The notes beneath the pieces are model-generated. The model was not told where the DNA came from, made no database searches, and was given only the letters and a program-made list of their open reading frames with translations. A program made the translations under genes and the position numbers. From positions 3,629 to 67,628 of the forward strand of contig CABJBK010000015.1 in NCBI GenBank assembly GCA_902363825.1: 64,000 nt of DNA, in the 5' to 3' direction. This document shows, one piece after another, positions 1 through 64,000 of the stretch. The stretch is from Lachnospiraceae bacterium (GTDB taxonomy: Bacteria; Bacillota; Clostridia; Lachnospirales; Lachnospiraceae). Position 1 is the stretch's first letter. Each line of letters begins with the position of its first letter.

Positions 1-1
1 A

Positions 2-514
2 GTCCCATCCGGAGAACGTAGCAGTACGACCTATCTGTTTCATTTCAATGTAGAAAGAAAAACGTATTCCGAGGAAGCGCAGACTGCGGATATGGATCCG
101 ATCGTGCTTAGTTCCGGTTCGTATACCTGTATGGAAAAAGACGGAGCAGGGATTCTTACAGCCCGGGCGGACAGTGGAGAAGAACAAAAGTACCTGCTGG
201 ATGGAAAATATCTGATCGGACAGAGCTGTTTTTATAAAGGAATGATTCCGGATACGGATACGTTTGAAGCTGTCTGCACATACACGGAGGATACCGGTCT
301 TTACCATAAGATCATGTTTCATGAAGACGGAACCTACGACGAAAAAGTGGGAAGCGCCGCGGATATGGAAGATGAGGAAAAGCTGGCGGCCGCGCACGGC
401 AGTTACCGGCGGGATGGAGACAAGATCAGGCGTGAGGCGGATGATGGCAGCCGTTTGATCGATTTTTTGGTTTATAACGGGAAGATCACCAATTCTTATT
501 ATACAGCAGACTAG
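2..514 (+). CDS. Hypothetical protein, 5' end cut by the window
   Basis: The reading frame is open to the left edge, so the gene starts outside the window; the first in-frame ATG at 92 is probably internal. The visible 170 residues are acidic and rich in Tyr and Asp, without a membrane segment or a motif I recognise. Repeated short strands with Gly and Asp turns suggest a beta-rich fold, which is an inference from composition only. It ends 16 bp before the penicillin-binding protein gene and probably shares its transcript. No function is proposed. Confidence 0.7.
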   Translation, partial: VPSGERSSTTYLFHFNVERKTYSEEAQTADMDPIVLSSGSYTCMEKDGAGILTARADSGEEQKYLLDGKYLIGQSCFYKGMIPDTDTFEAVCTYTEDTGLYHKIMFHEDGTYDEKVGSAADMEDEEKLAAAHGSYRRDGDKIRREADDGSRLIDFLVYNGKITNSYYTAD

Positions 515-530
515 GGAGCGGAGTGAGGAT

Positions 531-2642
531 ATGGCTAAAAAGAGAAAGAAAAGAAAAAGAGAATCTTATCTGGAGCAGGTGATTTATGCGCATGAGAATG
601 GAGAGGACGCGTCCGGCGGATATGTATTCCGTCTGATCGGCGGGTTTATCCTTGATTTCTTCCAGACCGTCTGGATGATCATCAAGTGGCCGATCCTTGC
701 AGCCTGTGCGCTTGGGATCGCAGCCTGTGTGTTTGTATTTTTCAGATATGGAAAAGAGATCAATTCCTTCCGTGAGTTTGCGGATGAGTGCGTGGACAAC
801 AGCACGGAGGACACGTTTAAGATCTTTGAAACGACCTATATTTATGACAAAGACGAGACGATGATCGCAAAACTTTCGGAAAACGGCGATTCCAATTATC
901 TGGTATATGATGATATCCCAAAGGATGCGGTCAATGCGTTCGTAGCGGTGGAGGACCGGAATTTCTGGACCAATATGGGTGTGGATTTTAAGGGAATCGT
1001 GCGTGTCAGCATGGACTACCTGCTTTCAAACGGAGATGAGGTGGCAGGTGCGAGTACGATCACGCAGCAGCTGACAAGAACGGTATTTTTGAGCCGTGAG
1101 GTTTCGGTGGAACGTAAGATGAAAGAGATGATGATCGCGATCCGTCTTACCAAGAAATACACCAAGGAACAGATCATGGAGTATTACATAAATGACGCAT
1201 GCTTCAGCAACGGTATTTACGGTCTGGAAGCAGCATCCCAGGCATACTTCGGCGTAAGTGCCAAGGAGCTGGATCTTTCCCAGATCGCGTATCTGTGCGC
1301 GATACCGAACCGCCCGACCTACTATGATCCGTACGATCATCCGGAGCGGGCGTTGACGCGAAGAAACAAGATCCTTGATGATATGTGCAAAGAGGGGTAT
1401 ATCACCCAGGAAGCCTGCGATGCGGCAAAAACAGAGGAACTTACGGTGCGTACGGAAAAGCAGGCGGTCGGATTTTATAATTACGAGACGACCTATGCGC
1501 TTAACTGTGCGGCGGAATATCTGATGAAGCTGGACGGATTTGATTTCCGTTATGAATTTGACAGTCAGGAAGATTATGAGAATTATGAGCAGCTGTATGA
1601 GGAGCAGTATGAGCTTGAGAAGGCAAATCTGTACTCCGGCGGCTACAAAATCTATACGGCACTGGATACTACAAAGCAGGAGGCGTTACAGGAGATTCTG
1701 GATGATGAACTGTCGTTTGACCGGGAAGTGAATTCGGATTCCGAAATTTACGCGCTTCAGGGGGCAGTGACGGTGATCGATAATGACACCGGTAAAGTGG
1801 TAGCAATCATCGGTGGACGTTCGCAGGACAGCATTTCCTCGACCTACAGTTTAAACCGCGCGTTTCAGAGTTACCGTCAGCCGGGAAGTTCCATCAAACC
1901 GCTGATCGTGTACACACCTGCCATGATGCAGGATTATACGCCGGATTCCACGGTATATGACATTGATGTAAAGACAGCGCAGAAGAAAGGCGTGGATGTT
2001 TCAAGCCTGACCGGAGCGTCGATGAGTCTCCGCAGTGCGGTGGTAAACAGTAAGAATGGATGTGCATATCAGGTATTTAATGATATCGGACCAAAATATG
2101 GTCTGTCCTTTGCAACACAGATGGAATTTGACCGGATCGTTCCGGCGGATTATACGCTCTCAGCCGCACTCGGTGGTCTTACTTACGGTGTGACGACGGT
2201 GCAGATGGCAAGCGGATACGCGGCGCTGGTAAATGAGGGAGAATTCCGGACACCGACCTGTATTACATCGATCGTGGATGATAACGGGGATGAGCTTTAT
2301 AAGGAGGATAAGGCAGTTCCGGTTTACAGCAGCGACGCGGCGGCGGATATGATCGATATCATGAAAGGTGTTATCAAATCGGGAACCGCGGCAAGTATGA
2401 AGTGGTCTTCTTCCTCCTCGTTGGCAGCTGCAGGAAAGACCGGAACTACGAATGAGAGTAAAGATGGATGGTTCTGTGGAGTGACACCGTATTATACCAT
2501 TTCGGTATGGGTCGGTTATGATACGCCAAGAACGCTTGACAGTCTGCGCGGAGGTTCGTATCCGGCATCTATCTGGAAAGACGCAATGCTTGAAATGACA
2601 GATGGAATGGATGAAGATGTGGATTTCCCATATGCGGAATAA
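531..2642 (+). CDS. Class A penicillin-binding protein (transglycosylase/transpeptidase)
   Basis: Bifunctional peptidoglycan synthase of 703 residues: a GT51 domain polymerises glycan from lipid II and a penicillin-binding domain cross-links it. A basic cytoplasmic N-terminus (KKRKKRKR) precedes one membrane helix at about residues 45-70. GT51 motifs are visible: EDRNFW with the catalytic Glu, then GASTITQQLTR. The transpeptidase shows the three expected motifs: SSIK (nucleophile Ser), SKN and KTGTT. There is no long C-terminal extension. The ATG follows a GGAG-like ribosome binding site (agtgaggat). A bidirectional terminator follows the gene. The family call is firm; the paralogue (PBP1a-like or PBP2c/4-like) is not assignable. 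Confidence 0.96.
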   Translation: MAKKRKKRKRESYLEQVIYAHENGEDASGGYVFRLIGGFILDFFQTVWMIIKWPILAACALGIAACVFVFFRYGKEINSFREFADECVDNSTEDTFKIFETTYIYDKDETMIAKLSENGDSNYLVYDDIPKDAVNAFVAVEDRNFWTNMGVDFKGIVRVSMDYLLSNGDEVAGASTITQQLTRTVFLSREVSVERKMKEMMIAIRLTKKYTKEQIMEYYINDACFSNGIYGLEAASQAYFGVSAKELDLSQIAYLCAIPNRPTYYDPYDHPERALTRRNKILDDMCKEGYITQEACDAAKTEELTVRTEKQAVGFYNYETTYALNCAAEYLMKLDGFDFRYEFDSQEDYENYEQLYEEQYELEKANLYSGGYKIYTALDTTKQEALQEILDDELSFDREVNSDSEIYALQGAVTVIDNDTGKVVAIIGGRSQDSISSTYSLNRAFQSYRQPGSSIKPLIVYTPAMMQDYTPDSTVYDIDVKTAQKKGVDVSSLTGASMSLRSAVVNSKNGCAYQVFNDIGPKYGLSFATQMEFDRIVPADYTLSAALGGLTYGVTTVQMASGYAALVNEGEFRTPTCITSIVDDNGDELYKEDKAVPVYSSDAAADMIDIMKGVIKSGTAASMKWSSSSSLAAAGKTGTTNESKDGWFCGVTPYYTISVWVGYDTPRTLDSLRGGSYPASIWKDAMLEMTDGMDEDVDFPYAE

Positions 2643-2671
2643 AGGAAAAGAATAAATAGACAGAAATGAAT

Positions 2672-2714
2672 AAAAAAGAAAGTTCTGATTCGCAGGAGAC
2701 AGAACTTTCTTTTT
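2672..2714. terminator. Bidirectional intrinsic terminator
   Basis: The perfect 11-bp stem AGAAAGTTCTG / CAGAACTTTCT has a 12-nt loop and is flanked by an A-run on the left and a T-run on the right. It can therefore terminate both the rightward PBP transcript and the leftward fhs transcript, which converge here. Confidence 0.85.
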
Positions 2715-2738
2715 GCTATCGTAACAGGATAACACGGA

Positions 2739-4409
2739 TTAGAATAATCCGGTGATCTTGCCGTTTTTGTCAATATCGATATTGTTTGCGGCAGGAACTT
2801 TCGGCAGTCCCGGCATGGTCATGATCGCACCGGTGATGACAACGACAAAGCCGGCACCTGCATTGACATAGACATCCCTAACATTGATGTTGAAACCGGT
2901 CGGACGGCCAAGCTTTTTCTGATCGTCGGAGAAGGAATACTGCGTTTTTGCGATGCAGACCGGCAGATTTCCGAAACCGAGATCGGTCAGTTTCGCAAGC
3001 ATACGGTTTGCCGCCGGTGCGTAGGTGACATCGTCTGCACCGTAGATTTCGGTCGCGATGGTCTTGATCTTGTCCTTTAATGGCATTTCATCCGGGTAGA
3101 GCGGTTTGAAATTGCTTTCTTTTTCCTCTAAAGTCTTTAATACTTTTTCAGCGAGTGCCTTTCCGCCTTCGCCGCCTTTTGCCCATACTTCGGAGAGCGC
3201 GAACTCACAGCCTCTTTCTTCGCAGAAGTTTTTGATAAATTCATATTCTGCTTCGGTATCGGTGACAAAGGAGTTTAAGGTTACCACGATCGGCACACCG
3301 AATTTCTGCAGATTTTCGATGTGTTTTTCCAGGTTGCAGATACCTTTTTTGAGCGCATCCAGATTTTCCTCGGACAGATTTGCCTTGTCAACGCCACCGT
3401 TATATTTGAGCGCGCGGACAGTTGCAACTAAAACGACGGCATCCGGTTTTAAGTCTGCCATACGGCATTTGATATCCATGAATTTTTCCGCACCGAGATC
3501 TGCACCGAATCCGGCTTCGGTGATCACGATATCAGCAAGTTTTAATGCGGTTTTGGTCGCTTTTACACTGTTACATCCATGCGCAATGTTCGCGAAAGGT
3601 CCGCCGTGGACAAATGCGCCGGTGTGCTCTAAGGTCTGAACCAGGTTTGGCTTGATGGCGTCTTTTAAGAGAGCAGCCATTGCACCGACAGCCTGAAGAT
3701 CTTTGGCAGTGACCGGATCTCCGTTGTAATTGTAAGCGACGATGATACGTCCAAGACGTTCTTTTAAATCATCCATGTCAGTTGCAAGGCATAGGATCGC
3801 CATGATCTCGGATGCAACGGTGATGACGAAATGATCTTCACGCACGAAGCCGTCTGCTTTTGCGCCGAGTCCGACAACGATGTTGCGCAGCGCGCGGTCA
3901 TTCATGTCCATACATCTTTTCCATACGATCTGTCTGGTATCGATGTTAAGTGCGTTTCCCTGCTGGATGTGGTTGTCGAGCAGAGCAGCGAGCAGGTTGT
4001 TCGCGGATGTGATGGCATGGAAATCACCGGTAAAATGCAGATTCAAATCCTCCATCGGAACGACCTGGGCATAACCGCCGCCGGCAGCGCCGCCCTTGAT
4101 GCCGAAGCATGGTCCGAGAGAAGGCTCTCTTAATGCGAGCAGGGTTTTCTTTCCAAGTTTGGTCAGAGCATCACCCAGTCCGATGCTTGTTGTGGTTTTT
4201 CCTTCACCGGCAGGTGTCGGGTTGATCGCGGTCATTAAGACCAGCTTTCCGCTTTCATTCTTTTCGGCAGCCTGGCAAAATTCGTTGGAGAGTTTTGCTT
4301 TGTACTTTCCGTAAAGTTCAAGGTCATCTTCTGTGATGCCGTACTGTGCAGCGACATCTTTGATATGGAGCATTTCCGCTTCCTGTGCGATTTCGATATC
4401 TGTTTTCAT
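2739..4409 (-). CDS. fhs: Formate--tetrahydrofolate ligase
   Basis: ATP-dependent synthesis of 10-formyltetrahydrofolate from formate and THF, feeding purine and fMet synthesis (and the Wood-Ljungdahl methyl branch where present). The 556 residues match the usual family length. The P-loop region reads [18 protein letters not shown], and the family-typical segments [20 protein letters not shown], and the C-terminal [11 protein letters not shown] are present. I start it at 4409 (MKTDIEIAQ) rather than the upstream ATG at 4439, because an AAAGGA site precedes 4409 and the extra ten residues are not family-like. A riboswitch controls the gene. No other Wood-Ljungdahl genes lie beside it. Confidence 0.97.
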
Positions 4410-4440
4410 CTTGGTACGTCCTTTCTTTTGCGTAATCATT

Positions 4441-4545
4441 AAAAAAGGGCAGCTTCATAAAATATGAAGTTGCCCAGACGGTCGGCTGTTATCATACCTG
4501 ACCACACAGTGTTATTTCACTTTTTCCCGTCAGTAATCAGGTACT
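4441..4545 (-). promoter_or_regulatory. ZTP (pfl) riboswitch with intrinsic terminator
   Basis: Read leftwards, the leader has a P1 stem TACCTGA (4537-4543) with TCAGGTA (4495-4501), an inner AGTG/CACT hairpin, and the conserved 3' block CAGCCGACCGTCTGGGC. The 5' sequence GACGG can pair with CCGTC in that block, giving the pseudoknot typical of the pfl motif. A strong hairpin (4447-4475) with a run of six U follows and serves as the expression platform. ZTP riboswitches are known upstream of fhs and purine genes and turn expression on when ZTP accumulates under folate shortage. Assignment rests on motif reading, not on a covariance search. Confidence 0.88.
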
Positions 4546-4550
4546 ATTTA

Positions 4551-4579
4551 CATTTATCATAAAGCGGGGCGTTTGTCAA
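4551..4579 (-). promoter_or_regulatory. Promoter of fhs/ZTP riboswitch
   Basis: On the minus strand TTGACA (4574-4579) is followed after 17 bp by TAAATG (4551-4556). The predicted transcript would begin close to 4544, just at the first base of riboswitch helix P1, which supports both calls. Confidence 0.65.
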
Positions 4580-4686
4580 CTGTTAAAAAGTTTTTCTGAA
4601 AAAAGCAGGCGGACGGTTAAGAATCGCTGTGGAATGACCGAAATAATATCTGTAAACATCATAAGAAAAAAGTGGGAGGTTATATT

Positions 4687-5379
4687 ATGCAGGTATCAAG
4701 CAGTTCCTATGCTTCATTATTAGATTACATCAACAGCCAGTCTGACGATACTTCATCCAAGGGCCTTGGAAAGGCAGGCGGGATCAGCTCGCTGTTACAG
4801 CAAAACTGCGTGGCATCCAATCCGGTTCTGACAAAGATGTCCCGTGAGGCGGAGAAGTCCGGAATATATAAATCTACAGTGACCAATACCGGATCCGTAT
4901 TAAAATATCTTGAGACACTGACCGATAAAAGTTCGGATTCTGTTTTTTCCAAAGCGGAAGCAGACGGAAATACCGACGAGGCAGTGACGAAGATCGGAAG
5001 CCTTGTGGTAAGTTATAATAAGATGATCTCGAATCTGTCGGAAGAGGGCGGAAAAACAAACAAAGCATATCTGAAGTCTCTGTTTTCCACATTGGAGAAT
5101 GCCAGCGGACAGTTAAAAAAGATCGGGATCACGGTAAAGAGCGATGGCACCTTAGAGACGGATTATGCCACACTCTGTGACGCGGATGTCGCGGATCTCA
5201 AAGAAGCGTTTGGAAGCGGATCTTCTCTGACACAGGCACTTACAAAGACGGTCGGAGAGGTAAACAGTGCTTCTGCAAAGAGTTCCCATCTGGCGCAGAT
5301 CTACAGCACGGCTTACAGCAACAGCGGAAGCTACAGCCAGTATGATTATATCAAACATCTGTATAATACTCTCGCATAG
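4687..5379 (+). CDS. Small FliD-like (flagellar cap C-terminal region-like) protein
   Basis: A 230-residue Ser/Thr/Lys-rich protein without signal peptide or membrane helix. The segment from about residue 105 (KIGSLVVSYNKMISNLSE) to about 175 (LKKIGITVKSDGTLETDY) resembles the C-terminal part of FliD, where a helical stretch precedes an LxxIGI-x-DGTL-LD pattern. The polymerising D1-D3 domains of a full FliD are absent and no flagellar genes are nearby. The start at 4687 is set by GGGAGG at 4673-4678; the GTG at 4672 lies within that site. It has its own terminator and looks monocistronic. It could be a stand-alone surface or export-related protein; the function is unknown. Confidence 0.75.
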   Translation: MQVSSSSYASLLDYINSQSDDTSSKGLGKAGGISSLLQQNCVASNPVLTKMSREAEKSGIYKSTVTNTGSVLKYLETLTDKSSDSVFSKAEADGNTDEAVTKIGSLVVSYNKMISNLSEEGGKTNKAYLKSLFSTLENASGQLKKIGITVKSDGTLETDYATLCDADVADLKEAFGSGSSLTQALTKTVGEVNSASAKSSHLAQIYSTAYSNSGSYSQYDYIKHLYNTLA

Positions 5380-5407
5380 CGGGAAAAATAACTGAAAAAC
5401 AGGCAAA

Positions 5408-5460
5408 AGGTGCAGCGTAAAAAGGCGTAGAAGCGTTCTTTTTAAGTTGCACTTTTTTTG
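5408..5460 (+). terminator. Intrinsic terminator after the FliD-like gene
   Basis: A long imperfect stem pairs GTGCAGCGTAAAAAG with the later CTTTTTAAGTTGCAC and is followed by a run of seven T. It overlaps the promoter of the next gene. Confidence 0.7.
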
Positions 5461-5474
5461 TAAAGTATTATAAT
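5447..5474 (+). promoter_or_regulatory. Promoter for the sulfatase/YfhO pair
   Basis: TTGCAC (5447-5452), a 16-bp spacer and a perfect TATAAT (5469-5474). Transcription would begin near 5481, which excludes the ATG at 5473 as the start of the following gene and fits a start at 5524. Confidence 0.6.
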
Positions 5475-5523
5475 GAGGAAAGACTGCGTAATGCAGAAAA
5501 ATGAAGTAGTAAGAGGATGCACG

Positions 5524-7296
5524 ATGAAAAAGAAAACAGGCAGTGTGATCCGGGCTGTGGGGATGTTTTTGTGCCCGGTCACGATGTATTATCTGATGGA
5601 AGCGTTTCATATGAATGCGTTTGTTATGACGAGATGGAGAGCGCAGCTTTTAAATATTGTATTTTTTGAACTTTTGATGCTGGTGTTATTTCTGGTGACC
5701 GGAAGACTTCGGATCGCGCTGATCGCGGAAACGGTACTGGCACTTGCCGCAGGGCTTGCCAATTACTATGTGCTCTCGTTCCGCTCCAATCCGATCGTCC
5801 CATGGGATATTTTCTCCATCCGGACTGCGGCGAGCGTGGCAGGAGAATATGATTATGCGCTTGGGGCGCGTCAGGTGCTTACGCTGCTCGGATTTGCGGC
5901 GCTGATCGCGGCAGAGTTCTTTTTTATGCGTATTGTGATAGACAAAAAGAAAGTCTATAAGCGGATCGCGGGAGCAGCCGGTGTGGCGTGTCTGCTTGTC
6001 GGTTTTACGAGAATGCTCTGGAGTGACGCGATGGTAAACCGGTTTCATTTATATCCGTTTTTGTTTACGCCTGCCTATATGAGCCAGGCGGATGGCTTTG
6101 CGGTCACATTTCTGATGGATTTAAAGTATCTGACGGTGGATAAGCCGGAAGGCTATGATGCCGCGGATGCGAAAGAGACATTAAAGTCCTATGAAACAGA
6201 GGAAAAGGACGCAGAGGAAGGGGAGCTGCCGAATGTGATCGTCATCATGGACGAGGCATTTTCAGATCCGGCGGTGCTTGGAGACATGCAGACAAATGAA
6301 GATTATATGCCGTTTATCCACAGCCTGCAGCAGGGGGCGGATCATACGGTGACTGGTTATCTGAATGTGTCTGTCAAGGGCGGAAATACGGCCAATACCG
6401 AGTTTGAGTTCCTGACCGGAAATACCATGGCGTTTCTGCCATCGGGCAGTATCCCGTATCAGCAGTATATCAACGGGGAGATCCCGTCACTTGTTTCCTA
6501 TCTCGACGGGCTTGGATACGATACCTATGCCATGCATCCGTACTATGCGACCGGATGGAACCGGGATAAAATTTATCCGGATCTCGGATTTTCGCACGCG
6601 TATTTTATCGATGCGTTTACGGCACCGTCCTATGTGCGCAAATATGTGGATGACGCGTCGTGCATGAAAAAGATCATAGATATCTATGAAAGCAAACAGA
6701 AAGGACAGCCGATGTTTCTGTTTAATGTGACCATGCAAAATCACAGTCCCTATACCGAGGCGTATCCGAATCTGACCCAGGATATTTCCTTAGACGGGGT
6801 AAACGCGTTTGCGCTTTCGCAGTATCTGTCACTGATCAAAAAAAGTGATGCGGCACTCGAAGAACTCGTAAACTATTTTGCCATGGCAGAGGAACCGACC
6901 GTGATCGTGTTCTTCGGAGATCATCAGCCGACGGATTCCGTGGTACAGCCAGTTCTTGCGTTAAATGGCATGAGTTATGATACCCTGAGCAAGGATGAGG
7001 AGGCAAAGCGCTATGAGGTGCCTTATGTGATCTGGGCAAATTATGACATCAAAGAAGGGCAGAATGAAGACACAAGCGCCAACTTCCTCGCAGCAAAGGT
7101 TTTAAAAACAGCGGGAATCCCTCTGCCAGATTATGAAAATTATCTGCTTGATCTGAGTGAAAAGCTGCCGGTCATTTCGGCGGAACGCATTGTGGATGCG
7201 GATGGAAATGAACAGACACTTAAGACGTCAGAGGAACTTAAGGAATATCAGAAACTGCAGTATTATCGGCTGTTTGACGCTGGAAAAGGAGAATAG
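5524..7296 (+). CDS. LTA synthase family membrane sulfatase
   Basis: A 590-residue protein with about five N-terminal membrane helices (to about residue 200) and an extracellular alkaline-phosphatase-superfamily domain. Motifs match the LtaS/phosphoglycerol transferase family: NVIVIMDEAFSDP (metal-binding Glu), GGNTANTEFEFLTGN with the Thr nucleophile region, MHPY, QNHSPY and FFGDHQP (metal-binding Asp-His). Such enzymes move glycerol phosphate or other phospho-groups from lipid to a polymer or glycan on the cell surface. The start at 5524 follows AAGAGGATG and is the only one consistent with the promoter. It lies 5 bp before the YfhO-type gene, so the two are probably cotranscribed. The donor and acceptor are not deducible. 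Confidence 0.9.
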   Translation: MKKKTGSVIRAVGMFLCPVTMYYLMEAFHMNAFVMTRWRAQLLNIVFFELLMLVLFLVTGRLRIALIAETVLALAAGLANYYVLSFRSNPIVPWDIFSIRTAASVAGEYDYALGARQVLTLLGFAALIAAEFFFMRIVIDKKKVYKRIAGAAGVACLLVGFTRMLWSDAMVNRFHLYPFLFTPAYMSQADGFAVTFLMDLKYLTVDKPEGYDAADAKETLKSYETEEKDAEEGELPNVIVIMDEAFSDPAVLGDMQTNEDYMPFIHSLQQGADHTVTGYLNVSVKGGNTANTEFEFLTGNTMAFLPSGSIPYQQYINGEIPSLVSYLDGLGYDTYAMHPYYATGWNRDKIYPDLGFSHAYFIDAFTAPSYVRKYVDDASCMKKIIDIYESKQKGQPMFLFNVTMQNHSPYTEAYPNLTQDISLDGVNAFALSQYLSLIKKSDAALEELVNYFAMAEEPTVIVFFGDHQPTDSVVQPVLALNGMSYDTLSKDEEAKRYEVPYVIWANYDIKEGQNEDTSANFLAAKVLKTAGIPLPDYENYLLDLSEKLPVISAERIVDADGNEQTLKTSEELKEYQKLQYYRLFDAGKGE

Positions 7297-7301
7297 GTCG
7301 G

Positions 7302-9788
7302 ATGAAACAGTGGATTGACAAACAGATACACGCAAAATATACGCCGTATGTGCTGGCGTTTTTGATCCCGTTTTTGGTCATGGCAGCCGTGTGTGCCGGT
7401 CATGGGATTTACCCGTTTGGGGAGAACAGCTTTTTGCATATCGATATGTATCATCAGTACGCTCCGTTTTTTATGGAGTTCCAGCGCAAGCTGAAAGCAC
7501 ATGAAAGCCTGATGTTTTCCTGGAATCTGGGGCTTGGCTCTGATTTTGTGGCAACGTTTGCTTATTATCTCGCAAGTCCGGTCAACTGGCTGGTAGTCTT
7601 TTGCAGTAAGCAGCACCTGATCGAATTTATGACGGTACTTGTGCTGCTAAAGATTGCCTGCTCCGGTTTGTTTTTCGCGATCTATCTCGGACGGCATTTT
7701 AAGGACAACAGCTATCTGGTGACGTTGGTATCCATGTTTTACGCGCTTTCCGCATACATTTCCGCTTACAGCTGGAATATCATGTGGTTAGACTGTATCA
7801 TGCTCGCGCCGCTCATCATTCTGGGGATGGAGCGTCTGGTCTTCGAGAAAAAGGGTGGAATGTACGGGATCCTGCTTGCTGTTTCGATTTTATCCAATTA
7901 TTATATTTCCATTATGATCTGCATATTTTTAGTGCTGTATTTTGTTGTCATGCAGATCGAGCAAAAGAAGCTGGATGTAAAGAGCTGCGCGCGCTTTTTC
8001 TTTTATTCGCTGCTTGCGGGAGGAATGGGGGCGGTGTTACTGATCCCCGAAGCGATCGCGCTTGGATACAGCGGTTCCGGCGGCTTTCATTTTCCGGAAG
8101 ACTTTTCCTGGTATTTTTCGGTTTTTGATGAGCTGGCAAGACACTGCATGGGAGTTACGGTCTATACGGGCAACGATCACTGGCCGAATCTGTACTGCGG
8201 TGTGGCGGTACTGCTCCTTTTGGTGTTATACCTGTTAAACCGGGAGATCCCGCTTAAAAAGAAGCTGATCCGCATGTTGGCGCTGATCTTCTTTTTGCTT
8301 GCTTTCGCGAATAACTGGCTGGATTTTATCTGGCACGGCATGCATTTCCCGGACAGTCTGCCGGGGCGTCAGTCCTTTTTGTATATGTTTGTCCTTCTGA
8401 CCATGGCGTTTGAGGAACTGCGCAGATTAAAAGGAAACCGGATCTGGCATGTGGTCGTGGCAGCAGTGGCATGTGGGGCATTTTTCGTCGGCTGTGCGCT
8501 TTTTGTGGATCATGAAATGGTATCCATGGACGCGATCCTGATGACGGCAGTGTTCTTACTGGCGTATACCCTGTTACTGGCGATCGCGCGTATGGCGGGA
8601 GCATATCGGAAAATCTGCTTTTGCATGGCGTTCTTTCTTGCGGTTGCGGAAACCGGGGTCAACATGGATCTGACCGGGGTAGTTACGACAAACCGTACCC
8701 AGTACACGGCACACTGGGAGGATTATGAGGCGTTAAACGCCAAAGCGGCAGAGCAGACCGACGGATTTTACCGGATTGAAAAATGGGACCGGATGACCAA
8801 AAATGAGTCGAGCCTGACCGGATACCGCTCAGCTTCGCTGTTTTCCTCGCTTATGAATTACAGTGCCGGAACGTTTTACCGGGAACTCGGTATGGAGGGC
8901 GGAAAAAACTATTACTGCTATAATGGTGCGACGCCGTTATTGTCTGCCATGCTGTCGGTAAAATATATGTTTACGACAAGTGCCAGTGAGGAAAGCCCGC
9001 TTCGGAAGCTTGCCGGAGAGAGTGGCGGGATATATATGTATGAAAATAATTATGTACTGCCGCTTGGTTTTACCGTGCCGGAAAATCTTGAGGATGGATG
9101 GGACTTTACGGAAGGAACGGCGGTTCTTGCGCAGAATGTCCTTGCGCGCAGACTGGGGGCAGGTGAAGATCTCCTGGATGCGATCCCGGTTGAGAAGACG
9201 GACGGGGAGACAGTGATCACGGTCACAGAGGACAGCTATGTTTATGCAAGCTATGGAAGCCGCATGGCAAACACGATCACGGCGGACATCGGCGGAAAGC
9301 GCAAAACGTTTACAAAATGCAGCCATGTGTATCTTTTAGATCTCGGCTGGTGCAAGGCAGGAACTGAAATAAAGCTCACCTGCCCGGATGTGTCGGATCT
9401 GATGATCCAGGCATATAAACTGAATTTTGACAGTTTAAATGCGGCATACGATACATTAAACGCCCAGACCATGACGCTGGATGAGATGTCAGACCGGTGC
9501 GTCAAAGGACATATCGATATGCAGACTGCCGGGAAACTGGTGTTTTCCATTCCGTGCGAGGATGGCTGGACGCTGTTTGTAGACGGAAAAGAGACGGATA
9601 AGGAACAGTTTTTAAACAGCCTGATCGGTGTGACATTGGAGGCGGGCAGCCACGAGATCGAGCTGCGCTATGAGACGCCGGGACTGAAAGAGGGAGCGAT
9701 GATCTCTGGCTTTGCGGCGGCGGTCTTTGGCGCGGTGACGATCGTTCTATATTTAAAAGAGAAAAAAAGAAAAAAGAACTCGTGCTGA
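7302..9788 (+). CDS. YfhO family polytopic membrane protein (GT-C fold)
   Basis: An 828-residue protein with more than ten predicted membrane helices in residues 15-430, an extracellular beta-rich region, one C-terminal helix and a basic tail. The early loop motif HIDMYHQYAPF carries the acidic residue typical of GT-C glycosyltransferases that use polyprenyl-phosphate sugars; YfhO in Bacillus is implicated in lipoteichoic acid glycosylation. Adjacency to an LTA-synthase-type enzyme supports a job in decorating a surface polymer, an inference from context. The first ATG, with GGAGAATAGG upstream, is accepted. Confidence 0.85.
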   Translation: MKQWIDKQIHAKYTPYVLAFLIPFLVMAAVCAGHGIYPFGENSFLHIDMYHQYAPFFMEFQRKLKAHESLMFSWNLGLGSDFVATFAYYLASPVNWLVVFCSKQHLIEFMTVLVLLKIACSGLFFAIYLGRHFKDNSYLVTLVSMFYALSAYISAYSWNIMWLDCIMLAPLIILGMERLVFEKKGGMYGILLAVSILSNYYISIMICIFLVLYFVVMQIEQKKLDVKSCARFFFYSLLAGGMGAVLLIPEAIALGYSGSGGFHFPEDFSWYFSVFDELARHCMGVTVYTGNDHWPNLYCGVAVLLLLVLYLLNREIPLKKKLIRMLALIFFLLAFANNWLDFIWHGMHFPDSLPGRQSFLYMFVLLTMAFEELRRLKGNRIWHVVVAAVACGAFFVGCALFVDHEMVSMDAILMTAVFLLAYTLLLAIARMAGAYRKICFCMAFFLAVAETGVNMDLTGVVTTNRTQYTAHWEDYEALNAKAAEQTDGFYRIEKWDRMTKNESSLTGYRSASLFSSLMNYSAGTFYRELGMEGGKNYYCYNGATPLLSAMLSVKYMFTTSASEESPLRKLAGESGGIYMYENNYVLPLGFTVPENLEDGWDFTEGTAVLAQNVLARRLGAGEDLLDAIPVEKTDGETVITVTEDSYVYASYGSRMANTITADIGGKRKTFTKCSHVYLLDLGWCKAGTEIKLTCPDVSDLMIQAYKLNFDSLNAAYDTLNAQTMTLDEMSDRCVKGHIDMQTAGKLVFSIPCEDGWTLFVDGKETDKEQFLNSLIGVTLEAGSHEIELRYETPGLKEGAMISGFAAAVFGAVTIVLYLKEKKRKKNSC

Positions 9789-9799
9789 CAGCGGATGTA

Positions 9800-9808
9800 T
9801 GATATAAT
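9800..9808 (+). promoter_or_regulatory. Extended -10 promoter for the 80-residue protein
   Basis: TGATATAAT is a perfect extended -10 (TGnTATAAT), 39 bp before the start codon of the next gene. No good -35 is seen at the right spacing. Confidence 0.5.
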
Positions 9809-9846
9809 GTAAATAAGCAATTTACAAAGGCAGGAGGTATTTTACA

Positions 9847-10089
9847 ATGAAGATGGAAGAGATTTTAAAATTACAGATCGCAGACCTTGATACAGAGATC
9901 GAGGATTGCAAAAGGGATATCAGAGAACTTTGCGATGAAGCAAGACAGCTTTCCAAGGAAGAGGATAATCAGCGTCTCATGGATCATCTGGACGGATTGA
10001 ACCGCAGGATCACTGCAGTGCGCGCAACCTGTGACGCGCTTCAGGTAAAACGTTCCGATTATCAGTACCTGCTCAATCAGGGCGAATAA
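9847..10089 (+). CDS. Small coiled-coil hypothetical protein
   Basis: 80 residues, highly charged, with heptad-like Leu/Ile spacing through residues 5-65; it is almost certainly helical and probably a coiled-coil dimer. It has no Cys, signal peptide or recognised domain. A strong AGGAGG precedes the ATG and an extended -10 promoter sits just upstream, so it is likely expressed on its own. The function is unknown; an adaptor or cytoskeletal accessory role would be a guess. Confidence 0.75.
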   Translation: MKMEEILKLQIADLDTEIEDCKRDIRELCDEARQLSKEEDNQRLMDHLDGLNRRITAVRATCDALQVKRSDYQYLLNQGE

Positions 10090-10136
10090 TTTGAATTGAT
10101 ACAAAAATATAAAATATTTCAAAAAAATCTATAATA

Positions 10137-10194
10137 TAATCCACATGGAACTCGAAAAGGAAGAAAGATGCGAGGCTTCGTGTGGATTTTTTTT
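10137..10194 (+). terminator. Probable intrinsic terminator
   Basis: AATCCACA (10138-10145) pairs with TGTGGATT (10181-10188), with an inner CTCG/CGAG pair, followed by eight T. The 419-bp gap 10090-10508 holds this hairpin, the promoter at 10308 and AT-rich sequence; I see no further gene in it. Confidence 0.6.
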
Positions 10195-10307
10195 CGAAAA
10201 AAAGCGAAAATCCGGAACCTGAATACATTGTATTTGTTTAGAAGAATGTAAAACTTTTGACAAAACATAAATATTTTAAATGAAAATAAAATAATTCAGA
10301 AAAACTA

Positions 10308-10336
10308 TTGACATACATACGGTGAAGTAATAATAT
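10308..10336 (+). promoter_or_regulatory. Promoter of the arabino-oligosaccharide uptake genes
   Basis: TTGACA (10308-10313), a 17-bp spacer and TAATAT (10331-10336), which is near consensus. A leader of about 165 nt separates it from the binding-protein start. No AraR-type TACAAGT half-site is seen here, so another regulator, perhaps the ArsR-type protein at 20258, may act on it. Confidence 0.75.
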
Positions 10337-10508
10337 ATACATGGAAAGAGGAAAAACAGAAAGCTAAATATGCAATATGCACAAAGACAGACGGAGAATT
10401 GGAGAAGAACGTTTGGAAAAATAGCAAAAACTGCGAACTTTTTCTAAAGTAATTTAAGAGGTACATACAGTACCAGGGGTGTCAAATGTATTTAAAGGAG
10501 GAAAAGAA

Positions 10509-11912
10509 ATGAAAAAGAAAGTCCTGAGCGCACTGATGTGTGCAACAATGCTCGCAACGATGGTTTCCGGATGTGGTTCCAGCGCGTCCGGCGAGGCTGG
10601 AAGTTCCGGCGGGAGTGACAAAGACAGCGTAAGCGAAAGCGGTACCGAGGAATCGACCGAAGCGGAAGCCATTACAACGACAGCAGGAGATGAGAACGGT
10701 ACACACATGGAGATGTGGTCCTTCGTGGAACTGCACAATACGTTTTACGCAGACATGGTTGAGAAATGGAATGCGGAGAATCCGGATCGCACGATCTATG
10801 TGACGTTTACCACATATCCGTATGCGGATATGCATGACAAATTACTCATGTCATTGCAGGCGGGAACAGGAGCACCGGACATCTGTGATGTCGAGGTCGG
10901 ACAGTTCCCGAATGTGGTAGCCGGTGAAGATACCTGGTTATATCCGTTGGATGATGCGATCGCACCGTACAAGGATACCATGGTTCAGTCCAGACTGGAT
11001 ACTTACGCATCCGGCGGACATTATTACGGCGCACCGTTCCATGTAGGAGCAACCGTTATGTATTATAACGCAGCGCTGTTAGAGCAGTATGGAATTGACT
11101 ATACACAGATCAAGACCTGGGATGATTATACCGCTGCAGGTGAGAAGTTAAAAGAAGCCTCCAACGGAGAAGTTTATATGACCTCGGTAGATACCGGAAG
11201 CGTTGACTGGATGTGGCTTGCAATGGCAGAGTATGGCGATGACTGGACCGGAGGAGAAGACGGTACGGCCAATGTACAGCTCGAATCGGTAAAGAACATG
11301 CTGACCATGCAGCAGCAGTGGCTGGATGACGGCATCGCGGAAGTATCACCGGACGGGCACGTCGATCTGGAAGCCGGTTTCCAGAATATCCTGGATCATA
11401 ACATTGCTTCTTTCCCGAAGGCAATGTGGTACATGAGCAGATTCTTAAACTATATGCCGGAAGAAAAAGGCAACTGGGCGTTAGCTCCGTGTCCGGTATT
11501 TGAGGAAGGACAGTCCTGTTCGGTAGGTATCGGCGGAACAGGTACCGTTGTTACGAAACAGGCTTCCGATCCGGAACTTGCCGCAGATTTCCTCTGCTAC
11601 GCAAAATGCTCAACAGAAGGTGAAAAACAGATCTGGGAACAGCTCGGATTTGATGTCTGCAACACAGCAATGTGGACGGATGAGACGATCACACAGGATC
11701 AGAACAATCAGTATATCTCTTTCTTCCGCACCAATCCGTTCGATGTTTTAAATGAGATCAAAGATGATATCGGAAAGATCAGTGTTGTAAAGATCAGCCC
11801 GACGATCAACGAACAGATGTGCAATATTACGTTGAATGAAGTGCTTGAAGATGGCATGGATGTGGATGAGGCTCTGCAGGAAGCGCAGGATACGATTTCA
11901 CTGGAAGAGTAA
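10509..11912 (+). CDS. Extracellular sugar-binding lipoprotein of an ABC importer (AraN-like)
   Basis: A 467-residue type 1 sugar ABC binding protein. The N-terminus is a lipoprotein signal with lipobox VSGC (Cys22), followed by a Ser/Glu-rich linker to about residue 60. The body has the solute-binding pattern of the oligosaccharide family: MWSFVELHNTF at the start, KWNAENP, and GTGAPDICDVEVGQFP. I start it at 10509, preceded by AAAGGAGG; the upstream ATG at 10479 would spoil the signal peptide. Two permease genes follow after a terminator. Given the glycosidases downstream, arabinan or arabino-oligosaccharides are the likely ligand. No ATPase is encoded nearby. Confidence 0.92.
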   Translation: MKKKVLSALMCATMLATMVSGCGSSASGEAGSSGGSDKDSVSESGTEESTEAEAITTTAGDENGTHMEMWSFVELHNTFYADMVEKWNAENPDRTIYVTFTTYPYADMHDKLLMSLQAGTGAPDICDVEVGQFPNVVAGEDTWLYPLDDAIAPYKDTMVQSRLDTYASGGHYYGAPFHVGATVMYYNAALLEQYGIDYTQIKTWDDYTAAGEKLKEASNGEVYMTSVDTGSVDWMWLAMAEYGDDWTGGEDGTANVQLESVKNMLTMQQQWLDDGIAEVSPDGHVDLEAGFQNILDHNIASFPKAMWYMSRFLNYMPEEKGNWALAPCPVFEEGQSCSVGIGGTGTVVTKQASDPELAADFLCYAKCSTEGEKQIWEQLGFDVCNTAMWTDETITQDQNNQYISFFRTNPFDVLNEIKDDIGKISVVKISPTINEQMCNITLNEVLEDGMDVDEALQEAQDTISLEE

Positions 11913-11930
11913 AAGATAAGGAAAACTTTG

Positions 11931-11972
11931 AAAAAAGGGTGCCTGGGCGAAAGGCTCTGGCGCCCTTTTTTT
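11931..11972 (+). terminator. Terminator between binding protein and permeases
   Basis: GGGTGCC (11937-11943) pairs with GGCGCCC (11959-11965), with an A-run before and seven T after. In sugar ABC operons such a leaky terminator typically keeps the binding protein more abundant than the permeases. Confidence 0.85.
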
Positions 11973-12024
11973 AGAAACAGGGGAGAGGACTCTGTTTGAC
12001 TGCATGAAAGAGGTGGAAACTAAA

Positions 12025-12924
12025 ATGAAGAAAAGAAGCAGTATCCTGTATTCGAAAAAGGCGGCGCCGTGGATCTTTATTCTGCCGTTTTTACTGAGTT
12101 TTTGTGTGTTCTGGATCTATCCGCTCGGAAGTACGATCGTTATGAGCTTCCAGAAGATCGAACCGGCCAAGACATCATTTGTCGGATTTGAAAATTATAC
12201 CAAATTACTGAAAGATACAGCGTTTCACACAGCGGTGGGAAACAGCTTTGAGTATATGCTTTTGACCTGTCTGATCCTGATCCCGTTACCGATGTTATTT
12301 GCGGTACTGATGGACAGCAATCTGGTAAAGGCAAAAGGATTCTGGAAAGCAGTGCTTTATCTGCCTGCGCTCACATCCGTTGTAATTTCAGGTACCTTAT
12401 TCCGCCTGATGTTTTCGGAATATGATACGGGTCAGCTGAATGTGCTGATGAACGCGCTTGGGTTGGAGTCCCAGAAGTGGCTGAAAATGCACGGGACCGG
12501 AATGGGCGCGCTGGTATTTCTGGCCTGCTGGCGCTGGACGGGTGTCAATATGCTCTACTTTTTGTCAGGACTGAAAAACATAGACAAGGGACTGTATGAG
12601 TCGGCGGATATTGACGGTGCGTCAGCATGGCAGAAGTTCAGATATGTAACACTGCCGCTCTTAAAACCGACGACGATCTATGTGCTCACGATCAGTATCT
12701 ACGCAGGTCTTGCGATGTTTTTGGAGAGCTTTATGCTGTGGGCAGGAAATTCCTCACCGCACAACATCGGACTTACGATCGTAGGCTACTTATACCGCAG
12801 AGGGATTGAGAAAAATCAGATGGGTTACGCGTCCGCAGTAGGACTGGTATTGCTTCTGATCGCGCTGTTTATCAATGTGATCCAGCTGATCTTCAGCGGA
12901 ACATTCAAAAAGGAGGAGGACTAA
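12025..12924 (+). CDS. Sugar ABC transporter permease (MalF/AraP-like)
   Basis: About 299 residues with six predicted helices; it is one half of the membrane channel for the neighbouring binding protein. The cytoplasmic EAA loop that docks the ATPase is visible as YESADIDGASAWQKFRYVTLP. The N-terminus KKAAPWIFILPFLLSFCVFWIYP is typical for this permease family. The ATG at 12025 is preferred over 12004 because GAGGTGG sits at a proper distance only from it. The stop is followed within 2 bp by the second permease. The ATPase must come from elsewhere, as with MsmX in Bacillus. Confidence 0.9.
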   Translation: MKKRSSILYSKKAAPWIFILPFLLSFCVFWIYPLGSTIVMSFQKIEPAKTSFVGFENYTKLLKDTAFHTAVGNSFEYMLLTCLILIPLPMLFAVLMDSNLVKAKGFWKAVLYLPALTSVVISGTLFRLMFSEYDTGQLNVLMNALGLESQKWLKMHGTGMGALVFLACWRWTGVNMLYFLSGLKNIDKGLYESADIDGASAWQKFRYVTLPLLKPTTIYVLTISIYAGLAMFLESFMLWAGNSSPHNIGLTIVGYLYRRGIEKNQMGYASAVGLVLLLIALFINVIQLIFSGTFKKEED

Positions 12925-12925
12925 T

Positions 12926-13813
12926 ATGGCAGATCTGGCAGCAAAGAACAACAGCGGAAAAATGGGCATGACGGCAAAACACAGAGTGTTAAGTGTGATC
13001 AGCACAGTCTTTTTCGCACTCCTCAGCGCGCTTATCATATTCCCGGTACTGGCAGGATTTCTTGCTTCTTTCCGGCCGGGTAAGGAACTGATCCGAAAAG
13101 GACTGTCCCTTCATCTGGATTTTTCGGAAATGAGCCTTGCGAACTATAAGTATCTGTTTGCGGGGAACGCGGACTCTGTGAAATATTTCACATGGTTTAA
13201 AAACAGTCTGGTGCTTACTTTTGTGACGGTGGTATTGACACTGATCATCTGCTATTTTATTGCATATGGATTTTCCATGTACGAATTTAAGGGAAAGAAC
13301 TTTTTGTTCTTCCTCGTGATCGCGACGATGATGGTACCGTTTGAGATCTTAATGCTTCCGCTTTATAAGGAGATCATTTCCTTAAAACTGATCGACAGTA
13401 CGGCAGGCGTGATCCTTCCGGGGCTTTGCGGCGCGTCTACGATCTTTTTCTTCCGCCAGTACATGCGCGGACTTCCGAAAGAGCTTTTGGACGCGGGACG
13501 TATTGACGGGGCGACGGAATTTGGTATCTGTATCAAGATCATGCTTCCGATCACAAAACCGGCATTCGCGTCCATGGCGATCCTTAGCGCGATGGGTTCC
13601 TGGAACAATCTGCTCTGGCCGATGCTGGTATACCGGAGCGCGGATAAATTTACGTTACCGATCGGATTAAATACACTGCTTACGCCGTATGGAAATAACT
13701 ACGATGTACTGATCGCGGGATCCATGCTTGCGATCGTTCCGGTGTTTGTGGTATTCCTCTGCTTCCAGAAATACTTTATTGACGGAATGACAGCAGGAGC
13801 AGTTAAAGGTTAA
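12926..13813 (+). CDS. Sugar ABC transporter permease (MalG/AraQ-like)
   Basis: A 295-residue second channel subunit with six predicted helices and the EAA motif ELLDAGRIDGATEFGICIKIMLPIT. A strong AAAGGAGGAGG precedes the ATG, which lies 2 bp after the first permease. The C-terminal FIDGMTAGAVKG is typical of the MalG-type family. It is cotranscribed with the permease at 12025 and is followed by a hairpin terminator, so the glycosidase genes probably rely on partial read-through or their own promoter. Confidence 0.92.
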   Translation: MADLAAKNNSGKMGMTAKHRVLSVISTVFFALLSALIIFPVLAGFLASFRPGKELIRKGLSLHLDFSEMSLANYKYLFAGNADSVKYFTWFKNSLVLTFVTVVLTLIICYFIAYGFSMYEFKGKNFLFFLVIATMMVPFEILMLPLYKEIISLKLIDSTAGVILPGLCGASTIFFFRQYMRGLPKELLDAGRIDGATEFGICIKIMLPITKPAFASMAILSAMGSWNNLLWPMLVYRSADKFTLPIGLNTLLTPYGNNYDVLIAGSMLAIVPVFVVFLCFQKYFIDGMTAGAVKG

Positions 13814-13830
13814 ATATCCTCTTTCTCATA

Positions 13831-13857
13831 GAAAACCAGGGAGCTTCCCTGGTTTTC
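13831..13857. terminator. Perfect hairpin after the permeases
   Basis: GAAAACCAGGGA and TCCCTGGTTTTC form a perfect 12-bp stem with a 3-nt loop; the arm itself carries the T-run. It may be a terminator or an RNA-stabilising hairpin. Confidence 0.65.
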
Positions 13858-13899
13858 TAAAACACAGTGAAAATGAGAAGAAAAATATGAGGTGGAAAT

Positions 13900-14859
13900 A
13901 TGGAGAGGGAAAAACAACTCGAATACAACAGACCGTGGATCTTGCAGCGGGCAGATCCTTATGTATACAGACATACGGACGGCTGGTATTATTTTACGGC
14001 ATCGGTACCTGCCTACGACGGGATCTGCCTGCGCCGGGCAAAAACACTCGCGGAGCTGCCGGAGGCAGAGGAAGTGGAAGTGTGGCATAAGCATGAGAGC
14101 GGGATCATGAGTGAACATATCTGGGCGCCGGAGCTGCATTACCTGTTCGGAAAATGGTATCTCTATTTTGCAGGCGGAGAAAAAGAAGATGTATGGAAAA
14201 TACGACCGTATGTCTTGGAGTGCGCGGATGAAGATCCGCTTGCGGGAACCTGGAAAGAGCTTGGAATGATGAAACGGGCGGATGAGGATGAGTTCTCGTT
14301 TACCGCGTTTTCGCTGGATGCGACCGTATTTGAAAATAAAGGAAATTACTATTATGTCTGGGCGGAAAAGGTGGGAACCGGCAAACAGATCTCCAACCTT
14401 TATATTGCGCAGATGGAAGCACCGGATCGGTTAAAGACAGTGCAGGTACTGCTTACCACGCCGGATTACGACTGGGAACGGATCGGGTTCTGGGTCAATG
14501 AGGGCCCGGCGGTGTTAAAGCGGGACGGAAAGATCTATCTTACCTATTCCGCAAGCGAGACGGGGATCTGTTACTGCGTCGGAATGCTTTCTGTGGATGA
14601 GGATGCGGATCTTTTGGATCCAAGACAGTGGAAAAAGGAGCGTTATCCGGTGTTAAAGACCGATGAGTCGCTTGGGATCTACGGACCGGGACACAACTCG
14701 TTTACCCGGGACGAGGCGGGAAATGATGTTATGATCTATCATGCGCGGACAGAGCGGGAGATCGTGGGGAATCCGCTCTATAATCCGAACCGGCACGCAA
14801 TGGTGATGCGTGTGCGCTGGGATGAGGCAGGGCGGCCGCTGTTTTCGTATGAAACTTAA
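13900..14859 (+). CDS. GH43 family glycosidase, intracellular (arabinosidase/xylosidase type)
   Basis: A 319-residue single-domain five-bladed beta-propeller enzyme without signal peptide, so probably cytosolic. GH43 catalytic features are visible: RADPYVYRH (Asp base), LDATVFE (Asp that tunes pKa) and NEGPAVLKRDGKIYLTYSAS (Glu acid). The C-terminal HNSFTRDEAGNDVMIYHAR is family-typical and contributes the propeller-closing His. It likely removes arabinose from imported arabino-oligosaccharides. It is 11 bp from the GH127 gene. The exact bond specificity cannot be read from sequence. Confidence 0.9.
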   Translation: MEREKQLEYNRPWILQRADPYVYRHTDGWYYFTASVPAYDGICLRRAKTLAELPEAEEVEVWHKHESGIMSEHIWAPELHYLFGKWYLYFAGGEKEDVWKIRPYVLECADEDPLAGTWKELGMMKRADEDEFSFTAFSLDATVFENKGNYYYVWAEKVGTGKQISNLYIAQMEAPDRLKTVQVLLTTPDYDWERIGFWVNEGPAVLKRDGKIYLTYSASETGICYCVGMLSVDEDADLLDPRQWKKERYPVLKTDESLGIYGPGHNSFTRDEAGNDVMIYHARTEREIVGNPLYNPNRHAMVMRVRWDEAGRPLFSYET

Positions 14860-14870
14860 AGGAGGGCAAC

Positions 14871-16811
14871 ATGAACCAGAGGAGAAGGAATGTTTTACCA
14901 TTAAATAAAGTTAAGGTGGATGATTTTTTCTGGAATAAGTATACCAGACTTGTGACGGATCAGATCATACCGTATCAGTGGGAGGCGTTAAATGACCGCG
15001 TTGAGGATGCGGAGCCGAGCCACTGCATCAAAAATTTTGAGATCGCGGCGGGGCTTCGTGAGGGAGAATTTAAGGGCGCTGTTTTTCAGGATACCGATCT
15101 TGCCAAGTGGCTTGAGGCGGTCGCGTATTCACTTGCCTATGAACCGGATGCCGAGCTGGAAAAACGCGCGGACGCGATGATCGATCTGATCGGAAAGGCG
15201 CAGCAGCCGGACGGATATCTGGATACTTACTTTATCATCAAGGAGCCGGATAAGAAATTCTGCAATCTGAGAGAAGGGCATGAGCTTTATACCGCAGGAC
15301 ATTTTATGGAGGCGGCGGTTGCCTATTATCAGGTGACCGGAAAAGAGAAATTCCTGCACATCATGCAGCGTGTGGCGGATCTGATCTGTGAGGTATTTCA
15401 CCAGGAAGCCTTTCAGCAGGCAGTACCGGGCCATGAGGAGGTGGAGATCGGGCTGATCCGGCTGTATCAGGTGACCGGAGAGCGGCGTTACCTTGAGATG
15501 GCAAAGGATTTTGTGGACCGGCGCGGAACGGAGCCGAATTATCTGATCCATGAGAGCGAAAAGGAGAGCTGGATCGATATCTTTAAGGATGTCAATCCGT
15601 TTTTCCCGCAGTATTCCCAGTGCCATAAGCCGGTGCGTATGCAGGATACGGCAGAAGGCCATGCGGTGCGCGCGGTGTATCTTTACTGCGCGATGGCGGA
15701 TCTCGCGTATGAATATCAGGATGAGGGACTGCTTCATGCCTGCGAAAAACTCTATGACAACATCATAAAAAAGAGAATGTATCTGACCGGCGGGATCGGA
15801 AGCTCCGGCGCGTATGAACGGTTTACCACGGATTACGACCTGCCGAATGATACCAATTACGCGGAGAGCTGCGCGTCGATCGGGCTTGCGCTTTTTTGTC
15901 GAAGAATGCTTGCGATTACCGGAGAAGAAAAATATGCGGAGACGATGGAGTGTGCATTGATGAATACAGTGACTGCCGGGATCGCACTGGATGGAAAAAG
16001 CTTCTTTTATGTAAATCCGCTGGAAGTCTGGCCGGATAACTGTATGGATCACACTTCCATGGCACATGTGAAGCCGGTACGCCAGAAATGGTTTGGCTGC
16101 GCATGCTGTCCGCCGAATATCGCGAGGACACTGGCGTCCCTCGGAGAGTATGTGTACGCGACCCAAGAAAATGATCTGTGGGTCAACCTTTTTGTAGGTG
16201 GAGAGGCAGAGGCCTCTTTTGGCGGAATCCCGGTAAAAGCAGAGGTTGAGACGCGTTTCCCGTTTGAAGGGAAAGTGAAACTTGCGCTGACTGCAGAGAA
16301 GGAAGCGAAAGGAACGATCCGGCTTCGCATTCCGTCCTATGCAAGTGAAATTTCACTGAGCTGTGATGGGAAAACGGTCACGGCAGAAGCTGGAAGCTAT
16401 GCGAAGATCCCGTTTGAGGGGACAAAGAAAGAGATAACCCTTTCCTTTGTGATGCCTCCACATTTTGTCTATGCGAATCCCAAGGTGCGCGCGGACGCCG
16501 GGAAAGTGGCAGTGAAACGGGGACCGCTCGTATATTGCATGGAACAGGCGGATAATGGGGAAAACCTGTCGAATCTGTTTGTGGATACCACAGTGGAACC
16601 GGTTGTAACGTATGAAAGCGGTCTGCTCGGCGGAACAGATGTCATCAGACTTTCCGGGAAGCGCATGGACGCGGAAGCGTGGAGCTCGGATGCGCTGTAC
16701 GCGGAAAAGCGTGTACCGTTAAAAGAGACAGAACTGACCCTGGTACCTTACTGCTACTGGGGAAACCGAAAGACCGGAGAAATGCAGACCTGGATGAAGT
16801 TCCTACAATAG
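14871..16811 (+). CDS. GH127 beta-L-arabinofuranosidase
   Basis: A 646-residue enzyme of the HypBA1-like family, which removes beta-L-arabinofuranose from plant arabino-oligosaccharides such as those on hydroxyproline-rich glycoproteins. It has no signal peptide. An alpha/alpha-barrel pattern occupies residues 1-430, followed by a beta-rich C-terminus. The GH127 Zn-thiolate site is visible: AESCAS (Glu and Cys, near residue 330) and GCACCPPN, where Cys410, Cys412 and Cys413 include the catalytic nucleophile. A strong AAAGGAGG fixes the start. With GH43 and GH51 neighbours it covers both anomers of arabinofuranose. Confidence 0.92.
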   Translation: MNQRRRNVLPLNKVKVDDFFWNKYTRLVTDQIIPYQWEALNDRVEDAEPSHCIKNFEIAAGLREGEFKGAVFQDTDLAKWLEAVAYSLAYEPDAELEKRADAMIDLIGKAQQPDGYLDTYFIIKEPDKKFCNLREGHELYTAGHFMEAAVAYYQVTGKEKFLHIMQRVADLICEVFHQEAFQQAVPGHEEVEIGLIRLYQVTGERRYLEMAKDFVDRRGTEPNYLIHESEKESWIDIFKDVNPFFPQYSQCHKPVRMQDTAEGHAVRAVYLYCAMADLAYEYQDEGLLHACEKLYDNIIKKRMYLTGGIGSSGAYERFTTDYDLPNDTNYAESCASIGLALFCRRMLAITGEEKYAETMECALMNTVTAGIALDGKSFFYVNPLEVWPDNCMDHTSMAHVKPVRQKWFGCACCPPNIARTLASLGEYVYATQENDLWVNLFVGGEAEASFGGIPVKAEVETRFPFEGKVKLALTAEKEAKGTIRLRIPSYASEISLSCDGKTVTAEAGSYAKIPFEGTKKEITLSFVMPPHFVYANPKVRADAGKVAVKRGPLVYCMEQADNGENLSNLFVDTTVEPVVTYESGLLGGTDVIRLSGKRMDAEAWSSDALYAEKRVPLKETELTLVPYCYWGNRKTGEMQTWMKFLQ

Positions 16812-16833
16812 AAGGAGAAAGGAAGGTTGTGCG

Positions 16834-18372
16834 GTGGAAAGAAGAAAAACACTATGCGCAGTCGGAGCGGTTGCGCTTGCGGCAGTGCTTGCCGGCTGCG
16901 GGGATGTGACGGACAATGAGGTGCCGGTGGATCAGGTGAAAAAAGGTTCGGTTCATGCAGGCGCGGCGATCCATGACCCGCAGCTTCTGGTCGGAGAGGA
17001 CGGAACTTATTATCTGTTCGGGAGTCATATGGCGGCAGGAACATCGGAGGATCTGGTGAACTGGGACAGTTTTGCGGATGGAGTGAGAAAGAGCAATCCG
17101 CTTTTTGACAATCTGTTCGACGAAGAGAAAGCGGCATTTTCCTATGTCGGGAAAAATGAGGACGGCGGCTATTCTGTCTGGGCGCCCAATGTGATCTACA
17201 ATAAGGCGATGGGCAAGTATGTGATGTATTTTTGTACGACCTCGAGCTACATCAAATCAAACCTCTGTTTCGCGACGGCGGATGATCCGAAAGGTCCCTA
17301 TACCTATCAGGATACGATCCTTTATTCCGGGTTTACGTCACAGACGGCAAAACAGACGGATTTTTATGACGTCATGGGTGAGGATGTAAAGATCACAGAC
17401 TATGTAAAACACGGGGGATTTAACAATATTGACTGGCCAAACTGCATCGACCCCGCGGTGTTTTATGATGCGGATGGAAAAATGTGGATGGTCTACGGTT
17501 CCTGGTCCGGCGGGATTTTCCTGCTGGAACTGGATGAGGAGACCGGATATCCGATCCATCCGGAGACGGATGAGGCGGACAATGTCAATAAATATTACGG
17601 AAAGCGGCTCTGCGGCGGCGGACACAATTCCATCGAGGGGCCGTATATCCAGTATGATGAAAAGAGCGGTTATTATTATCTGCTCGTATCCTACGGCGGA
17701 CTGAACCGGGATGGCGGTTATCAGATCCGGGAATTCCGCTCGGATCAGGTGGATGGTACCTATGTGGACGCAAAGGGACAGGAGATGCAAAAGGTCTTGG
17801 ATCATTCCGAATACGGGGTGAAGATGATGGGCAACTATACACTGCCAAGTCTCGACGTGAGCTACATGGCACCGGGCGGACAGTCGGCATTTACCGATAC
17901 CGACGGAAAGATGTATGTGGTCTACCATCAGCGTTTTGATGATGGCACGGAGGGGCATGAACCGCGTGTACACCAGCTTTTTGTGAATGAGGACGGCTGG
18001 CTTGTGGCAGCACCCTTTGCGGCATCGGGGGAGACTTTGAGTGAGAAAGGCTACCGGCAGAAAAATCTGACCGGAACCTATTATATCTTAAATCATGGAA
18101 CCGGCATCAATGCGAAGGTCAAAAAAGGAAAAGAGGTCACGCTGCATGCGGATGGAAATATAGACGGCAGTCTGGAAGGCTCTTTTTCGGTGGAAGATGG
18201 AAGCAATTATGTGACAGTGACAGAAGACGGCGTGGATTATAAGGGCGTGATCATTGAAATGGATGATGAAGCCAGAAATCCGGTTTTATGTTTTTCGGCT
18301 GTCGGAGATAACAATGAGACGATCTGGGGCGTACATTATCTGAAGGAACACACGGCGTCCTATATGCAATGA
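16834..18372 (+). CDS. GH43 family lipoprotein (arabinan-degrading type)
   Basis: A 512-residue surface enzyme beginning at GTG 16834, with AGAAGGAGAAAGGA upstream. The lipoprotein signal ends with LAGC (Cys22), so it is anchored on the outer face of the membrane. The GH43 propeller spans about residues 45-390: HDPQLLVGEDGTYYLFGSH (Asp base), DPAVFYDADGKMWMVYGSW (Asp) and SIEGPYIQYDEKSGYYYLLVS (Glu acid). A C-terminal beta-sandwich follows from about 395. The domain plan fits endo-arabinanases with the GH43 C-terminal domain. It is the only secreted glycosidase of the cluster, so it probably makes the oligosaccharides that are imported. Confidence 0.88.
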   Translation: MERRKTLCAVGAVALAAVLAGCGDVTDNEVPVDQVKKGSVHAGAAIHDPQLLVGEDGTYYLFGSHMAAGTSEDLVNWDSFADGVRKSNPLFDNLFDEEKAAFSYVGKNEDGGYSVWAPNVIYNKAMGKYVMYFCTTSSYIKSNLCFATADDPKGPYTYQDTILYSGFTSQTAKQTDFYDVMGEDVKITDYVKHGGFNNIDWPNCIDPAVFYDADGKMWMVYGSWSGGIFLLELDEETGYPIHPETDEADNVNKYYGKRLCGGGHNSIEGPYIQYDEKSGYYYLLVSYGGLNRDGGYQIREFRSDQVDGTYVDAKGQEMQKVLDHSEYGVKMMGNYTLPSLDVSYMAPGGQSAFTDTDGKMYVVYHQRFDDGTEGHEPRVHQLFVNEDGWLVAAPFAASGETLSEKGYRQKNLTGTYYILNHGTGINAKVKKGKEVTLHADGNIDGSLEGSFSVEDGSNYVTVTEDGVDYKGVIIEMDDEARNPVLCFSAVGDNNETIWGVHYLKEHTASYMQ

Positions 18373-18408
18373 CCGATCACGCAAAACGTAGAAAGAGAGG
18401 GAAAAACT

Positions 18409-19920
18409 ATGGCAAAATTACTGATCAATGAAAACAAGATGGAGGGAACGATCGCACCGGAGATTTACGGACATTTCAGCGAGCATCTGGGCAGATGTAT
18501 CTATGAAGGGCTTTATGTGGGAGAAAACTCGGAGATCCCGAATGTCAATGGGATGCGCTGTGATGTGGTGGACGCGTTAAAGGAGATCAAAGTTCCGGTA
18601 CTGCGCTGGCCGGGCGGATGCTTTGCGGATGAATATCACTGGAAAGACGGTATCGGACCGAAAGCAGGACGTAAAAAAATGATCAATACACACTGGGGCG
18701 GCGTTGTGGAGGACAACAGCTTCGGAACACATGAGTATTTCGAACTCTGCCGCCAGCTCGGATGCAAAACCTATGTAAACGGAAACCTGGGAAGCGGCAC
18801 GGTGCAGGAGATGTCCGAGTGGGTAGAGTACATGACGTTTAACGGTGTTTCCCCGATGGCAGATTTAAGAAAGCAAAACGGACATGAGGAACCGTGGAAA
18901 GTGGATTACTTTGGCGTCGGCAATGAAAACTGGGGCTGTGGCGGAAACATGACACCGCAGTATTATGGAAATGAATACCGCCGCTATCAGACTTACGTCC
19001 GCAACTATGACGGAGCGGCTCCGATCAAAAAGATCTGCTGTGGCGCGAACATCGATGATTACCACTGGACAAAGAATGTGCTGGATGTGGCGTTTGACCA
19101 CACACCGGAACAGCTCCATGGATTTATGGACGGTATTTCCCTGCATTACTATGTACATCCGGAGGGATGGGAGATCAAGGGAAGTGCAACCGATTACGAT
19201 GAGGAAGTATGGTATAAGACGTTAAACAAGGCATATTACATGGAGACGCTGGTAAGACGTCACAGTGACATCATTGACCAGTACGATCCGGACAAAAAGG
19301 TCGGACTTATGGTAGATGAGTGGGGAACCTGGTTTGCCTGCGAGCCTGGAACCAATCCGGGATTCTTATATCAGCAGAGCACCGTGCGTGACGCTCTGGT
19401 GGCAGGTGTGACCTTAAATATCTTTAACAAGTACTGTGACCGTGTCAAGATGGCGAATATCGCGCAGATGGTCAATGTGCTTCAGGCCGTGATCCTGACC
19501 GAGGGTGAGAAGATGGTAAAAACACCGACCTACCATGTGTTCCATATGTACCGTCATCATCAGGGCGCGGAGCTTTTAAACAGTACACTGTCCGGAAGCG
19601 GAGAGGTTGGACCGGAAGAGTGGCGCGTACCAAATATTACAGAGTCTGTTTCCCGTGACAGGGATGGCGTGATCACGATCACATTAAACAATCTGTCCGC
19701 GACAGCGGCAGAAAAAGTGGAGATCGCTTTTGCGGATCATGGTAAGAAATATGAGGTTGTGGAAGCAAATATTGTGACCGATAAACAGATGCAGGCGCAC
19801 AATACGTTTGAAGATCCGGATCATGTGACAGAACAGGCATTTACCGGATATGAGGTAACTGCGGATGGAATTACGGTAACTCTGCCGGCGTGCAGCGTGA
19901 CAGAGATCCGCGTAAAATAG
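18409..19920 (+). CDS. abfA: GH51 alpha-L-arabinofuranosidase
   Basis: A 503-residue cytosolic enzyme of the AbfA/Abf2 type. The TIM barrel has [11 protein letters not shown] (acid/base Glu) and [10 protein letters not shown] (nucleophile Glu); a C-terminal beta-domain follows from about residue 390. Length and termini match the intracellular GH51 family. It cleaves alpha-1,2/1,3/1,5-linked arabinofuranose to free L-arabinose for the araA pathway. The start is set by GAGAGGGAAAAACT. It is the last glycosidase gene before the small Cys-rich ORF. Confidence 0.96.
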
Positions 19921-19948
19921 CAAAACGCGAAGAAAAAGAGGGATCGGA

Positions 19949-20197
19949 ATGGAGAAGCGGATCTGCCGGAAATGCCTGCTTCAGGACATGGAAGGCGAAG
20001 AGGGCAAAGCATATGTAAAAAAATACATAGATATTCTGCGGGAGGCGGACCGCGCGGAGGACGCGCTCTATGAGAAACGTCTTATGACGTGCCGTTCCTG
20101 TGATTATCTGACGGAGGCGACCTGTCAGGCATGCGGCTGTTATGTGGAACTGCGCGCGGCGGCAAAACGGGCGGGTTGTCCCTATAAGAAATGGTGA
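19949..20197 (+). CDS. Small Cys-rich protein (DUF6171-like)
   Basis: 82 residues with two Cys pairs and additional Cys: CRKCLLQD near the N-terminus, then CRSCDYLTEATCQACGCY and a final CPYKKW. This looks like a zinc ribbon or Fe-S-type small protein; I associate it with DUF6171, found in Clostridia, but this is from memory. A GAGGGAT ribosome binding site lies upstream. It sits 28 bp after abfA and before a terminator, so it is probably cotranscribed. The role is unknown. Confidence 0.75.
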   Translation: MEKRICRKCLLQDMEGEEGKAYVKKYIDILREADRAEDALYEKRLMTCRSCDYLTEATCQACGCYVELRAAAKRAGCPYKKW

Positions 20198-20209
20198 TTT
20201 CTGCTAATA

Positions 20210-20245
20210 AAAAATTGCTCAGACCTTACGGTCTGGGCAATTTTT
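20210..20245. terminator. Bidirectional terminator between convergent genes
   Basis: The stem AAAAATTGCTCAGACC (20210-20225) pairs with GGTCTGGGCAATTTTT (20230-20245), with a 4-nt loop. Terminal A/T runs serve both directions. Confidence 0.9.
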
Positions 20246-20257
20246 GTCTGGGGAGTT

Positions 20258-21208
20258 TCAATCCCTTTCTTTCTGGCCGGTTGTCTCATTTTCCATAGGC
20301 GCGTAATTGATGCTGATCTGGATATCCTGGCTGTAATTGCCGAAAGATTTTCCAAAGATCGTAAGACCGCCCACATGTTCCGCGTTCTCGTCCACGCCGA
20401 GGCGCAGCTTGATCGTGCTGCGGTAATCCAGATCAAACTGGTTGATCGTGACATCGGAGATCTTTAACCCGTCAATGAAAGTGCCGTAGCGGTTGATGAC
20501 AAGAAGCTTTAAGAGCCCGTACTGATTCCAGTTCGGATACCACCAGTCCGGGGTGAAGATGCCCTTGACATTGCCGCCAAAATCGCCGGGAGAAGTCCAG
20601 GAACCGATAAACACGTCATTTAAATAAAAACTGATGTCGGAAGGCCAGACGTCATTGACACCGGGAGCTTCCGAGCTTAACTCCGCCGAGATCGTGAGCT
20701 GCGTGATCTTCTGGGAGAACGGGATAAAATTCGGGATCAGGTATTCCACATATCCCTTGGTAAACCAGAGGATGTCCGCATTGTAGCGATCCGGATGGGC
20801 AAAGTAGCGCGGGTCGTCCACCTCGCCGATCAGCACGTTTGGTGTCGCAAGTCCGCAGGTCGGATAGACGTTATAGTCCGAATAATGTCCGACCTTGACT
20901 TCGGTATTATATACATTTTCAGATTCTTCCGGGGGCTGGAGTTCGATCAGGATCTTATCGACATGAATAGAACAGATCTTCTGATTGCCATGACCGGCGG
21001 ATTCATTGGATGTCGTGACGATGCCGCAGGATTCCAGCTTCTTGATATGGCTGGTCAAGGCACCGTTTGTGATGTTTAATTTATTCGCCAGTTCGTTCAT
21101 GTTCATACTCTTGTTTTCCAGAAGTAATTTTACGATTTCCACACGGATTTCAGAGCCAAGTGCTTTGAAAATATCGAGGCCGTCATCTAAAGATAAAATA
21201 TGAAGCAT
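20258..21208 (-). CDS. ArsR-type regulator with large C-terminal domain
   Basis: 316 residues. Residues 1-90 form a winged helix of the ArsR type (FKALGSEIRVEIVKLLLE, then the recognition region NITNGALTSHIKKLE). The remaining 220 residues are unlike the usual ArsR tail: aromatic, beta-rich, with many Trp/Tyr/Asn/Asp, resembling a carbohydrate-binding sandwich. No metal-binding Cys pattern is present. The start at 21208 is fixed by AAGGAGG; the longer upstream frame lies in promoter DNA. It converges on the glycosidase operon and diverges from araR, so it may sense a sugar and control the arabinan genes. That role is inferred from position. Confidence 0.85.
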   Translation of the reverse strand: MLHILSLDDGLDIFKALGSEIRVEIVKLLLENKSMNMNELANKLNITNGALTSHIKKLESCGIVTTSNESAGHGNQKICSIHVDKILIELQPPEESENVYNTEVKVGHYSDYNVYPTCGLATPNVLIGEVDDPRYFAHPDRYNADILWFTKGYVEYLIPNFIPFSQKITQLTISAELSSEAPGVNDVWPSDISFYLNDVFIGSWTSPGDFGGNVKGIFTPDWWYPNWNQYGLLKLLVINRYGTFIDGLKISDVTINQFDLDYRSTIKLRLGVDENAEHVGGLTIFGKSFGNYSQDIQISINYAPMENETTGQKERD

Positions 21209-21266
21209 ATTGTGTACCTCCTTCGTGAAATGCAAGCCGGTACGGATGTACATTTCTAATAAATAA

Positions 21267-21295
21267 ATTATAAGGTTTTTCAAAAATCCGGTCAA
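21267..21295 (-). promoter_or_regulatory. Promoter of the ArsR-type regulator
   Basis: On the minus strand TTGACC (21290-21295), a 17-bp spacer and a perfect TATAAT (21267-21272). Confidence 0.8.
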
Positions 21296-21355
21296 TACGA
21301 AATACAGTATTTTTGAAAAAATATTAAAGAATTTTAGAAAAATATAAAATATTAC

Positions 21356-21405
21356 GTGACAAGTGACCGGAATGTGGTAAAATAAGTACAAGTAGAAGTA
21401 CAAGT
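21356..21405 (+). promoter_or_regulatory. araR promoter with two AraR-type half-sites
   Basis: GTGACA (21356-21361), a 16-bp spacer and TAAAAT (21378-21383). Two identical AGTACAAGT elements follow at 21385-21393 and 21397-21405, as direct repeats 12 bp apart over the start of transcription. The same TACAAGT core recurs before araA, so AraR probably represses its own gene. Confidence 0.65.
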
Positions 21406-21454
21406 TTACAATGTGATGGATCCGTGAGCGTGATCCGCGAAGAATTGTGAGGAA

Positions 21455-22573
21455 ATGCCTATGCTGGAAGAGGAAAATACAAAGAAGCTGAAATATTACA
21501 AGTTGATGGAAGAACTAAAGGAGCAGATCGTAAGCGGAAAACTGCGGGCGGGGGACAAACTGCCCTCGGAGAATGAACTCTCCAGGGCTTACGGTGTGAG
21601 CCGCCAGACCGTGCGCAAGGCGCTGCTCATTTTGGAAAACGCGGGTTATATTTATGCAGAGCATGGAAGGGGGACGTTCTGCTCGGAGCTGGTGCGCCAT
21701 ACAAGAACATCCAAAAACATTGCCGTGGTGACGACCTATCTGTCCGATTACATCTTTCCGCGCGTCATACAGGGGATCGATCATGTGATGACGGAAGCGG
21801 GGTACAGCATTCTGTTAAAGAACACCAAAAATTCCAGAAGACTGGAAGCAAGATGCCTCGAGGAACTGTTGAAAAAAGACATCGACGGGCTGATCATCGA
21901 ACCGAGTAAGAGCCAGATCTACTGCAGACATATGAACCTGTACCAGAAGCTCGATGAATTTCAGATCCCGTATGTGTTTATCCAGGGATGTTTCCGGCAG
22001 ATGGAGGATAAGCCGCAGATTCTGATGGATGATTGCAAGGGCGGCTATCTGATCACGAAGTATCTGATCGGGCTTGGACACCGTGAGATCCTAGGTGTGT
22101 TTAAGGCAGATGATACACAGGGGCAGAACCGGCATAAGGGGTATGTGCGGGCGCTCCAGGAGGCAGGGCTTTCCTATGATCCGGATCATGTCGTGTGGTT
22201 TTACACGGAAGACCGGGCGATCCATCCCTATGAGCGGATCCGGCAGATGGCAGAAGCGGGAGAGCAGATGGACGCGGTGGTCTGCTACAATGACCAGATC
22301 GCGGTGGAAGTGATCCGGGCGCTGACGGAAGCCGGCCGGTCGGTTCCGGATGATGTCTCGGTTACCGGATACGACAATTCCTTTATTGCGGAGAGCAGCG
22401 CGGTGAAGCTTACCACGATCGCGCATCCGCAGGAAAAACTCGGGGAAATGGCTGCGGAGATGCTGCTTTCCCTGATGCGTGACGGACAGCCGGCAGGTGG
22501 AAATGACCGGATTCTGATCGAACCGGAGCTGGTGATCCGGGACTCCTGTAAAAGCAGAAAAAACAACTTGTAA
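21455..22573 (+). CDS. araR: AraR-type transcriptional repressor (GntR helix-turn-helix with LacI-type sensor)
   Basis: 372 residues. A GntR-family winged helix occupies residues 8-78 (LRAGDKLPSENELSRAYGVS, RQTVRKALLILENAGYIY). A LacI/periplasmic-binding-type effector domain follows (IAVVTTYLSDYIFPRVIQGI at the start, then DAVVCYNDQIAVEVIRAL and VTGYDNSFIAE). This fusion is characteristic of AraR, which leaves DNA when L-arabinose binds. The position directly before araA and the matching operators support the assignment. The ATG at 21455 could be replaced by 21461; no strong ribosome binding site distinguishes them. Confidence 0.93.
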   Translation: MPMLEEENTKKLKYYKLMEELKEQIVSGKLRAGDKLPSENELSRAYGVSRQTVRKALLILENAGYIYAEHGRGTFCSELVRHTRTSKNIAVVTTYLSDYIFPRVIQGIDHVMTEAGYSILLKNTKNSRRLEARCLEELLKKDIDGLIIEPSKSQIYCRHMNLYQKLDEFQIPYVFIQGCFRQMEDKPQILMDDCKGGYLITKYLIGLGHREILGVFKADDTQGQNRHKGYVRALQEAGLSYDPDHVVWFYTEDRAIHPYERIRQMAEAGEQMDAVVCYNDQIAVEVIRALTEAGRSVPDDVSVTGYDNSFIAESSAVKLTTIAHPQEKLGEMAAEMLLSLMRDGQPAGGNDRILIEPELVIRDSCKSRKNNL

Positions 22574-22597
22574 AGACGACAATACAAGTTGTAAGAT
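22564..22597 (+). promoter_or_regulatory. AraR-type operator and likely araA promoter
   Basis: CAACTTGTA (22564-22572) and TACAAGTTG (22583-22591) form a perfect 9-bp inverted repeat with a 10-bp spacer, overlapping the araR stop codon. TTGTAA (22568) and TAAGAT (22592), 18 bp apart, give a plausible promoter within the operator, so bound AraR would block initiation. Confidence 0.7.
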
Positions 22598-22629
22598 AAA
22601 AACAAACAGATAATCAGGAGGGATTTTAC

Positions 22630-24126
22630 ATGTTGTTACAAAAACAGTATAAATTTTGGTTTTGCACAGGATCACAGGATTTGTATGGGGATGAATGCTT
22701 AAGAAAAGTTGCGGAGCACGCAAAGCAGATCGTGGACGAGTTGAACAAGTCAGGGGTACTTCCGTTTGAGGTGGTATGGAAACCGACGCTGATCACCAAT
22801 GAGCTGATCCGCAGAACATTTAACGAGGCAAATACCGATGAGGAGTGCGCGGGCGTGATCACCTGGATGCATACATTTTCACCGGCAAAATCCTGGATCC
22901 TCGGATTGCAGGAATACCGGAAACCGCTGCTTCATTTACATACACAGTTTAATGAGGAGCTTCCGTACGATACGATCGACATGGACTTTATGAATGAAAA
23001 CCAGTCCGCGCACGGAGACCGTGAGTATGGCCACATCGTGAGCCGCATGGGCATCGAGCGCAAGGTCGTTGTCGGACACTGGGCAGACAGACAGGTGCAG
23101 GAGCGGATCGCATCCTGGATGCGCACGGCAGTCGGCGTGGTGGAGAGCAGCCATATCCGCGTGATGCGTGTGGCAGACAATATGAGAAACGTAGCGGTCA
23201 CCGAAGGCGACAAGGTGGAAGCGCAGATCAAATTCGGCTGGGAAGTGGATGCGTATCCGGTCAATGAGATCGCGGAATCCGTTGCAGCAGTGTCCGCATC
23301 GGATACAAATGCGCTGGTAGATGAATATTATGACAAATACGAGATCCTCTTAGAGGGCAGAGATCCGGAAGAATTCAAACGCCATGTGGCAGTGCAGGCA
23401 CAGATCGAGCTTGGCTTTGAGCGTTTCTTGCAGGAAAAGAACTATCAGGCGATCGTGACACACTTTGGTGATCTCGGCGCGTTAAAACAGCTTCCGGGAC
23501 TTGCGATCCAGAGACTGATGGAAAAAGGCTACGGATTCGGAGCGGAAGGTGACTGGAAAGTGGCTGCCATGGTGCGTCTGATGAAAGTCATGACTGCGGG
23601 GATGAAGGACGCGAAGGGAACTTCCATGCTGGAAGATTACACATACAATTTCGTAAAAGGAAAAGAAGGCATTCTGGAAGCGCATATGCTTGAGATCTGC
23701 CCGTCCATCGCGGATGGACCGATCAGCATCAAGTGTCAGCCGCTTACGATGGGCGACCGTGAAGATCCGGCGCGTCTGGTATTTACGTCCAAAGAAGGAA
23801 AAGGAATCGCAACATCCTTGATCGATCTTGGTAACCGTTTCCGCCTCATCATCAATGATGTGGACTGCAAAAAGACCGAAAAACCGATGCCGAAACTTCC
23901 GGTAGCGACCAATTTCTGGACACCGCAGCCGGATCTGTATACCGGCGCGGAGGCGTGGATCTTAGCCGGTGGCGCACATCATACCGCGTTCACCTATGAC
24001 CTGACTGCAGAGCAGATGGGCGACTGGGCAGCAGCGATGGGCATCGAAGCTGTCTACATCGACAAAGATACGAATATACGTGACTTCAAGAAAGATCTTA
24101 TGCTTGGAGACATTGTATATAGATAA
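22630..24126 (+). CDS. araA: L-arabinose isomerase
   Basis: A 498-residue enzyme that converts L-arabinose to L-ribulose in the cytosol; it is Mn-dependent. The sequence has the AraA hallmarks: the N-terminal FWFCTGSQDLYG, WMHTFSPAKSW, LHLHTQFNEELP, GHWADRQVQERI, MLEICPSIA, and GGAHHTAFTYDL with metal-binding His near the C-terminus. Length is standard. AGGAGGG at the right distance fixes the start. It opens the arabinose catabolic operon under AraR control. Confidence 0.98.
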   Translation: MLLQKQYKFWFCTGSQDLYGDECLRKVAEHAKQIVDELNKSGVLPFEVVWKPTLITNELIRRTFNEANTDEECAGVITWMHTFSPAKSWILGLQEYRKPLLHLHTQFNEELPYDTIDMDFMNENQSAHGDREYGHIVSRMGIERKVVVGHWADRQVQERIASWMRTAVGVVESSHIRVMRVADNMRNVAVTEGDKVEAQIKFGWEVDAYPVNEIAESVAAVSASDTNALVDEYYDKYEILLEGRDPEEFKRHVAVQAQIELGFERFLQEKNYQAIVTHFGDLGALKQLPGLAIQRLMEKGYGFGAEGDWKVAAMVRLMKVMTAGMKDAKGTSMLEDYTYNFVKGKEGILEAHMLEICPSIADGPISIKCQPLTMGDREDPARLVFTSKEGKGIATSLIDLGNRFRLIINDVDCKKTEKPMPKLPVATNFWTPQPDLYTGAEAWILAGGAHHTAFTYDLTAEQMGDWAAAMGIEAVYIDKDTNIRDFKKDLMLGDIVYR

Positions 24127-24146
24127 CCCTACAAAACCCTTACCCG

Positions 24147-24184
24147 GCAATTCTGCTGTACATTCCCCTGTGCGGCAGAATTGC
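24147..24184 (+). repeat. Inverted repeat between araA and the transaldolase gene
   Basis: GCAATTCTGC and GCAGAATTGC form a perfect 10-bp stem with an 18-nt loop and no T-run. It is more likely an RNA processing or stability hairpin than a terminator, and could let araA mRNA exceed that of downstream genes. Confidence 0.6.
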
Positions 24185-24222
24185 AATATGGAAAAACATG
24201 AAAAAGAAAAGAGGAAAATGTT

Positions 24223-24876
24223 ATGAAATTTTTTATTGATACAGCAAATGTGGAAGATATCCGAAAAGCAAATGACATGGGCGTGATCTGCGGCGTTACC
24301 ACAAATCCGTCCCTGATCGCGAAAGAGGGCAGAGACTTTACCGAAGTCATCAAAGAGATCACATCCATCGTGGACGGACCGATCAGCGGTGAGGTAAAAG
24401 CGACCACCACAGACGCGGAAGGCATGATCAAAGAAGGACGCGAGATCGCGGCAATCCATAAAAACATGGTCGTAAAGATCCCAATGACCGTAGAAGGCTT
24501 AAAGGCAGTGAAAGCACTCTCCGCAGAGGGGATCAAGACCAACGTCACACTGATCTTTTCAGCAAACCAGGCACTGCTCGCGGCAGAGGCAGGGGCAACC
24601 TATGTATCTCCGTTCCTTGGAAGACTTGATGATATCAGCCAACCGGGGATCGAACTCGTGCGCACGATCGCAGAGATCTTTGACATCTACGGCTATGAGA
24701 CCGAGATCATCGCGGCATCTGTCCGCAACCCGATCCATGTGACGGACTGCGCGCTTGCGGGAGCGGATATCGCAACGGTTCCGTACAAGGTGATCGAGCA
24801 GATGACAAAACATCCGCTGACGGATCAGGGCATTGAAAAATTCCAGGCGGATTACCGCGCGGTATTTGGCGACTGA
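24223..24876 (+). CDS. Transaldolase / fructose-6-phosphate aldolase family protein
   Basis: A 217-residue short-type (TalC/FSA) enzyme. It has [10 protein letters not shown] at the N-terminus, [13 protein letters not shown], the Schiff-base Lys in [32 protein letters not shown], and a C-terminal helix. In pentose catabolism it acts as transaldolase, moving dihydroxyacetone units between sedoheptulose-7-P and fructose-6-P. Position between araA and transketolase supports that role. The strict distinction between transaldolase and FSA activity is not certain from sequence. Confidence 0.93.
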
Positions 24877-24896
24877 TCGTAACGGAGGAGAAAAAT

Positions 24897-25733
24897 ATGA
24901 CAAATCAGGAATTGAAAGAGACTGCCGTAGAGATCCGAAAAGGGATCGTGACAGCGGTACACAGTGCAGCGTCCGGACATCCGGGCGGCTCTCTGTCTGC
25001 GGCAGATATTTTTACTTATCTGTATTTTGAGGAGATGAACATCGATCCAAAAGATCCAAAAAAGGAAGACCGTGACCGTCTGGTATTGTCCAAAGGACAT
25101 GTGGCGCCGGGACTTTACGCGACATTAGCGCAGAGAGGATATTTTCCGAAAGAGGATTTAAAAACGCTGCGCCATACCGGTTCTTATTTACAGGGACACC
25201 CGGATATGAAGCATATTCCGGGCGTGGATATGTCGAGCGGCTCTCTCGGACAGGGACTTTCCGCAGCAGTCGGAATGGCGCTTGCCGGGAAAATGAAAAA
25301 GAAAGATTACCGTGTCTATGCGGTGACCGGAGACGGCGAGATCCAGGAGGGACAGATCTGGGAAGCTGCCATGTTCGCGGGAGCGAGAAAACTGGATAAT
25401 CTGGTGGTGATCGTAGATAACAACAATCTGCAGATCGACGGCGCGGTTTCGGACGTATGCTCCCCGTATCCGATCGATAAAAAATTTGAGGCATTCAATT
25501 TTCATGTGATCAACATTGACGGCAATGATTTTGACGAGATCCGGGCTGCGTTAAAAGAGGCGCGGGAGACCAAGGGAATGCCGACAGCGATCATTGCAAA
25601 AACGATCAAAGGCAAGGGCGTATCTTTTATGGAAGACCAGGCAGGATGGCATGGCAAGGCGCCAAATGATGAAGAATACCGGATCGCGATGGACGAACTG
25701 GAGAAAGCAGGTGAAGCATTATGCCGGAAATAA
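24897..25733 (+). CDS. Transketolase, N-terminal subunit
   Basis: 278 residues carrying the thiamine-diphosphate pyrophosphate-binding half: SGHPGGSLSAADI, LSKGHVAPGLYATLA, GSLGQGLSAAVGMALA, and the Mg/TPP motif GDGEIQEGQIWEAAMFA ending NN. The C-terminal part with the pyrimidine-binding site is a separate gene that overlaps this one by 13 bp. Split transketolases are common in Clostridia and archaea. It interconverts xylulose-5-P and ribose-5-P with sedoheptulose-7-P and glyceraldehyde-3-P. Confidence 0.95.
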   Translation: MTNQELKETAVEIRKGIVTAVHSAASGHPGGSLSAADIFTYLYFEEMNIDPKDPKKEDRDRLVLSKGHVAPGLYATLAQRGYFPKEDLKTLRHTGSYLQGHPDMKHIPGVDMSSGSLGQGLSAAVGMALAGKMKKKDYRVYAVTGDGEIQEGQIWEAAMFAGARKLDNLVVIVDNNNLQIDGAVSDVCSPYPIDKKFEAFNFHVINIDGNDFDEIRAALKEARETKGMPTAIIAKTIKGKGVSFMEDQAGWHGKAPNDEEYRIAMDELEKAGEALCRK

Positions 25734-26662
25734 AGAAGATCGCGACCAGGGAGAGCTATGGGAACGCGCTGGTCGAACTGGGAAAAGAAAAAGAGGATCT
25801 GGTCGTGCTGGACGCGGATCTTGCGGCAGCGACCAAGACTGGGATTTTTAAGAAAGCATTTCCGGAGCGTCATATCGACTGCGGGATCGCGGAGGCGAAT
25901 ATGACCGGTATCGCCGCAGGCATGAGCACCTGCGGATATGTGCCGTTTATCAGCACATTTGCGATGTTCGCCGCCGGACGTTCCTTTGAGCAGGTCAGAA
26001 ATTCCATCGGCTATCCGCATCTGAATGTAAAGATCGGAGCGACACATGCCGGTATTTCGGTCGGTGAGGACGGAGCGACACACCAGTGCAATGAAGATCT
26101 TGCCCTGATGCGAGAGATCCCGGGCATGGTAGTAATAAACCCGTCGGATGATATCGAGGCGAAAGCGGCGGTGCGTGCGGCATATGAGCATGCAGGGCCG
26201 GTCTATCTGCGCTTTGGCAGACTGGCGGTTCCGGTGATCAATGACCGTCCGGATTATCACTTTGAGATCGGAAAAGGCGTTGTCTTAAAAGAGGGAACAG
26301 ACGTGACGATCTTTGCGACCGGACTTTGCGTCAGCAGTGCCCTGGAAGCGGCAGAGAAACTGAAAGAAGACGGAATCGATGCGGAAATCGTGAATATACA
26401 TACCATTAAACCGATTGACCGGGAACTGGTGATCGCGTCGGCGAAAAAGACCGGAAAAGTAGTGACGGCAGAAGAACACTCCGTGATCGGCGGACTGGGC
26501 AGTGCGGTGGCAGAGGTACTTTCCGAGGAAGCGCCGACGAAGCTTTTACGCATCGGTGTAGAGGACGTGTTCGGAGAATCCGGACCGGCAAAAGAACTGG
26601 TTGCGAAATACGGACTGGACGGAAACGGAGTTTATGAGAAGGTAAAAAAATTCGTAAAATAA
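25721..26662 (+). CDS. Transketolase, C-terminal subunit
   Basis: 313 residues containing the pyrimidine-binding half: DLAAATKTGIFKKAFPERHIDCGIAEANM with the Glu that activates TPP, then AGMSTCGYVPFISTFAMFAAGR and, after residue 190, the C-terminal Rossmann-like domain. The start overlaps the N-terminal subunit by 13 bp, consistent with translational coupling and 1:1 assembly. Confidence 0.95.
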   Translation: MPEIKKIATRESYGNALVELGKEKEDLVVLDADLAAATKTGIFKKAFPERHIDCGIAEANMTGIAAGMSTCGYVPFISTFAMFAAGRSFEQVRNSIGYPHLNVKIGATHAGISVGEDGATHQCNEDLALMREIPGMVVINPSDDIEAKAAVRAAYEHAGPVYLRFGRLAVPVINDRPDYHFEIGKGVVLKEGTDVTIFATGLCVSSALEAAEKLKEDGIDAEIVNIHTIKPIDRELVIASAKKTGKVVTAEEHSVIGGLGSAVAEVLSEEAPTKLLRIGVEDVFGESGPAKELVAKYGLDGNGVYEKVKKFVK

Positions 26663-26680
26663 ATGCGGAGGGAAATGACT

Positions 26681-28273
26681 ATGGGAGCAAAAGAAGATAT
26701 TTTAGCGGGAAAGACTGCGCTTGGTATCGAGTTTGGTTCAACCAGGATCAAGGCGATCCTGATCGGAAAAGACAATACGCCGATCGCGTCCGGAAGCCAT
26801 GAATGGGAGAACCAGCTGGTCGATCACATCTGGACCTACAGTTTGGATGCGATCTGGGAAGGACTGAGAGACTGCTATCAGAAAATGGCGGCGGACGTGA
26901 AAGAAAAATACGGCGTGGTATTAAAAAGCGTCGGCGCGATCGGGTTCAGCGCGATGATGCATGGCTATATGGCATTTGACGCGGCGGGAGAGCTGCTCGT
27001 GCCATTCCGCACCTGGCGGAACACGATCACGGAGGAAGCGGCAGAAAAGCTGACAGAGGCATTTTCCTATAACATACCGCAGCGCTGGAGCATTGCGCAC
27101 CTGTATCAGGCGATCTTAAACAAAGAAGAGCATGTAAAAGATGTGGCATTTTTTACCACGCTTGCAGGCTACATCCACTGGAAACTTACCGGGCGAAAAG
27201 TTTTGGGAGTCGGCGAGGCATCCGGTATGTTCCCGATCGATATCCACACCAGAAAGTTTGATGCCGGCATGATCGAAAAATTCGACGAGATGACGGCGCC
27301 GTATGGTTATTCCTGGAAGCTTGAGGAAATACTGCCGGAGGTGCTTGTGGCAGGAGAAGAAGCCGGAACCCTTACAGATGAGGGCGCAAAGCTTTTGGAT
27401 GTGAGCGGAAACCTGGAAGCCGGGATCCCGGTCTGCCCGCCGGAGGGAGATGCCGGAACGGGAATGGTCGCGACAAACAGCATAGCGAAGCGCACCGGAA
27501 ATGTATCCGCGGGTACTTCGGTGTTCGCGATGATCGTACTGGAAGAAGAATTAAAGAACGTGCATCCGGAGATCGACCTTGTGACAACACCGACCGGAAA
27601 TCTGGTCGCGATGGTTCACTGCAACAACTGTACGTCCGATCTGAATGCCTGGGTAAACCTGTTCCGGGAATTCGCGGAGAGCTTCGGCATGGAAGTGGAT
27701 ATGACAAAGTTATTCTATGTGCTTTACAATAAGGCACTTGAGGGAGACGCGGACTGCGGCGGACTCATGGCATACAATTATTTTTCCGGAGAACCGGTGA
27801 CCGGATTTGAGGAAGGAAGACCACTTTTCGCGCGCACGCCGGACGCAAAGTTCAATCTGGCAAACTTCATGCGTGTCCATCTGTTTACGTCTCTTGGCGT
27901 GTTAAAGACAGGACTTGACATTCTCTTAAAAGAAGAAAATGTGAAGGTGGATAAGATCCTGGGGCACGGCGGACTCTTTAAAACAAAAGGCGTCGGACAG
28001 AGCATCCTTGCGGCTGCCATGGATACGCCGGTCACAGTGATGGAGACTGCGGGAGAGGGCGGTGCCTGGGGAATCGCGGTGCTCGCTTCCTATATGAAAA
28101 ACAAGGCAGAGGGCGAGACACTGGACGCATACCTCGACAACAGGGTATTTGCCGGACAGCAGGGTGAGACACTTGCCCCGAAAGCGGACGACGTAGCAGG
28201 ATTTGACGCGTTTATGGAGCGTTACGGCAAAGGACTTGCCATGGAGCGCGCAGCAGTGGATTCCATGCGGTAG
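26681..28273 (+). CDS. FGGY-family carbohydrate kinase, probable L-ribulokinase
   Basis: About 530 residues with the two-lobed FGGY fold: [15 protein letters not shown] (phosphate 1), [42 protein letters not shown] and [19 protein letters not shown] (adenosine region). It is longer than xylulokinases and unlike the classic E. coli AraB; Clostridia often use this second ribulokinase type. The location between araA and araD makes phosphorylation of L-ribulose the likely reaction. I start it at 26681, 9 bp after GGAGG; the ATG at 26663 or 26675 is less well spaced. Confidence 0.88.
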
Positions 28274-28295
28274 GCAAAAAGAGAGGTAGATCATT

Positions 28296-28991
28296 ATGTT
28301 AGAACAGTTAAAAAAAGAAGTATACGAAGCAAATATGGAACTGCCGAGACGCGGACTTATCACCTATACCTGGGGGAATGTCAGCGGGATCGACAGAGAG
28401 AGCGGATATTTTGTCATAAAGCCGAGCGGCGTGGACTATGATAAGCTCACACCGGAGGATATGGTCGTCATGGATCTGGACGGAAACAAAATCGAGGGGA
28501 ACTACAGACCATCCTCCGATACACCGACACATCTCGAACTGTACAAAAAATATCCAGAGATCGGCGGTGTAGTCCATACACATTCTCCGGAAGCCACTGC
28601 GTGGGCGCAGGCGGGGCGGAGCATCCCGCTCTACGGCACCACACACGCGGATTATTTCTTTGGCGAGATTCCGTGTGCCAGAAGCCTGACGCCGGAGGAG
28701 ATTGAGGAGGCCTATGAGAAAAACACCGGTCTTGTGATCATTGAGACTTTTGAGGAGCGCAAAGCAAACCCGATGTATACACCGGGTGTTCTCTGCAAAA
28801 ACCATGGCCCGTTCACCTGGGGAAAAGATGCGGCGGAAGCGGTGCATAATGCGGTGGTCTTAGAGGAAGTGGCAAAGATGGCGACCCGTACGGAACTGAT
28901 AAATCCGAAGGTACAGCCGGCACCGGACTGCATCCGTGACAAGCATTTCTACCGGAAGCACGGCGCGAATGCGTATTACGGACAGAATTGA
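28296..28991 (+). CDS. araD: L-ribulose-5-phosphate 4-epimerase
   Basis: A 231-residue zinc enzyme of the class II aldolase/AraD family that turns L-ribulose-5-P into D-xylulose-5-P. It shows [43 protein letters not shown] with the His-x-His zinc ligands, THADYF and the C-terminal [11 protein letters not shown] typical of AraD. Length is standard. Its last codons run straight into the remnant of an aldose epimerase. Confidence 0.97.
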
Positions 28992-29436
28992 CGGAGAGGA
29001 TGGCGCGTCCCGGGATGTGATCTTAGGCTATGACGATCCGGCAGAATATGAGCGGCAGACCTGTTATTTCGGGGCGGTGATCGGACGCGATATCAGAGCG
29101 GATTTTATCCAGTTAGCCTATGCGGGCGGTTATGACCACAACTATGTGCTGGATACCAGACACGGCGTGATGCGGCTTGCGGCACAGGCATTGTGTGAGG
29201 AGAGCGGCATTGCCATGGATTTTTCTACGGACTGCATGGGCATGTAGTTTTACTCCGGCAATTTTATGGAGCGGCACGCGGGAAAAGAAGGCGTGTTTTA
29301 TGATTTCCGGCATGGCTTCTGCCTGGAACCACAGTATTATCCGAATGCAGTCAACGAGGAACGGTTTGCCTCCCCGCTCCTGCATCCGGGAGAGACTTAT
29401 CAGGCGCATATAAAAATAAAATTTTATCAGAAATAG
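28990..29436 (+). pseudogene. Decayed aldose 1-epimerase (galM-like) remnant
   Basis: One frame from 28990 to 29436 reads as three pieces of a GalM protein. RDVILGYDDPAEYE with YFGAVIGR is the N-terminal part. A jump of about 150 residues leads to GGYDHNYVLD, the late catalytic region. The C-terminus is FYSGNF, GFCLEPQYYPNAVN and LHPGETYQAHIKIKF. At 29245-29247 a TAG stands where functional enzymes have Gln in the Q-F-Y-(T/S)-G-N motif, so CAG to TAG is the simplest change. There is no start codon with a ribosome binding site, and the start overlaps araD. About 148 codons remain of roughly 340. Confidence 0.85.
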
Positions 29437-29438
29437 AG

Positions 29439-29485
29439 AAATTCCCGGCAGTCATTTACAGGATGGCGTGCCGGGGAATTTTTTT
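29439..29485 (+). terminator. Terminator of the arabinose operon
   Basis: AAATTCCCGGCA (29439-29450) pairs with TGCCGGGGAATT (29469-29480), followed by T-run to 29485. Confidence 0.85.
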
Positions 29486-29487
29486 GC

Positions 29488-29516
29488 TTGACAGGAGCGG
29501 AAGAATAGTCTACTTA
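29488..29516 (+). promoter_or_regulatory. Possible promoter of the DUF3877-like gene
   Basis: A perfect TTGACA (29488-29493) is followed after 17 bp by TACTTA (29511-29516). A perfect TATAAT lies at 29518-29523 but at 24-bp spacing, so which -10 is used is unclear. Confidence 0.45.
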
Positions 29517-29553
29517 TTATAATAATGAAACAAAACGATGAGGAGTAGAATTT

Positions 29554-30105
29554 ATGGTAACATTTGACAGACTGCAACAAAATATCATGGATGTGATCGC
29601 GGAAGAACAGATCAAACTGGGCTACCGGAGCGAGGTCATTCATTTATATTATCCGCTCAAATCCTTAAACCGCCTGCTTGCCGTGGACTGCGGGATCGCG
29701 GCGATGCACCAGGTGCTGGATGACTTGAAAAAAGCGGTGCGGGACAAATGGGGCGAACTGGAAGTTTCCAATGAGGGAGAGCGTTTCTGTCTTACATTTG
29801 CGCCGCAGTGCGCGGAATATGTGCATGCGCATATGGCTGAAAATGAATTTCTGACCCGGTTTATCGCGGCGATCTCAAGACATGACTGCGCGATCGAGGA
29901 TATCAGGAATGTCTTTTTGGATTTTTCCGAAGAGGTTACCTTGGAAAAGATCGAGGGGCAGGACTTTGATTATCTGATCTATTTTACGGACGGAAAACCG
30001 AATGACTACCGGTACTGCATTACATTTGAAGGCTGTCATGTGATCTATCACAGATTCACCAGAGAGGATTTTGGGGATCTTTATCCTGAATTTGCTGAAA
30101 AATAG
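29554..30105 (+). CDS. DUF3877-like protein
   Basis: A 183-residue soluble protein of unknown function. I recognise the N-terminal pattern (a helix, then GYRSEVIHLYYPLKSLNRLL) from Lachnospiraceae proteins labelled DUF3877, from memory only. No catalytic motif, membrane helix or Cys cluster is evident; the middle is helical and the end beta-rich. GAGGAG precedes the start. A Nudix gene follows after 29 bp. Confidence 0.75.
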   Translation: MVTFDRLQQNIMDVIAEEQIKLGYRSEVIHLYYPLKSLNRLLAVDCGIAAMHQVLDDLKKAVRDKWGELEVSNEGERFCLTFAPQCAEYVHAHMAENEFLTRFIAAISRHDCAIEDIRNVFLDFSEEVTLEKIEGQDFDYLIYFTDGKPNDYRYCITFEGCHVIYHRFTREDFGDLYPEFAEK

Positions 30106-30134
30106 ACAGATCGGATCGATGAGGGGGAACGGCT

Positions 30135-30599
30135 ATGAAGCTTACAACACTTTGCTACATTGAAAAAGACGACAAATACCTGATGTTACATCGGGTAAAA
30201 AAGGAAAATGATTTGAACCATGACAAATGGGTGGGAGTAGGAGGCAAATTTGAGCCGGACGAGACGCCGGAGGAATGTATGCTGCGCGAGGTGCGGGAGG
30301 AGACCGGACTTACGCTGACGAAGTATCAGTTCCGGGCGATCCTTACCTTTCTCTCGGATGAGTGGGAGACCGAGTATATCCATCTGTATACGGCAAGTGA
30401 ATTTACCGGAACACTTTTAGAATGTGATGAGGGAAATCTCGAATGGATCCCAAAGAGTGAGATCGATAAGCTGAAACTCTGGGAGGGGGACAAGATCTTT
30501 TTTAAGCTGCTGCGCGAGACAAAGGATTTCTTTTCCCTGAAACTGCGCTATGAGGGAGAAAAGCTGGTGGAGACAAAGCTGACACAGTATCCGGAGTAA
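30135..30599 (+). CDS. Nudix hydrolase (MutT / 8-oxo-dGTP diphosphatase type)
   Basis: 154 residues with a complete Nudix box, GGKFEPDETPEECMLREVRE followed by ETGL, supplying the Mg-binding Glu residues. MKLTTLCYIEKDDKYLMLHR at the start and NHDKWVGVGGKFEP are typical of the oxidised-purine type. It probably sanitises nucleotide pools; the true substrate cannot be read from sequence. AGGGGGAAC precedes the start. Confidence 0.9.
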   Translation: MKLTTLCYIEKDDKYLMLHRVKKENDLNHDKWVGVGGKFEPDETPEECMLREVREETGLTLTKYQFRAILTFLSDEWETEYIHLYTASEFTGTLLECDEGNLEWIPKSEIDKLKLWEGDKIFFKLLRETKDFFSLKLRYEGEKLVETKLTQYPE

Positions 30600-30641
30600 A
30601 ATGATACAATCACAATACAATATGGAAAGGAACGAAAGAAT

Positions 30642-31670
30642 ATGGAACAGGTAACACTTGGAAGTACCGGGATCACGGTAAACAAGAACGGATTCGGCGC
30701 ACTGCCGATCCAGCGTATCACGGATGAGGATGCCGTACATCTTGTGCGGAAAGCGTATGACGCAGGGATTACTTTTTTCGATACGGCGCGCTTTTATACG
30801 GACAGCGAGGAGAAACTCGGCATCGCGTTAGAGGGTATCCGGGATAAGGTCTTTGTGGCGACCAAGACCGCCGCATCCAATGCAAAGGAATTTTTTGAAC
30901 AGTTGGAGACTTCCCTGCACAATCTGCGGACAGATTATGTGGACATTTATCAGTTCCACAATCCGGCAGTCTGTCCGAAGCCTGGGGATGGAAGCGGGCT
31001 TTACGAGGCAATGCTTGAAGCGAAAGAAAAAGGAATGATCCGCCATATCGGGATCACGAATCACAGACTTGCGGTGGCGGATGAGGCGATCGAATCCGGG
31101 CTTTATGAGACTTTGCAGTTCCCGTTCTGCTATCTCGCGAGCGCTCAGGATATTGCGCTGGTGGAAAAATGCAAAGAAAAAAATATGGGATTCATTGCCA
31201 TGAAAGCGCTTTCCGGCGGTCTTATCACAAATTCCAGGGCAGCCTACGCGTTTGAGGCACAGTACGACAACGTGCTCCCGATCTGGGGTGTACAGCGCGA
31301 AAAAGAGCTGGATGAGTTCATTTCCTACATTGGGCATCCGCCGGTTATGACCGATGAGATAAAGGCGCTGATCGAAGCGGACCGGAAGGAACTGAGCGGA
31401 GAATTCTGCCGTGGCTGCGGATACTGTATGCCGTGTCCGGCAGGGATCGAGATCAATAACTGTGCGCGTATGTCACTGCTTTTGCGCCGCTCTCCGTCAG
31501 AACTGCAGCTCACAAAAGAAGTGCAGGAGAAGATGAAAAAGATCGAGAACTGCCTGCACTGCGGACACTGCAAGAGCAAATGCCCTTACGGTCTGGACAC
31601 GCCTGCGCTGCTCGAGAAAAATTACGAGGATTATAAGCGGGTGCTTGCCGGAGAAGTGAGTGTGAAATAG
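30642..31670 (+). CDS. Aldo/keto reductase with C-terminal 4Fe-4S domain
   Basis: 342 residues: an aldo/keto reductase barrel (residues 1-255: GFGALPIQRI, DTARFYTDSEEKLG with catalytic Asp and Tyr, IRHIGITNH) followed by a ferredoxin-like tail. The tail has two Cys groups, CRGCGYCMPCPAG and CLHCGHCKSKCPYGL, enough for Fe-S clusters. Such fusions are frequent in anaerobes and may take electrons from ferredoxin rather than NADPH alone. The substrate is unknown. AAAGGAACG precedes the ATG. Confidence 0.92.
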   Translation: MEQVTLGSTGITVNKNGFGALPIQRITDEDAVHLVRKAYDAGITFFDTARFYTDSEEKLGIALEGIRDKVFVATKTAASNAKEFFEQLETSLHNLRTDYVDIYQFHNPAVCPKPGDGSGLYEAMLEAKEKGMIRHIGITNHRLAVADEAIESGLYETLQFPFCYLASAQDIALVEKCKEKNMGFIAMKALSGGLITNSRAAYAFEAQYDNVLPIWGVQREKELDEFISYIGHPPVMTDEIKALIEADRKELSGEFCRGCGYCMPCPAGIEINNCARMSLLLRRSPSELQLTKEVQEKMKKIENCLHCGHCKSKCPYGLDTPALLEKNYEDYKRVLAGEVSVK

Positions 31671-31775
31671 GTTTACATAACACCAGTACCACATATAGGA
31701 CACGTTCTTTTTTATACTTAGGTTATCAAAGAAAGCAAAACGGATAACAAAGAGGTAAAAAGGAGCGTGTTTTTT

Positions 31776-31880
31776 ATGAAAGGATATTTTACAGCAGAAG
31801 GTTACATGGGACTGGTTGAGGACAGATACATCCTGTTCGCGGATGAAGCGGATTATCTGGATTACTGTGGGGAATGCTAA
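31776..31880 (+). CDS. Conserved-looking 34-residue protein
   Basis: ATG at 31776 follows AAAAAGGAG and opens a 34-codon frame: MKGYFTAEGYMGLVEDRYIL, then an acidic, Tyr-rich tail ending CGEC. I recall tiny proteins with the pattern GYMGxVxxRYxLFAxExDY in many Clostridia, so a real gene is likely, though this is memory and not a search. There is no signal or membrane helix. The function is unknown. Confidence 0.65.
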   Translation: MKGYFTAEGYMGLVEDRYILFADEADYLDYCGEC

Positions 31881-31973
31881 GAAAACATTGAATTTCCGTC
31901 CAATCTGTGACATAATGTCTATATTGGGTATTTTATATGCCCATGCAGAAAATACAAATGGAAGGTGAGACAG

Positions 31974-32438
31974 TTGAAAGATACAAGAGTAGAAGTATAC
32001 ACAACACCGGCCAATTTAAAAATTAAGCCGTATGAACATCATGTCAAATATTATGAGACAGACCAGATGGGGATCGTACATCATTCCAATTACATCCGCT
32101 GGATGGAAGAGGCCAGGATGGATCTGATGGAGCAGATGGGATACAGCTATAAAACTATGGAGGATGCCGAGATCATAAGCCCGGTCATCTCAGTTGCCTG
32201 CGAATATAAGAGCATGGTGCATTTCAGTGATACCGTTCTGATCGAGACCAAGATATCCTATTATAATGGGATCAAGCTGGCATTCACATACCGTATAACA
32301 GATAAAGAGACAGGAGAGCTTCGTTCGCTCGCAAAGAGTGAACACTGCTTTTTAAATAACAGTGGGAAACCGATTTCCTTAAAACGCGCGTATCCGGAGA
32401 TTGATACGAAATTTTTCCAGCTGGTAGACGAGGAGTAA
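31974..32438 (+). CDS. Acyl-CoA thioesterase, 4-hydroxybenzoyl-CoA thioesterase type
   Basis: About 154 residues of hot-dog fold with the signature YYETDQMGIVHHSNYIRWME then EAR, where the Asp is catalytic. This matches YbgC/FadM-type thioesterases. The start is ambiguous: TTG at 31974 is well spaced from GGAAGGTGAG, whereas GTG at 31965 lies inside that site, so I choose TTG. It is followed directly (1 bp) by polA, an arrangement that suggests one transcript with replication and coenzyme A genes. Confidence 0.88.
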   Translation: MKDTRVEVYTTPANLKIKPYEHHVKYYETDQMGIVHHSNYIRWMEEARMDLMEQMGYSYKTMEDAEIISPVISVACEYKSMVHFSDTVLIETKISYYNGIKLAFTYRITDKETGELRSLAKSEHCFLNNSGKPISLKRAYPEIDTKFFQLVDEE

Positions 32439-32439
32439 C

Positions 32440-35097
32440 ATGAGCAAAAAATTAGTATTGATCGACGGACACAGTATTTTGAACCGGGCATTCTATGGGA
32501 TACCGGATCTTACCAATGCGGAGGGACTGCACACGAATGCGGTCTATGGATTTTTAAATATTTTATTTAAGATCTTAGACGAGGAAAAGCCGGATTATCT
32601 GACGGTGGCATTTGATGTGCATGCTCCGACGTTCCGCCACAAAATGTATGACGCCTATAAGGGAACCAGAAAGCCGATGGCTGAGGAACTCCGCCAGCAG
32701 GTTCCGCTCATGAAGGAAATGTTACAGGCAATGGGCGTGCGGATCATCGAAAAAGAAGGCTATGAGGCGGATGATATCATCGGAACGATCGCGAAACGGA
32801 GCGAAAAGGAAGGACTTGTGGTTTCCGTGGTTTCCGGGGACCGCGATCTTTTGCAGCTTGCGACAGATCACATCAAGATCCGTATCCCAAAGACGAAACG
32901 CACCGGAACCGAGATCGAGGACTACAATGCGGCGGATGTCAAGGAGCGTTACCAGGTCACACCGGTTCAGTTCATCGATGTCAAGGCACTGATGGGGGAT
33001 ACGGCGGACAATATTCCGGGTGTCCCGGGCATTGGAGAGAAGACGGCGACCAATCTGATCGTAGCTTATGGAAGCATCGAGGAAGCCTACGCGCATGTGG
33101 ATGAGATCAAACCAAACCGCGCCAAGGAAAATTTAAAAGAACATTACGATATGGCGCAGATGAGCAAAACGCTTGCGACGATCGAGATCAACGCGGATAT
33201 CGATTACGATCTGAAAGAGGCGGAGCTTGGAGATCTGTTTACCGAGGAGGCATATCTGCTCTGCAAGCGTCTGGAATTTAAGAATCTGCTCGCGAAGTTT
33301 GATGTGTCGGCACCGCAGAATGAGACCGAACAATATTTCCGAAAGATCACAGAACTTTCCGATGCCGAGGCGTTTTTTTCGGAAGCGACAAAAGAAAAGG
33401 AGCTTGGCTTTTTCCTGGTGGAGGAGAAGGACAGGCTGCTTGGCGTATCTGTTTCTTTTGGAGAGAAAAATACCGTATTTCTGGCGGCAGAGGGCTTCCT
33501 GACAGAGGACTATCTGCTTTCCAAATTAAAAGGACTGCTGGATGCCGGTGCATGCGGGATCACATTTTCCTTAAAACCGCAGTTACACATGCTGCCGGTC
33601 AGAGAAGAAAAAACGAGTGAGGAACGCGCAAAAGCGTTTTTTGATACCGAGATCGCGGCGTATCTCTTAAATCCGTTAAAGAATGAATATTCCTATGAGG
33701 ATCTTGCCAAAGATTATCTCGGAATGATGATCCCGTCGCGCACAGACCTTCTTGGAAAGCTTTCCCTTTCGGATGCGGCAGAGACACAGCCGGAGGCGTT
33801 TTTAAAATATGTCTGCTTTGTAAGCTATGTGGCATATGCGGCAAAAGCGGTCTTAGAGCGTGAACTTGCGGAAACAGGGATGAAGGATTTGTTTACCGGA
33901 ATCGAGATGCCGTTATTATTTACTCTTTTGGATATGGAAAAAGAAGGCATCCGCGCGGATAAGGCTGCATTACAGGAATACGGAGAAAAGCTTTCCGTGC
34001 GTATCGCGGAGCTGGAAAAGAGCATCTATGCGGGAGCGGGTGAGGAGTTTAACATCAACTCGCCGAAACAGCTTGGCGTCATCTTGTTTGAAAAGCTGCA
34101 GATGCCTTACGCGAAAAAAACAAAGACCGGATATTCCACGGCGGCGGATGTGCTTGACAAGCTTGCGCCGGAGTATCCGTTGGTTGCGGATATTTTAGAG
34201 TACCGGCAGCTTGCAAAATTAAAATCCACTTATGCGGACGGGCTTGCCGATTACATTACAGAGGATGGCAGGATCCATTCAACGTTCAACCAGACTGTGA
34301 CGGCTACCGGAAGGATCAGCAGCACAGAACCGAATCTGCAGAATATTCCGATCCGTATGGAACTCGGACGTCTGATCCGGAAGGTATTTCTGCCGAAGGA
34401 CGGATATGTGTTTGTGGATGCGGATTATTCCCAGATCGAACTGCGCGTGCTGGCGCATATGTCCGGGGATGAAATGCTGATCGAGGCATACCGGGAAGCG
34501 CAGGATATCCACCGGATGACGGCATCGCAGGTATTTCATGTGCCGTTTGACGAGGTGACGGATCTGCAGCGCCGGAACGCGAAAGCGGTCAATTTCGGGA
34601 TTGTGTACGGGATCAGTTCGTTTGGCTTAAGCCAGGATCTCAGCATCACAAGAAAAGAAGCGGCAGCGTATATTGAGCGGTACTTTGAGACTTATCCGGG
34701 GATCAAGACGTTTCTGGACGGTCTGGTCGCGGGAGCGAAAAAGGACGGTTATGTGAGCTCCATGTTTGGAAGAAGACGTCCGGTGCCGGAGCTTGCTTCC
34801 AGCAATTTCATGCAGCGCTCCTTCGGGGAACGTGTCGCGATGAATGCGCCGATCCAGGGAACGGCGGCGGATATCATAAAGATTGCGATGAACCGGGTGC
34901 ATGACAGATTGTTAAAGGAGGGCTTAAAGTCCAGACTTCTGCTTCAGGTACACGATGAACTTCTGGTGGAGACCGCGCAGACAGAAGAGGAAGCAGTCAA
35001 AAAGATCCTGGAAGAGGAAATGCATCAGGCGGCACAGCTGAAAGTGGCGCTGGAGATCGACATGCATACAGGAAGAAACTGGTACGAGGCGAAATAG
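32440..35097 (+). CDS. polA: DNA polymerase I
   Basis: 885 residues. The 5'-3' exonuclease domain covers about 1-290 (LVLIDGHSILNRAFYG, EADDIIGTIA, SGDRDLLQLA, ALMGDTADNIPGVPGIG). The middle domain lacks the acidic residues of a working proofreading site, as in many Gram-positive enzymes. Polymerase motifs follow: DADYSQIELRVLAHMSGDE (A), RRNAKAVNFGIVYGISSFG (B) and QVHDELLVE (C). It fills gaps and removes RNA primers in Okazaki fragments and repair. The stop codon abuts the coaE start. Confidence 0.98.
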   Translation: MSKKLVLIDGHSILNRAFYGIPDLTNAEGLHTNAVYGFLNILFKILDEEKPDYLTVAFDVHAPTFRHKMYDAYKGTRKPMAEELRQQVPLMKEMLQAMGVRIIEKEGYEADDIIGTIAKRSEKEGLVVSVVSGDRDLLQLATDHIKIRIPKTKRTGTEIEDYNAADVKERYQVTPVQFIDVKALMGDTADNIPGVPGIGEKTATNLIVAYGSIEEAYAHVDEIKPNRAKENLKEHYDMAQMSKTLATIEINADIDYDLKEAELGDLFTEEAYLLCKRLEFKNLLAKFDVSAPQNETEQYFRKITELSDAEAFFSEATKEKELGFFLVEEKDRLLGVSVSFGEKNTVFLAAEGFLTEDYLLSKLKGLLDAGACGITFSLKPQLHMLPVREEKTSEERAKAFFDTEIAAYLLNPLKNEYSYEDLAKDYLGMMIPSRTDLLGKLSLSDAAETQPEAFLKYVCFVSYVAYAAKAVLERELAETGMKDLFTGIEMPLLFTLLDMEKEGIRADKAALQEYGEKLSVRIAELEKSIYAGAGEEFNINSPKQLGVILFEKLQMPYAKKTKTGYSTAADVLDKLAPEYPLVADILEYRQLAKLKSTYADGLADYITEDGRIHSTFNQTVTATGRISSTEPNLQNIPIRMELGRLIRKVFLPKDGYVFVDADYSQIELRVLAHMSGDEMLIEAYREAQDIHRMTASQVFHVPFDEVTDLQRRNAKAVNFGIVYGISSFGLSQDLSITRKEAAAYIERYFETYPGIKTFLDGLVAGAKKDGYVSSMFGRRRPVPELASSNFMQRSFGERVAMNAPIQGTAADIIKIAMNRVHDRLLKEGLKSRLLLQVHDELLVETAQTEEEAVKKILEEEMHQAAQLKVALEIDMHTGRNWYEAK

Positions 35098-35706
35098 ATG
35101 AGATTTGTTGGAATTACCGGAGGCGTTGGAGCCGGAAAAACAGAGATTTTAAATTTTCTTGCAAAGCAGGATGGGATAGAGGTCATGCTTGCGGATGAGA
35201 TCGCGCATGAGCTGATGGAACCGGATGGAGCATGTTATGAGAAGCTGACAGAGCTTTTTGCCGGGGATGGCGTATTTGCGGACGATGGAAGCATAAAAAG
35301 AGACCGCATGGCGGAAGTGATCTTTTCGGATGCCGCAAAGCGGGAAGCGTTAAACGCGATCGTACATCCGGCGGTTAAGGAGTATGTGACAGAGCGTGCC
35401 AAAAAAGAGAGGGAGCGCGGAGTGCTTCGGATACTGGTACTTGAGGCGGCGCTTCTGATCGAGGAAGGGTATGACTGCATCTGTGATGAACTGTGGTATA
35501 TTTATACGACCGAAGAAAACAGAAGAAAGCGGCTCATGGAGAGCAGGGGATATTCGAAAGAAAAAGTAGCGCAGATCTTTCAGAGTCAGTTAAGTGAGGA
35601 GACATACCGGAAATACTGCGCGACAGTAATAGATAATAACGGAGCAAAAGAGGATGCCATAAGGCAGGTTGCCGGATTGCTGAAAAGAAAGGAGTATCAG
35701 ATATGA
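35098..35706 (+). CDS. coaE: Dephospho-CoA kinase
   Basis: 202 residues; the last step of coenzyme A synthesis, phosphorylating the ribose 3'-OH. It has the P-loop GGVGAGKTEIL at residues 8-18, the lid region and the CoA-domain VLADEIAHELMEP. It begins right after the polA stop without a spacer and overlaps the next gene by 4 bp (ATGA). polA-coaE linkage is common in Firmicutes. Confidence 0.96.
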   Translation: MRFVGITGGVGAGKTEILNFLAKQDGIEVMLADEIAHELMEPDGACYEKLTELFAGDGVFADDGSIKRDRMAEVIFSDAAKREALNAIVHPAVKEYVTERAKKERERGVLRILVLEAALLIEEGYDCICDELWYIYTTEENRRKRLMESRGYSKEKVAQIFQSQLSEETYRKYCATVIDNNGAKEDAIRQVAGLLKRKEYQI

Positions 35707-37898
35707 TAACGCCGGACGAACTGGTATTTGGCCTGGATATCGGAACACGAAATGTTGTTGGTTCCGTAGGATATAAAGAGGATAAAGTATTTCATGTGAT
35801 CGCGCACAGCGTCAAGATGCATGAGACGCGTGCCATGCTTGACGGACAGATCCATGACATCGGACGTGTGGGAAATACGATACGTTTCATAAAAGAAGAT
35901 CTGGAGTCACAGCTGGGACAGCAGCTTTCCGATGTCTGCATCGCGGCTGCGGGACGTGTGTTAAAAACCGTGACGACCACGGTAGAGCACAAGTTCGCGG
36001 AGGAGACGATCGTCACCGGAGAGGACATTCATACCCTGGATCTGCTCGGAATCGAGCAGGCACAGCAGGTGCTCGCAGAGGAGAATGATACGAAGTACAA
36101 ATTTTACTGTGTCGGCTACTCGGTTGTGCATTATTACCTGAATGATGAGATGTTTACGAATCTTGAGGGACATAAGGCGGATACGATCGCGGAAGATATC
36201 ATTGTGACCTTCCTCCCGGAGGATGTCGTGGACGGTCTTTATTCCGCAGTGAATCTCGCGGGACTTGAAGTAGTCAATCTGACACTCGAGCCGATCGCGG
36301 CGATCAATGTCGCGATCCCGGAAAACTTTCGAATGTTGAATATCGCACTTGTGGACGTCGGAGCCGGAACATCGGATATTTCGATCACAAAGGACGGAAG
36401 CATCATCGCATACGGCATGATCCCGCATGCGGGGGATGAACTGACGGAGCTGATCGTGCAGCAGTATCTGGTAGATTTTAACACTGCCGAGGAGATGAAG
36501 CTTGCGTCAACGTTTGATGAGACGGTGGAATTTAAAGATATCATGGGGATTTCCCATATCATTCCGTCAGAAGAGATCTGGGAGCTGACTGCGCCGACGG
36601 TGGAAAAGATCACATCCGAGGTGGCGGAGAAGATCCGGGAACTGAACGGAAATAAATCCGTGAGCGCCGCGTTTGTTGTCGGCGGTGGCGGAAAGATCCA
36701 TGGATTTACCGAGAGCCTGGCGGAGTATCTGGAGCTTCCGAAGGAGCGTGTGGCACTGCGTGGCGAGGAAGTCTTACAGGCGGTAAAATTTGAGCAGGAA
36801 AGCGTAAAGAAAGATCCGCTTCTGGTAACTCCGATCGGAATCTGCTTAAATTATTACGACCAGAAAAATAATTTCATTATGGTGCATTTTAACGGCGACC
36901 GGATGAAATTATACGATAACGGGCATCTGACGCTGGTGGATGCGGCGTTAAACGCGGGATTCCCGAATGAGGATCTGTTTCCGAAACGCGGGAAGGAAAT
37001 CAATTTTACCTTGAACGGAAAGCCGAGACTGATCCGCGGCGAGGCGGGGGAATCGGCGGTCATCCGTTTTAACGGAAAGATCGTGAGCATCAACACACCG
37101 TTAGAGCCGAACAGTTACATATCGATCACGCCTTCCACAGCAGGAGAAGACGCGACCTGCACGATCGAGATGCTGGAAGAGTATAATAAGGATACGATCG
37201 CTTTTTATGTGAATAAAAAGCTGGTAAGCTGTCCGCGTCTGGTGGAGGTAAATGGCGAGATCCAGCTTCCGTCCTACCAGATCCAGGACGGGGATGTGAT
37301 CGAGACCAGAAATTATTATACCGTAGGGCAGCTCGCGGAGTTCATGGATTTGATATTGAATAAGAATTATGATATCCTTGTGAATAACCGTGTGACGGAC
37401 GAAGATGAACCGGTTTATGAGAATTTTGAGGTCGAATGGATGGTAGACGAACATCCGGTGTTTGATACGGCAGCAGAAGCATCAAAGGAAACCGGCGCGG
37501 ATGCGGCGAAGACAGAAGCGGGCGTAAGTGCAGACATGGAAGCGGCAGAGCCTGGAAAAACGGTCGGCACAGATGCAGAAAAACAGGATGTACCGGAAAC
37601 GGATGCGGTATCCAAAACGGATCAGGAGAAAGCGGATACTGAGGAGGCAGAAGAAGACGGTGCAGAACCGGCGGCACCTCTGTTCCCGACGGATCTTTCC
37701 GTGATCGTAAACGGAAGACCGGTGCTGCTCCAGGGAAAACCGGTGTATGTGTTTGTGGATGTGTTTGAGCATATCAGATTTGACTTAAACGCAGGCAACG
37801 GAAGACCGATCGTAACCAAGATAAATGGTGTGGACGCGCGCTTTACACAGCAGCTCCACAGCGGAGATAGAATAGAGATTTACTGGAAAGAGAATTAA
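35703..37898 (+). CDS. FtsA-like actin-fold protein with long C-terminal extension
   Basis: 731 residues. An actin/Hsp70-type ATPase fold covers about 1-390: FGLDIGTRNVVGSVG (phosphate 1), LVDVGAGTSDISI (phosphate 2) and VVGGGGKIHGF (adenosine). It resembles FtsA or PilM, but the C-terminal half is different: two beta-rich repeats, an Ala/Glu/Asp-rich linker at about 580-650 and a final beta-grasp-like module (LSVIVNGRPVLLQGKPVYVF). No terminal membrane-binding amphipathic helix of the FtsA type is seen. No ftsZ is nearby. The role is probably in cell shape or division but is not proven. Confidence 0.8.
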   Translation: MITPDELVFGLDIGTRNVVGSVGYKEDKVFHVIAHSVKMHETRAMLDGQIHDIGRVGNTIRFIKEDLESQLGQQLSDVCIAAAGRVLKTVTTTVEHKFAEETIVTGEDIHTLDLLGIEQAQQVLAEENDTKYKFYCVGYSVVHYYLNDEMFTNLEGHKADTIAEDIIVTFLPEDVVDGLYSAVNLAGLEVVNLTLEPIAAINVAIPENFRMLNIALVDVGAGTSDISITKDGSIIAYGMIPHAGDELTELIVQQYLVDFNTAEEMKLASTFDETVEFKDIMGISHIIPSEEIWELTAPTVEKITSEVAEKIRELNGNKSVSAAFVVGGGGKIHGFTESLAEYLELPKERVALRGEEVLQAVKFEQESVKKDPLLVTPIGICLNYYDQKNNFIMVHFNGDRMKLYDNGHLTLVDAALNAGFPNEDLFPKRGKEINFTLNGKPRLIRGEAGESAVIRFNGKIVSINTPLEPNSYISITPSTAGEDATCTIEMLEEYNKDTIAFYVNKKLVSCPRLVEVNGEIQLPSYQIQDGDVIETRNYYTVGQLAEFMDLILNKNYDILVNNRVTDEDEPVYENFEVEWMVDEHPVFDTAAEASKETGADAAKTEAGVSADMEAAEPGKTVGTDAEKQDVPETDAVSKTDQEKADTEEAEEDGAEPAAPLFPTDLSVIVNGRPVLLQGKPVYVFVDVFEHIRFDLNAGNGRPIVTKINGVDARFTQQLHSGDRIEIYWKEN

Positions 37899-37899
37899 A

Positions 37900-38697
37900 A
37901 TGGATTTATGCAGTATAGCAAGCGGCAGCAGTGGAAACTGTATCTATGCGGGGACAGATGACTGTCATCTGCTCGTGGATGCCGGGATCAGCGGAAAGCG
38001 GATCGAAAACGGATTAAACAGCATCGGACTAAAGACTGCGGAAATGGACGGGATACTGATCACACATGAGCATTCCGACCACATTGCGGGGCTCGGTGTT
38101 GTCGCAAGAAAATATGGGATCCCGATGTACGGGACGAAAGAGACGATCGATGCGATCTTACATACTTCTTCCGTGGGAAAGGTGGATGAGAGTCTGTTCC
38201 ATCCGATCCTGCCGGATGAGGCGTTTACGATCGGTGATATTACGGTAAAGCCGTTTTCCATTTCGCATGACGCGGCAAATCCGGTCGCCTATGTGATGGA
38301 GCATGACACAAAGAAAGTGGCGGTTGCCACGGATCTTGGAAAATATGATGATTATATTATAGACAAGTTACAGGGATTAGATGTATTATTGTTAGAAGCG
38401 AACCATGACATCCGTATGCTTCAGGCGGGAAGCTATCCCTATCCGTTAAAACGCAGGATCTTAGGAGAGCGGGGACATCTGTCCAATGAGGCGTCCGGTC
38501 AGCTCCTTGGAAAAGTACTGCATGATAAGATAAAAAAGATCATTTTGGGACACCTGAGCAAGGAAAATAACTATGCAAAGCTTGCCTATGAAACGGTGCG
38601 CCTCGAAGTGACCATGGGAGATAACCCTTACGACGGATCGGATTTTTCGATCTCTGTCGCGAAGCGGGATGAGGTTTCAGAGTTTGTAAGTGTGTAA
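37900..38697 (+). CDS. MBL-fold metallo-hydrolase, YycJ/WalJ type
   Basis: 265 residues with the metallo-beta-lactamase motif THEHSDH and further ligands SHDAANP and LGHLSKENN. The start SIASGSSGNCIYAG is characteristic of the YycJ/WalJ group, which belongs to the DNA-processing nuclease branch and is implicated in coupling DNA replication to division in Firmicutes. In other species the gene sits with walRK; here it follows an FtsA-like gene by 1 bp instead. Confidence 0.92.
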   Translation: MDLCSIASGSSGNCIYAGTDDCHLLVDAGISGKRIENGLNSIGLKTAEMDGILITHEHSDHIAGLGVVARKYGIPMYGTKETIDAILHTSSVGKVDESLFHPILPDEAFTIGDITVKPFSISHDAANPVAYVMEHDTKKVAVATDLGKYDDYIIDKLQGLDVLLLEANHDIRMLQAGSYPYPLKRRILGERGHLSNEASGQLLGKVLHDKIKKIILGHLSKENNYAKLAYETVRLEVTMGDNPYDGSDFSISVAKRDEVSEFVSV

Positions 38698-38744
38698 CAG
38701 CGAATCAGGCTGAGCAATAAATGGGAAAAAGAAAGGATAAAAAA

Positions 38745-39029
38745 ATGGAAAACACAGTTGACAAGACAATTATTACCGTAGTCGGAAAGGATACCGTAGG
38801 TATCATCGCAAAGGTCTGCACCTATCTTGCGGACGCGCATATCAATGTACTTGATATTTCACAGACGATCGTGCAGGGATTTTTCAACATGATGATGATC
38901 GTTGATATGGGCGGAGCAGACAAGGCATTCGGAGAATGTGCGACAGATCTGGAAAAATTAGGCGAGCAGATCGGCGTCAGCATTAAATGTCAGAAAGAAG
39001 AAATTTTTGAGCAGATGCACAGAATCTAA
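38745..39029 (+). CDS. ACT domain protein (UPF0237 family)
   Basis: 94 residues made of a single ACT domain (IITVVGKDTVGIIAKVCTYL and LDISQTIVQGFFNMMMIVD). It is the GcvR-like UPF0237 type, a small-molecule, often amino-acid, sensor. It is almost always paired with the DUF711 gene that follows here after 18 bp. The ATG at 38745 follows AAAGGA; the start at 38721 would add a non-conserved basic leader. Confidence 0.92.
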   Translation: MENTVDKTIITVVGKDTVGIIAKVCTYLADAHINVLDISQTIVQGFFNMMMIVDMGGADKAFGECATDLEKLGEQIGVSIKCQKEEIFEQMHRI

Positions 39030-39047
39030 CAGGAACGAGGAGAGAGC

Positions 39048-40412
39048 ATGATAAACATTTGGGAAGTCAAAGAAACAAACAACATGGTGGAACAGGAGAA
39101 TCTCGATGTCCGCACCATTACGATCGGAATCAGCCTGTTAGACTGTATTGATTCTGATTTACAGAAGTTAAATGATAATATCTACAACAAGATCACGACA
39201 GTGGCGAAGGATCTTGCGGCTGTGGGAGAAAAGATCGAGCGGGAATTCGGAATCCCGATCGTAAACAAACGTATCTCGGTTACTCCGATCGCACTGGTCG
39301 GCGGCGCGGCATGTAAAAAGCCGGAGGATTTCGCAACGATCGCGGATACGATGGATCGCGCGGCAAAGGCAGTCGGTGTCAATCTGATCGGCGGCTATTC
39401 CGCACTGGTGTCCAAGGGAATGACAAAGGCAGATGAAATGCTGATCCGTTCCATTCCGATGGCACTCTGCCGCACCGAGCGCGTGTGCAGTTCGGTAAAC
39501 CTTGCGTCTACCAAGACCGGTATCAACATGGATGCGGTAAAACTGATGGGAGAGATCTTACTCGAAGTTGCGGAACAGTCCAAAGACCGTGATTCCGTAG
39601 ACTGCATGAAACTCGTGGTATTCTGTAACGCCCCGGACGATAATCCGTTCATGGCGGGAGCGTTCCACGGTGTGACCGAGGCAGATGCGATCATCAATGT
39701 CGGTGTCAGTGGACCGGGTGTTGTAAAGACTGCGCTTGAAAAAGTACGTGGCGAGAACTTCGAGGTACTTTGTGAGACGATCAAAAAGACCGCGTTCAAG
39801 GTTACCCGTGTTGGCCAGGCGGTAGCGCAGGAAGCTTCCAAACTTTTAAATATTCCATTTGGTATCGTAGACCTTTCTCTTGCACCGACTCCGGCAGTGG
39901 GAGACAGTGTGGCGGATATTTTATGTGAGATCGGACTTGAATATGCGGGTGCGCCGGGAACTACGGCGGCACTGGCGCTCTTAAACGACCAGGTGAAAAA
40001 GGGCGGTGTTATGGCATCTTCCTATGTCGGCGGCTTGAGCGGCGCGTTCATTCCGGTCAGCGAGGATCAGGGAATGATCGATGCGGTACAGGCAAATGCC
40101 ATCACGCTGGAAAAATTAGAGGCAATGACCTGCGTATGCTCCGTTGGACTGGATATGATCGCGATCCCGGGCAATACCAAGGCAACCACGATCTCTGGTA
40201 TCATTGCGGATGAGATGGCGCTTGGTATGGTAAACCAGAAGACCACAGCGGCACGTCTGATCCCGGTTATCGGAAAAGATGTTGGAGATACGGTAGAATT
40301 TGGCGGACTGTTCGGATATGCGCCGATCATGCCGGTCAACAAATATTCCTGTGATGCGTTTATCAACCGTGGCGGAAGAATCCCGGCACCGATTCACAGC
40401 TTTAAGAACTAG
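39048..40412 (+). CDS. DUF711/UPF0210 family protein
   Basis: 454 residues; a family related in fold to glycyl-radical enzyme barrels (pyruvate formate-lyase-like) but without the glycyl-radical motif. Typical stretches are [27 protein letters not shown] and [20 protein letters not shown]. The partner ACT-domain gene lies directly upstream. The biochemical role is not established. GAGGAGAGAGC sets the start. A terminator follows. Confidence 0.93.
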
Positions 40413-40425
40413 AAAAAAATGCAGG

Positions 40426-40468
40426 ATACCTTTTCCGCAGGCAGGAACGCGGGAGAGGTATCTTTTTT
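40426..40468 (+). terminator. Intrinsic terminator after the DUF711 gene
   Basis: GATACCTTTTCCGC (40426-40439) pairs with GCGGGAGAGGTATC (40449-40462), followed by six T. Confidence 0.9.
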
Positions 40469-40469
40469 A

Positions 40470-40590
40470 AATCATAGGAAATTCCTTCCTATGATTCAAA
40501 AACGCTCCGCAGGGATGCGCAGCTCGCGGAGATGAAGTTTATGTTGAACATACCGCTCGCGCGCGAAAGTGTGCGGTAAGCGCACACTTT
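40470..40590. repeat. Three-hairpin intergenic element
   Basis: Three inverted repeats lie in tandem without coding potential. AATCATAGGAA/TTCCTATGATT (40470-40496) is a perfect 11-bp stem with 5-nt loop. CTCCGC/GCGGAG lies at 40505-40531. AAAGTGTGCG/CGCACACTTT (40566-40590) is a perfect 10-bp stem with 5-nt loop. It resembles an interspersed palindromic repeat family or a structured RNA; only one copy is seen in this window. Confidence 0.65.
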
Positions 40591-40623
40591 ATTTTACCGA
40601 TTTATGAGGAAGGGAACGAAAAA

Positions 40624-41826
40624 GTGGCAGAGATTCATAAGATCATTCTTTTTCGCGGGGCGATCGAAACTTTGAGTTATTTTTCCAGACAGCTTGAAGT
40701 ACATTTTAAAGAAAAGGGCTGTGCGGTGTTCTGGGTGGACATGTCGAACGCGAAGGAGAGCGCAAAAAAACTGGCAAAGTTCTGCAAGCCGAAAGAAACC
40801 GCAATGATCACGTTTAATTTTATCGGTCTTGGTGGCGAGGAAGCGTTTGTGTGGGAAAAAGGGGAGACGATCTGGGAAGCAATGCAGGTAAAGTGCTTAA
40901 ATCTTCTGGTCGATCACCCGCTTTACTATCACAAATATCTGGAAAAAAAACATCCGGGCATGACCGTATTCTGTCTGGATCGCCAGCATGTGGCGTTTAT
41001 AAGGGAGTTTTATCCGCGGAATGAGGTGCATTTTCTGCCAACGGCGGGAAATCTGCTACTCCGGGATCCGGGGGAAGCTGCTTCTAAGGAAAGCCTGATC
41101 CCATACCGGGAACGGAAGTATGATGTCGTATTTATCGGGAATTATGCGCCGCTTCCGGATCTTGCAAAGCATTTTCCGATGCAGTCGAAAGAGTATATCG
41201 ATTACTATTACCGGATCATTGACGATATGATCGCGCACACGGATCTGTCACTGCACGAGGCACTGATCAAAAATCTGCGCGAGGAGATCGGGGAGCTTTC
41301 CACGGAGGACTTAAAGACCGGAATGGTATCCATGGTATTTTTGGATCTCTATGTGCGGACCTATTTCCGGGCAAAAGCGGTCTGTGCGCTGGCAGAAGCC
41401 GGGATCAAAGTGCATCTGTTTGGCAAGGACTGGGATAAACTGATCTGCGCGAAGCGGGAAAACCTGATCTGGTGCGGCGGACAGGTGGATTCTGCGGAGT
41501 GTGTGCGCGCGGTGCAAAACGGCAGGATCTGCTTAAATGTCATGCCGTGGTTTAAGGACGGGGTGCATGACCGCATCTTTACCGCCATGTTGAATGGCAG
41601 TGTGGCGCTTACGGATGACAGCATCTATCTGCGTGAACTGTTTTCGGATGGAAAAGAGCTGCGCTTCTTTACGTTAAAGCAGATCGAACGTCTGCCGGAG
41701 ATTGTAAAGGAACTGCTGGATGATCCGGAAACGGCAGAGCGTATCGCGGCAGAGGGCTATGAGGCGGCATGGAAGGCACATACCTGGGAGAAGCGGGCAG
41801 AAGTGTTGGACGCGTATCTGAGGTAG
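40624..41826 (+). CDS. Glycosyltransferase-like protein (CgeB / GT1_2 type)
   Basis: 400 residues starting at GTG 40624 with AGGAAGGGA upstream. The N-terminal half has a Rossmann-like pattern with conserved VDHPLYYHK and FLPTAGN. The C-terminal half matches the CgeB-like glycosyltransferase-1 domain (RICLNVMPWFKDGVHDRIFT, AMLNGSVALTDDSIYLRELF). Such proteins glycosylate surface or spore components; donor and acceptor are unknown. It is soluble, without signal peptide. A YdcF-type gene follows after 64 bp. Confidence 0.82.
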   Translation: MAEIHKIILFRGAIETLSYFSRQLEVHFKEKGCAVFWVDMSNAKESAKKLAKFCKPKETAMITFNFIGLGGEEAFVWEKGETIWEAMQVKCLNLLVDHPLYYHKYLEKKHPGMTVFCLDRQHVAFIREFYPRNEVHFLPTAGNLLLRDPGEAASKESLIPYRERKYDVVFIGNYAPLPDLAKHFPMQSKEYIDYYYRIIDDMIAHTDLSLHEALIKNLREEIGELSTEDLKTGMVSMVFLDLYVRTYFRAKAVCALAEAGIKVHLFGKDWDKLICAKRENLIWCGGQVDSAECVRAVQNGRICLNVMPWFKDGVHDRIFTAMLNGSVALTDDSIYLRELFSDGKELRFFTLKQIERLPEIVKELLDDPETAERIAAEGYEAAWKAHTWEKRAEVLDAYLR

Positions 41827-41890
41827 AAAAACGGCGGTCTCAGGCCGCGGGAACTGTTACAGGAAAAGAGATCGGAAGCGGAGGAGAGAA

Positions 41891-42670
41891 ATGCGACGGA
41901 CGGTTTTTATGTGTATCGAACTTATATTTTTTTGTTGGTTCTTTTTGCCGCTTTTGCTGAAAGGAATCTTAAATGTCGGAAATTTCGCAGGGATGTGCCT
42001 GTCGGCACTGGCGCTTTTTTATACCGGCAAGCGGGAGTATGTGTCAGGCCTGTTATCCATGCTTCGGGAAAACAGGGGATTTTGCATTGCCGAGTGGGTG
42101 GTGCGGATCGCTGCTGTGGCAGTATGTCTGCTTCTTGCTGTTTCCGCGGTGCGCATTGCGGCGGCAGGATACAAAAAAGCGCCGGATCCGGCGACACCGG
42201 TCATCGTGCTTGGCTGTAAAGTGAAGGGGACACGTCCGAGCAGGATCTTACAGGAGCGGCTGGATGCGGCAGATGCCTATCTTTCCACACACCCGGACGC
42301 GTCCTGCGTGCTTTCCGGCGGACAGGGAGCAGACGAAGAAATTTCTGAGGCTTCCTGTATGTACGCGTATCTGAGAGAGAAAGGGATCGAAGAGAACCGT
42401 CTGATCCTGGAGGACCGGTCAGTCTCGACGGCGGAAAATATGGCGTTTTCCAGACAGATTTTTGAAGCGCGCGGGATGGGAGAGAAAGCGGTCATTATCA
42501 CCAGCGAATTTCACGAGTACCGCGCGCGGATGCTGGCAGAAGCGTGTGGATTTACGACTTACGCCTATGGTGCATCCACAGATCTTTTGTATTTCCCAAC
42601 GTATTTTTTGCGGGAAGTGCTCGGGGTGTCCTATTATACGGTGCGGGATGTCGTGACACCGGGAAAGTAA
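41891..42670 (+). CDS. YdcF family membrane protein (DUF218)
   Basis: 259 residues: membrane helices at about 6-40 and again at about 68-90, then the DUF218 domain with PVIVLGCKVKGTRPSRILQE, CVLSGGQGADEEISEA and the late SVSTAENMAFSR and ITSEFHEYRA. The family acts in envelope metabolism (SanA/YdcF, ElyC); the exact substrate is unknown. GGAGAGAA precedes the ATG. Confidence 0.9.
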   Translation: MRRTVFMCIELIFFCWFFLPLLLKGILNVGNFAGMCLSALALFYTGKREYVSGLLSMLRENRGFCIAEWVVRIAAVAVCLLLAVSAVRIAAAGYKKAPDPATPVIVLGCKVKGTRPSRILQERLDAADAYLSTHPDASCVLSGGQGADEEISEASCMYAYLREKGIEENRLILEDRSVSTAENMAFSRQIFEARGMGEKAVIITSEFHEYRARMLAEACGFTTYAYGASTDLLYFPTYFLREVLGVSYYTVRDVVTPGK

Positions 42671-42705
42671 CAGCGGGAAACTGGCAGGAAGAAAAGGGCA
42701 GAAAG

Positions 42706-42742
42706 AAAAAAACGGATGTGAAAAATTTCACATCCGTTTTTT
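42706..42742. terminator. Bidirectional terminator between ydcF-like gene and pckA
   Basis: ACGGATGTGAAA pairs with TTTCACATCCGT, with a very short loop, A-run before and T-run after. It serves the convergent YdcF-type gene and pckA. Confidence 0.9.
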
Positions 42743-42765
42743 GATGATCGTTTATCCGAACAGAT

Positions 42766-44370
42766 TTATTTCTGAGGACCAGCTGCAACAAGAGCTTTTC
42801 CTGCGTCATTTCCTTCGTATTTTGCAAAGTTCTTGATGAATCTGTCTGCAAGATCAAGTGCTTTCTTCTCCCACTCGGAAGCATCAGCATAAGTATCACG
42901 CGGGTCAAGAATACCAGCGTCTACACCAGGAAGTTCTGTCGGAACTTCGAAGTTGAAGTATGGGATGGTCTTGGTCGGAGCATTTAAGATCGCACCGCTT
43001 AAGATTGCATCGATGATACCACGGGTATCTTTGATGGAGATACGTTTTCCGGTTCCGTTCCATCCGGTGTTTACAAGGTAAGCCTTAGCGCCGCTCTTTT
43101 CCATCTTCTTAACAAGTTCTTCTGCGTATTTGGTCGGATGCAGTTCCAGGAATGCCTGGCCGAAGCAAGCAGAGAAAGTAGGAGTCGGCTCTGTGATTCC
43201 ACGCTCGGTACCCGCAAGTTTTGCGGTGAAACCGGACAGGAAGTAGTACTGTGTCTGTTCCGGAGTTAAGATAGATACCGGAGGAAGTACGCCGAATGCA
43301 TCTGCGGATAAGAAGATTACATTCTTAGCTGCCGGTGCGGAAGAGATCGGGCGAACAATCTTTTCGATATGGTTGATCGGATAAGATACACGGGTGTTTT
43401 CGGTTACGCTCTTATCTGCGAAATCGATCTTTCCGTCTGCGTCGAGTGTTACGTTCTCAAGAAGAGCGTTACGTTTGATCGCATTGTAGATATCCGGTTC
43501 AGAATCCTTGTCCAGGTTGATAACCTTTGCGTAGCATCCACCTTCGAAGTTGAATACACCGTTGTCATCCCAGCCGTGCTCGTCATCACCGATCAGAAGA
43601 CGCTTCGGGTCTGTGGAAAGAGTAGTCTTACCGGTACCGGAAAGACCAAAGAAGATAGCGGTATTTTCACCGTTCATATCAGTGTTTGCGGAGCAGTGCA
43701 TGGAAGCGATGCCCTTAAGCGGCAGATAGTAGTTCATCATGGAGAACATACCTTTTTTCATTTCTCCGCCGTACCATGTATTGATGATAACCTGTTCACG
43801 GCTTGTGATGTTGAATACAACAGCGGTTTCAGAATTTAAGCCTAATTCTTTGTAGTTTTCAACTTTTGCCTTGGAAGCGTTGTAAACAACGAAATCCGGC
43901 TCGAAGTTCTCAAGTTCTTCTGCAGTCGGTTTGATGAACATGTTGGTAACAAAGTGTGCCTGCCATGCAACTTCAACGATAAAACGGATAGCCATGCGGG
44001 TATCTTTGTTTGCGCCGCAGAATGCGTCTACAACGAAAAGTCTCTTATTAGAAAGCTCTTTTAAAGCGATGTCCTTTACTGCCTTCCATGCTTCCGGAGT
44101 AGCTTTATGGTTATCATTCTTATATTCATCAGAAGTCCACCATACGGTATCTCTGGAATTGTCATCTTCTACGATGAATTTGTCTTTCGGGGAACGACCG
44201 GTGTAGATACCTGTCATAACGTTGACAGCACCAAGTTCGCTGACCTGTCCTTTTTCAAAACCTTCCAGATCCGCTTTGGTCTCTTCTTCAAATAACATTT
44301 CGTAAGAAGGGTTGTACACAATTTCGGTGGTTCCGGAAATGCCATACTTGCTTAAATCAATTTTTGCCAT
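42766..44370 (-). CDS. pckA: Phosphoenolpyruvate carboxykinase (ATP)
   Basis: 534 residues; interconverts oxaloacetate + ATP with PEP + CO2 + ADP. In rumen- and gut-type fermenters it often runs towards oxaloacetate. Motifs are [23 protein letters not shown] (kinase-1 P-loop), [17 protein letters not shown] and [17 protein letters not shown]. Length is standard. AGAGGTTA precedes the start. The gene faces the nitrogenase-like operon divergently. Confidence 0.98.
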
Positions 44371-44437
44371 CTTAATTTAACCTCTTTTCTTAAAAATTAG
44401 TAAATAAGTAATACCTTAAACTGCCCTTATCATAATT

Positions 44438-44465
44438 ATTATACATTATTGGGTTATAAAATCAA
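44438..44465 (-). promoter_or_regulatory. Promoter of pckA
   Basis: On the minus strand TTGATT (44460-44465), a 16-bp spacer and a perfect TATAAT (44438-44443). Confidence 0.75.
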
Positions 44466-44491
44466 CAAAAAATCGAGGGCATTTTTTCATT

Positions 44492-44507
44492 TATCTGAAA
44501 TCAGATA
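44492..44507. promoter_or_regulatory. 16-bp perfect palindrome in the pckA / nif-like intergenic region
   Basis: TATCTGA-AA-TCAGATA is a perfect inverted repeat about 27 bp upstream of the pckA -35 and about 42 bp upstream of the opposite promoter. It may be a regulator binding site for pckA; no known operator was recognised. Confidence 0.5.
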
Positions 44508-44548
44508 TTTTCCCGGAAGTAAATGAGATTTTTTATCGCGGAAACAGA

Positions 44549-44577
44549 TTGACAGAGAGTGTCTTTATCACTAGAAT
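44549..44577 (+). promoter_or_regulatory. Promoter of the nitrogenase-like operon
   Basis: TTGACA (44549-44554), a 17-bp spacer and TAGAAT (44572-44577), giving a start near 44584, about 66 nt before the first gene. Confidence 0.8.
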
Positions 44578-44592
44578 ATGCAAAGTAAGGCT

Positions 44593-44622
44593 AAACTAAC
44601 CAAAGATAATACAAACTAACCA
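44593..44622 (+). promoter_or_regulatory. Direct repeats, candidate metal-regulator operator
   Basis: AAACTAACCA occurs at 44593-44602 and again at 44613-44622, exactly 20 bp apart, just downstream of the -10. The CTAACC core resembles half of DtxR/IdeR-type sites (TTAGGTTAG...CTAACCTAA). Position after the start point suggests repression. The regulator is not encoded in the window; its identity is inferred. Confidence 0.5.
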
Positions 44623-44649
44623 GAAGCAACAAAAAAGAGGAAGAGAAGC

Positions 44650-45414
44650 ATGAGAAAAATTGCAATTTACGGAAAGGGCGGAATCGGAAAGTCGACAACG
44701 ACCTCCAATGTGGCGGCGGCGTTTTCGGATCTGGGATACCGGGTATTACAGATCGGCTGCGACCCAAAGGCGGATTCCACCAAAAACCTGACAGCAGGAA
44801 AACGGATCACATCGGTTTTGGATGCGATCAAGGAAAAAGGCGATGACCTTGCAGTGGATGATGTGCTTTACCGCGGCTATGGAAATGTATGGTGCGTGGA
44901 AGCGGGAGGCCCGACACCGGGAATCGGATGTGCGGGAAGAGGGATCATCACGGCATTTGAAAAATTAGAGGAGCTTGAGGCTTATGATGTCTGTAAGCCG
45001 GACATCATTTTATATGATGTGCTTGGTGACGTGGTCTGTGGCGGTTTCGCCATGCCGATCCGCGGCGGTTACGCGAAGGATGTCGTCATCGTGACATCGG
45101 GAGAAATGATGTCCTTATATGCGGCTTCCAACATTGCGAGCGCAGTAAAGAACTTCGGAAAAAGAGGTTATGCGCATTATGCGGGAGTGATCTTAAATTC
45201 CAGAAATGTTCCGGATGAGGAAAATACGGTAAGAAAAGCGTTAAAAGAGATCGGCGGAGACATTATCTACACGCTGCCGAGGGACAGTGCGGTCCAGGAA
45301 GCGGAAAACCAGGGAAAAACAGTGGTGGAAGCGCTGCCGGAATCACACATGGCGGAGTGCTACCGGAATCTGGCAAAACAGATCTTAGAAGTGACGACGG
45401 AGGACGAGGAATGA
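44650..45414 (+). CDS. NifH-like Fe-protein ATPase of a nitrogenase-like system
   Basis: 254 residues, closely NifH-like but shorter at the C-terminus. Visible motifs are the P-loop [13 protein letters not shown] (residues 8-20), [15 protein letters not shown] (Cys94) and [14 protein letters not shown] (Cys130). The two Cys would hold the 4Fe-4S cluster between two subunits, and the switch regions are intact. By family knowledge it would pass single electrons, driven by ATP, to its component-1 partner. It is the first gene of a nine-gene operon; its stop overlaps the next start (ATGA). BchL, CfbC and Mar-type proteins share these motifs, so the motif set does not fix the substrate. Confidence 0.93.
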
Positions 45415-46673
45415 TGAATGGCTGCGACTGTTACGGAGAAAAAACACTTCATTATGTATCTGCCGCGCACGGCGGATGGGGGATCGTGCGGATCGCCGCA
45501 CAGGTTCCGGAGAGCCATCAGTTATTTGTATGCCCGTTTGCCTGCGGGCGCCATGGAGCGCTCGGCGGTGAGATGAACGGGATCAAAGACCGGATCTCCT
45601 ATCTCTTTATCACGGAAGCGGATATTGTTTCCGGTGAATTTGAAGAGCTGATCGTAGATGGAGTAAACGAGCTGTTTGAGGCGCTGGAAAAGCAGCCGAA
45701 AGTGCTGTTTGTTTTTACGGCGTGTCTGGATGACCTGCTTGGAACAGATCATGAACCGATCTTAAAGCGGCTTGGGGAACTCTATCCGGATACCCATTTC
45801 AGACATTGTACGATGAATCCGATTTCGCTGGATACGACGCTGCCGCCGGGAATCACGGTGCAGATCAATATGTACAGTCTCTTAGAGCCGGCGTTGGAGC
45901 GAAAAAAGCAGGTAAATCTGCTCGGATGCAATGTCCCGCAGAAAGAGACGGATGATATCCGTGCGGTACTGCAGCAGGCGGGCTATGAACTTGGCGTTCT
46001 TTCCGCGTGCCGGGACTATGCGGAATTTGAAGAAATGGCAAAGGCGGAGTTGAATCTTGTGATCTCGCCGGTCGTACTTGCGGCGGCAAAGAAAATGGAA
46101 AAGAAGTTAGGAATTCCATGGCTGAGACATCTGAGAAGCTATCGGCTGGACGAGATCGATGAGATGTATGCCGAACTTTCGAAACAGCTGAATACCGATC
46201 TTACGGAAGCGGCAGCAGAGTTTCGCAAAAAAGCAGAGGAAAAGATAACAGAAACGCTTGCTGTGATCGGCGATTATCCGGTTGCAGTGGATTATCAGGC
46301 GGTATTAAGACCTTTTAATCTGGCGCTCGCCCTGACGGAATACGGATTTAAAGTCGGTCTGGTCGCAAGCAATGGGATCCCGGCTTTTGAAAAAGAAAGT
46401 GCAAAAAAACTAAAAGAAATGGTGCCGGATATCGTATTTACAGATCCGATGCATCCGCAGTCGGTGCAGTATCCGCATGAAGGCGAAGAATATCTTTGCA
46501 TCGGTTTTGACTGCGGATATATCACAAAATCCAAAAAACTGGTCGAACTGGTTGAGGATGAGGGACTGTTTGGTTATTCCGGTGTCATGGAACTGATGAA
46601 CCGGATGCAGGATGCGTTCCTGACCAAAGCGGATGTAAATAAAATGATCGAGGGGGCGGGACTGATAATATGA
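45411..46673 (+). CDS. Nitrogenase component-1-like protein (NifD-like, short)
   Basis: 420 residues starting at ATG 45411 behind GGAGG. The family signature is visible in [20 protein letters not shown], the Cys-rich [13 protein letters not shown] (Cys41, Cys45), [13 protein letters not shown] (Cys105) and MNPISLDTT. These Cys could bind a P-cluster-like Fe-S cluster. The ligands of FeMo-cofactor (Cys275 and His442 in NifD) have no clear counterpart; the C-terminal GYSGVMELM lines up with the YSGPYHG region but lacks the His before it. It overlaps NifH-like and NifK-like genes by 4 bp at each end. Probably the catalytic subunit of an uncharacterised reductase. Confidence 0.85.
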
Positions 46674-47821
46674 GGAGACTATGTATTGATTTACCACCTT
46701 TTGCACCGGACTATTCCGGCGCCGCATCTGCGTTCTTTGATCTGGGCGGCATTATCGTGATGCATGACGCGTCCGGCTGTACCGGAAATTATACCGGTTA
46801 TGACGAGCCGAGATGGATCGGTTCCAAGTCGGCGGTGTTTTGTTCCGGACTGCGCAGGATCGATGCGGTTATGGGAAATGACGAGGCGTACATCAAAAGA
46901 ACGGTGGATGCCGCAAATATTTTAAATCCGAAGGTGATCGCCTATCTGGGAAGCCCGGTGCCGATGGTGATCGGTATCGACCTGGAGGGTATGGCGTATG
47001 AAACGGAGAATATGACAGGGGTTCCGAGCTTCGGGATCAACACCACCGGAGAAAAATATTATGACAAAGGCGCGTCCGATGTTTTTGTAAAGCTGATCAG
47101 ACGGTTTGCAAAAAAGCCGGTGAAAAAAGAGGACGGCGCGAAAAAAAGCGTGAACCTGCTTGGCATGATCCCGTTGGATGTCGGAAATACCGGAAACTGT
47201 AACCGCATCCTTACATTTGTAAGGGAAAACGGTTTTGAGATCACGGCAGACTTTGCAATGGGACTGTCGGTGGAACAGATTGAGAAATGCCCGTCGGCAG
47301 ATCTTAATATTGTGGTATCGCGCTGTGGGCTCGAGGCTGCCAGATATCTGAAACGCAAGTATCAGATTCCTTATATCTGCGGGGTTCCGCTTGGAGATGG
47401 CGAAAATCTCTTAAAGAAGATAAGAGGGGAGCAGGAGGAAAAAGAACAGAAAAACTCCTGTTCGCGCAGGATACTGATCATCCATGAACAGATCATGGCA
47501 AATTCTCTCAGGGAAAAATTAGAAGAGAACGGATGCACCAATGTGACAGTCGCGTCTTTCTTCGGACTGGAAAAAGAACTGCAAAGAGCCGGGGATCTGC
47601 ACTTAAAAGATGAAGCGATGACAAGAAAGATATTAAATAAGGAAGATTATGATGTCATTGTGGCGGATCCGGAGGTTAAAAAGCTGTTTCGGGAGAGACA
47701 TCCCGCGTTTTTTGCATTGCCGCATGCGGCGGTGTCAAGCAAAGTCCACTGGAATGCATACCGGGAATATCTGGGAGATGACATGGAAGATTTTATAAAA
47801 GAGATAGCTTCTGTCTCATAA
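46670..47821 (+). CDS. Nitrogenase component-1-like protein (second subunit, NifK/NifE-like)
   Basis: 383 residues, again much shorter than NifK or NifE. The N-terminus RLCIDLPPFAPDYSGAASAF leads to MHDASGCTGNYTG, then VFCSGLRRIDAVMGND. Cys5, Cys37 and Cys58 are the likely cluster ligands contributed by this subunit. Three Rossmann-like domains can be traced, with VNLLGMIPLDVGNTGN at the second. The C-terminal third is shortened. Translational coupling to the preceding gene (ATGA) suggests an equimolar heterodimer or heterotetramer. The gene is 36 bp from the binding-protein gene. Confidence 0.85.
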   Translation: MRRLCIDLPPFAPDYSGAASAFFDLGGIIVMHDASGCTGNYTGYDEPRWIGSKSAVFCSGLRRIDAVMGNDEAYIKRTVDAANILNPKVIAYLGSPVPMVIGIDLEGMAYETENMTGVPSFGINTTGEKYYDKGASDVFVKLIRRFAKKPVKKEDGAKKSVNLLGMIPLDVGNTGNCNRILTFVRENGFEITADFAMGLSVEQIEKCPSADLNIVVSRCGLEAARYLKRKYQIPYICGVPLGDGENLLKKIRGEQEEKEQKNSCSRRILIIHEQIMANSLREKLEENGCTNVTVASFFGLEKELQRAGDLHLKDEAMTRKILNKEDYDVIVADPEVKKLFRERHPAFFALPHAAVSSKVHWNAYREYLGDDMEDFIKEIASVS

Positions 47822-47857
47822 TGAGGCAGTGCAAATAAAAAAGAGAGGAAGAAAAAA

Positions 47858-49048
47858 ATGAGGAAAAGAATGAAAAAGTTAATCGCGATGCTCAGCGCGT
47901 CTGCAATGCTCGTCGCAAGTTTTGCGGGCTGCGGACAGACAGCAGCGGAGAGTGACACAAAGGAAGCATCTACACAGGCGGAGATCCAGACAGAGGAAGC
48001 GTCTACCATGCAGACAGCAGCCAATGACACGGATGGGGACACCAGAGTGATCGTGGATGATACCGGAGCAGAGGTAACACTGCCAAAGGAGATCCACCGG
48101 GTCGTTATTTCATCCATCCTGCCACTGCCATCTGTTTACTGCCTGTTTAAAGGATCCGCAGATGACGTGATCGGAATCCATCCGAGCTCCATGGCAGCAG
48201 CGGAAAACTCTTATCTGATCAACGTTTTCCCGGAACTTGAAAATGCGGATACCAGCTTCGTAGAAAACGGAGAAGTAAATATCGAGCGTCTGCTTGAGAT
48301 GAAGCCGGATGTCGTATTCTATGCGGCAGCAAATACCGAAGAACGTGAAATGTATGACAACGCCGGAATCCCGGCAGTTGGATTTTCTACCAGCAACGCA
48401 GGATATGACTGCGTGGAGACCTATGCGGACTGGATCGCCCTGCTCGGCCAGATCTACGGGGAAGAAGAAAAATCCAATGAGATCATCGAGTACGGCAGAC
48501 AGGTAGCATCCGAAATCTCAGCAGTGACAACGGAGATTCCGGATGAGGACAAGCCGAAGGTGTTAGTTTTATTTAACTACAGTGATGGTGTGATCAAGAC
48601 ATCCGGCTCCGGATTCTTCGGACAGTACTGGATCGAAACAGCCGGCGGTATCAACGTGGCACAGGATCTGCAGGGAACACCGGAGATCAACATGGAACAG
48701 ATTTATGAGTGGGATCCGGATATCATCCTGCTTACCAACTTTACTCCATATCAGCCGGATGACCTTTACAACAACACGATCGCACAGGATGACTGGAGCA
48801 ATGTAACTGCAGTAAAGAACAAACAGGTATACAAATTCCCGCTTGGAATGTACCGCTGGTTCCCGCCTGCATCTGACACTCCGCTGGTATTAAAATGGCT
48901 GGCAAAGACCATTCAGCCGGAAGCATTTGCAGACATTGACATGGATCAGGAGATCAAAGATTACTATCAGAAATATTACAACGTAGAACTGACCGATGAA
49001 GATGTAGATACGATCTATCATCCGGCAAGCGCAGCAGCCGGACAGTAA
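47858..49048 (+). CDS. FecB/BtuF-type substrate-binding lipoprotein
   Basis: 396 residues with signal peptide and lipobox SFAGC (Cys25), a Thr/Glu-rich linker to about 60, then the two-lobed helical-backbone fold of iron-siderophore, haem, cobalamin and MolA-type binding proteins: RVIVDDTGAEVTLPKEIHRVV, NIERLLEMKPDVVF, DPDIILLTN and the late YRWFPPASDTPLVL. It sits in the same transcript as the reductase genes, so its ligand is probably a substrate or metal complex needed by them. Ligand identity cannot be read from sequence. Confidence 0.92.
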   Translation: MRKRMKKLIAMLSASAMLVASFAGCGQTAAESDTKEASTQAEIQTEEASTMQTAANDTDGDTRVIVDDTGAEVTLPKEIHRVVISSILPLPSVYCLFKGSADDVIGIHPSSMAAAENSYLINVFPELENADTSFVENGEVNIERLLEMKPDVVFYAAANTEEREMYDNAGIPAVGFSTSNAGYDCVETYADWIALLGQIYGEEEKSNEIIEYGRQVASEISAVTTEIPDEDKPKVLVLFNYSDGVIKTSGSGFFGQYWIETAGGINVAQDLQGTPEINMEQIYEWDPDIILLTNFTPYQPDDLYNNTIAQDDWSNVTAVKNKQVYKFPLGMYRWFPPASDTPLVLKWLAKTIQPEAFADIDMDQEIKDYYQKYYNVELTDEDVDTIYHPASAAAGQ

Positions 49049-49060
49049 GGAAGTTTATTT

Positions 49061-50083
49061 ATGCAAAAAGAAGGAAAAAAGACAGCAGAAAACACAATTT
49101 TTTATATCATCCTTGGAATTTTGCCGTTTCTTGCGGCGCTGATCTGTCTGGGCATCGGCAGATATTCGATGTCGGTGTCAGAGACAGTGACAACGCTGTT
49201 TTCCAGATTTACAAATGCAAAAGTGGATAATACGGCATATACGGTCATCTTTAACGTCAGACTGCCGAGAATTATCCTTGCTGCAGTAGTTGGCGCAGGA
49301 CTTTCCTGCGCCGGTGCAGCATTTCAGGGACTTTTTTCAAACCCGCTTGCAACGCCGGATACACTTGGAGTAGCGAGTGGAGCATCCTTTGGAGCGGTAC
49401 TTGCCATGCTGATCGGCGGAAATATGATCGGCATACAGGGAATGGCACTGATCTTCGGTCTGATCTCCTGCCTGATCACATTTCTGATCGGGCGCAGCAG
49501 CAGACGTGGCAGCATTGTCATGATCGTGCTTGCCGGTCTTGTGGTGTCCTCGGTGTTTGAAGCACTGGTATCACTGATGAAATATGTGGCAGATCCGCAG
49601 GATGAACTGCCGGTCATCACTTACTGGCTGATGGGAAGCATGTCGAGGGCAAACTACAAAAATCTGGTGATGGGTATTCCGTTTATCGTGATCGGGATCA
49701 TCATCATCTTTGCGCTGCGCTGGAGACTTAATATCTTATCGTTCAATGAAGATGAGGCGAGATCTCTTGGCGTGAATGTAAAGATCCTGCGGGTCGCATT
49801 TATCCTCGCGTCATCCATGATCACCGCGTCTTGTGTGTCCATGTGTGGACAGGTAGGCTGGGTAGGACTTTTAGTGCCGCATATTTCAAGAATGATGCGC
49901 GGAAACAATAACTGCAAGGTGATCCCGGTCAGCATCAGCCTGGGCGCATTCTTTATGATCGTCATGGATACCTTTGCAAGGAGCGCAACCGCCTCGGAGA
50001 TCCCGATTTCTATTTTAACGGCGATCATCGGAGCACCGGTGTTTATCGTTCTGCTGAAAAAGACAGGAGGATCCTGGGCATGA
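49061..50083 (+). CDS. FecCD/BtuC-type ABC permease
   Basis: 340 residues with about ten helices of the BtuC/FhuB type. Hallmarks include RLPRIILAAVVGAGLSCAGA, FQGLFSNPLATPDTLGVASG and GQVGWVGLLVPHISRMM with the ATPase-contacting loop. It is the channel for the upstream lipoprotein and overlaps the ATPase gene by 4 bp. A homodimer is expected. Confidence 0.95.
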   Translation: MQKEGKKTAENTIFYIILGILPFLAALICLGIGRYSMSVSETVTTLFSRFTNAKVDNTAYTVIFNVRLPRIILAAVVGAGLSCAGAAFQGLFSNPLATPDTLGVASGASFGAVLAMLIGGNMIGIQGMALIFGLISCLITFLIGRSSRRGSIVMIVLAGLVVSSVFEALVSLMKYVADPQDELPVITYWLMGSMSRANYKNLVMGIPFIVIGIIIIFALRWRLNILSFNEDEARSLGVNVKILRVAFILASSMITASCVSMCGQVGWVGLLVPHISRMMRGNNNCKVIPVSISLGAFFMIVMDTFARSATASEIPISILTAIIGAPVFIVLLKKTGGSWA

Positions 50084-50865
50084 GATTTGAAGTGAGAAAT
50101 GGCAGTTTTGGCTATAAGAACAGAAAGATATTAAACGATATCAGTTTTTCCATTGAGGACGGTGAGATCCTTTCCGTACTTGGCTCTAACGGTGTGGGAA
50201 AGACAACGCTTTTAAAGTGCATGATGGGGCTGCTCCACTGGGAAAAGGGCAGCACCTATATCGATGATGTGGAACTTTCACAGATCAAACAGAAAGAAGT
50301 ATGGCAGAAGATCGCCTATGTGCCGCAGGCAAAAGGCTCCACCTTCGGATTTTCGGTACTGGACATGGTCATGTTTGGAAGAAGCGCGCATCTTGGCACT
50401 TTTTCACAGCCGACCAAAGAGGATCGTGAGATCGCGGAGCAGGCTCTGGAGGATCTTGGAATCACTTATTTAAAAGATAAGATCTGTTCCGAAATGAGCG
50501 GTGGAGAACTGCAGATGGTTCTGATCGCGCGGGCGCTGACGATCCATCCGAATATGCTGGTTTTGGATGAGCCGGAATCCAACCTGGATTTTAAGAACCA
50601 GCTCATTATCTTGGAGACCATTGAAAAACTGGCGAGGGAAAAGAATATCTCGGCGATCGTAAACACACATTATCCGGATCATGCGTTAAAGATCTCAAAC
50701 AAGGCGCTGATCCTAAACCGCGATGGCACGAATTTTTATGGAAATGCGGCAGAGGTCATTAACGAGCCGAACATGGAAAAATCGTTTTCCGTGCGTGTCC
50801 ATATTGATAATTTTACGCTGGATGAACGTGAATACAACTGTGTGGTTCCGTTGAATCTGCTTTAA
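50080..50865 (+). CDS. FecE/BtuD-type ABC ATPase
   Basis: 261 residues with Walker A GSNGVGKTTL, Q-loop YVPQAKG, signature MSGGELQMVLIARAL, Walker B NMLVLDEPESNLDF and switch His NTHYPDH. It powers the permease before it. It completes a classical three-part importer inside the nitrogenase-like operon. ATGA overlap with the permease implies coupling. Confidence 0.96.
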   Translation: MRFEVRNGSFGYKNRKILNDISFSIEDGEILSVLGSNGVGKTTLLKCMMGLLHWEKGSTYIDDVELSQIKQKEVWQKIAYVPQAKGSTFGFSVLDMVMFGRSAHLGTFSQPTKEDREIAEQALEDLGITYLKDKICSEMSGGELQMVLIARALTIHPNMLVLDEPESNLDFKNQLIILETIEKLAREKNISAIVNTHYPDHALKISNKALILNRDGTNFYGNAAEVINEPNMEKSFSVRVHIDNFTLDEREYNCVVPLNLL

Positions 50866-50897
50866 ATTAGAAAAAGAAAAAGAAGAAAGGGAAGACC

Positions 50898-51587
50898 ATG
50901 AGGGTAGTAACGTTTGCAGGCGCACATGCATGCGGAAAGACAGCCGTGATCATGAAGGCAGTGCAGAATCTAAAAGAGCAGGGCATCCATGCTGCGGTCA
51001 TGAAGCTGGACTGTATTTCAAGTGAAGATGATAAGATCTATGAAAGGGTAGGCATTCCGACGGTTAAATATTTGTCCGGGAATACCTGCCCGGATCATTT
51101 TTTTGTGCAGTCCATCGAACAGGCATATGCGTGGGCCAGAGAGCGCGGTGCGGATATGTTAGTTACGGAGAGCGCAGGGCTCTGTGGCAGATGCTCGCCG
51201 CATATCCGGGATATTCCGGCGGTCTGCGTGATCGACTGTCTGTCCGGAATCTCCGCACCGTTTAAGATCGGGCCGATGCTCTGGTACGCGGATTATGTCG
51301 TGATCACAAAGGGAGATCTGGTTTCCCCGACAGAGCGGGAGATCTTTCTTTACAATGTCAAAAAGGCAAACCGGAAAGCGCGTGTCTTTTTTGTAAATGG
51401 CTTAAACGGACAGGGAATTTATAAACTCGATCAGATTTTGCAGACAACCGGAGAAATACAGGCAATCACCGACAAGTATTTAAGATTTACCATGCCGGCT
51501 GCCGTCTGCACATACTGTGCGGGTCAGACAAAAGTAGGAGGAAATGATGCAGTCACCAGAATCAAAGCAGGAATGCTGGAAGAATGA
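50898..51587 (+). CDS. HypB/UreG-like P-loop GTPase
   Basis: 229 residues. The P-loop GAHACGKT spans residues 8-15, and the G4-like motif is TKGD (137-140). The segment TESAGLCGRCSPH holds Cys96 and Cys99, and the C-terminus has CTYC (204-207); these may bind a metal. The order of motifs and spacing resemble the SIMIBI-class metallochaperones HypB, UreG and CobW, which insert nickel or cobalt into enzymes. In this operon it may load or mature a metal centre, which is inference. AGAAAGGGAAG precedes the start, 32 bp after the importer ATPase. Confidence 0.82.
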   Translation: MRVVTFAGAHACGKTAVIMKAVQNLKEQGIHAAVMKLDCISSEDDKIYERVGIPTVKYLSGNTCPDHFFVQSIEQAYAWARERGADMLVTESAGLCGRCSPHIRDIPAVCVIDCLSGISAPFKIGPMLWYADYVVITKGDLVSPTEREIFLYNVKKANRKARVFFVNGLNGQGIYKLDQILQTTGEIQAITDKYLRFTMPAAVCTYCAGQTKVGGNDAVTRIKAGMLEE

Positions 51588-52602
51588 GATTGAAAATCTT
51601 CCGGCAGAACAGATCTGTACCAGATATACCGAAGTTTTGGAATTATTCAAACAGTTTGAAATTCCGGTCATTTATCCGGATGTGACGGTGAGAGAACTGA
51701 TTGCGGCATTTCCGGATCATGTGTTCCGGGATCGCGGCACGACAAGGCAGGAACTCTATGAAAAAGTAAAAACCTGTATGGCAGACACCGGAGATACAAA
51801 GGACGAGACACCGGAAAAAATCGAGACGATCACCATTGTCGGCGGTCATGACAAAAACGGACAGGCGGAACAAAAAGAGGTCTGTCTTCACCGGGGTGAG
51901 GTCGTCTGTGTGGTCGGAAAGACCGGATCCGGAAAATCCCGGTTTCTGGAGGATATTGAATATATTGCCGATGGGGATACCGTCACAGGGCGCAGGATCT
52001 GGATGAATGGCAGACCGGTCGGAGAAAAGCAGCGCGAGGCCTGGGAAAATCATTTCTGCGCGTATCTCTCCCAGACGATGAATTATGTGATGGAGCTGAC
52101 CTGCGCGGAATTTCTGCAGATCCATATTTCCTGCCATACGCCGGAAAAAGAGAAAGAACGCGTGGAAGCACAGATCGACCGGATCCTCGCATGCGCGAAT
52201 TCCATTGCGGGGGAACCGTTTACCAGAGAATCCTATATCACGCAGTTGAGCGGTGGACAGTCGAGAGCACTGATGATCGCGGACATAGCCTATATATCCG
52301 ACGCGCCGGTCGTTCTGATCGATGAACCGGAGAATGCCGGGATCGACTGCGAGGAAGTGATCCGTCTTCTGGCGGGAAAGGAAAAGATCGTGCTTATTTC
52401 CACACACGATCCGCTGATCGCGCTTTCCTGTGAAAAGAGGATCGTGATCCGCAACGGTGGGATCGCAAAGCTGCAGCAGCGCAGCGCATGTGAGAAAGAA
52501 TGGAAAGTGTATCTGGAAGAAGTAAACCAGAAAATGAGGATGATTCGGGGGAAAATACGGAATGGGGAAAATATTATGGAACAGCCACAGGGCATCCTAT
52601 GA
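51547..52602 (+). CDS. ABC ATPase with unusual N-terminal domain and no permease partner
   Basis: 351 residues. Residues 1-95 form a helical module (LPAEQICTRY, FEIPVIYPDVTVRELIAAFP) that loosely recalls DUF1858-like domains. The ABC domain follows: Walker A GKTGSGKS (124-131), Q-loop YLSQ, signature LSGGQSRALMIAD, Walker B VVLIDEPENAGID and switch STHDP. No membrane partner is nearby, so it may be a soluble ABC protein that drives conformational or metal-loading work. AGGAGG lies 5 bp before ATG 51547; a second ATG at 51544 is also possible. It overlaps the GTPase gene by 41 bp. Confidence 0.82.
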   Translation: MQSPESKQECWKNEIENLPAEQICTRYTEVLELFKQFEIPVIYPDVTVRELIAAFPDHVFRDRGTTRQELYEKVKTCMADTGDTKDETPEKIETITIVGGHDKNGQAEQKEVCLHRGEVVCVVGKTGSGKSRFLEDIEYIADGDTVTGRRIWMNGRPVGEKQREAWENHFCAYLSQTMNYVMELTCAEFLQIHISCHTPEKEKERVEAQIDRILACANSIAGEPFTRESYITQLSGGQSRALMIADIAYISDAPVVLIDEPENAGIDCEEVIRLLAGKEKIVLISTHDPLIALSCEKRIVIRNGGIAKLQQRSACEKEWKVYLEEVNQKMRMIRGKIRNGENIMEQPQGIL

Positions 52603-53482
52603 TCTGTGGGCGGATCTGCCCAGTCCGATCAAGACGACATTTCGTAACAGCTGTTACGAACAGATCAAAAAACTGTATCAGCAGACTGGCTATAAATATC
52701 AGGCGTATATCCCGGCGGAACCGGCGGGCGGAGCAGACGCGGAGGATATGATCATGAACATGCCGCTGCAAAAGATCCCGGGCGCATATCTTGCGATGGG
52801 ATTTGGAGAGTGCGCGCACCGGAAATTCAAAGACCGCCTGCTGGTGCCGGAGGCATACTGCCACAGGGAGAATTACGCGTATTTCCCAGAAGTGATGGTC
52901 ATAGATAAAAAGCGGCTTGGAAAACGAAAGCTGCCGGAGACCTACGAGGCACTCACCGATGTTTCTTATCGTGGGGAGATCTGCCTGATCGGACAGATGG
53001 ATGATATGGATCCGCTGATCCCGGTATATCTGTACCGGAAATTTGGGGAGAAAGCCGTGCGGGCATTTGTAGAAAATATAAATTGCTGTGCTGCGCCGAT
53101 CGAGACGATCCGGCATATCGGAAAAGCGGGAAATACCTATGGCTCTGTTTTTGTGATGCCGTATTTGTTTGCGCAGATCTGTCTGGAAAATCCATACGCC
53201 AGGGTACAGATCCCCGCAGATGGCGCAGCGGCGGAAAACTTTATTTTGTTTTGTACAAAAGAAGCTTACCGGCAGGGCTGCACCAAAAACATATTAAACC
53301 AGGCACCCGTGCGCAGAGTTTTTGAAGAAAAGTATTTTCCACTCTGTGATTCCCCGATGTTAAAGATCGATGCGGCGTGCAAAGACCGGGTGATCTGTGA
53401 GGAACTCGCAAGGGTTCGCGCTATCATAAGGGATACCAGAAAACGGCAGGAACGTTTTAGCAAAGACGCAGCAGACTCTTGA
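52562..53482 (+). CDS. Binding-protein-like protein without signal peptide
   Basis: 306 residues. The pattern resembles class II periplasmic binding proteins for iron or anions (VMVIDKKRLGKRKLPETYEA, YRGEICLIGQMDDMDPLIPVYL, GNTYGSVFVMPYLFA), yet there is no signal peptide or lipobox, so it is probably cytosolic. Several Cys and His occur (FGECAHRKF, EAYCHREN, NINCCAAPIE). It overlaps the preceding ABC ATPase by 41 bp and is the last gene of the operon. It may bind and hand over an imported ligand inside the cell, which is inference. The 3' end overlaps the remnant membrane gene on the other strand by 26 bp. Confidence 0.8.
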   Translation: MGKILWNSHRASYDLWADLPSPIKTTFRNSCYEQIKKLYQQTGYKYQAYIPAEPAGGADAEDMIMNMPLQKIPGAYLAMGFGECAHRKFKDRLLVPEAYCHRENYAYFPEVMVIDKKRLGKRKLPETYEALTDVSYRGEICLIGQMDDMDPLIPVYLYRKFGEKAVRAFVENINCCAAPIETIRHIGKAGNTYGSVFVMPYLFAQICLENPYARVQIPADGAAAENFILFCTKEAYRQGCTKNILNQAPVRRVFEEKYFPLCDSPMLKIDAACKDRVICEELARVRAIIRDTRKRQERFSKDAADS

Positions 53483-53732
53483 TCTGGAACGCACCGCGCA
53501 GGATCACAAACTGGAGCGCTACGAGCACGATGTGGAACAGGATCGTCGCTTTTCCCATTTCAAGTCCGGTGATACAGGTGATCGTGTAGGGGATCGAGCT
53601 GACCGGTGATACACCGAGGTTTGATTTTACCGACATGGATATGCCGAGTGTCATGATGAACAGGCCGATCAGATAGACGACCAGCCGGATCTTTATATTG
53701 TCATTTTTTTCTGTAACTTCTGTGTGGTTCAA
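53457..53732 (-). pseudogene. Truncated DUF6198/YczE-like membrane protein gene
   Basis: 91 residues remain of a family normally about 200-220 long. It keeps the N-terminal helices and the signature MTLGISMSVKSNLGVSPVSS, then ALQFVILRGAFQIKSLL, where intact relatives continue into further helices. Here the frame ends abruptly with Arg-Leu-Cys and a stop, within the 3' end of the nif-like operon. It overlaps the upstream MarR gene by 4 bp, so it was once the second gene of a MarR-YczE operon. A truncated product could still be made. Confidence 0.72.
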
Positions 53733-54160
53733 AATAAATCCTCCTTTTTTAAATTACGGTATACAAGATCCAACATATGAAAAAAAGCTTCGCGGTCTTT
53801 GTCAGAAAAGCCGGAGAGAGCCATTTTATCGATCTTTTGGAACGTCTGTTCCACATGTAAAAGACGGGATCTGCCAAGTGGTGTCATGGAGACATAAAGA
53901 GAGCGGCGGTTGCCGTCTTTCATTTCGCGGTGGATCAGACCGCGGTCTTCCATGCGCCGTAAGATTCCGGTCACGGAGGCGGAATCCAGATCACATCCGT
54001 GCGCGATCGCCTTTTGTTCGCATGGCTCATGTTCCGCAAGAAATTCCAGGATTTTCGGTTCCCCGGGTTTCAGATCGGTTTCGTTTTTTAAATCCTGTAC
54101 GATCATTTTCTGACAGCTCAAATGGCAGGCGCGCAGCCTGTAATGTAAAGAATCTTTCAT
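53729..54160 (-). CDS. MarR family transcriptional regulator
   Basis: 143 residues with a MarR winged helix: ILEFLAEHEPCEQKAIAHGC, LDSASVTGILRRMEDRGLIH (recognition helix) and the wing REMKDGNRRSLYVSMTPLG. The start at 54160 gives the normal family length; the upstream ATG at 54214 would lie over the operator. It probably regulates itself and the membrane gene it overlaps. The ligand is unknown. Confidence 0.92.
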   Translation of the reverse strand: MKDSLHYRLRACHLSCQKMIVQDLKNETDLKPGEPKILEFLAEHEPCEQKAIAHGCDLDSASVTGILRRMEDRGLIHREMKDGNRRSLYVSMTPLGRSRLLHVEQTFQKIDKMALSGFSDKDREAFFHMLDLVYRNLKKEDLF

Positions 54161-54213
54161 AAAAGTACCGTTTGTGTCCTTTCTCTTAATTGCTTGCCTG
54201 CAAATAATTAGCA

Positions 54214-54228
54214 TACAAACTGTTTGCA
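54214..54228. promoter_or_regulatory. Candidate MarR operator
   Basis: TACAAAC-T-GTTTGCA is a 7-bp inverted repeat with one mismatch, upstream of the MarR gene and of the divergent TetR promoter. Length and position fit MarR autoregulation. Confidence 0.5.
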
Positions 54229-54286
54229 GACAAATGATAATATGGCAGAAAACAGAAAAATGTCAAGAATAAAAGAGAAAATCAGT

Positions 54287-54336
54287 TTGACTTTTATTCT
54301 GGAACATGTTATATTACTTACCGACAGATTGTCGGT
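54287..54336 (+). promoter_or_regulatory. tetR-type gene promoter with 17-bp operator
   Basis: TTGACT (54287-54292), a 17-bp spacer and TATATT (54310-54315). The palindrome ACCGACAGATTGTCGGT (54320-54336) covers the start of transcription and recurs in near-identical form before the MFS gene. Confidence 0.8.
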
Positions 54337-54380
54337 TGCAAAATCCGGTTTTGAACCGGGATAAAAGAAATGGTGAAAAC

Positions 54381-55019
54381 ATGCGGGTAGTAAAGGAAGC
54401 AGAAGAAAGAAAAAACGAGATCTTAGACGTGGCAGAGCGCCTTTTTGGAGAAAAAGGATTTGACAATACCAGTACGAACGATATCTTAGAAGAGATTGGG
54501 ATCGCGCGCGGGACGCTGTATTATCATTTTAAGTCCAAAGAGGACATTTTGGATGCAATGATCGAACGGATGACCGAGCAGCTGCTTGCAAAGGCATCTG
54601 CGATCGCGGCAAAAAGCGAGATACCGATCTTACAGCGGATCACGCTTACGATCCTGGCGCTTAATGTGAACAATGAGGCGGGCCGGGAAGTCATGAAGCA
54701 GGTACATCGTCCGCAGAATGCCCTGATGCATCAGAAGTTGCAGGAAAAACTGTTAAGCGGGGTAAATCCCATAATGACCGGGCTTTTACTGGAAGGAATC
54801 GAGCAGGGGCTCTGTCATACGGATCATCCGGCGGAGGCGATCGAGATGGTCATGCTGTATTCCAACACCGCATTTGATGATCTCATGGAATACAGTGAAG
54901 CGGAAAGAAAAGAGAAGATCGATGCATTTATTTACAATACGGAGCGGCTGTTCGGTATGGAATGCGGCAGTATGCGGGATGTGATCCTGCCGGTCTTTGA
55001 AAAGAACGGATCATTATAA
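54381..55019 (+). CDS. TetR family transcriptional regulator
   Basis: 212 residues with an N-terminal TetR helix-turn-helix: KNEILDVAERLFGEKGFDNT and DILEEIGIARGTLYYHFKSK. The remaining all-helical domain is the ligand and dimer part. I start it at ATG 54381, which fits the domain border; earlier frames run through the promoter. It controls itself and the efflux genes downstream, judging from the shared operator. Inducer unknown. Confidence 0.94.
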   Translation: MRVVKEAEERKNEILDVAERLFGEKGFDNTSTNDILEEIGIARGTLYYHFKSKEDILDAMIERMTEQLLAKASAIAAKSEIPILQRITLTILALNVNNEAGREVMKQVHRPQNALMHQKLQEKLLSGVNPIMTGLLLEGIEQGLCHTDHPAEAIEMVMLYSNTAFDDLMEYSEAERKEKIDAFIYNTERLFGMECGSMRDVILPVFEKNGSL

Positions 55020-55033
55020 TTTATGTAAGAGAC

Positions 55034-55061
55034 AGGAACAGACAGGTTCCTTTCTTTTTTT
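55034..55061 (+). terminator. Weak terminator or attenuator after the TetR gene
   Basis: GGAAC and GTTCC form a short 5-bp stem followed by a T-rich run. Weak, but placed so as to reduce read-through into the transporter genes. Confidence 0.4.
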
Positions 55062-55068
55062 AAATATT

Positions 55069-55085
55069 ACCGACAGACTGACGGT
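55069..55085 (+). promoter_or_regulatory. Second TetR-type operator before the efflux genes
   Basis: ACCGACAGACTGACGGT differs from the tetR operator at 54320 in two positions, and lies 26 bp before the MFS start codon. Confidence 0.75.
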
Positions 55086-55110
55086 CAATAAAACAAGGAG
55101 GAGATGTAGA

Positions 55111-56349
55111 ATGCAACATCAGAATAGTAATTTCAAAAAATTTTTGCTGCTGTGGTCGGGAGAGCTGGTCTCCGCAGTCGGCGGCGGGCTTACGAGCTTT
55201 GGACTGGGAGTTTATGTGTTCACGCAGACCAACAGTGCCGCGAGCACAGCGCTTGTCACACTGTTGGCATTTCTGCCGACCTTATTACTGAGTGTTCCGG
55301 CGGGCGTGCTTGCGGACCGGTATGACCGAAGAGTGCTTATGATGATCGGGGATGGCTGCTCGGCGATCGGCGTCCTTTACATACTGATCTGTATGCTGCG
55401 GGGAGGAGCGGCGCTCTATCAGATCTGTATCGGTGTGATGATAAGTTCAGTCTTTTCCTCCCTGCTTGAGCCGTCCTACCGCGCAACAGTGACGGATCTT
55501 CTGACAAAGGAAGAATATTCCAAGGCAAGCGGGATGATCAGCATTGCGGGAAGTGCCAGATATCTGATCTCGCCGGTTCTTGCGGGGGCACTGCTCGCAG
55601 TCAGTGACATCAAACTCCTGTTGGTGATCGACATCAGTACGTTCTTCCTCACAGTGACTTCAACGGCGGTCGTGAAAAGGGCGATCCATGAGTCGAAAAA
55701 AGAGAGCAGAGAATCGTTTGGGGAGAGTTTAAAAATCGGATTTCGCGCGATCACAGACAGAAAAGGCGTATTGATGCTGATTTTGGTATCCTCGGTGATC
55801 ACCTGCTTTATGGGAGCTTTGCAGATCCTTGCGGAGCCGATGATCCTTGATTTTGCGGGAAGTGCCACGCTCGGAGTAGCAGAGACGCTCTGTGCCTCGG
55901 GAATGCTGGTATCCGGTGTGTTTCTCGGCGCGCGCGGGATCCGGAAAAATTATGTGAAGGTGCTGGTGACTGCCCTTATATTTGCAGGAATTGGCATGAT
56001 CGGCTTTGGATTAAAGGAAAATGTGATCGTCATCTGCGTATTCGGATTCCTCTTTTTCGCGGCTTTGCCGTTTGCAAACAACTGTCTGGATTATCTGGTG
56101 CGCACCAATATTCCGGATGAATTGCAGGGACGCGCCTGGGGCGTGATCGGATTTTTGTCGCAGATCGGCTATGTCGTGGCATATGGGATTTCCGGGATCG
56201 CTGCGGACGGGATCGCAAAGAAGATGGCGGTCGGCGTGGGAAGAGGCGCGGCAGTCGTGGTGATGGCGGCGGGGGTACTTCTTGTCGTGACGGCAGGATG
56301 CCTGTATCCGATCAGGAGTATCCGTGACCTGGAAAGGAGGAGCGCATGA
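55111..56349 (+). CDS. MFS transporter, efflux type
   Basis: 412 residues with 12 predicted helices. The loop between helices 2 and 3 reads PAGVLADRYDRRVLMMIGD, the usual MFS motif A. It is similar to the macrolide/enterobactin-type exporters (MefA/EntS). AGGAGG just before ATG 55111 fixes the start. The stop overlaps the next start (ATGA), so pump and ABC permease are translationally coupled. Drug or peptide export is likely; the substrate is unknown. Confidence 0.92.
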   Translation: MQHQNSNFKKFLLLWSGELVSAVGGGLTSFGLGVYVFTQTNSAASTALVTLLAFLPTLLLSVPAGVLADRYDRRVLMMIGDGCSAIGVLYILICMLRGGAALYQICIGVMISSVFSSLLEPSYRATVTDLLTKEEYSKASGMISIAGSARYLISPVLAGALLAVSDIKLLLVIDISTFFLTVTSTAVVKRAIHESKKESRESFGESLKIGFRAITDRKGVLMLILVSSVITCFMGALQILAEPMILDFAGSATLGVAETLCASGMLVSGVFLGARGIRKNYVKVLVTALIFAGIGMIGFGLKENVIVICVFGFLFFAALPFANNCLDYLVRTNIPDELQGRAWGVIGFLSQIGYVVAYGISGIAADGIAKKMAVGVGRGAAVVVMAAGVLLVVTAGCLYPIRSIRDLERRSA

Positions 56350-58589
56350 GAAAAAGACTGATCTTAAACGATATCAGAAAAAACAGACTGTTTACCGCAG
56401 CAACGGTGGCATTTATGACGGTCTCCGCCATGCTGTTTGCTCTGACGGTGCTTTTATCCGTCTCCCTGCTGTCCTCGATCCAGACGCTGATGGAGCAGGC
56501 AGAGACACCGGATTTTTTACAGATGCATGCGGGAACTGTAAAGGAAGAAGAAATAAGTGCGTTCGCAGAGGCACACCCGGAGGTGGAAGACTGGCAGGTC
56601 ATGCCTTTTTTAAATCTGGAAAACAGTAAGATCAGTCTGGGAGAGCATTCGCTGGCGGACAGTACACAGGATAATGGACTGTCCGTGCAGGGGCAGAGCT
56701 TTGACTATCTGGTCGATCTTACCAATGAACTTCCCAAAGTTTGGCCGGGTGAGGTCTTTGTCCCGATCTGTTACCGGGCACAGTATGAACTTGCGCCGGG
56801 CGATGTCATGCAGATCGGAAACCGGAAATTTACGATCGCCGGGTTTATCCGCGATTCCCAGATGAATTCCATGATGGCATCTTCCAAGCGCTTCCTGGTA
56901 AATGAAGCAGATTATGAAAGTATGCAAAAAGAGGGAACGGAGGAATATCTGATCGAATTCAGGCTGCATGAGGGAACGGATACCGGGGTGTTTGAAAATG
57001 CCTATAAGGAGGCAGGGCTTCCGGATAACGGACCCGCAGTCACAAAGCCGTTGATCCGCATGATGAACGCGTTGTCCGACGGGATGATGATCTTTGTCAT
57101 TTTGTTGGTCAGTGTGGTGGCAGTCATTATATCCGTGATCTGCATCCGTTTTCTGCTGCTGACCCGAATGGAAAAGGAACGAAAGGAAATGGGAATGCTC
57201 CGGGCGATCGGCATGGCAAAGGGTCAGATCCGTGGACTCTGGTTTGCAAAGTATGTGGCGTTTTCCGCGGCGGGAGCATTGATTGGTCTTCTTCTGACCG
57301 GTCTGGCACAAAAGCCGCTGACCGCGCAGATGCAGGAATTGTATGGCGGCGTGGCGATCGGTGGTTGGACCATATTCGGAGCGGTACTCGCGGTGCTGCT
57401 GGCAGAGGGGATCCTGCTTCTTGCGATACGGCGTATTTTAAAAAGAATGGAAAAACTGCCGGTGCTTTCCTGTCTGTATGATGTGCCGGAGCAAAAAAAG
57501 GGCAGGGAATACCGAAGTTATTTTCTGATCGCTGCGGTGGCGGCGGCATGTGCGTTTTTGATGCTGGTGCCGGCTAATCTGTATCACACGTTGGATTCGC
57601 CAGAGTTTGTGACCTATATGGGGATCGGGGATGCCGGACTCCGCATGGATATCCGGCAGACGGACGATATTGCGGGAGTGACAGCGCGGACGGCAGAGCA
57701 GCTTGCGGGAGATGCGGATGTAGAAAAGTATGTGGTGTTAAAAACGAGGTCGTATTCCATAGGTCTGCCGGATGGCAGTACGTCAGCACTTACGGTGGAA
57801 GAGGGCAATCACAATATATTTCCGGTCCGTTATGAAAAAGGAGAGGCACCGAAAGGAAAGGGACAGATCGCATTGTCTGCGCTGAATGCAAAAGAAACCG
57901 GTCTTACAGTCGGAGATTCTTTATTGCTCAATACGGAAAAAGGGGCAGAGAGATACACGGTGTGCGGGATCTATTCGGATATCACGAACGGAGGAAAAAC
58001 AGCGAAGGCCTGCCGGATCGCGGATGAGAAAGCACCGGTTATGTGGAGCGTTTTTTATGTTTCCTTAAAGGATCATGTCTCAGAAAAAACATGGATAAAC
58101 AAATATCAGCAGCCGGAGATTAAGGTAACAGACATTGCGGATTATGTGAAAGGAACATACGGGCAGACGCTAAAGGAGATCCGGCTGGCAGCGGTTGTGG
58201 CGACCGGCATATCGGCGGGGATCCTGTTTGTGGTGACAGCCCTGTTTCTGCGGCTGACCATAGAAAAGAACCGTTATGCCATTTCCTTAAAAAAAGCCAT
58301 TGGATTTTGCAGCAGGGATATAAAAAGAAGTTACCGGATCCGTGGATTTCTGCCTGCATTCTTCGGGATCGTGACGGGGATCCTTTTCGGAAACACCTGC
58401 GGGGAAAAGCTGTGCGGAAGCATTTTAACTTCGTTTGGTGCAGAAGGATTTTCCTTTGTCACGGACTGGCGGATGGTGTGCTTTTTAATCCCTGTGACAT
58501 TGTCGTTTGCGGCAGTGGCAGCAGTGGAAGCGGGAATATGGGAAATAAAGAATATCAGAGCATTTGAGTGCTGTATCGGAAAGGAGTAA
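56346..58589 (+). CDS. FtsX-type ABC transporter permease
   Basis: 747 residues with an N-terminal helix at about 17-40, an extracellular domain, a cluster of three helices (about 240-365), a helix near 387-403, another large extracellular region and a final set of helices. This is the two-FtsX-domain plan of MacB/BceB/YxdM-like permeases. Short cytoplasmic MEKERKEMGMLRAIGMAKGQ is the FtsX family signature. It works with the ATPase 3 bp downstream. Role is probably export or peptide-resistance signalling. Confidence 0.92.
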   Translation: MRKRLILNDIRKNRLFTAATVAFMTVSAMLFALTVLLSVSLLSSIQTLMEQAETPDFLQMHAGTVKEEEISAFAEAHPEVEDWQVMPFLNLENSKISLGEHSLADSTQDNGLSVQGQSFDYLVDLTNELPKVWPGEVFVPICYRAQYELAPGDVMQIGNRKFTIAGFIRDSQMNSMMASSKRFLVNEADYESMQKEGTEEYLIEFRLHEGTDTGVFENAYKEAGLPDNGPAVTKPLIRMMNALSDGMMIFVILLVSVVAVIISVICIRFLLLTRMEKERKEMGMLRAIGMAKGQIRGLWFAKYVAFSAAGALIGLLLTGLAQKPLTAQMQELYGGVAIGGWTIFGAVLAVLLAEGILLLAIRRILKRMEKLPVLSCLYDVPEQKKGREYRSYFLIAAVAAACAFLMLVPANLYHTLDSPEFVTYMGIGDAGLRMDIRQTDDIAGVTARTAEQLAGDADVEKYVVLKTRSYSIGLPDGSTSALTVEEGNHNIFPVRYEKGEAPKGKGQIALSALNAKETGLTVGDSLLLNTEKGAERYTVCGIYSDITNGGKTAKACRIADEKAPVMWSVFYVSLKDHVSEKTWINKYQQPEIKVTDIADYVKGTYGQTLKEIRLAAVVATGISAGILFVVTALFLRLTIEKNRYAISLKKAIGFCSRDIKRSYRIRGFLPAFFGIVTGILFGNTCGEKLCGSILTSFGAEGFSFVTDWRMVCFLIPVTLSFAAVAAVEAGIWEIKNIRAFECCIGKE

Positions 58590-58592
58590 GAC

Positions 58593-59345
58593 ATGAAAAA
58601 ACTGCTTGAAGTAAAGAATTTATGCAAAGATGGGATCTTACACCGGGTTTCCTTTGCCGTGGAAGCCGGGGAGATGGTGGCGGTCATGGGGCCGTCCGGC
58701 TCCGGAAAGTCCACACTTTTATATAATATCGCGGGACTCGATCAGCCGACGGCGGGAGAGGTATGGCTGGACGGAACAGAGATCGCGGGTCTCCCGGAGG
58801 ATGAAAAGGCGGCGCTTCGGCTGAACCAGATGGGATTTGTGTTCCAGCAGATGAACATGCTTTCCAATCTGAACCTGATCGATAATATTTTACTGCCGGC
58901 GGTGCAGGCACAAAAAGGGAAAAGAAACAAAACCAGATCAAAGGATGTGCTCATCCGGGACGCAAAAAACTGGATGAAAAAACTTTCCATCGAAGAACTG
59001 GCGGAGCGGGACATCACGCAGGTGTCCGGCGGACAGCTGCAGCGCGCGTGCATCTGCCGCAGCATGATAAACGCGCCAAAGATCCTGTTTGCGGATGAGC
59101 CGACCGGGGCACTTAACATGAGCGCGGCGGGAGAAGTCATGGATGAATTTGAGAGATTAAACAGCGCCGGGACAACGATCCTTATGGTGACACATGACAG
59201 CAGAGTGGCGGCAAGATGCGGGAGGATCCTGTATCTTTTAGATGGAAAGATCCGCGGGGAGTTAGAGCTTTCGGATCAAAAAAAGCAGACTGACATGGAA
59301 CGGATGAAATGCGTCGAAGCATGGCTTGGGAAGATGGGCTGGTGA
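58593..59345 (+). CDS. ABC ATPase (LolD/MacB type)
   Basis: 250 residues: Walker A GPSGSGKSTL, Q-loop FVFQQMNML, signature VSGGQLQRACICRSM, Walker B ILFADEPTGALNM and switch VTHDSR. It pairs with the FtsX-type permease directly upstream. AAAGGAG precedes the start. Last gene of the TetR-regulated operon. Confidence 0.96.
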   Translation: MKKLLEVKNLCKDGILHRVSFAVEAGEMVAVMGPSGSGKSTLLYNIAGLDQPTAGEVWLDGTEIAGLPEDEKAALRLNQMGFVFQQMNMLSNLNLIDNILLPAVQAQKGKRNKTRSKDVLIRDAKNWMKKLSIEELAERDITQVSGGQLQRACICRSMINAPKILFADEPTGALNMSAAGEVMDEFERLNSAGTTILMVTHDSRVAARCGRILYLLDGKIRGELELSDQKKQTDMERMKCVEAWLGKMGW

Positions 59346-59377
59346 GAAGAAAAGGATTGACAGAAACCGGACATTGT

Positions 59378-59543
59378 ATGGCGCAGTACGGGATCAAAAA
59401 GAAGATACCGTGGAAAGGTGGTCGTTTCAATCGTTGTTTTCCTTGTGTGGATTTTTGTGGTATCCTATATAAAGAATGTGGACGGAATCTCTTTGTTTGG
59501 AGATAGCTTACCTATAGGGAAAAGAAGGGGAGAAGAAAGATAA
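59378..59543 (+). pseudogene. Possible frameshifted small membrane protein
   Basis: An ATG at 59378 starts MAQYGIKKKIPWK. A shift of +1 near 59412 leads into VVVSIVVFLVWIFVVSY and then KNVDGISLFGDSL, ending at TAA 59541-59543, one base before the next gene. The join gives a basic start, one helix and a short polar tail, which looks like a real small membrane protein with one extra base. No good ribosome binding site is seen, so this is tentative. Otherwise the 199-bp gap holds nothing I recognise. Confidence 0.35.
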
Positions 59544-59544
59544 G

Positions 59545-60309
59545 ATGGGACAAAGAAGGCATGATATTGACAATTTAAGGACGTTTTGTATTTTGCTTCT
59601 GGTTCCTTATCATGCGGCAATGGCATTTAACTGCTGGGGAGAGGCAAATTATGTGTGGTTTTTACTGTATCTGTTCCTCATCAGCATGCTGGCGCTTGTG
59701 GTATCAAAATTGCAGGAAAAGTTTTTAAAACAGGTACATTGGAATACGCCGTCCGTGTGGAAAGTCTGGCTGTTCGGCCTGCTTCCGGTCATTGGGAAGC
59801 CGGTGCTTGACATAGGTGGAAAGAGTATCGGCGCGTATCTGATGTTTTTCCTTATCGGTTATTATGTATTTTACCGGGAAGATGTCACAGGTTTTTTGAA
59901 AAAATATTTCCCGCTTCATTTGGTGATCTTTCTGATCGCAGATCTTTTCAATGTCTATCTGTTCTGTTACTGCAAAGATCTGCATGCGGTTATGAATACG
60001 GTGTGCATGTTTGCGGCGCAGTGGTTTGGAATCCTTACTGTGGTTGGATTCTTTGCAAAATTTCTGAACTTTTCAAATGAGCGGACAGCATTTCTTTGCA
60101 AAAATTCGTTTGCTTTTTATATCTTGCATTTTGTATTTCTTGTGGCGGCACAGTTTTGTTTCAGCAGATATACGAGCAGTACGGTACTTCTTTTTCTGGT
60201 GCCGTGTGTGGTGGCGTATCTGGTTACGTTTTTGTGCTGCGTGCTGTTTTCACGGATGAAAAAGCGGGTGCTTAGTGGAGCAGGTAAAAGAGATGGCGTG
60301 AGAAAGTAA
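59545..60309 (+). CDS. Shortened acyltransferase-3 family membrane protein
   Basis: 254 residues and about eight helices, whereas acyltransferase-3/OpgC-like proteins usually have 350-400 residues. The N-terminus RRHDIDNLRTFCILLLVPYH has the conserved Asp-x-x-Arg and His of the family. After NCWGEANY the chain jumps to VWFLLYLFLISMLAL, which in full-length relatives follows about 100 residues later. The frame is kept, so an internal deletion is likely and activity is doubtful. AGAAGGGAGAAG precedes the start. Confidence 0.75.
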   Translation: MGQRRHDIDNLRTFCILLLVPYHAAMAFNCWGEANYVWFLLYLFLISMLALVVSKLQEKFLKQVHWNTPSVWKVWLFGLLPVIGKPVLDIGGKSIGAYLMFFLIGYYVFYREDVTGFLKKYFPLHLVIFLIADLFNVYLFCYCKDLHAVMNTVCMFAAQWFGILTVVGFFAKFLNFSNERTAFLCKNSFAFYILHFVFLVAAQFCFSRYTSSTVLLFLVPCVVAYLVTFLCCVLFSRMKKRVLSGAGKRDGVRK

Positions 60310-60354
60310 AAATAGAAGATGGTGGGAATGTGCCTGAAAACAGGATGTATGAGG

Positions 60355-60397
60355 AAATAAGGATCAGATGTGGAAACGTCTGGTTCTTATTTTTTTG
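60355..60397 (+). terminator. Intrinsic terminator
   Basis: AATAAGGATCAGA pairs (with two G-U pairs) with TCTGGTTCTTATT, loop of 10 nt, followed by a T-run. It ends the acyltransferase-like transcript. The rest of 60310-60585 holds the promoter at 60459. Confidence 0.8.
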
Positions 60398-60458
60398 GAA
60401 AATATGAGACGGGAGGGAAAAGGGGAGGCAGTTGTCGAAAATTGACGGAAAGATGGCG

Positions 60459-60487
60459 TTGTGGGGGAAAGAAGGGGGGATTATAAT
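60459..60487 (+). promoter_or_regulatory. Promoter of the helicase gene
   Basis: TTGTGG (60459-60464), a 17-bp spacer made almost only of G and A, and a perfect TATAAT (60482-60487). The G-rich spacer is unusual. Confidence 0.5.
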
Positions 60488-60585
60488 TGGATCAGGAGAG
60501 GCTTAAATTGCAGAGATATATGTATATGCGATCCGGGTAGATAGATGATAAGAAAGATAACAGAATAGTGAAGAGGAAAAGGTAA

Positions 60586-63500
60586 ATGAATGGTAAAGAA
60601 AATATTTTAAATGCATGGATTATGGTGGAACACCTATCAGAGGGTGATATTAATGTGCGAGATCAGTCGCTCAAAATGTTTGAAAATTTAGAAAAAGAAG
60701 ATTATTATACTTTGCTTTTAAATCAAATAAAAAAGAAGAAATTTAATCAATATCAAAAAGGAGGGGTCGTACTATACTTTGAGATTTTTAAATTTGAGGA
60801 AGTGGTGAGTGTACTACGCAAAAAATACCATTTAGAGCCGACCGATGAAGATATTCGCGTTGGGGATAAATTTAGTTTCGCATTGTGTTTTGATAAAAAT
60901 TTAAATTTATGCGATGAAATGACATTTCTAACCATAAGTGCATATATTCGGTGGCATAAAGAAATTGTGTCGAGAAATGTGTTCAGAGAATATGAAGCGA
61001 AATTCAAACTGATGATTTCACAGCTTTTTGAAGAGGAAGATGATAAAAAGAGTGGCTTTAATAAAGCAATTAGAGAGTTGTTAACAAGGTATAATGTAGA
61101 GATACAAAATTGCAGAATGCAGATAGTGAATAACATAGAGACTGATGCAACAAATTTACATTCTTTTTTTGTTGACGATCTGGAAAAAGCTAAGCTGATA
61201 AGAACAGAAAATCTAGAAAGTTATCTTTTGGGAAAAAGAGGAAAAAGAATTAATTTAGATAGCAAAAATGATTCTGTTAATTTTAATCCGGATGCTTTCT
61301 GTGACATTTTACAACCTAAGTATTATCCAATTGCGAGGTTCCCAAGTAATACAGAATTTTCATTGTCATTGATGCAACAGGTGGCAGTAAATCTGTCTAT
61401 TGGTTATGATAATAAGCAAATAAGAAGTGTAAATGGCCCCCCAGGAACGGGAAAGACAACATTATTGAAGGATATTTTTGCAGAATTGGTTGTGGAACAA
61501 GCGTTTGACATTGCCAATTTATCTAAAAAAGTCATAAAGGGGAATGCCAATACTATATATTATGAGAATGCTTCTATAGGAGAATTGCCGACTTTAATTA
61601 CGGAGAAAGGCATTATGGTTGCAAGTTCAAATAATAGTGCAGTACAGAATATTGTAAATGAAATTCCGCTTATAAAAGATATTGATAAAAAGTTAGTTGA
61701 AGAATTGAAAGCAGCAGACTATTTTACACGAATTTCGAATTCAAAGTTATCAACAAAATGGATTGAAGAAGGTGGGAAGAAAAAACCACAATTGATAATG
61801 GAGGATATTCCGGGAGAAGACAAATTTTGGGGACTTTTTTCGTTAGAAGGCGGGAAGGCTGATAATATGGCAAATATTATCACAAGCTTAAATCATATCG
61901 TTGAATACCTAGATAAGGAATACATTTCGGATGATGATGTATATGAGGAATTTATAAAACTATATAACTTTGTGGATAATAAAAAAGAGCAAATGCAAAT
62001 ATATGTTGTTAAGAGAGAAGAATATAAAGCATATTGTAAATGTTTAGAACAGTTAAAATATTCCTATTTAAGTGACCGTGAAATGAGGGAAAAAAGTTTA
62101 GGAGAGTTAATTGAGGAATGCAAAGAATATGGAGATAAACTTTGTGCTGACATTGAGAGATTACAAAAATACCAGAGAGATATTGAAGAAAGAAAGGCGA
62201 CTAACGAAAGGAACAGACAGAGTCTTGAAATATGCATACAGTCTTTACGAGAACAAAAGCCTTTCTTTTTGGCACCGCGTAAAGCAAAACGTGAATATAA
62301 GACCAGATTGGAGGAAATTAATCAACAACTTTTAGAGTGTGTGAATGAAAGTAATGAGATTACAAAAGAGAAAGGAAGAGGAGAACATAGTTTACAGGAA
62401 CTACAAAATGAGCATGAGGCGCTAATGTGTAAACAACAAAGAGAGCAACTAGAGTTTGATAAATGGGTTACGAAACAAGAGGAGAAAATATCAATCGTCG
62501 AACATCAGTGTGCTGTATACAAAAAAGAATTAGATGGGAAAATGATAAAAAATCTTGATATGAATTTAGAGTATGAAGAGTTGCAGGAATCAAACCCGTG
62601 GTTTGATGAGGAGTATCGAATTGCCCAATCGAAACTGTTTATTCTAGCCCTTAGAGTACGAAAACAGTTTTTGTATGAGAACAGAAAAAATATAAAGGCA
62701 GCCACGATAATTTGGAATAAACAGGATGAGTATTTAAACAAAAAGCATATTATAGTAGCAGCCTGGAATTGGATCAATATGGCGATCCCAGTAATAAGTT
62801 CAACGTTTGCTAGTTTCTCTCGCATGTGTAAAAATATAGACGCAGAAATGCTTGGTCATCTATTCATTGATGAAGCGGGTCAAGCATTACCCCAAGCAAG
62901 TGTGGGAGCGATATTTCGCAGTAAACATGTTATGGTAGTAGGAGATCCTTTGCAAATTAAACCGGTATTAACTTTGGATTCTAACGTGTTAAACATGTTA
63001 GGCGAACATTTTGAGGTATCAAAAAGGTATTTATCTAATACAGTATCCACACAAACTCTTGTAGATGAGATTAGCCAGTATGGTTTCTACAAGGGACACG
63101 ATGACTGGATTGGAATACCACTTTGGGTGCATAGAAGATGTAAATATCCTATGTTTACTATTTCAAACAAAATATCTTATGACGGATTGATGGTTCAAGG
63201 TAAGCCTGGAGATGGTAAAGCGGAGTGGTATGATATTGGAGGAACGGCGAACAATAAATATGTGAAAGAACAAGGGGAATTTTTAGTTCAAAAAATAAAA
63301 GAAATGATACAAGAAAATCCAAAGATAATAGATAAAAACGAAAAAGATATCATATATGTGATTACTCCGTTTTCAAATGTTGCATATCATCTGACGCAAG
63401 TATTAAAACAGATTCATTTTACTAGATATGATGAACATGGAAAACCAACAAATGTGGGGACTATCCATACATTTCAGGGAAAAGAAGCGCCGATTGTTTT

Positions 63501-63693
63501 TCTGGTATTAGGTGCAGATAAGAATAGTAGTGGTGCAGCGAGCTGGGCAGTGAGAGAGCCAAATATGATGAATGTTGCAGTAACCCGTGCAAAGGAAGAG
63601 TTTTATGCTATCGGCGATAAAAGTCTATATTTAAAATGTGATGTTGCAAAAGATACATATAAAATTATAGAACAGTATAAAAAAAGCATTTAG
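60586..63693 (+). CDS. SF1 helicase/ATPase (AAA_11/AAA_12, Dna2/Upf1-like) with coiled-coil insert
   Basis: 1035 residues. The N-terminal 270 residues are unknown and charged. Walker A is NGPPGTGKTTLLKDIF (about 285-300). A long helical, Glu/Lys-rich insert at about 460-680 predicts a coiled coil. Motif II is FIDEAGQALPQASVGAIF, motif III GDPLQIKPV, motif V TIHTFQGKEAPIVFLVLGAD and motif VI VAVTRAKEEF. It is a complete SF1 motor for RNA or DNA. No nuclease domain is obvious. Base use is much more AT-rich than the left neighbours, and an IS element follows. Similar stand-alone helicases occur in phage-defence islands; no partner gene is visible here, so defence is a guess. Confidence 0.88.
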   Translation: MNGKENILNAWIMVEHLSEGDINVRDQSLKMFENLEKEDYYTLLLNQIKKKKFNQYQKGGVVLYFEIFKFEEVVSVLRKKYHLEPTDEDIRVGDKFSFALCFDKNLNLCDEMTFLTISAYIRWHKEIVSRNVFREYEAKFKLMISQLFEEEDDKKSGFNKAIRELLTRYNVEIQNCRMQIVNNIETDATNLHSFFVDDLEKAKLIRTENLESYLLGKRGKRINLDSKNDSVNFNPDAFCDILQPKYYPIARFPSNTEFSLSLMQQVAVNLSIGYDNKQIRSVNGPPGTGKTTLLKDIFAELVVEQAFDIANLSKKVIKGNANTIYYENASIGELPTLITEKGIMVASSNNSAVQNIVNEIPLIKDIDKKLVEELKAADYFTRISNSKLSTKWIEEGGKKKPQLIMEDIPGEDKFWGLFSLEGGKADNMANIITSLNHIVEYLDKEYISDDDVYEEFIKLYNFVDNKKEQMQIYVVKREEYKAYCKCLEQLKYSYLSDREMREKSLGELIEECKEYGDKLCADIERLQKYQRDIEERKATNERNRQSLEICIQSLREQKPFFLAPRKAKREYKTRLEEINQQLLECVNESNEITKEKGRGEHSLQELQNEHEALMCKQQREQLEFDKWVTKQEEKISIVEHQCAVYKKELDGKMIKNLDMNLEYEELQESNPWFDEEYRIAQSKLFILALRVRKQFLYENRKNIKAATIIWNKQDEYLNKKHIIVAAWNWINMAIPVISSTFASFSRMCKNIDAEMLGHLFIDEAGQALPQASVGAIFRSKHVMVVGDPLQIKPVLTLDSNVLNMLGEHFEVSKRYLSNTVSTQTLVDEISQYGFYKGHDDWIGIPLWVHRRCKYPMFTISNKISYDGLMVQGKPGDGKAEWYDIGGTANNKYVKEQGEFLVQKIKEMIQENPKIIDKNEKDIIYVITPFSNVAYHLTQVLKQIHFTRYDEHGKPTNVGTIHTFQGKEAPIVFLVLGADKNSSGAASWAVREPNMMNVAVTRAKEEFYAIGDKSLYLKCDVAKDTYKIIEQYKKSI

Positions 63694-63737
63694 AGTTGGT
63701 TGGAAATTAGTTGATATATATAATAAGTAATTTAAAA

Positions 63738-63875
63738 ATGGAAAGGTTTGAACTTTTGAATGTAAAAGAGGCATAAAAAGAAAAAAATATCGAACTCCCG
63801 ATGATGAGAGATTTTCAAAAGGCTATAGGCGAGTATCTTGTTGGCGGAGCAAAACGTTTGAAATCACCAATCTAA
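63738..63875 (+). pseudogene. Possible short degraded reading frame
   Basis: MERFELLNVKEA is followed by a TAA, then the same frame continues KEKNIELPMMRDFQKAIGEY, LVGGAKRLKSPI and stop. The composition looks protein-like on both sides of the stop. No ribosome binding site is seen. It may be the remnant of a small gene next to the helicase, or chance. Confidence 0.25.
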
Positions 63876-63916
63876 GTCTCTGTGTGATGGTTAAGGAGTA
63901 TCCCAAAGTTTGTGTA

Positions 63917-63960
63917 AACCTCCAAACTGATGTAAGATAAAATTACTCAGTTTGGAGGTT
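63917..63960 (+). repeat. Hairpin that buries the transposase ribosome binding site
   Basis: AACCTCCAAACTGA (63917-63930) and TCAGTTTGGAGGTT (63947-63960) form a perfect 14-bp stem with a 16-nt loop. The GGAGG used by the following ATG lies in the right arm. Transcripts from outside the element would hide it. Confidence 0.8.
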
Positions 63961-63966
63961 ATTTTT

Positions 63967-64000
63967 ATGGCAAGAAGAAAAGACAGCCCACAAAAAGCAG
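63967..64000 (+). CDS. IS256-family transposase, first codons only
   Basis: ATG at 63967, 8 bp after GGAGG, reads MARRKDSPQKA up to the window edge. This start resembles IS256-type transposases of Clostridia as I remember them. Too short for certainty. Confidence 0.55.
   Translation, partial: MARRKDSPQKA

What the first reader, a model, noticed from the sequence alone, without database searches (positions are those of the whole stretch)
44549..53482. Nine-gene nitrogenase-like reductase operon coupled to a metal/tetrapyrrole-type importer
Seen: NifH-like, two short component-1-like proteins, a FecB/BtuF-type lipoprotein, permease and ATPase, HypB/UreG-like GTPase, partnerless ABC ATPase and a signal-less binding-protein-like protein lie on one strand, with 4-bp or 41-bp overlaps or short gaps, behind one promoter. 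Known: nitrogenase-like enzymes reduce N2, protochlorophyllide, chlorin (BchXYZ), Ni-sirohydrochlorin diamide (CfbCD) or methylthio-alkanes (Mar). None of these has this gene set to my knowledge. No nifB/E/N/U/S, no chl/bch and no cfb genes are present. Inference: an ATP-driven reductase acts on, or needs, a ligand brought in by the importer, for example a corrinoid, haem-like or metal-chelate compound.
Basis: partly seen in the sequence, partly recalled or inferred. Interest (0 to 1): 0.88.

Follow-up and report, generated by a model that had tools for sequence, protein, structure and literature searches.

The report
Nitrogenase-like reductase with metal-type importer
A bacterium carries a nine-gene operon in which an uncharacterised relative of nitrogenase sits with a metal- or chelate-type importer, and the same six-gene core, often with the same control site, recurs in many anaerobes, which points to a widespread and still unsolved metal-handling enzyme.

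Summary
In detail: nine same-strand genes (H, D, K, FecB-type lipoprotein, permease, ATPase, HypB/UreG-like GTPase, orphan ABC ATPase, signal-less binding protein; 44650-53482) follow one promoter-like element. They belong to the nitrogenase superfamily but fall below the cut-offs of the characterised families with models. The core is conserved: among 69 loci found with D, all three importer genes lie within 8 kb in 51. New as far as my searches show: (1) a shared operator-like site, GTTAG-N6-CTAAC, lies before H in 7 of 7 window-clade loci and 38 of 56 others; (2) one subclade (9 loci) is tied to Mo/W by Moco riboswitches (4 loci) or MoeA-like genes (5) and lacks that site; (3) another (12 loci) sits with HydE/HydF or HypCDEF, and its genomes have [FeFe]-hydrogenase domains but no HydG above cut-off (0 of 12). 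This context favours handling of metals or metallocofactors over a corrinoid/haem substrate, but no ligand is shown. Dos Santos et al. 2012 already noted nitrogenase-like genes beside ABC transporters and hydrogenase maturases: a new variant of a known, unsolved kind.

The parts
44549..44577 (+). Promoter-like element TTGACA-17-TAGAAT
   Evidence: 11 of 12 consensus positions
44585..44600 (+). Operator-like palindrome GTAAGGCTAAACTAAC (one mismatch to GTTAG-N6-CTAAC), at the expected start of transcription
   Evidence: such a site lies before H in 7 of 7 loci of the window's clade
44650..45414 (+). H: NifH-like ATPase, P-loop and the two [4Fe-4S] cysteine motifs
45411..46673 (+). D: NifD/NifE-like component 1 (420 aa); C45 and C105 invariant in 90 of 90 rows
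46670..47821 (+). K: NifK/BchB-like component 1 (383 aa); C37 in 61 of 61 rows, C58 in 59
47858..49048 (+). FecB-type binding lipoprotein (nearest solved: 4ovk, HI_1472)
49061..50083 (+). FecCD-type permease
50080..50865 (+). FecE-type ATPase
50898..51587 (+). HypB/UreG/CobW-like GTPase
51544..52602 (+). ABC2: ABC ATPase without a permease partner in the operon
52562..53482 (+). SBP6: SBP_bac_6 domain protein without an evident signal peptide

Best explanation
An inducible metal-acquisition or metallocofactor operon. The lipoprotein, permease and ATPase import a metal complex (chelate, metallophore or metal oxyanion). H, a NifH-type ATPase, passes low-potential electrons from ferredoxin or flavodoxin to one [4Fe-4S] cluster held between D and K. 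DK lacks the FeMo-co cysteine and uses that cavity, as protochlorophyllide reductase does, to bind and reduce the imported complex, so that the metal can be released or remodelled. The GTPase, ABC2 and SBP6 act in the cytosol to hold and hand on the metal. Shown: gene content, conservation, fold class, conserved cysteines, loss of the FeMo-co cysteine, shared operator-like site. Inferred: the cluster type, import of a metal complex, reduction as the reaction, hand-over by the trio, the electron donor.
For: Conserved H-D-K-SBP-PERM-ATP core. D C45 and C105 in 90 of 90 and K C37 in 61 of 61 rows; no Cys at the FeMo-co cysteine position in 90 of 90. Folds nearest NifEN, MoFe protein and DPOR. SBP nearest 4ovk and HI_1472. 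The GTPase-ABC2 pair also stands by FecBCD, methyltransferase and DUF364 'heavy-metal chelation' genes elsewhere in some of the same genomes, and in Petroclostridium that operon carries the same exact site as HDK (L097 and L029). DUF3793/flavodoxin genes carry the site (L025, L046, L192). Sister clades are tied to Moco riboswitches or MoeA-like genes and to HydE/HydF/HypCDEF. NikA/NikB-type importer genes stand by HDK in some spirochaete loci.
Against: No ligand is shown. The metal links come mostly from sister clades; genomes of the window's own clade show no MoaA above cut-off (0 of 6) and no Moco riboswitch (0 of 6), so Mo/W for Moco is unlikely there. The permease and ATPase rank corrinoid-named models first (all below cut-off). 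Reducing a chelate seldom needs ATP-driven electrons. The trio is by HDK in only 6 of 69 loci.
Confidence: 0.48

Rival explanations
1. Corrinoid or haem-like tetrapyrrole reductase: the importer brings in a tetrapyrrole, and HDK reduces its ring or metal, as DPOR, COR and CfbCD do.
For: DPOR, COR and CfbCD act on tetrapyrroles (recalled, and PMC11423573 passages); K is close to BchB in fold (TM 0.71-0.75 for most DPOR B chains); permease and ATPase rank BtuC- and corrinoid-ATPase-named models first; H scores 337 bits against CfbC (cut-off 402).
Against: SBP is far from BtuF and IsdE; no cobalamin riboswitch at the 5' end of an HDK operon in 50 loci; sister clades associate with Mo/W and hydrogenase maturation.
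Confidence: 0.2
2. Scaffold or maturase: DK is a NifEN-like platform on which an imported metal is built into a cofactor, with H as ATP-driven inserter and the GTPase as metallochaperone.
For: D's two best fold hits are NifEN chains; sister clades stand with HydE/HydF/HypCDEF or under Moco riboswitches; Dos Santos et al. 2012 proposed coupling of metal transport to cofactor assembly.
Against: No client enzyme or radical SAM gene among the nine; FeMo-co cysteine absent; the fold margin over MoFe protein and DPOR is tiny.
Confidence: 0.22
3. Assimilatory reductase for a non-metal small molecule, like Mar (thioethers) or Isr (isethionate).
For: These are Group IV HDK enzymes, and Isr lies near transporter genes (PMC11423573 passages).
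Against: Mar and Isr come as a BHDK set with a radical SAM protein, absent among the nine genes; the importer is FecBCD-type, not Ssu/Tau type.
Confidence: 0.1

Closest known systems
Group IV nitrogenase-like proteins of Dos Santos et al. 2012 (Methanocorpusculum, Desulfitobacterium, Coprococcus, Dorea clades)
   Same: Two conserved cysteines in the D-like and one in the K-like subunit; ABC transporters nearby in some; hydrogenase maturation proteins nearby in Coprococcus (PMC3464626)
   Different: Their sequences were not compared here; the nine-gene set, the operator-like site, the Moco riboswitch clade and the lack of HydG are not in the parts I read
DPOR (BchL/BchN/BchB)
   Same: HDK layout and fold; no FeMo-co cysteine
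   Different: BchL 203 of 345 bits needed, BchB 55 of 490; DPOR uses an aspartate ligand (PMC3464626), here K has an invariant Cys; importer and GTPase genes present
CfbCD (F430 biosynthesis)
   Same: H scores highest against CfbC
   Different: Below cut-off; Cfb has no K subunit (PMC11423573), here K is present
NifEN
   Same: Nearest fold for D by E-value
   Different: D has 45 of 505 bits needed for NifE; no nifB in the operon
Mar and Isr
   Same: Group IV HDK enzymes
   Different: No radical SAM partner among the nine genes

Membership tests
Nitrogenase superfamily (component 2 plus two component 1 subunits) | NifH-type ATPase with P-loop and two cluster cysteines | tested here: met
   window met; P-loop in 83 of 83 H rows, each cysteine motif in 82 of 83
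Nitrogenase superfamily (component 2 plus two component 1 subunits) | Paired Oxidored_nitro subunits | tested here: met
   above Pfam cut-off for D and K; folds
True nitrogenase (Nif/Vnf/Anf) | FeMo-co cysteine of NifD | tested here: not met
   no Cys at the aligned position in 90 of 90 rows; the His ligand was not tested
True nitrogenase (Nif/Vnf/Anf) | Score above curated NifH/NifD cut-offs | tested here: not met
   nifH 334 of 394; nifD 18.6 of 654
DPOR / COR | Score above BchL/BchX/BchB cut-offs | tested here: not met
   203 of 345; 193 of 331; 55 of 490
CfbCD | CfbC cut-off; no K subunit | tested here: not met
   337 of 402; K present
Mar / Isr | Radical SAM partner B beside HDK | tested here: not met
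   none among the nine genes
Mar / Isr | Place in a tree with MarD/IsrD | not tested
   No such sequences were in the tree
Group IV (phylogenetic) | Placement in the published Group IV tree | not tested
   The tree held only 8 nif rows from Acetobacterium, Petroclostridium and Treponema genomes as outsiders
Class III (FecBCD/BtuCDF) importer | Peripla_BP_2 SBP, FecCD permease, ABC ATPase | tested here: met

The most novel reading that the evidence does not exclude
This HDK family is a general ATP-driven reductase for low-molecular metal complexes that feed metallocofactor assembly. In one subclade, with HypCDEF or with the importer, it takes over HydG's task of providing the iron-CO-CN synthon for HydE/HydF, so that those bacteria make [FeFe]-hydrogenase without HydG; in another it serves Mo/W cofactors; in the window's clade it serves a metal of its own regulon.
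Probability: 0.14. Interest if true: 0.95.

Novelty: new variant of a known kind. Interest (0 to 1): 0.74.

Why it matters
Many Group IV nitrogenase-like enzymes have no known function. This family recurs in gut and rumen anaerobes, often with the same control site, and has clade-specific contexts that make its function directly testable. If HDK replaces HydG in one subclade, H-cluster assembly has a second route; if it reduces metal complexes, anaerobes have an ATP-driven metal-acquisition enzyme.

Tried and rejected
Rejected or weakened: true nitrogen fixation (FeMo-co Cys absent); viral or plasmid origin (no relative confirmed in viral contigs with a single-protein query that finds close relatives only; no plasmid match by megablast); corrinoid regulation (cobalamin riboswitches only at L195 1035-1260 and L196 9429-9604, neither at the 5' end of the HDK operon on its strand); Mo/W as the purpose in the window's clade (MoaA above cut-off in 15 of 43 genomes, 0 of 6 of G001, G002, G022-G025; RF01055 in 9 of 43 with filters that lose weak matches, none of those six). 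A DtxR/IdeR-type regulator was considered for the site because of its half-sites (recalled), but its spacing differs. A Crp-like gene (one member tested: HTH_Crp_2 43 bits) occurs in 13 of 69 loci, in 12 of them within about 3 kb of H, and is the better guess, untested. A weak own-model riboswitch hit at L021 (E 0.18) was taken as chance. No tree of H or K was built. The D tree is a quick one, rooted at the midpoint; it warns of long-branch joins that include clade H rows and of unlike letter make-up in nine rows.

Literature seen: PMC3464626 section 11 in full plus passages; passages only of PMC11423573, PMC13067680, PMC2408646, PMC2954201, PMC9431212; other papers as search listings only. 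Statements that something is not in print rest on searches, of open-licence PMC papers only; no supplement was read.
Full report
OBSERVATION. Nine same-strand ORFs lie at 44650-53482, with short gaps or overlaps behind a TTGACA-17-TAGAAT element at 44549-44577. Pfam supports each named type. D most likely starts at the ATG at 45411, giving a 4-base overlap with H.

WHAT THE PROTEINS ARE. H has the P-loop and both cluster cysteine motifs; so have nearly all relatives (83 of 83, 82 and 82 of 83). It falls below every curated cut-off listed: CfbC 337 of 402, NifH 334 of 394, BchL 203 of 345, BchX 193 of 331. D and K are short. D C45 and C105 align with two of NifD's P-cluster cysteines and are invariant in 90 of 90 rows; a further N-terminal Cys lies within 30 residues before GGW in 58 of 90; the FeMo-co cysteine position never holds Cys in 90 rows. 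K C37 is invariant in 61 of 61 and C58 present in 59. NifD's His ligand was not tested. AlphaFold models (D pLDDT 82.8; K 85.6) match NifEN, MoFe proteins, DPOR and methylthio-alkane reductase with TM about 0.55-0.75. The design looks like a one-cluster reductase with an empty cofactor cavity; this last step is inference.

CONSERVATION. A scan of genomes with two short patterns gave 69 loci, in Ruminococcus, Lachnospiraceae, Treponema, Acetobacterium, Desulfosporosinus and others. H is within 3 kb in 64, K in 65, all of SBP, permease and ATPase within 8 kb in 51, some in 12, none in 6. The GTPase with ABC2 and/or SBP6 lies by HDK in 6 of 69 (L002, L012, L018, L021 downstream; L032, L041 upstream). 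Among 21 genomes searched, the GTPase matched in 14, above 150 bits in 12 (my count). At several other places in those genomes GTPase and ABC2 stand together, some with FecBCD, methyltransferases, DUF364 or SBP6-like genes. One such SBP6-like protein carries a DUF1858 domain (L096) and another begins alike (L095); none listed shows an evident signal peptide (my reading). [quoted passage not shown]

TREE. In the D tree (99 rows: 91 D, 8 nif) the window groups with L001-L006 (7 rows, support 100), inside 28 rows with many Treponema (100). Two other clades stand out: clade M, 9 rows (98), and clade H, 12 rows (99).

CLADE M AND MO/W. Moco riboswitches (RF01055) stand before operons in L058, L065 (two), L066 and L194; an own model found the same five and nothing else strong in 98 sources, the window among them. 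In L058 the riboswitch heads the divergent methyltransferase-FecBCD operon, not HDK itself. The other five members (L051, L052, L054, L068, L193) have a MoeA-like gene in the locus (L068's tested: MoeA_N 93 bits, but below NCBIfam's MoeA cut-off). Among the 88 labelled loci no other has a MoeA-like gene. The clade was read off the tree after these marks were known. Regulski et al. 2008 does not name these genes in the passages I saw.

CLADE H AND HYDROGENASE MATURATION. Of 12 loci, 6 have HypC, D, E, F-like genes beside or between HDK sets (L199, L200, L202, L203, L204, L206), 3 have FecBCD instead (L195, L196, L198), and 3 are on short contigs with neither. HydE stands in 7 and HydF in 4 of the 12 loci, and none of these genes in the other 76 labelled loci; a cut-off HydF follows K in a fifth (G173). 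One member each was tested: HydF, HydE, HypD and HypE above NCBIfam cut-offs, HypC and the HypF C-terminus above Pfam cut-offs. In the 12 genomes: [NiFe] large subunit 0, HypD 6, HydG above cut-off 0, [FeFe] domain 12, of which 11 reach 200 bits. Of four clade-H enzymes looked at, all have the first two active-site motifs and two the third by my pattern. Among HydF-positive genomes of the 62 searched, HydG is above cut-off in 0 of 8 clade-H and 17 of 19 others (Fisher 2e-5, not corrected for kinship). The two exceptions are G025, which is L006 in the window's own clade, and G034. Against a strong reading: all clade-H genomes come from one family sample, in which HydG is above cut-off in only 39 of 200 (HydF was not searched in the rest), and they are drafts of unknown completeness. 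Missing HydG in some Clostridium, and HydG-free activation in vitro, are discussed in PMC9431212 (passages). Dos Santos et al. 2012 noted two linked NifHEN-like sets, and hydrogenase maturation proteins, in Coprococcus.

OPERATOR-LIKE SITE. GTTAG-N6-CTAAC with at most one mismatch lies within 260 bases before H (299 for the window) in 7 of 7 window-clade loci (shuffles 0.06), 38 of 56 others (0.28), 0 of 8 in clade M and 0 of 11 in clade H (Fisher 9e-9, not corrected for kinship). Exact sites number 66 in 1.60 Mb against 0.56 expected, and only spacer 6 is enriched (the loci were chosen for HDK or the GTPase, so the count reflects that choice). The window's site is 44585-44600 with one mismatch; within 64 kb it is not remarkable by itself (2 found, 0.78 expected), so it rests on its conserved place. 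It lies at the expected start of transcription, which suits a repressor. Other exact sites precede SBP genes, DUF3793/flavodoxin genes (L025, L046; near flavodoxin in L192), an operon with FecBCD, methyltransferase-like, GTPase and ABC2 genes (L097), MMPL- and ABC-type exporter genes and an FMN_bind protein. The regulator is unknown.

MECHANISM AND VERDICT. The best reading is an ATP-driven reductase for an imported metal complex, in a metal or metallocofactor regulon. Against it: no ligand data, and no sign of Moco synthesis in the window's clade. The tetrapyrrole reading remains possible. It is a new variant of a known, unsolved kind.

Noticed in passing
L036 genome (G012) and L042 genome (G014); L135: Genomes without MoaA above cut-off carry a strong Moco riboswitch (77 and 74 bits); in G014 it precedes a membrane protein that reads like an ECF S component (no Pfam match) and a MobA-like NTP transferase gene, which suggests salvage of a Moco precursor.
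   Followed up: partly
window 4465-4547 (-): ZMP/ZTP riboswitch upstream of a formate-tetrahydrofolate ligase gene (2739-4439, -).
   Followed up: no
L195 6674-6773 (-): Azaaromatic (yjdF) riboswitch just past the SBP gene of an HDK operon.
   Followed up: no
L053, L060, L064: In these spirochaete loci NikA/NikB-type (peptide/nickel) importer genes stand divergently by HDK, with the GTTAG-N6-CTAAC site in between.
   Followed up: partly
L094, L095, L096: GTPase-ABC2 modules lie near hybrid-cluster-protein genes (Prismane domain, 593 bits, in L094; the other two by reading).
   Followed up: partly
G014 (L246): An [FeFe]-hydrogenase with canonical motifs in a genome where neither HydF nor HydG reached the cut-off.
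   Followed up: no
L009, L011, L046: Heavy-metal P-type ATPase gene downstream of the HDK-importer operon.
   Followed up: no
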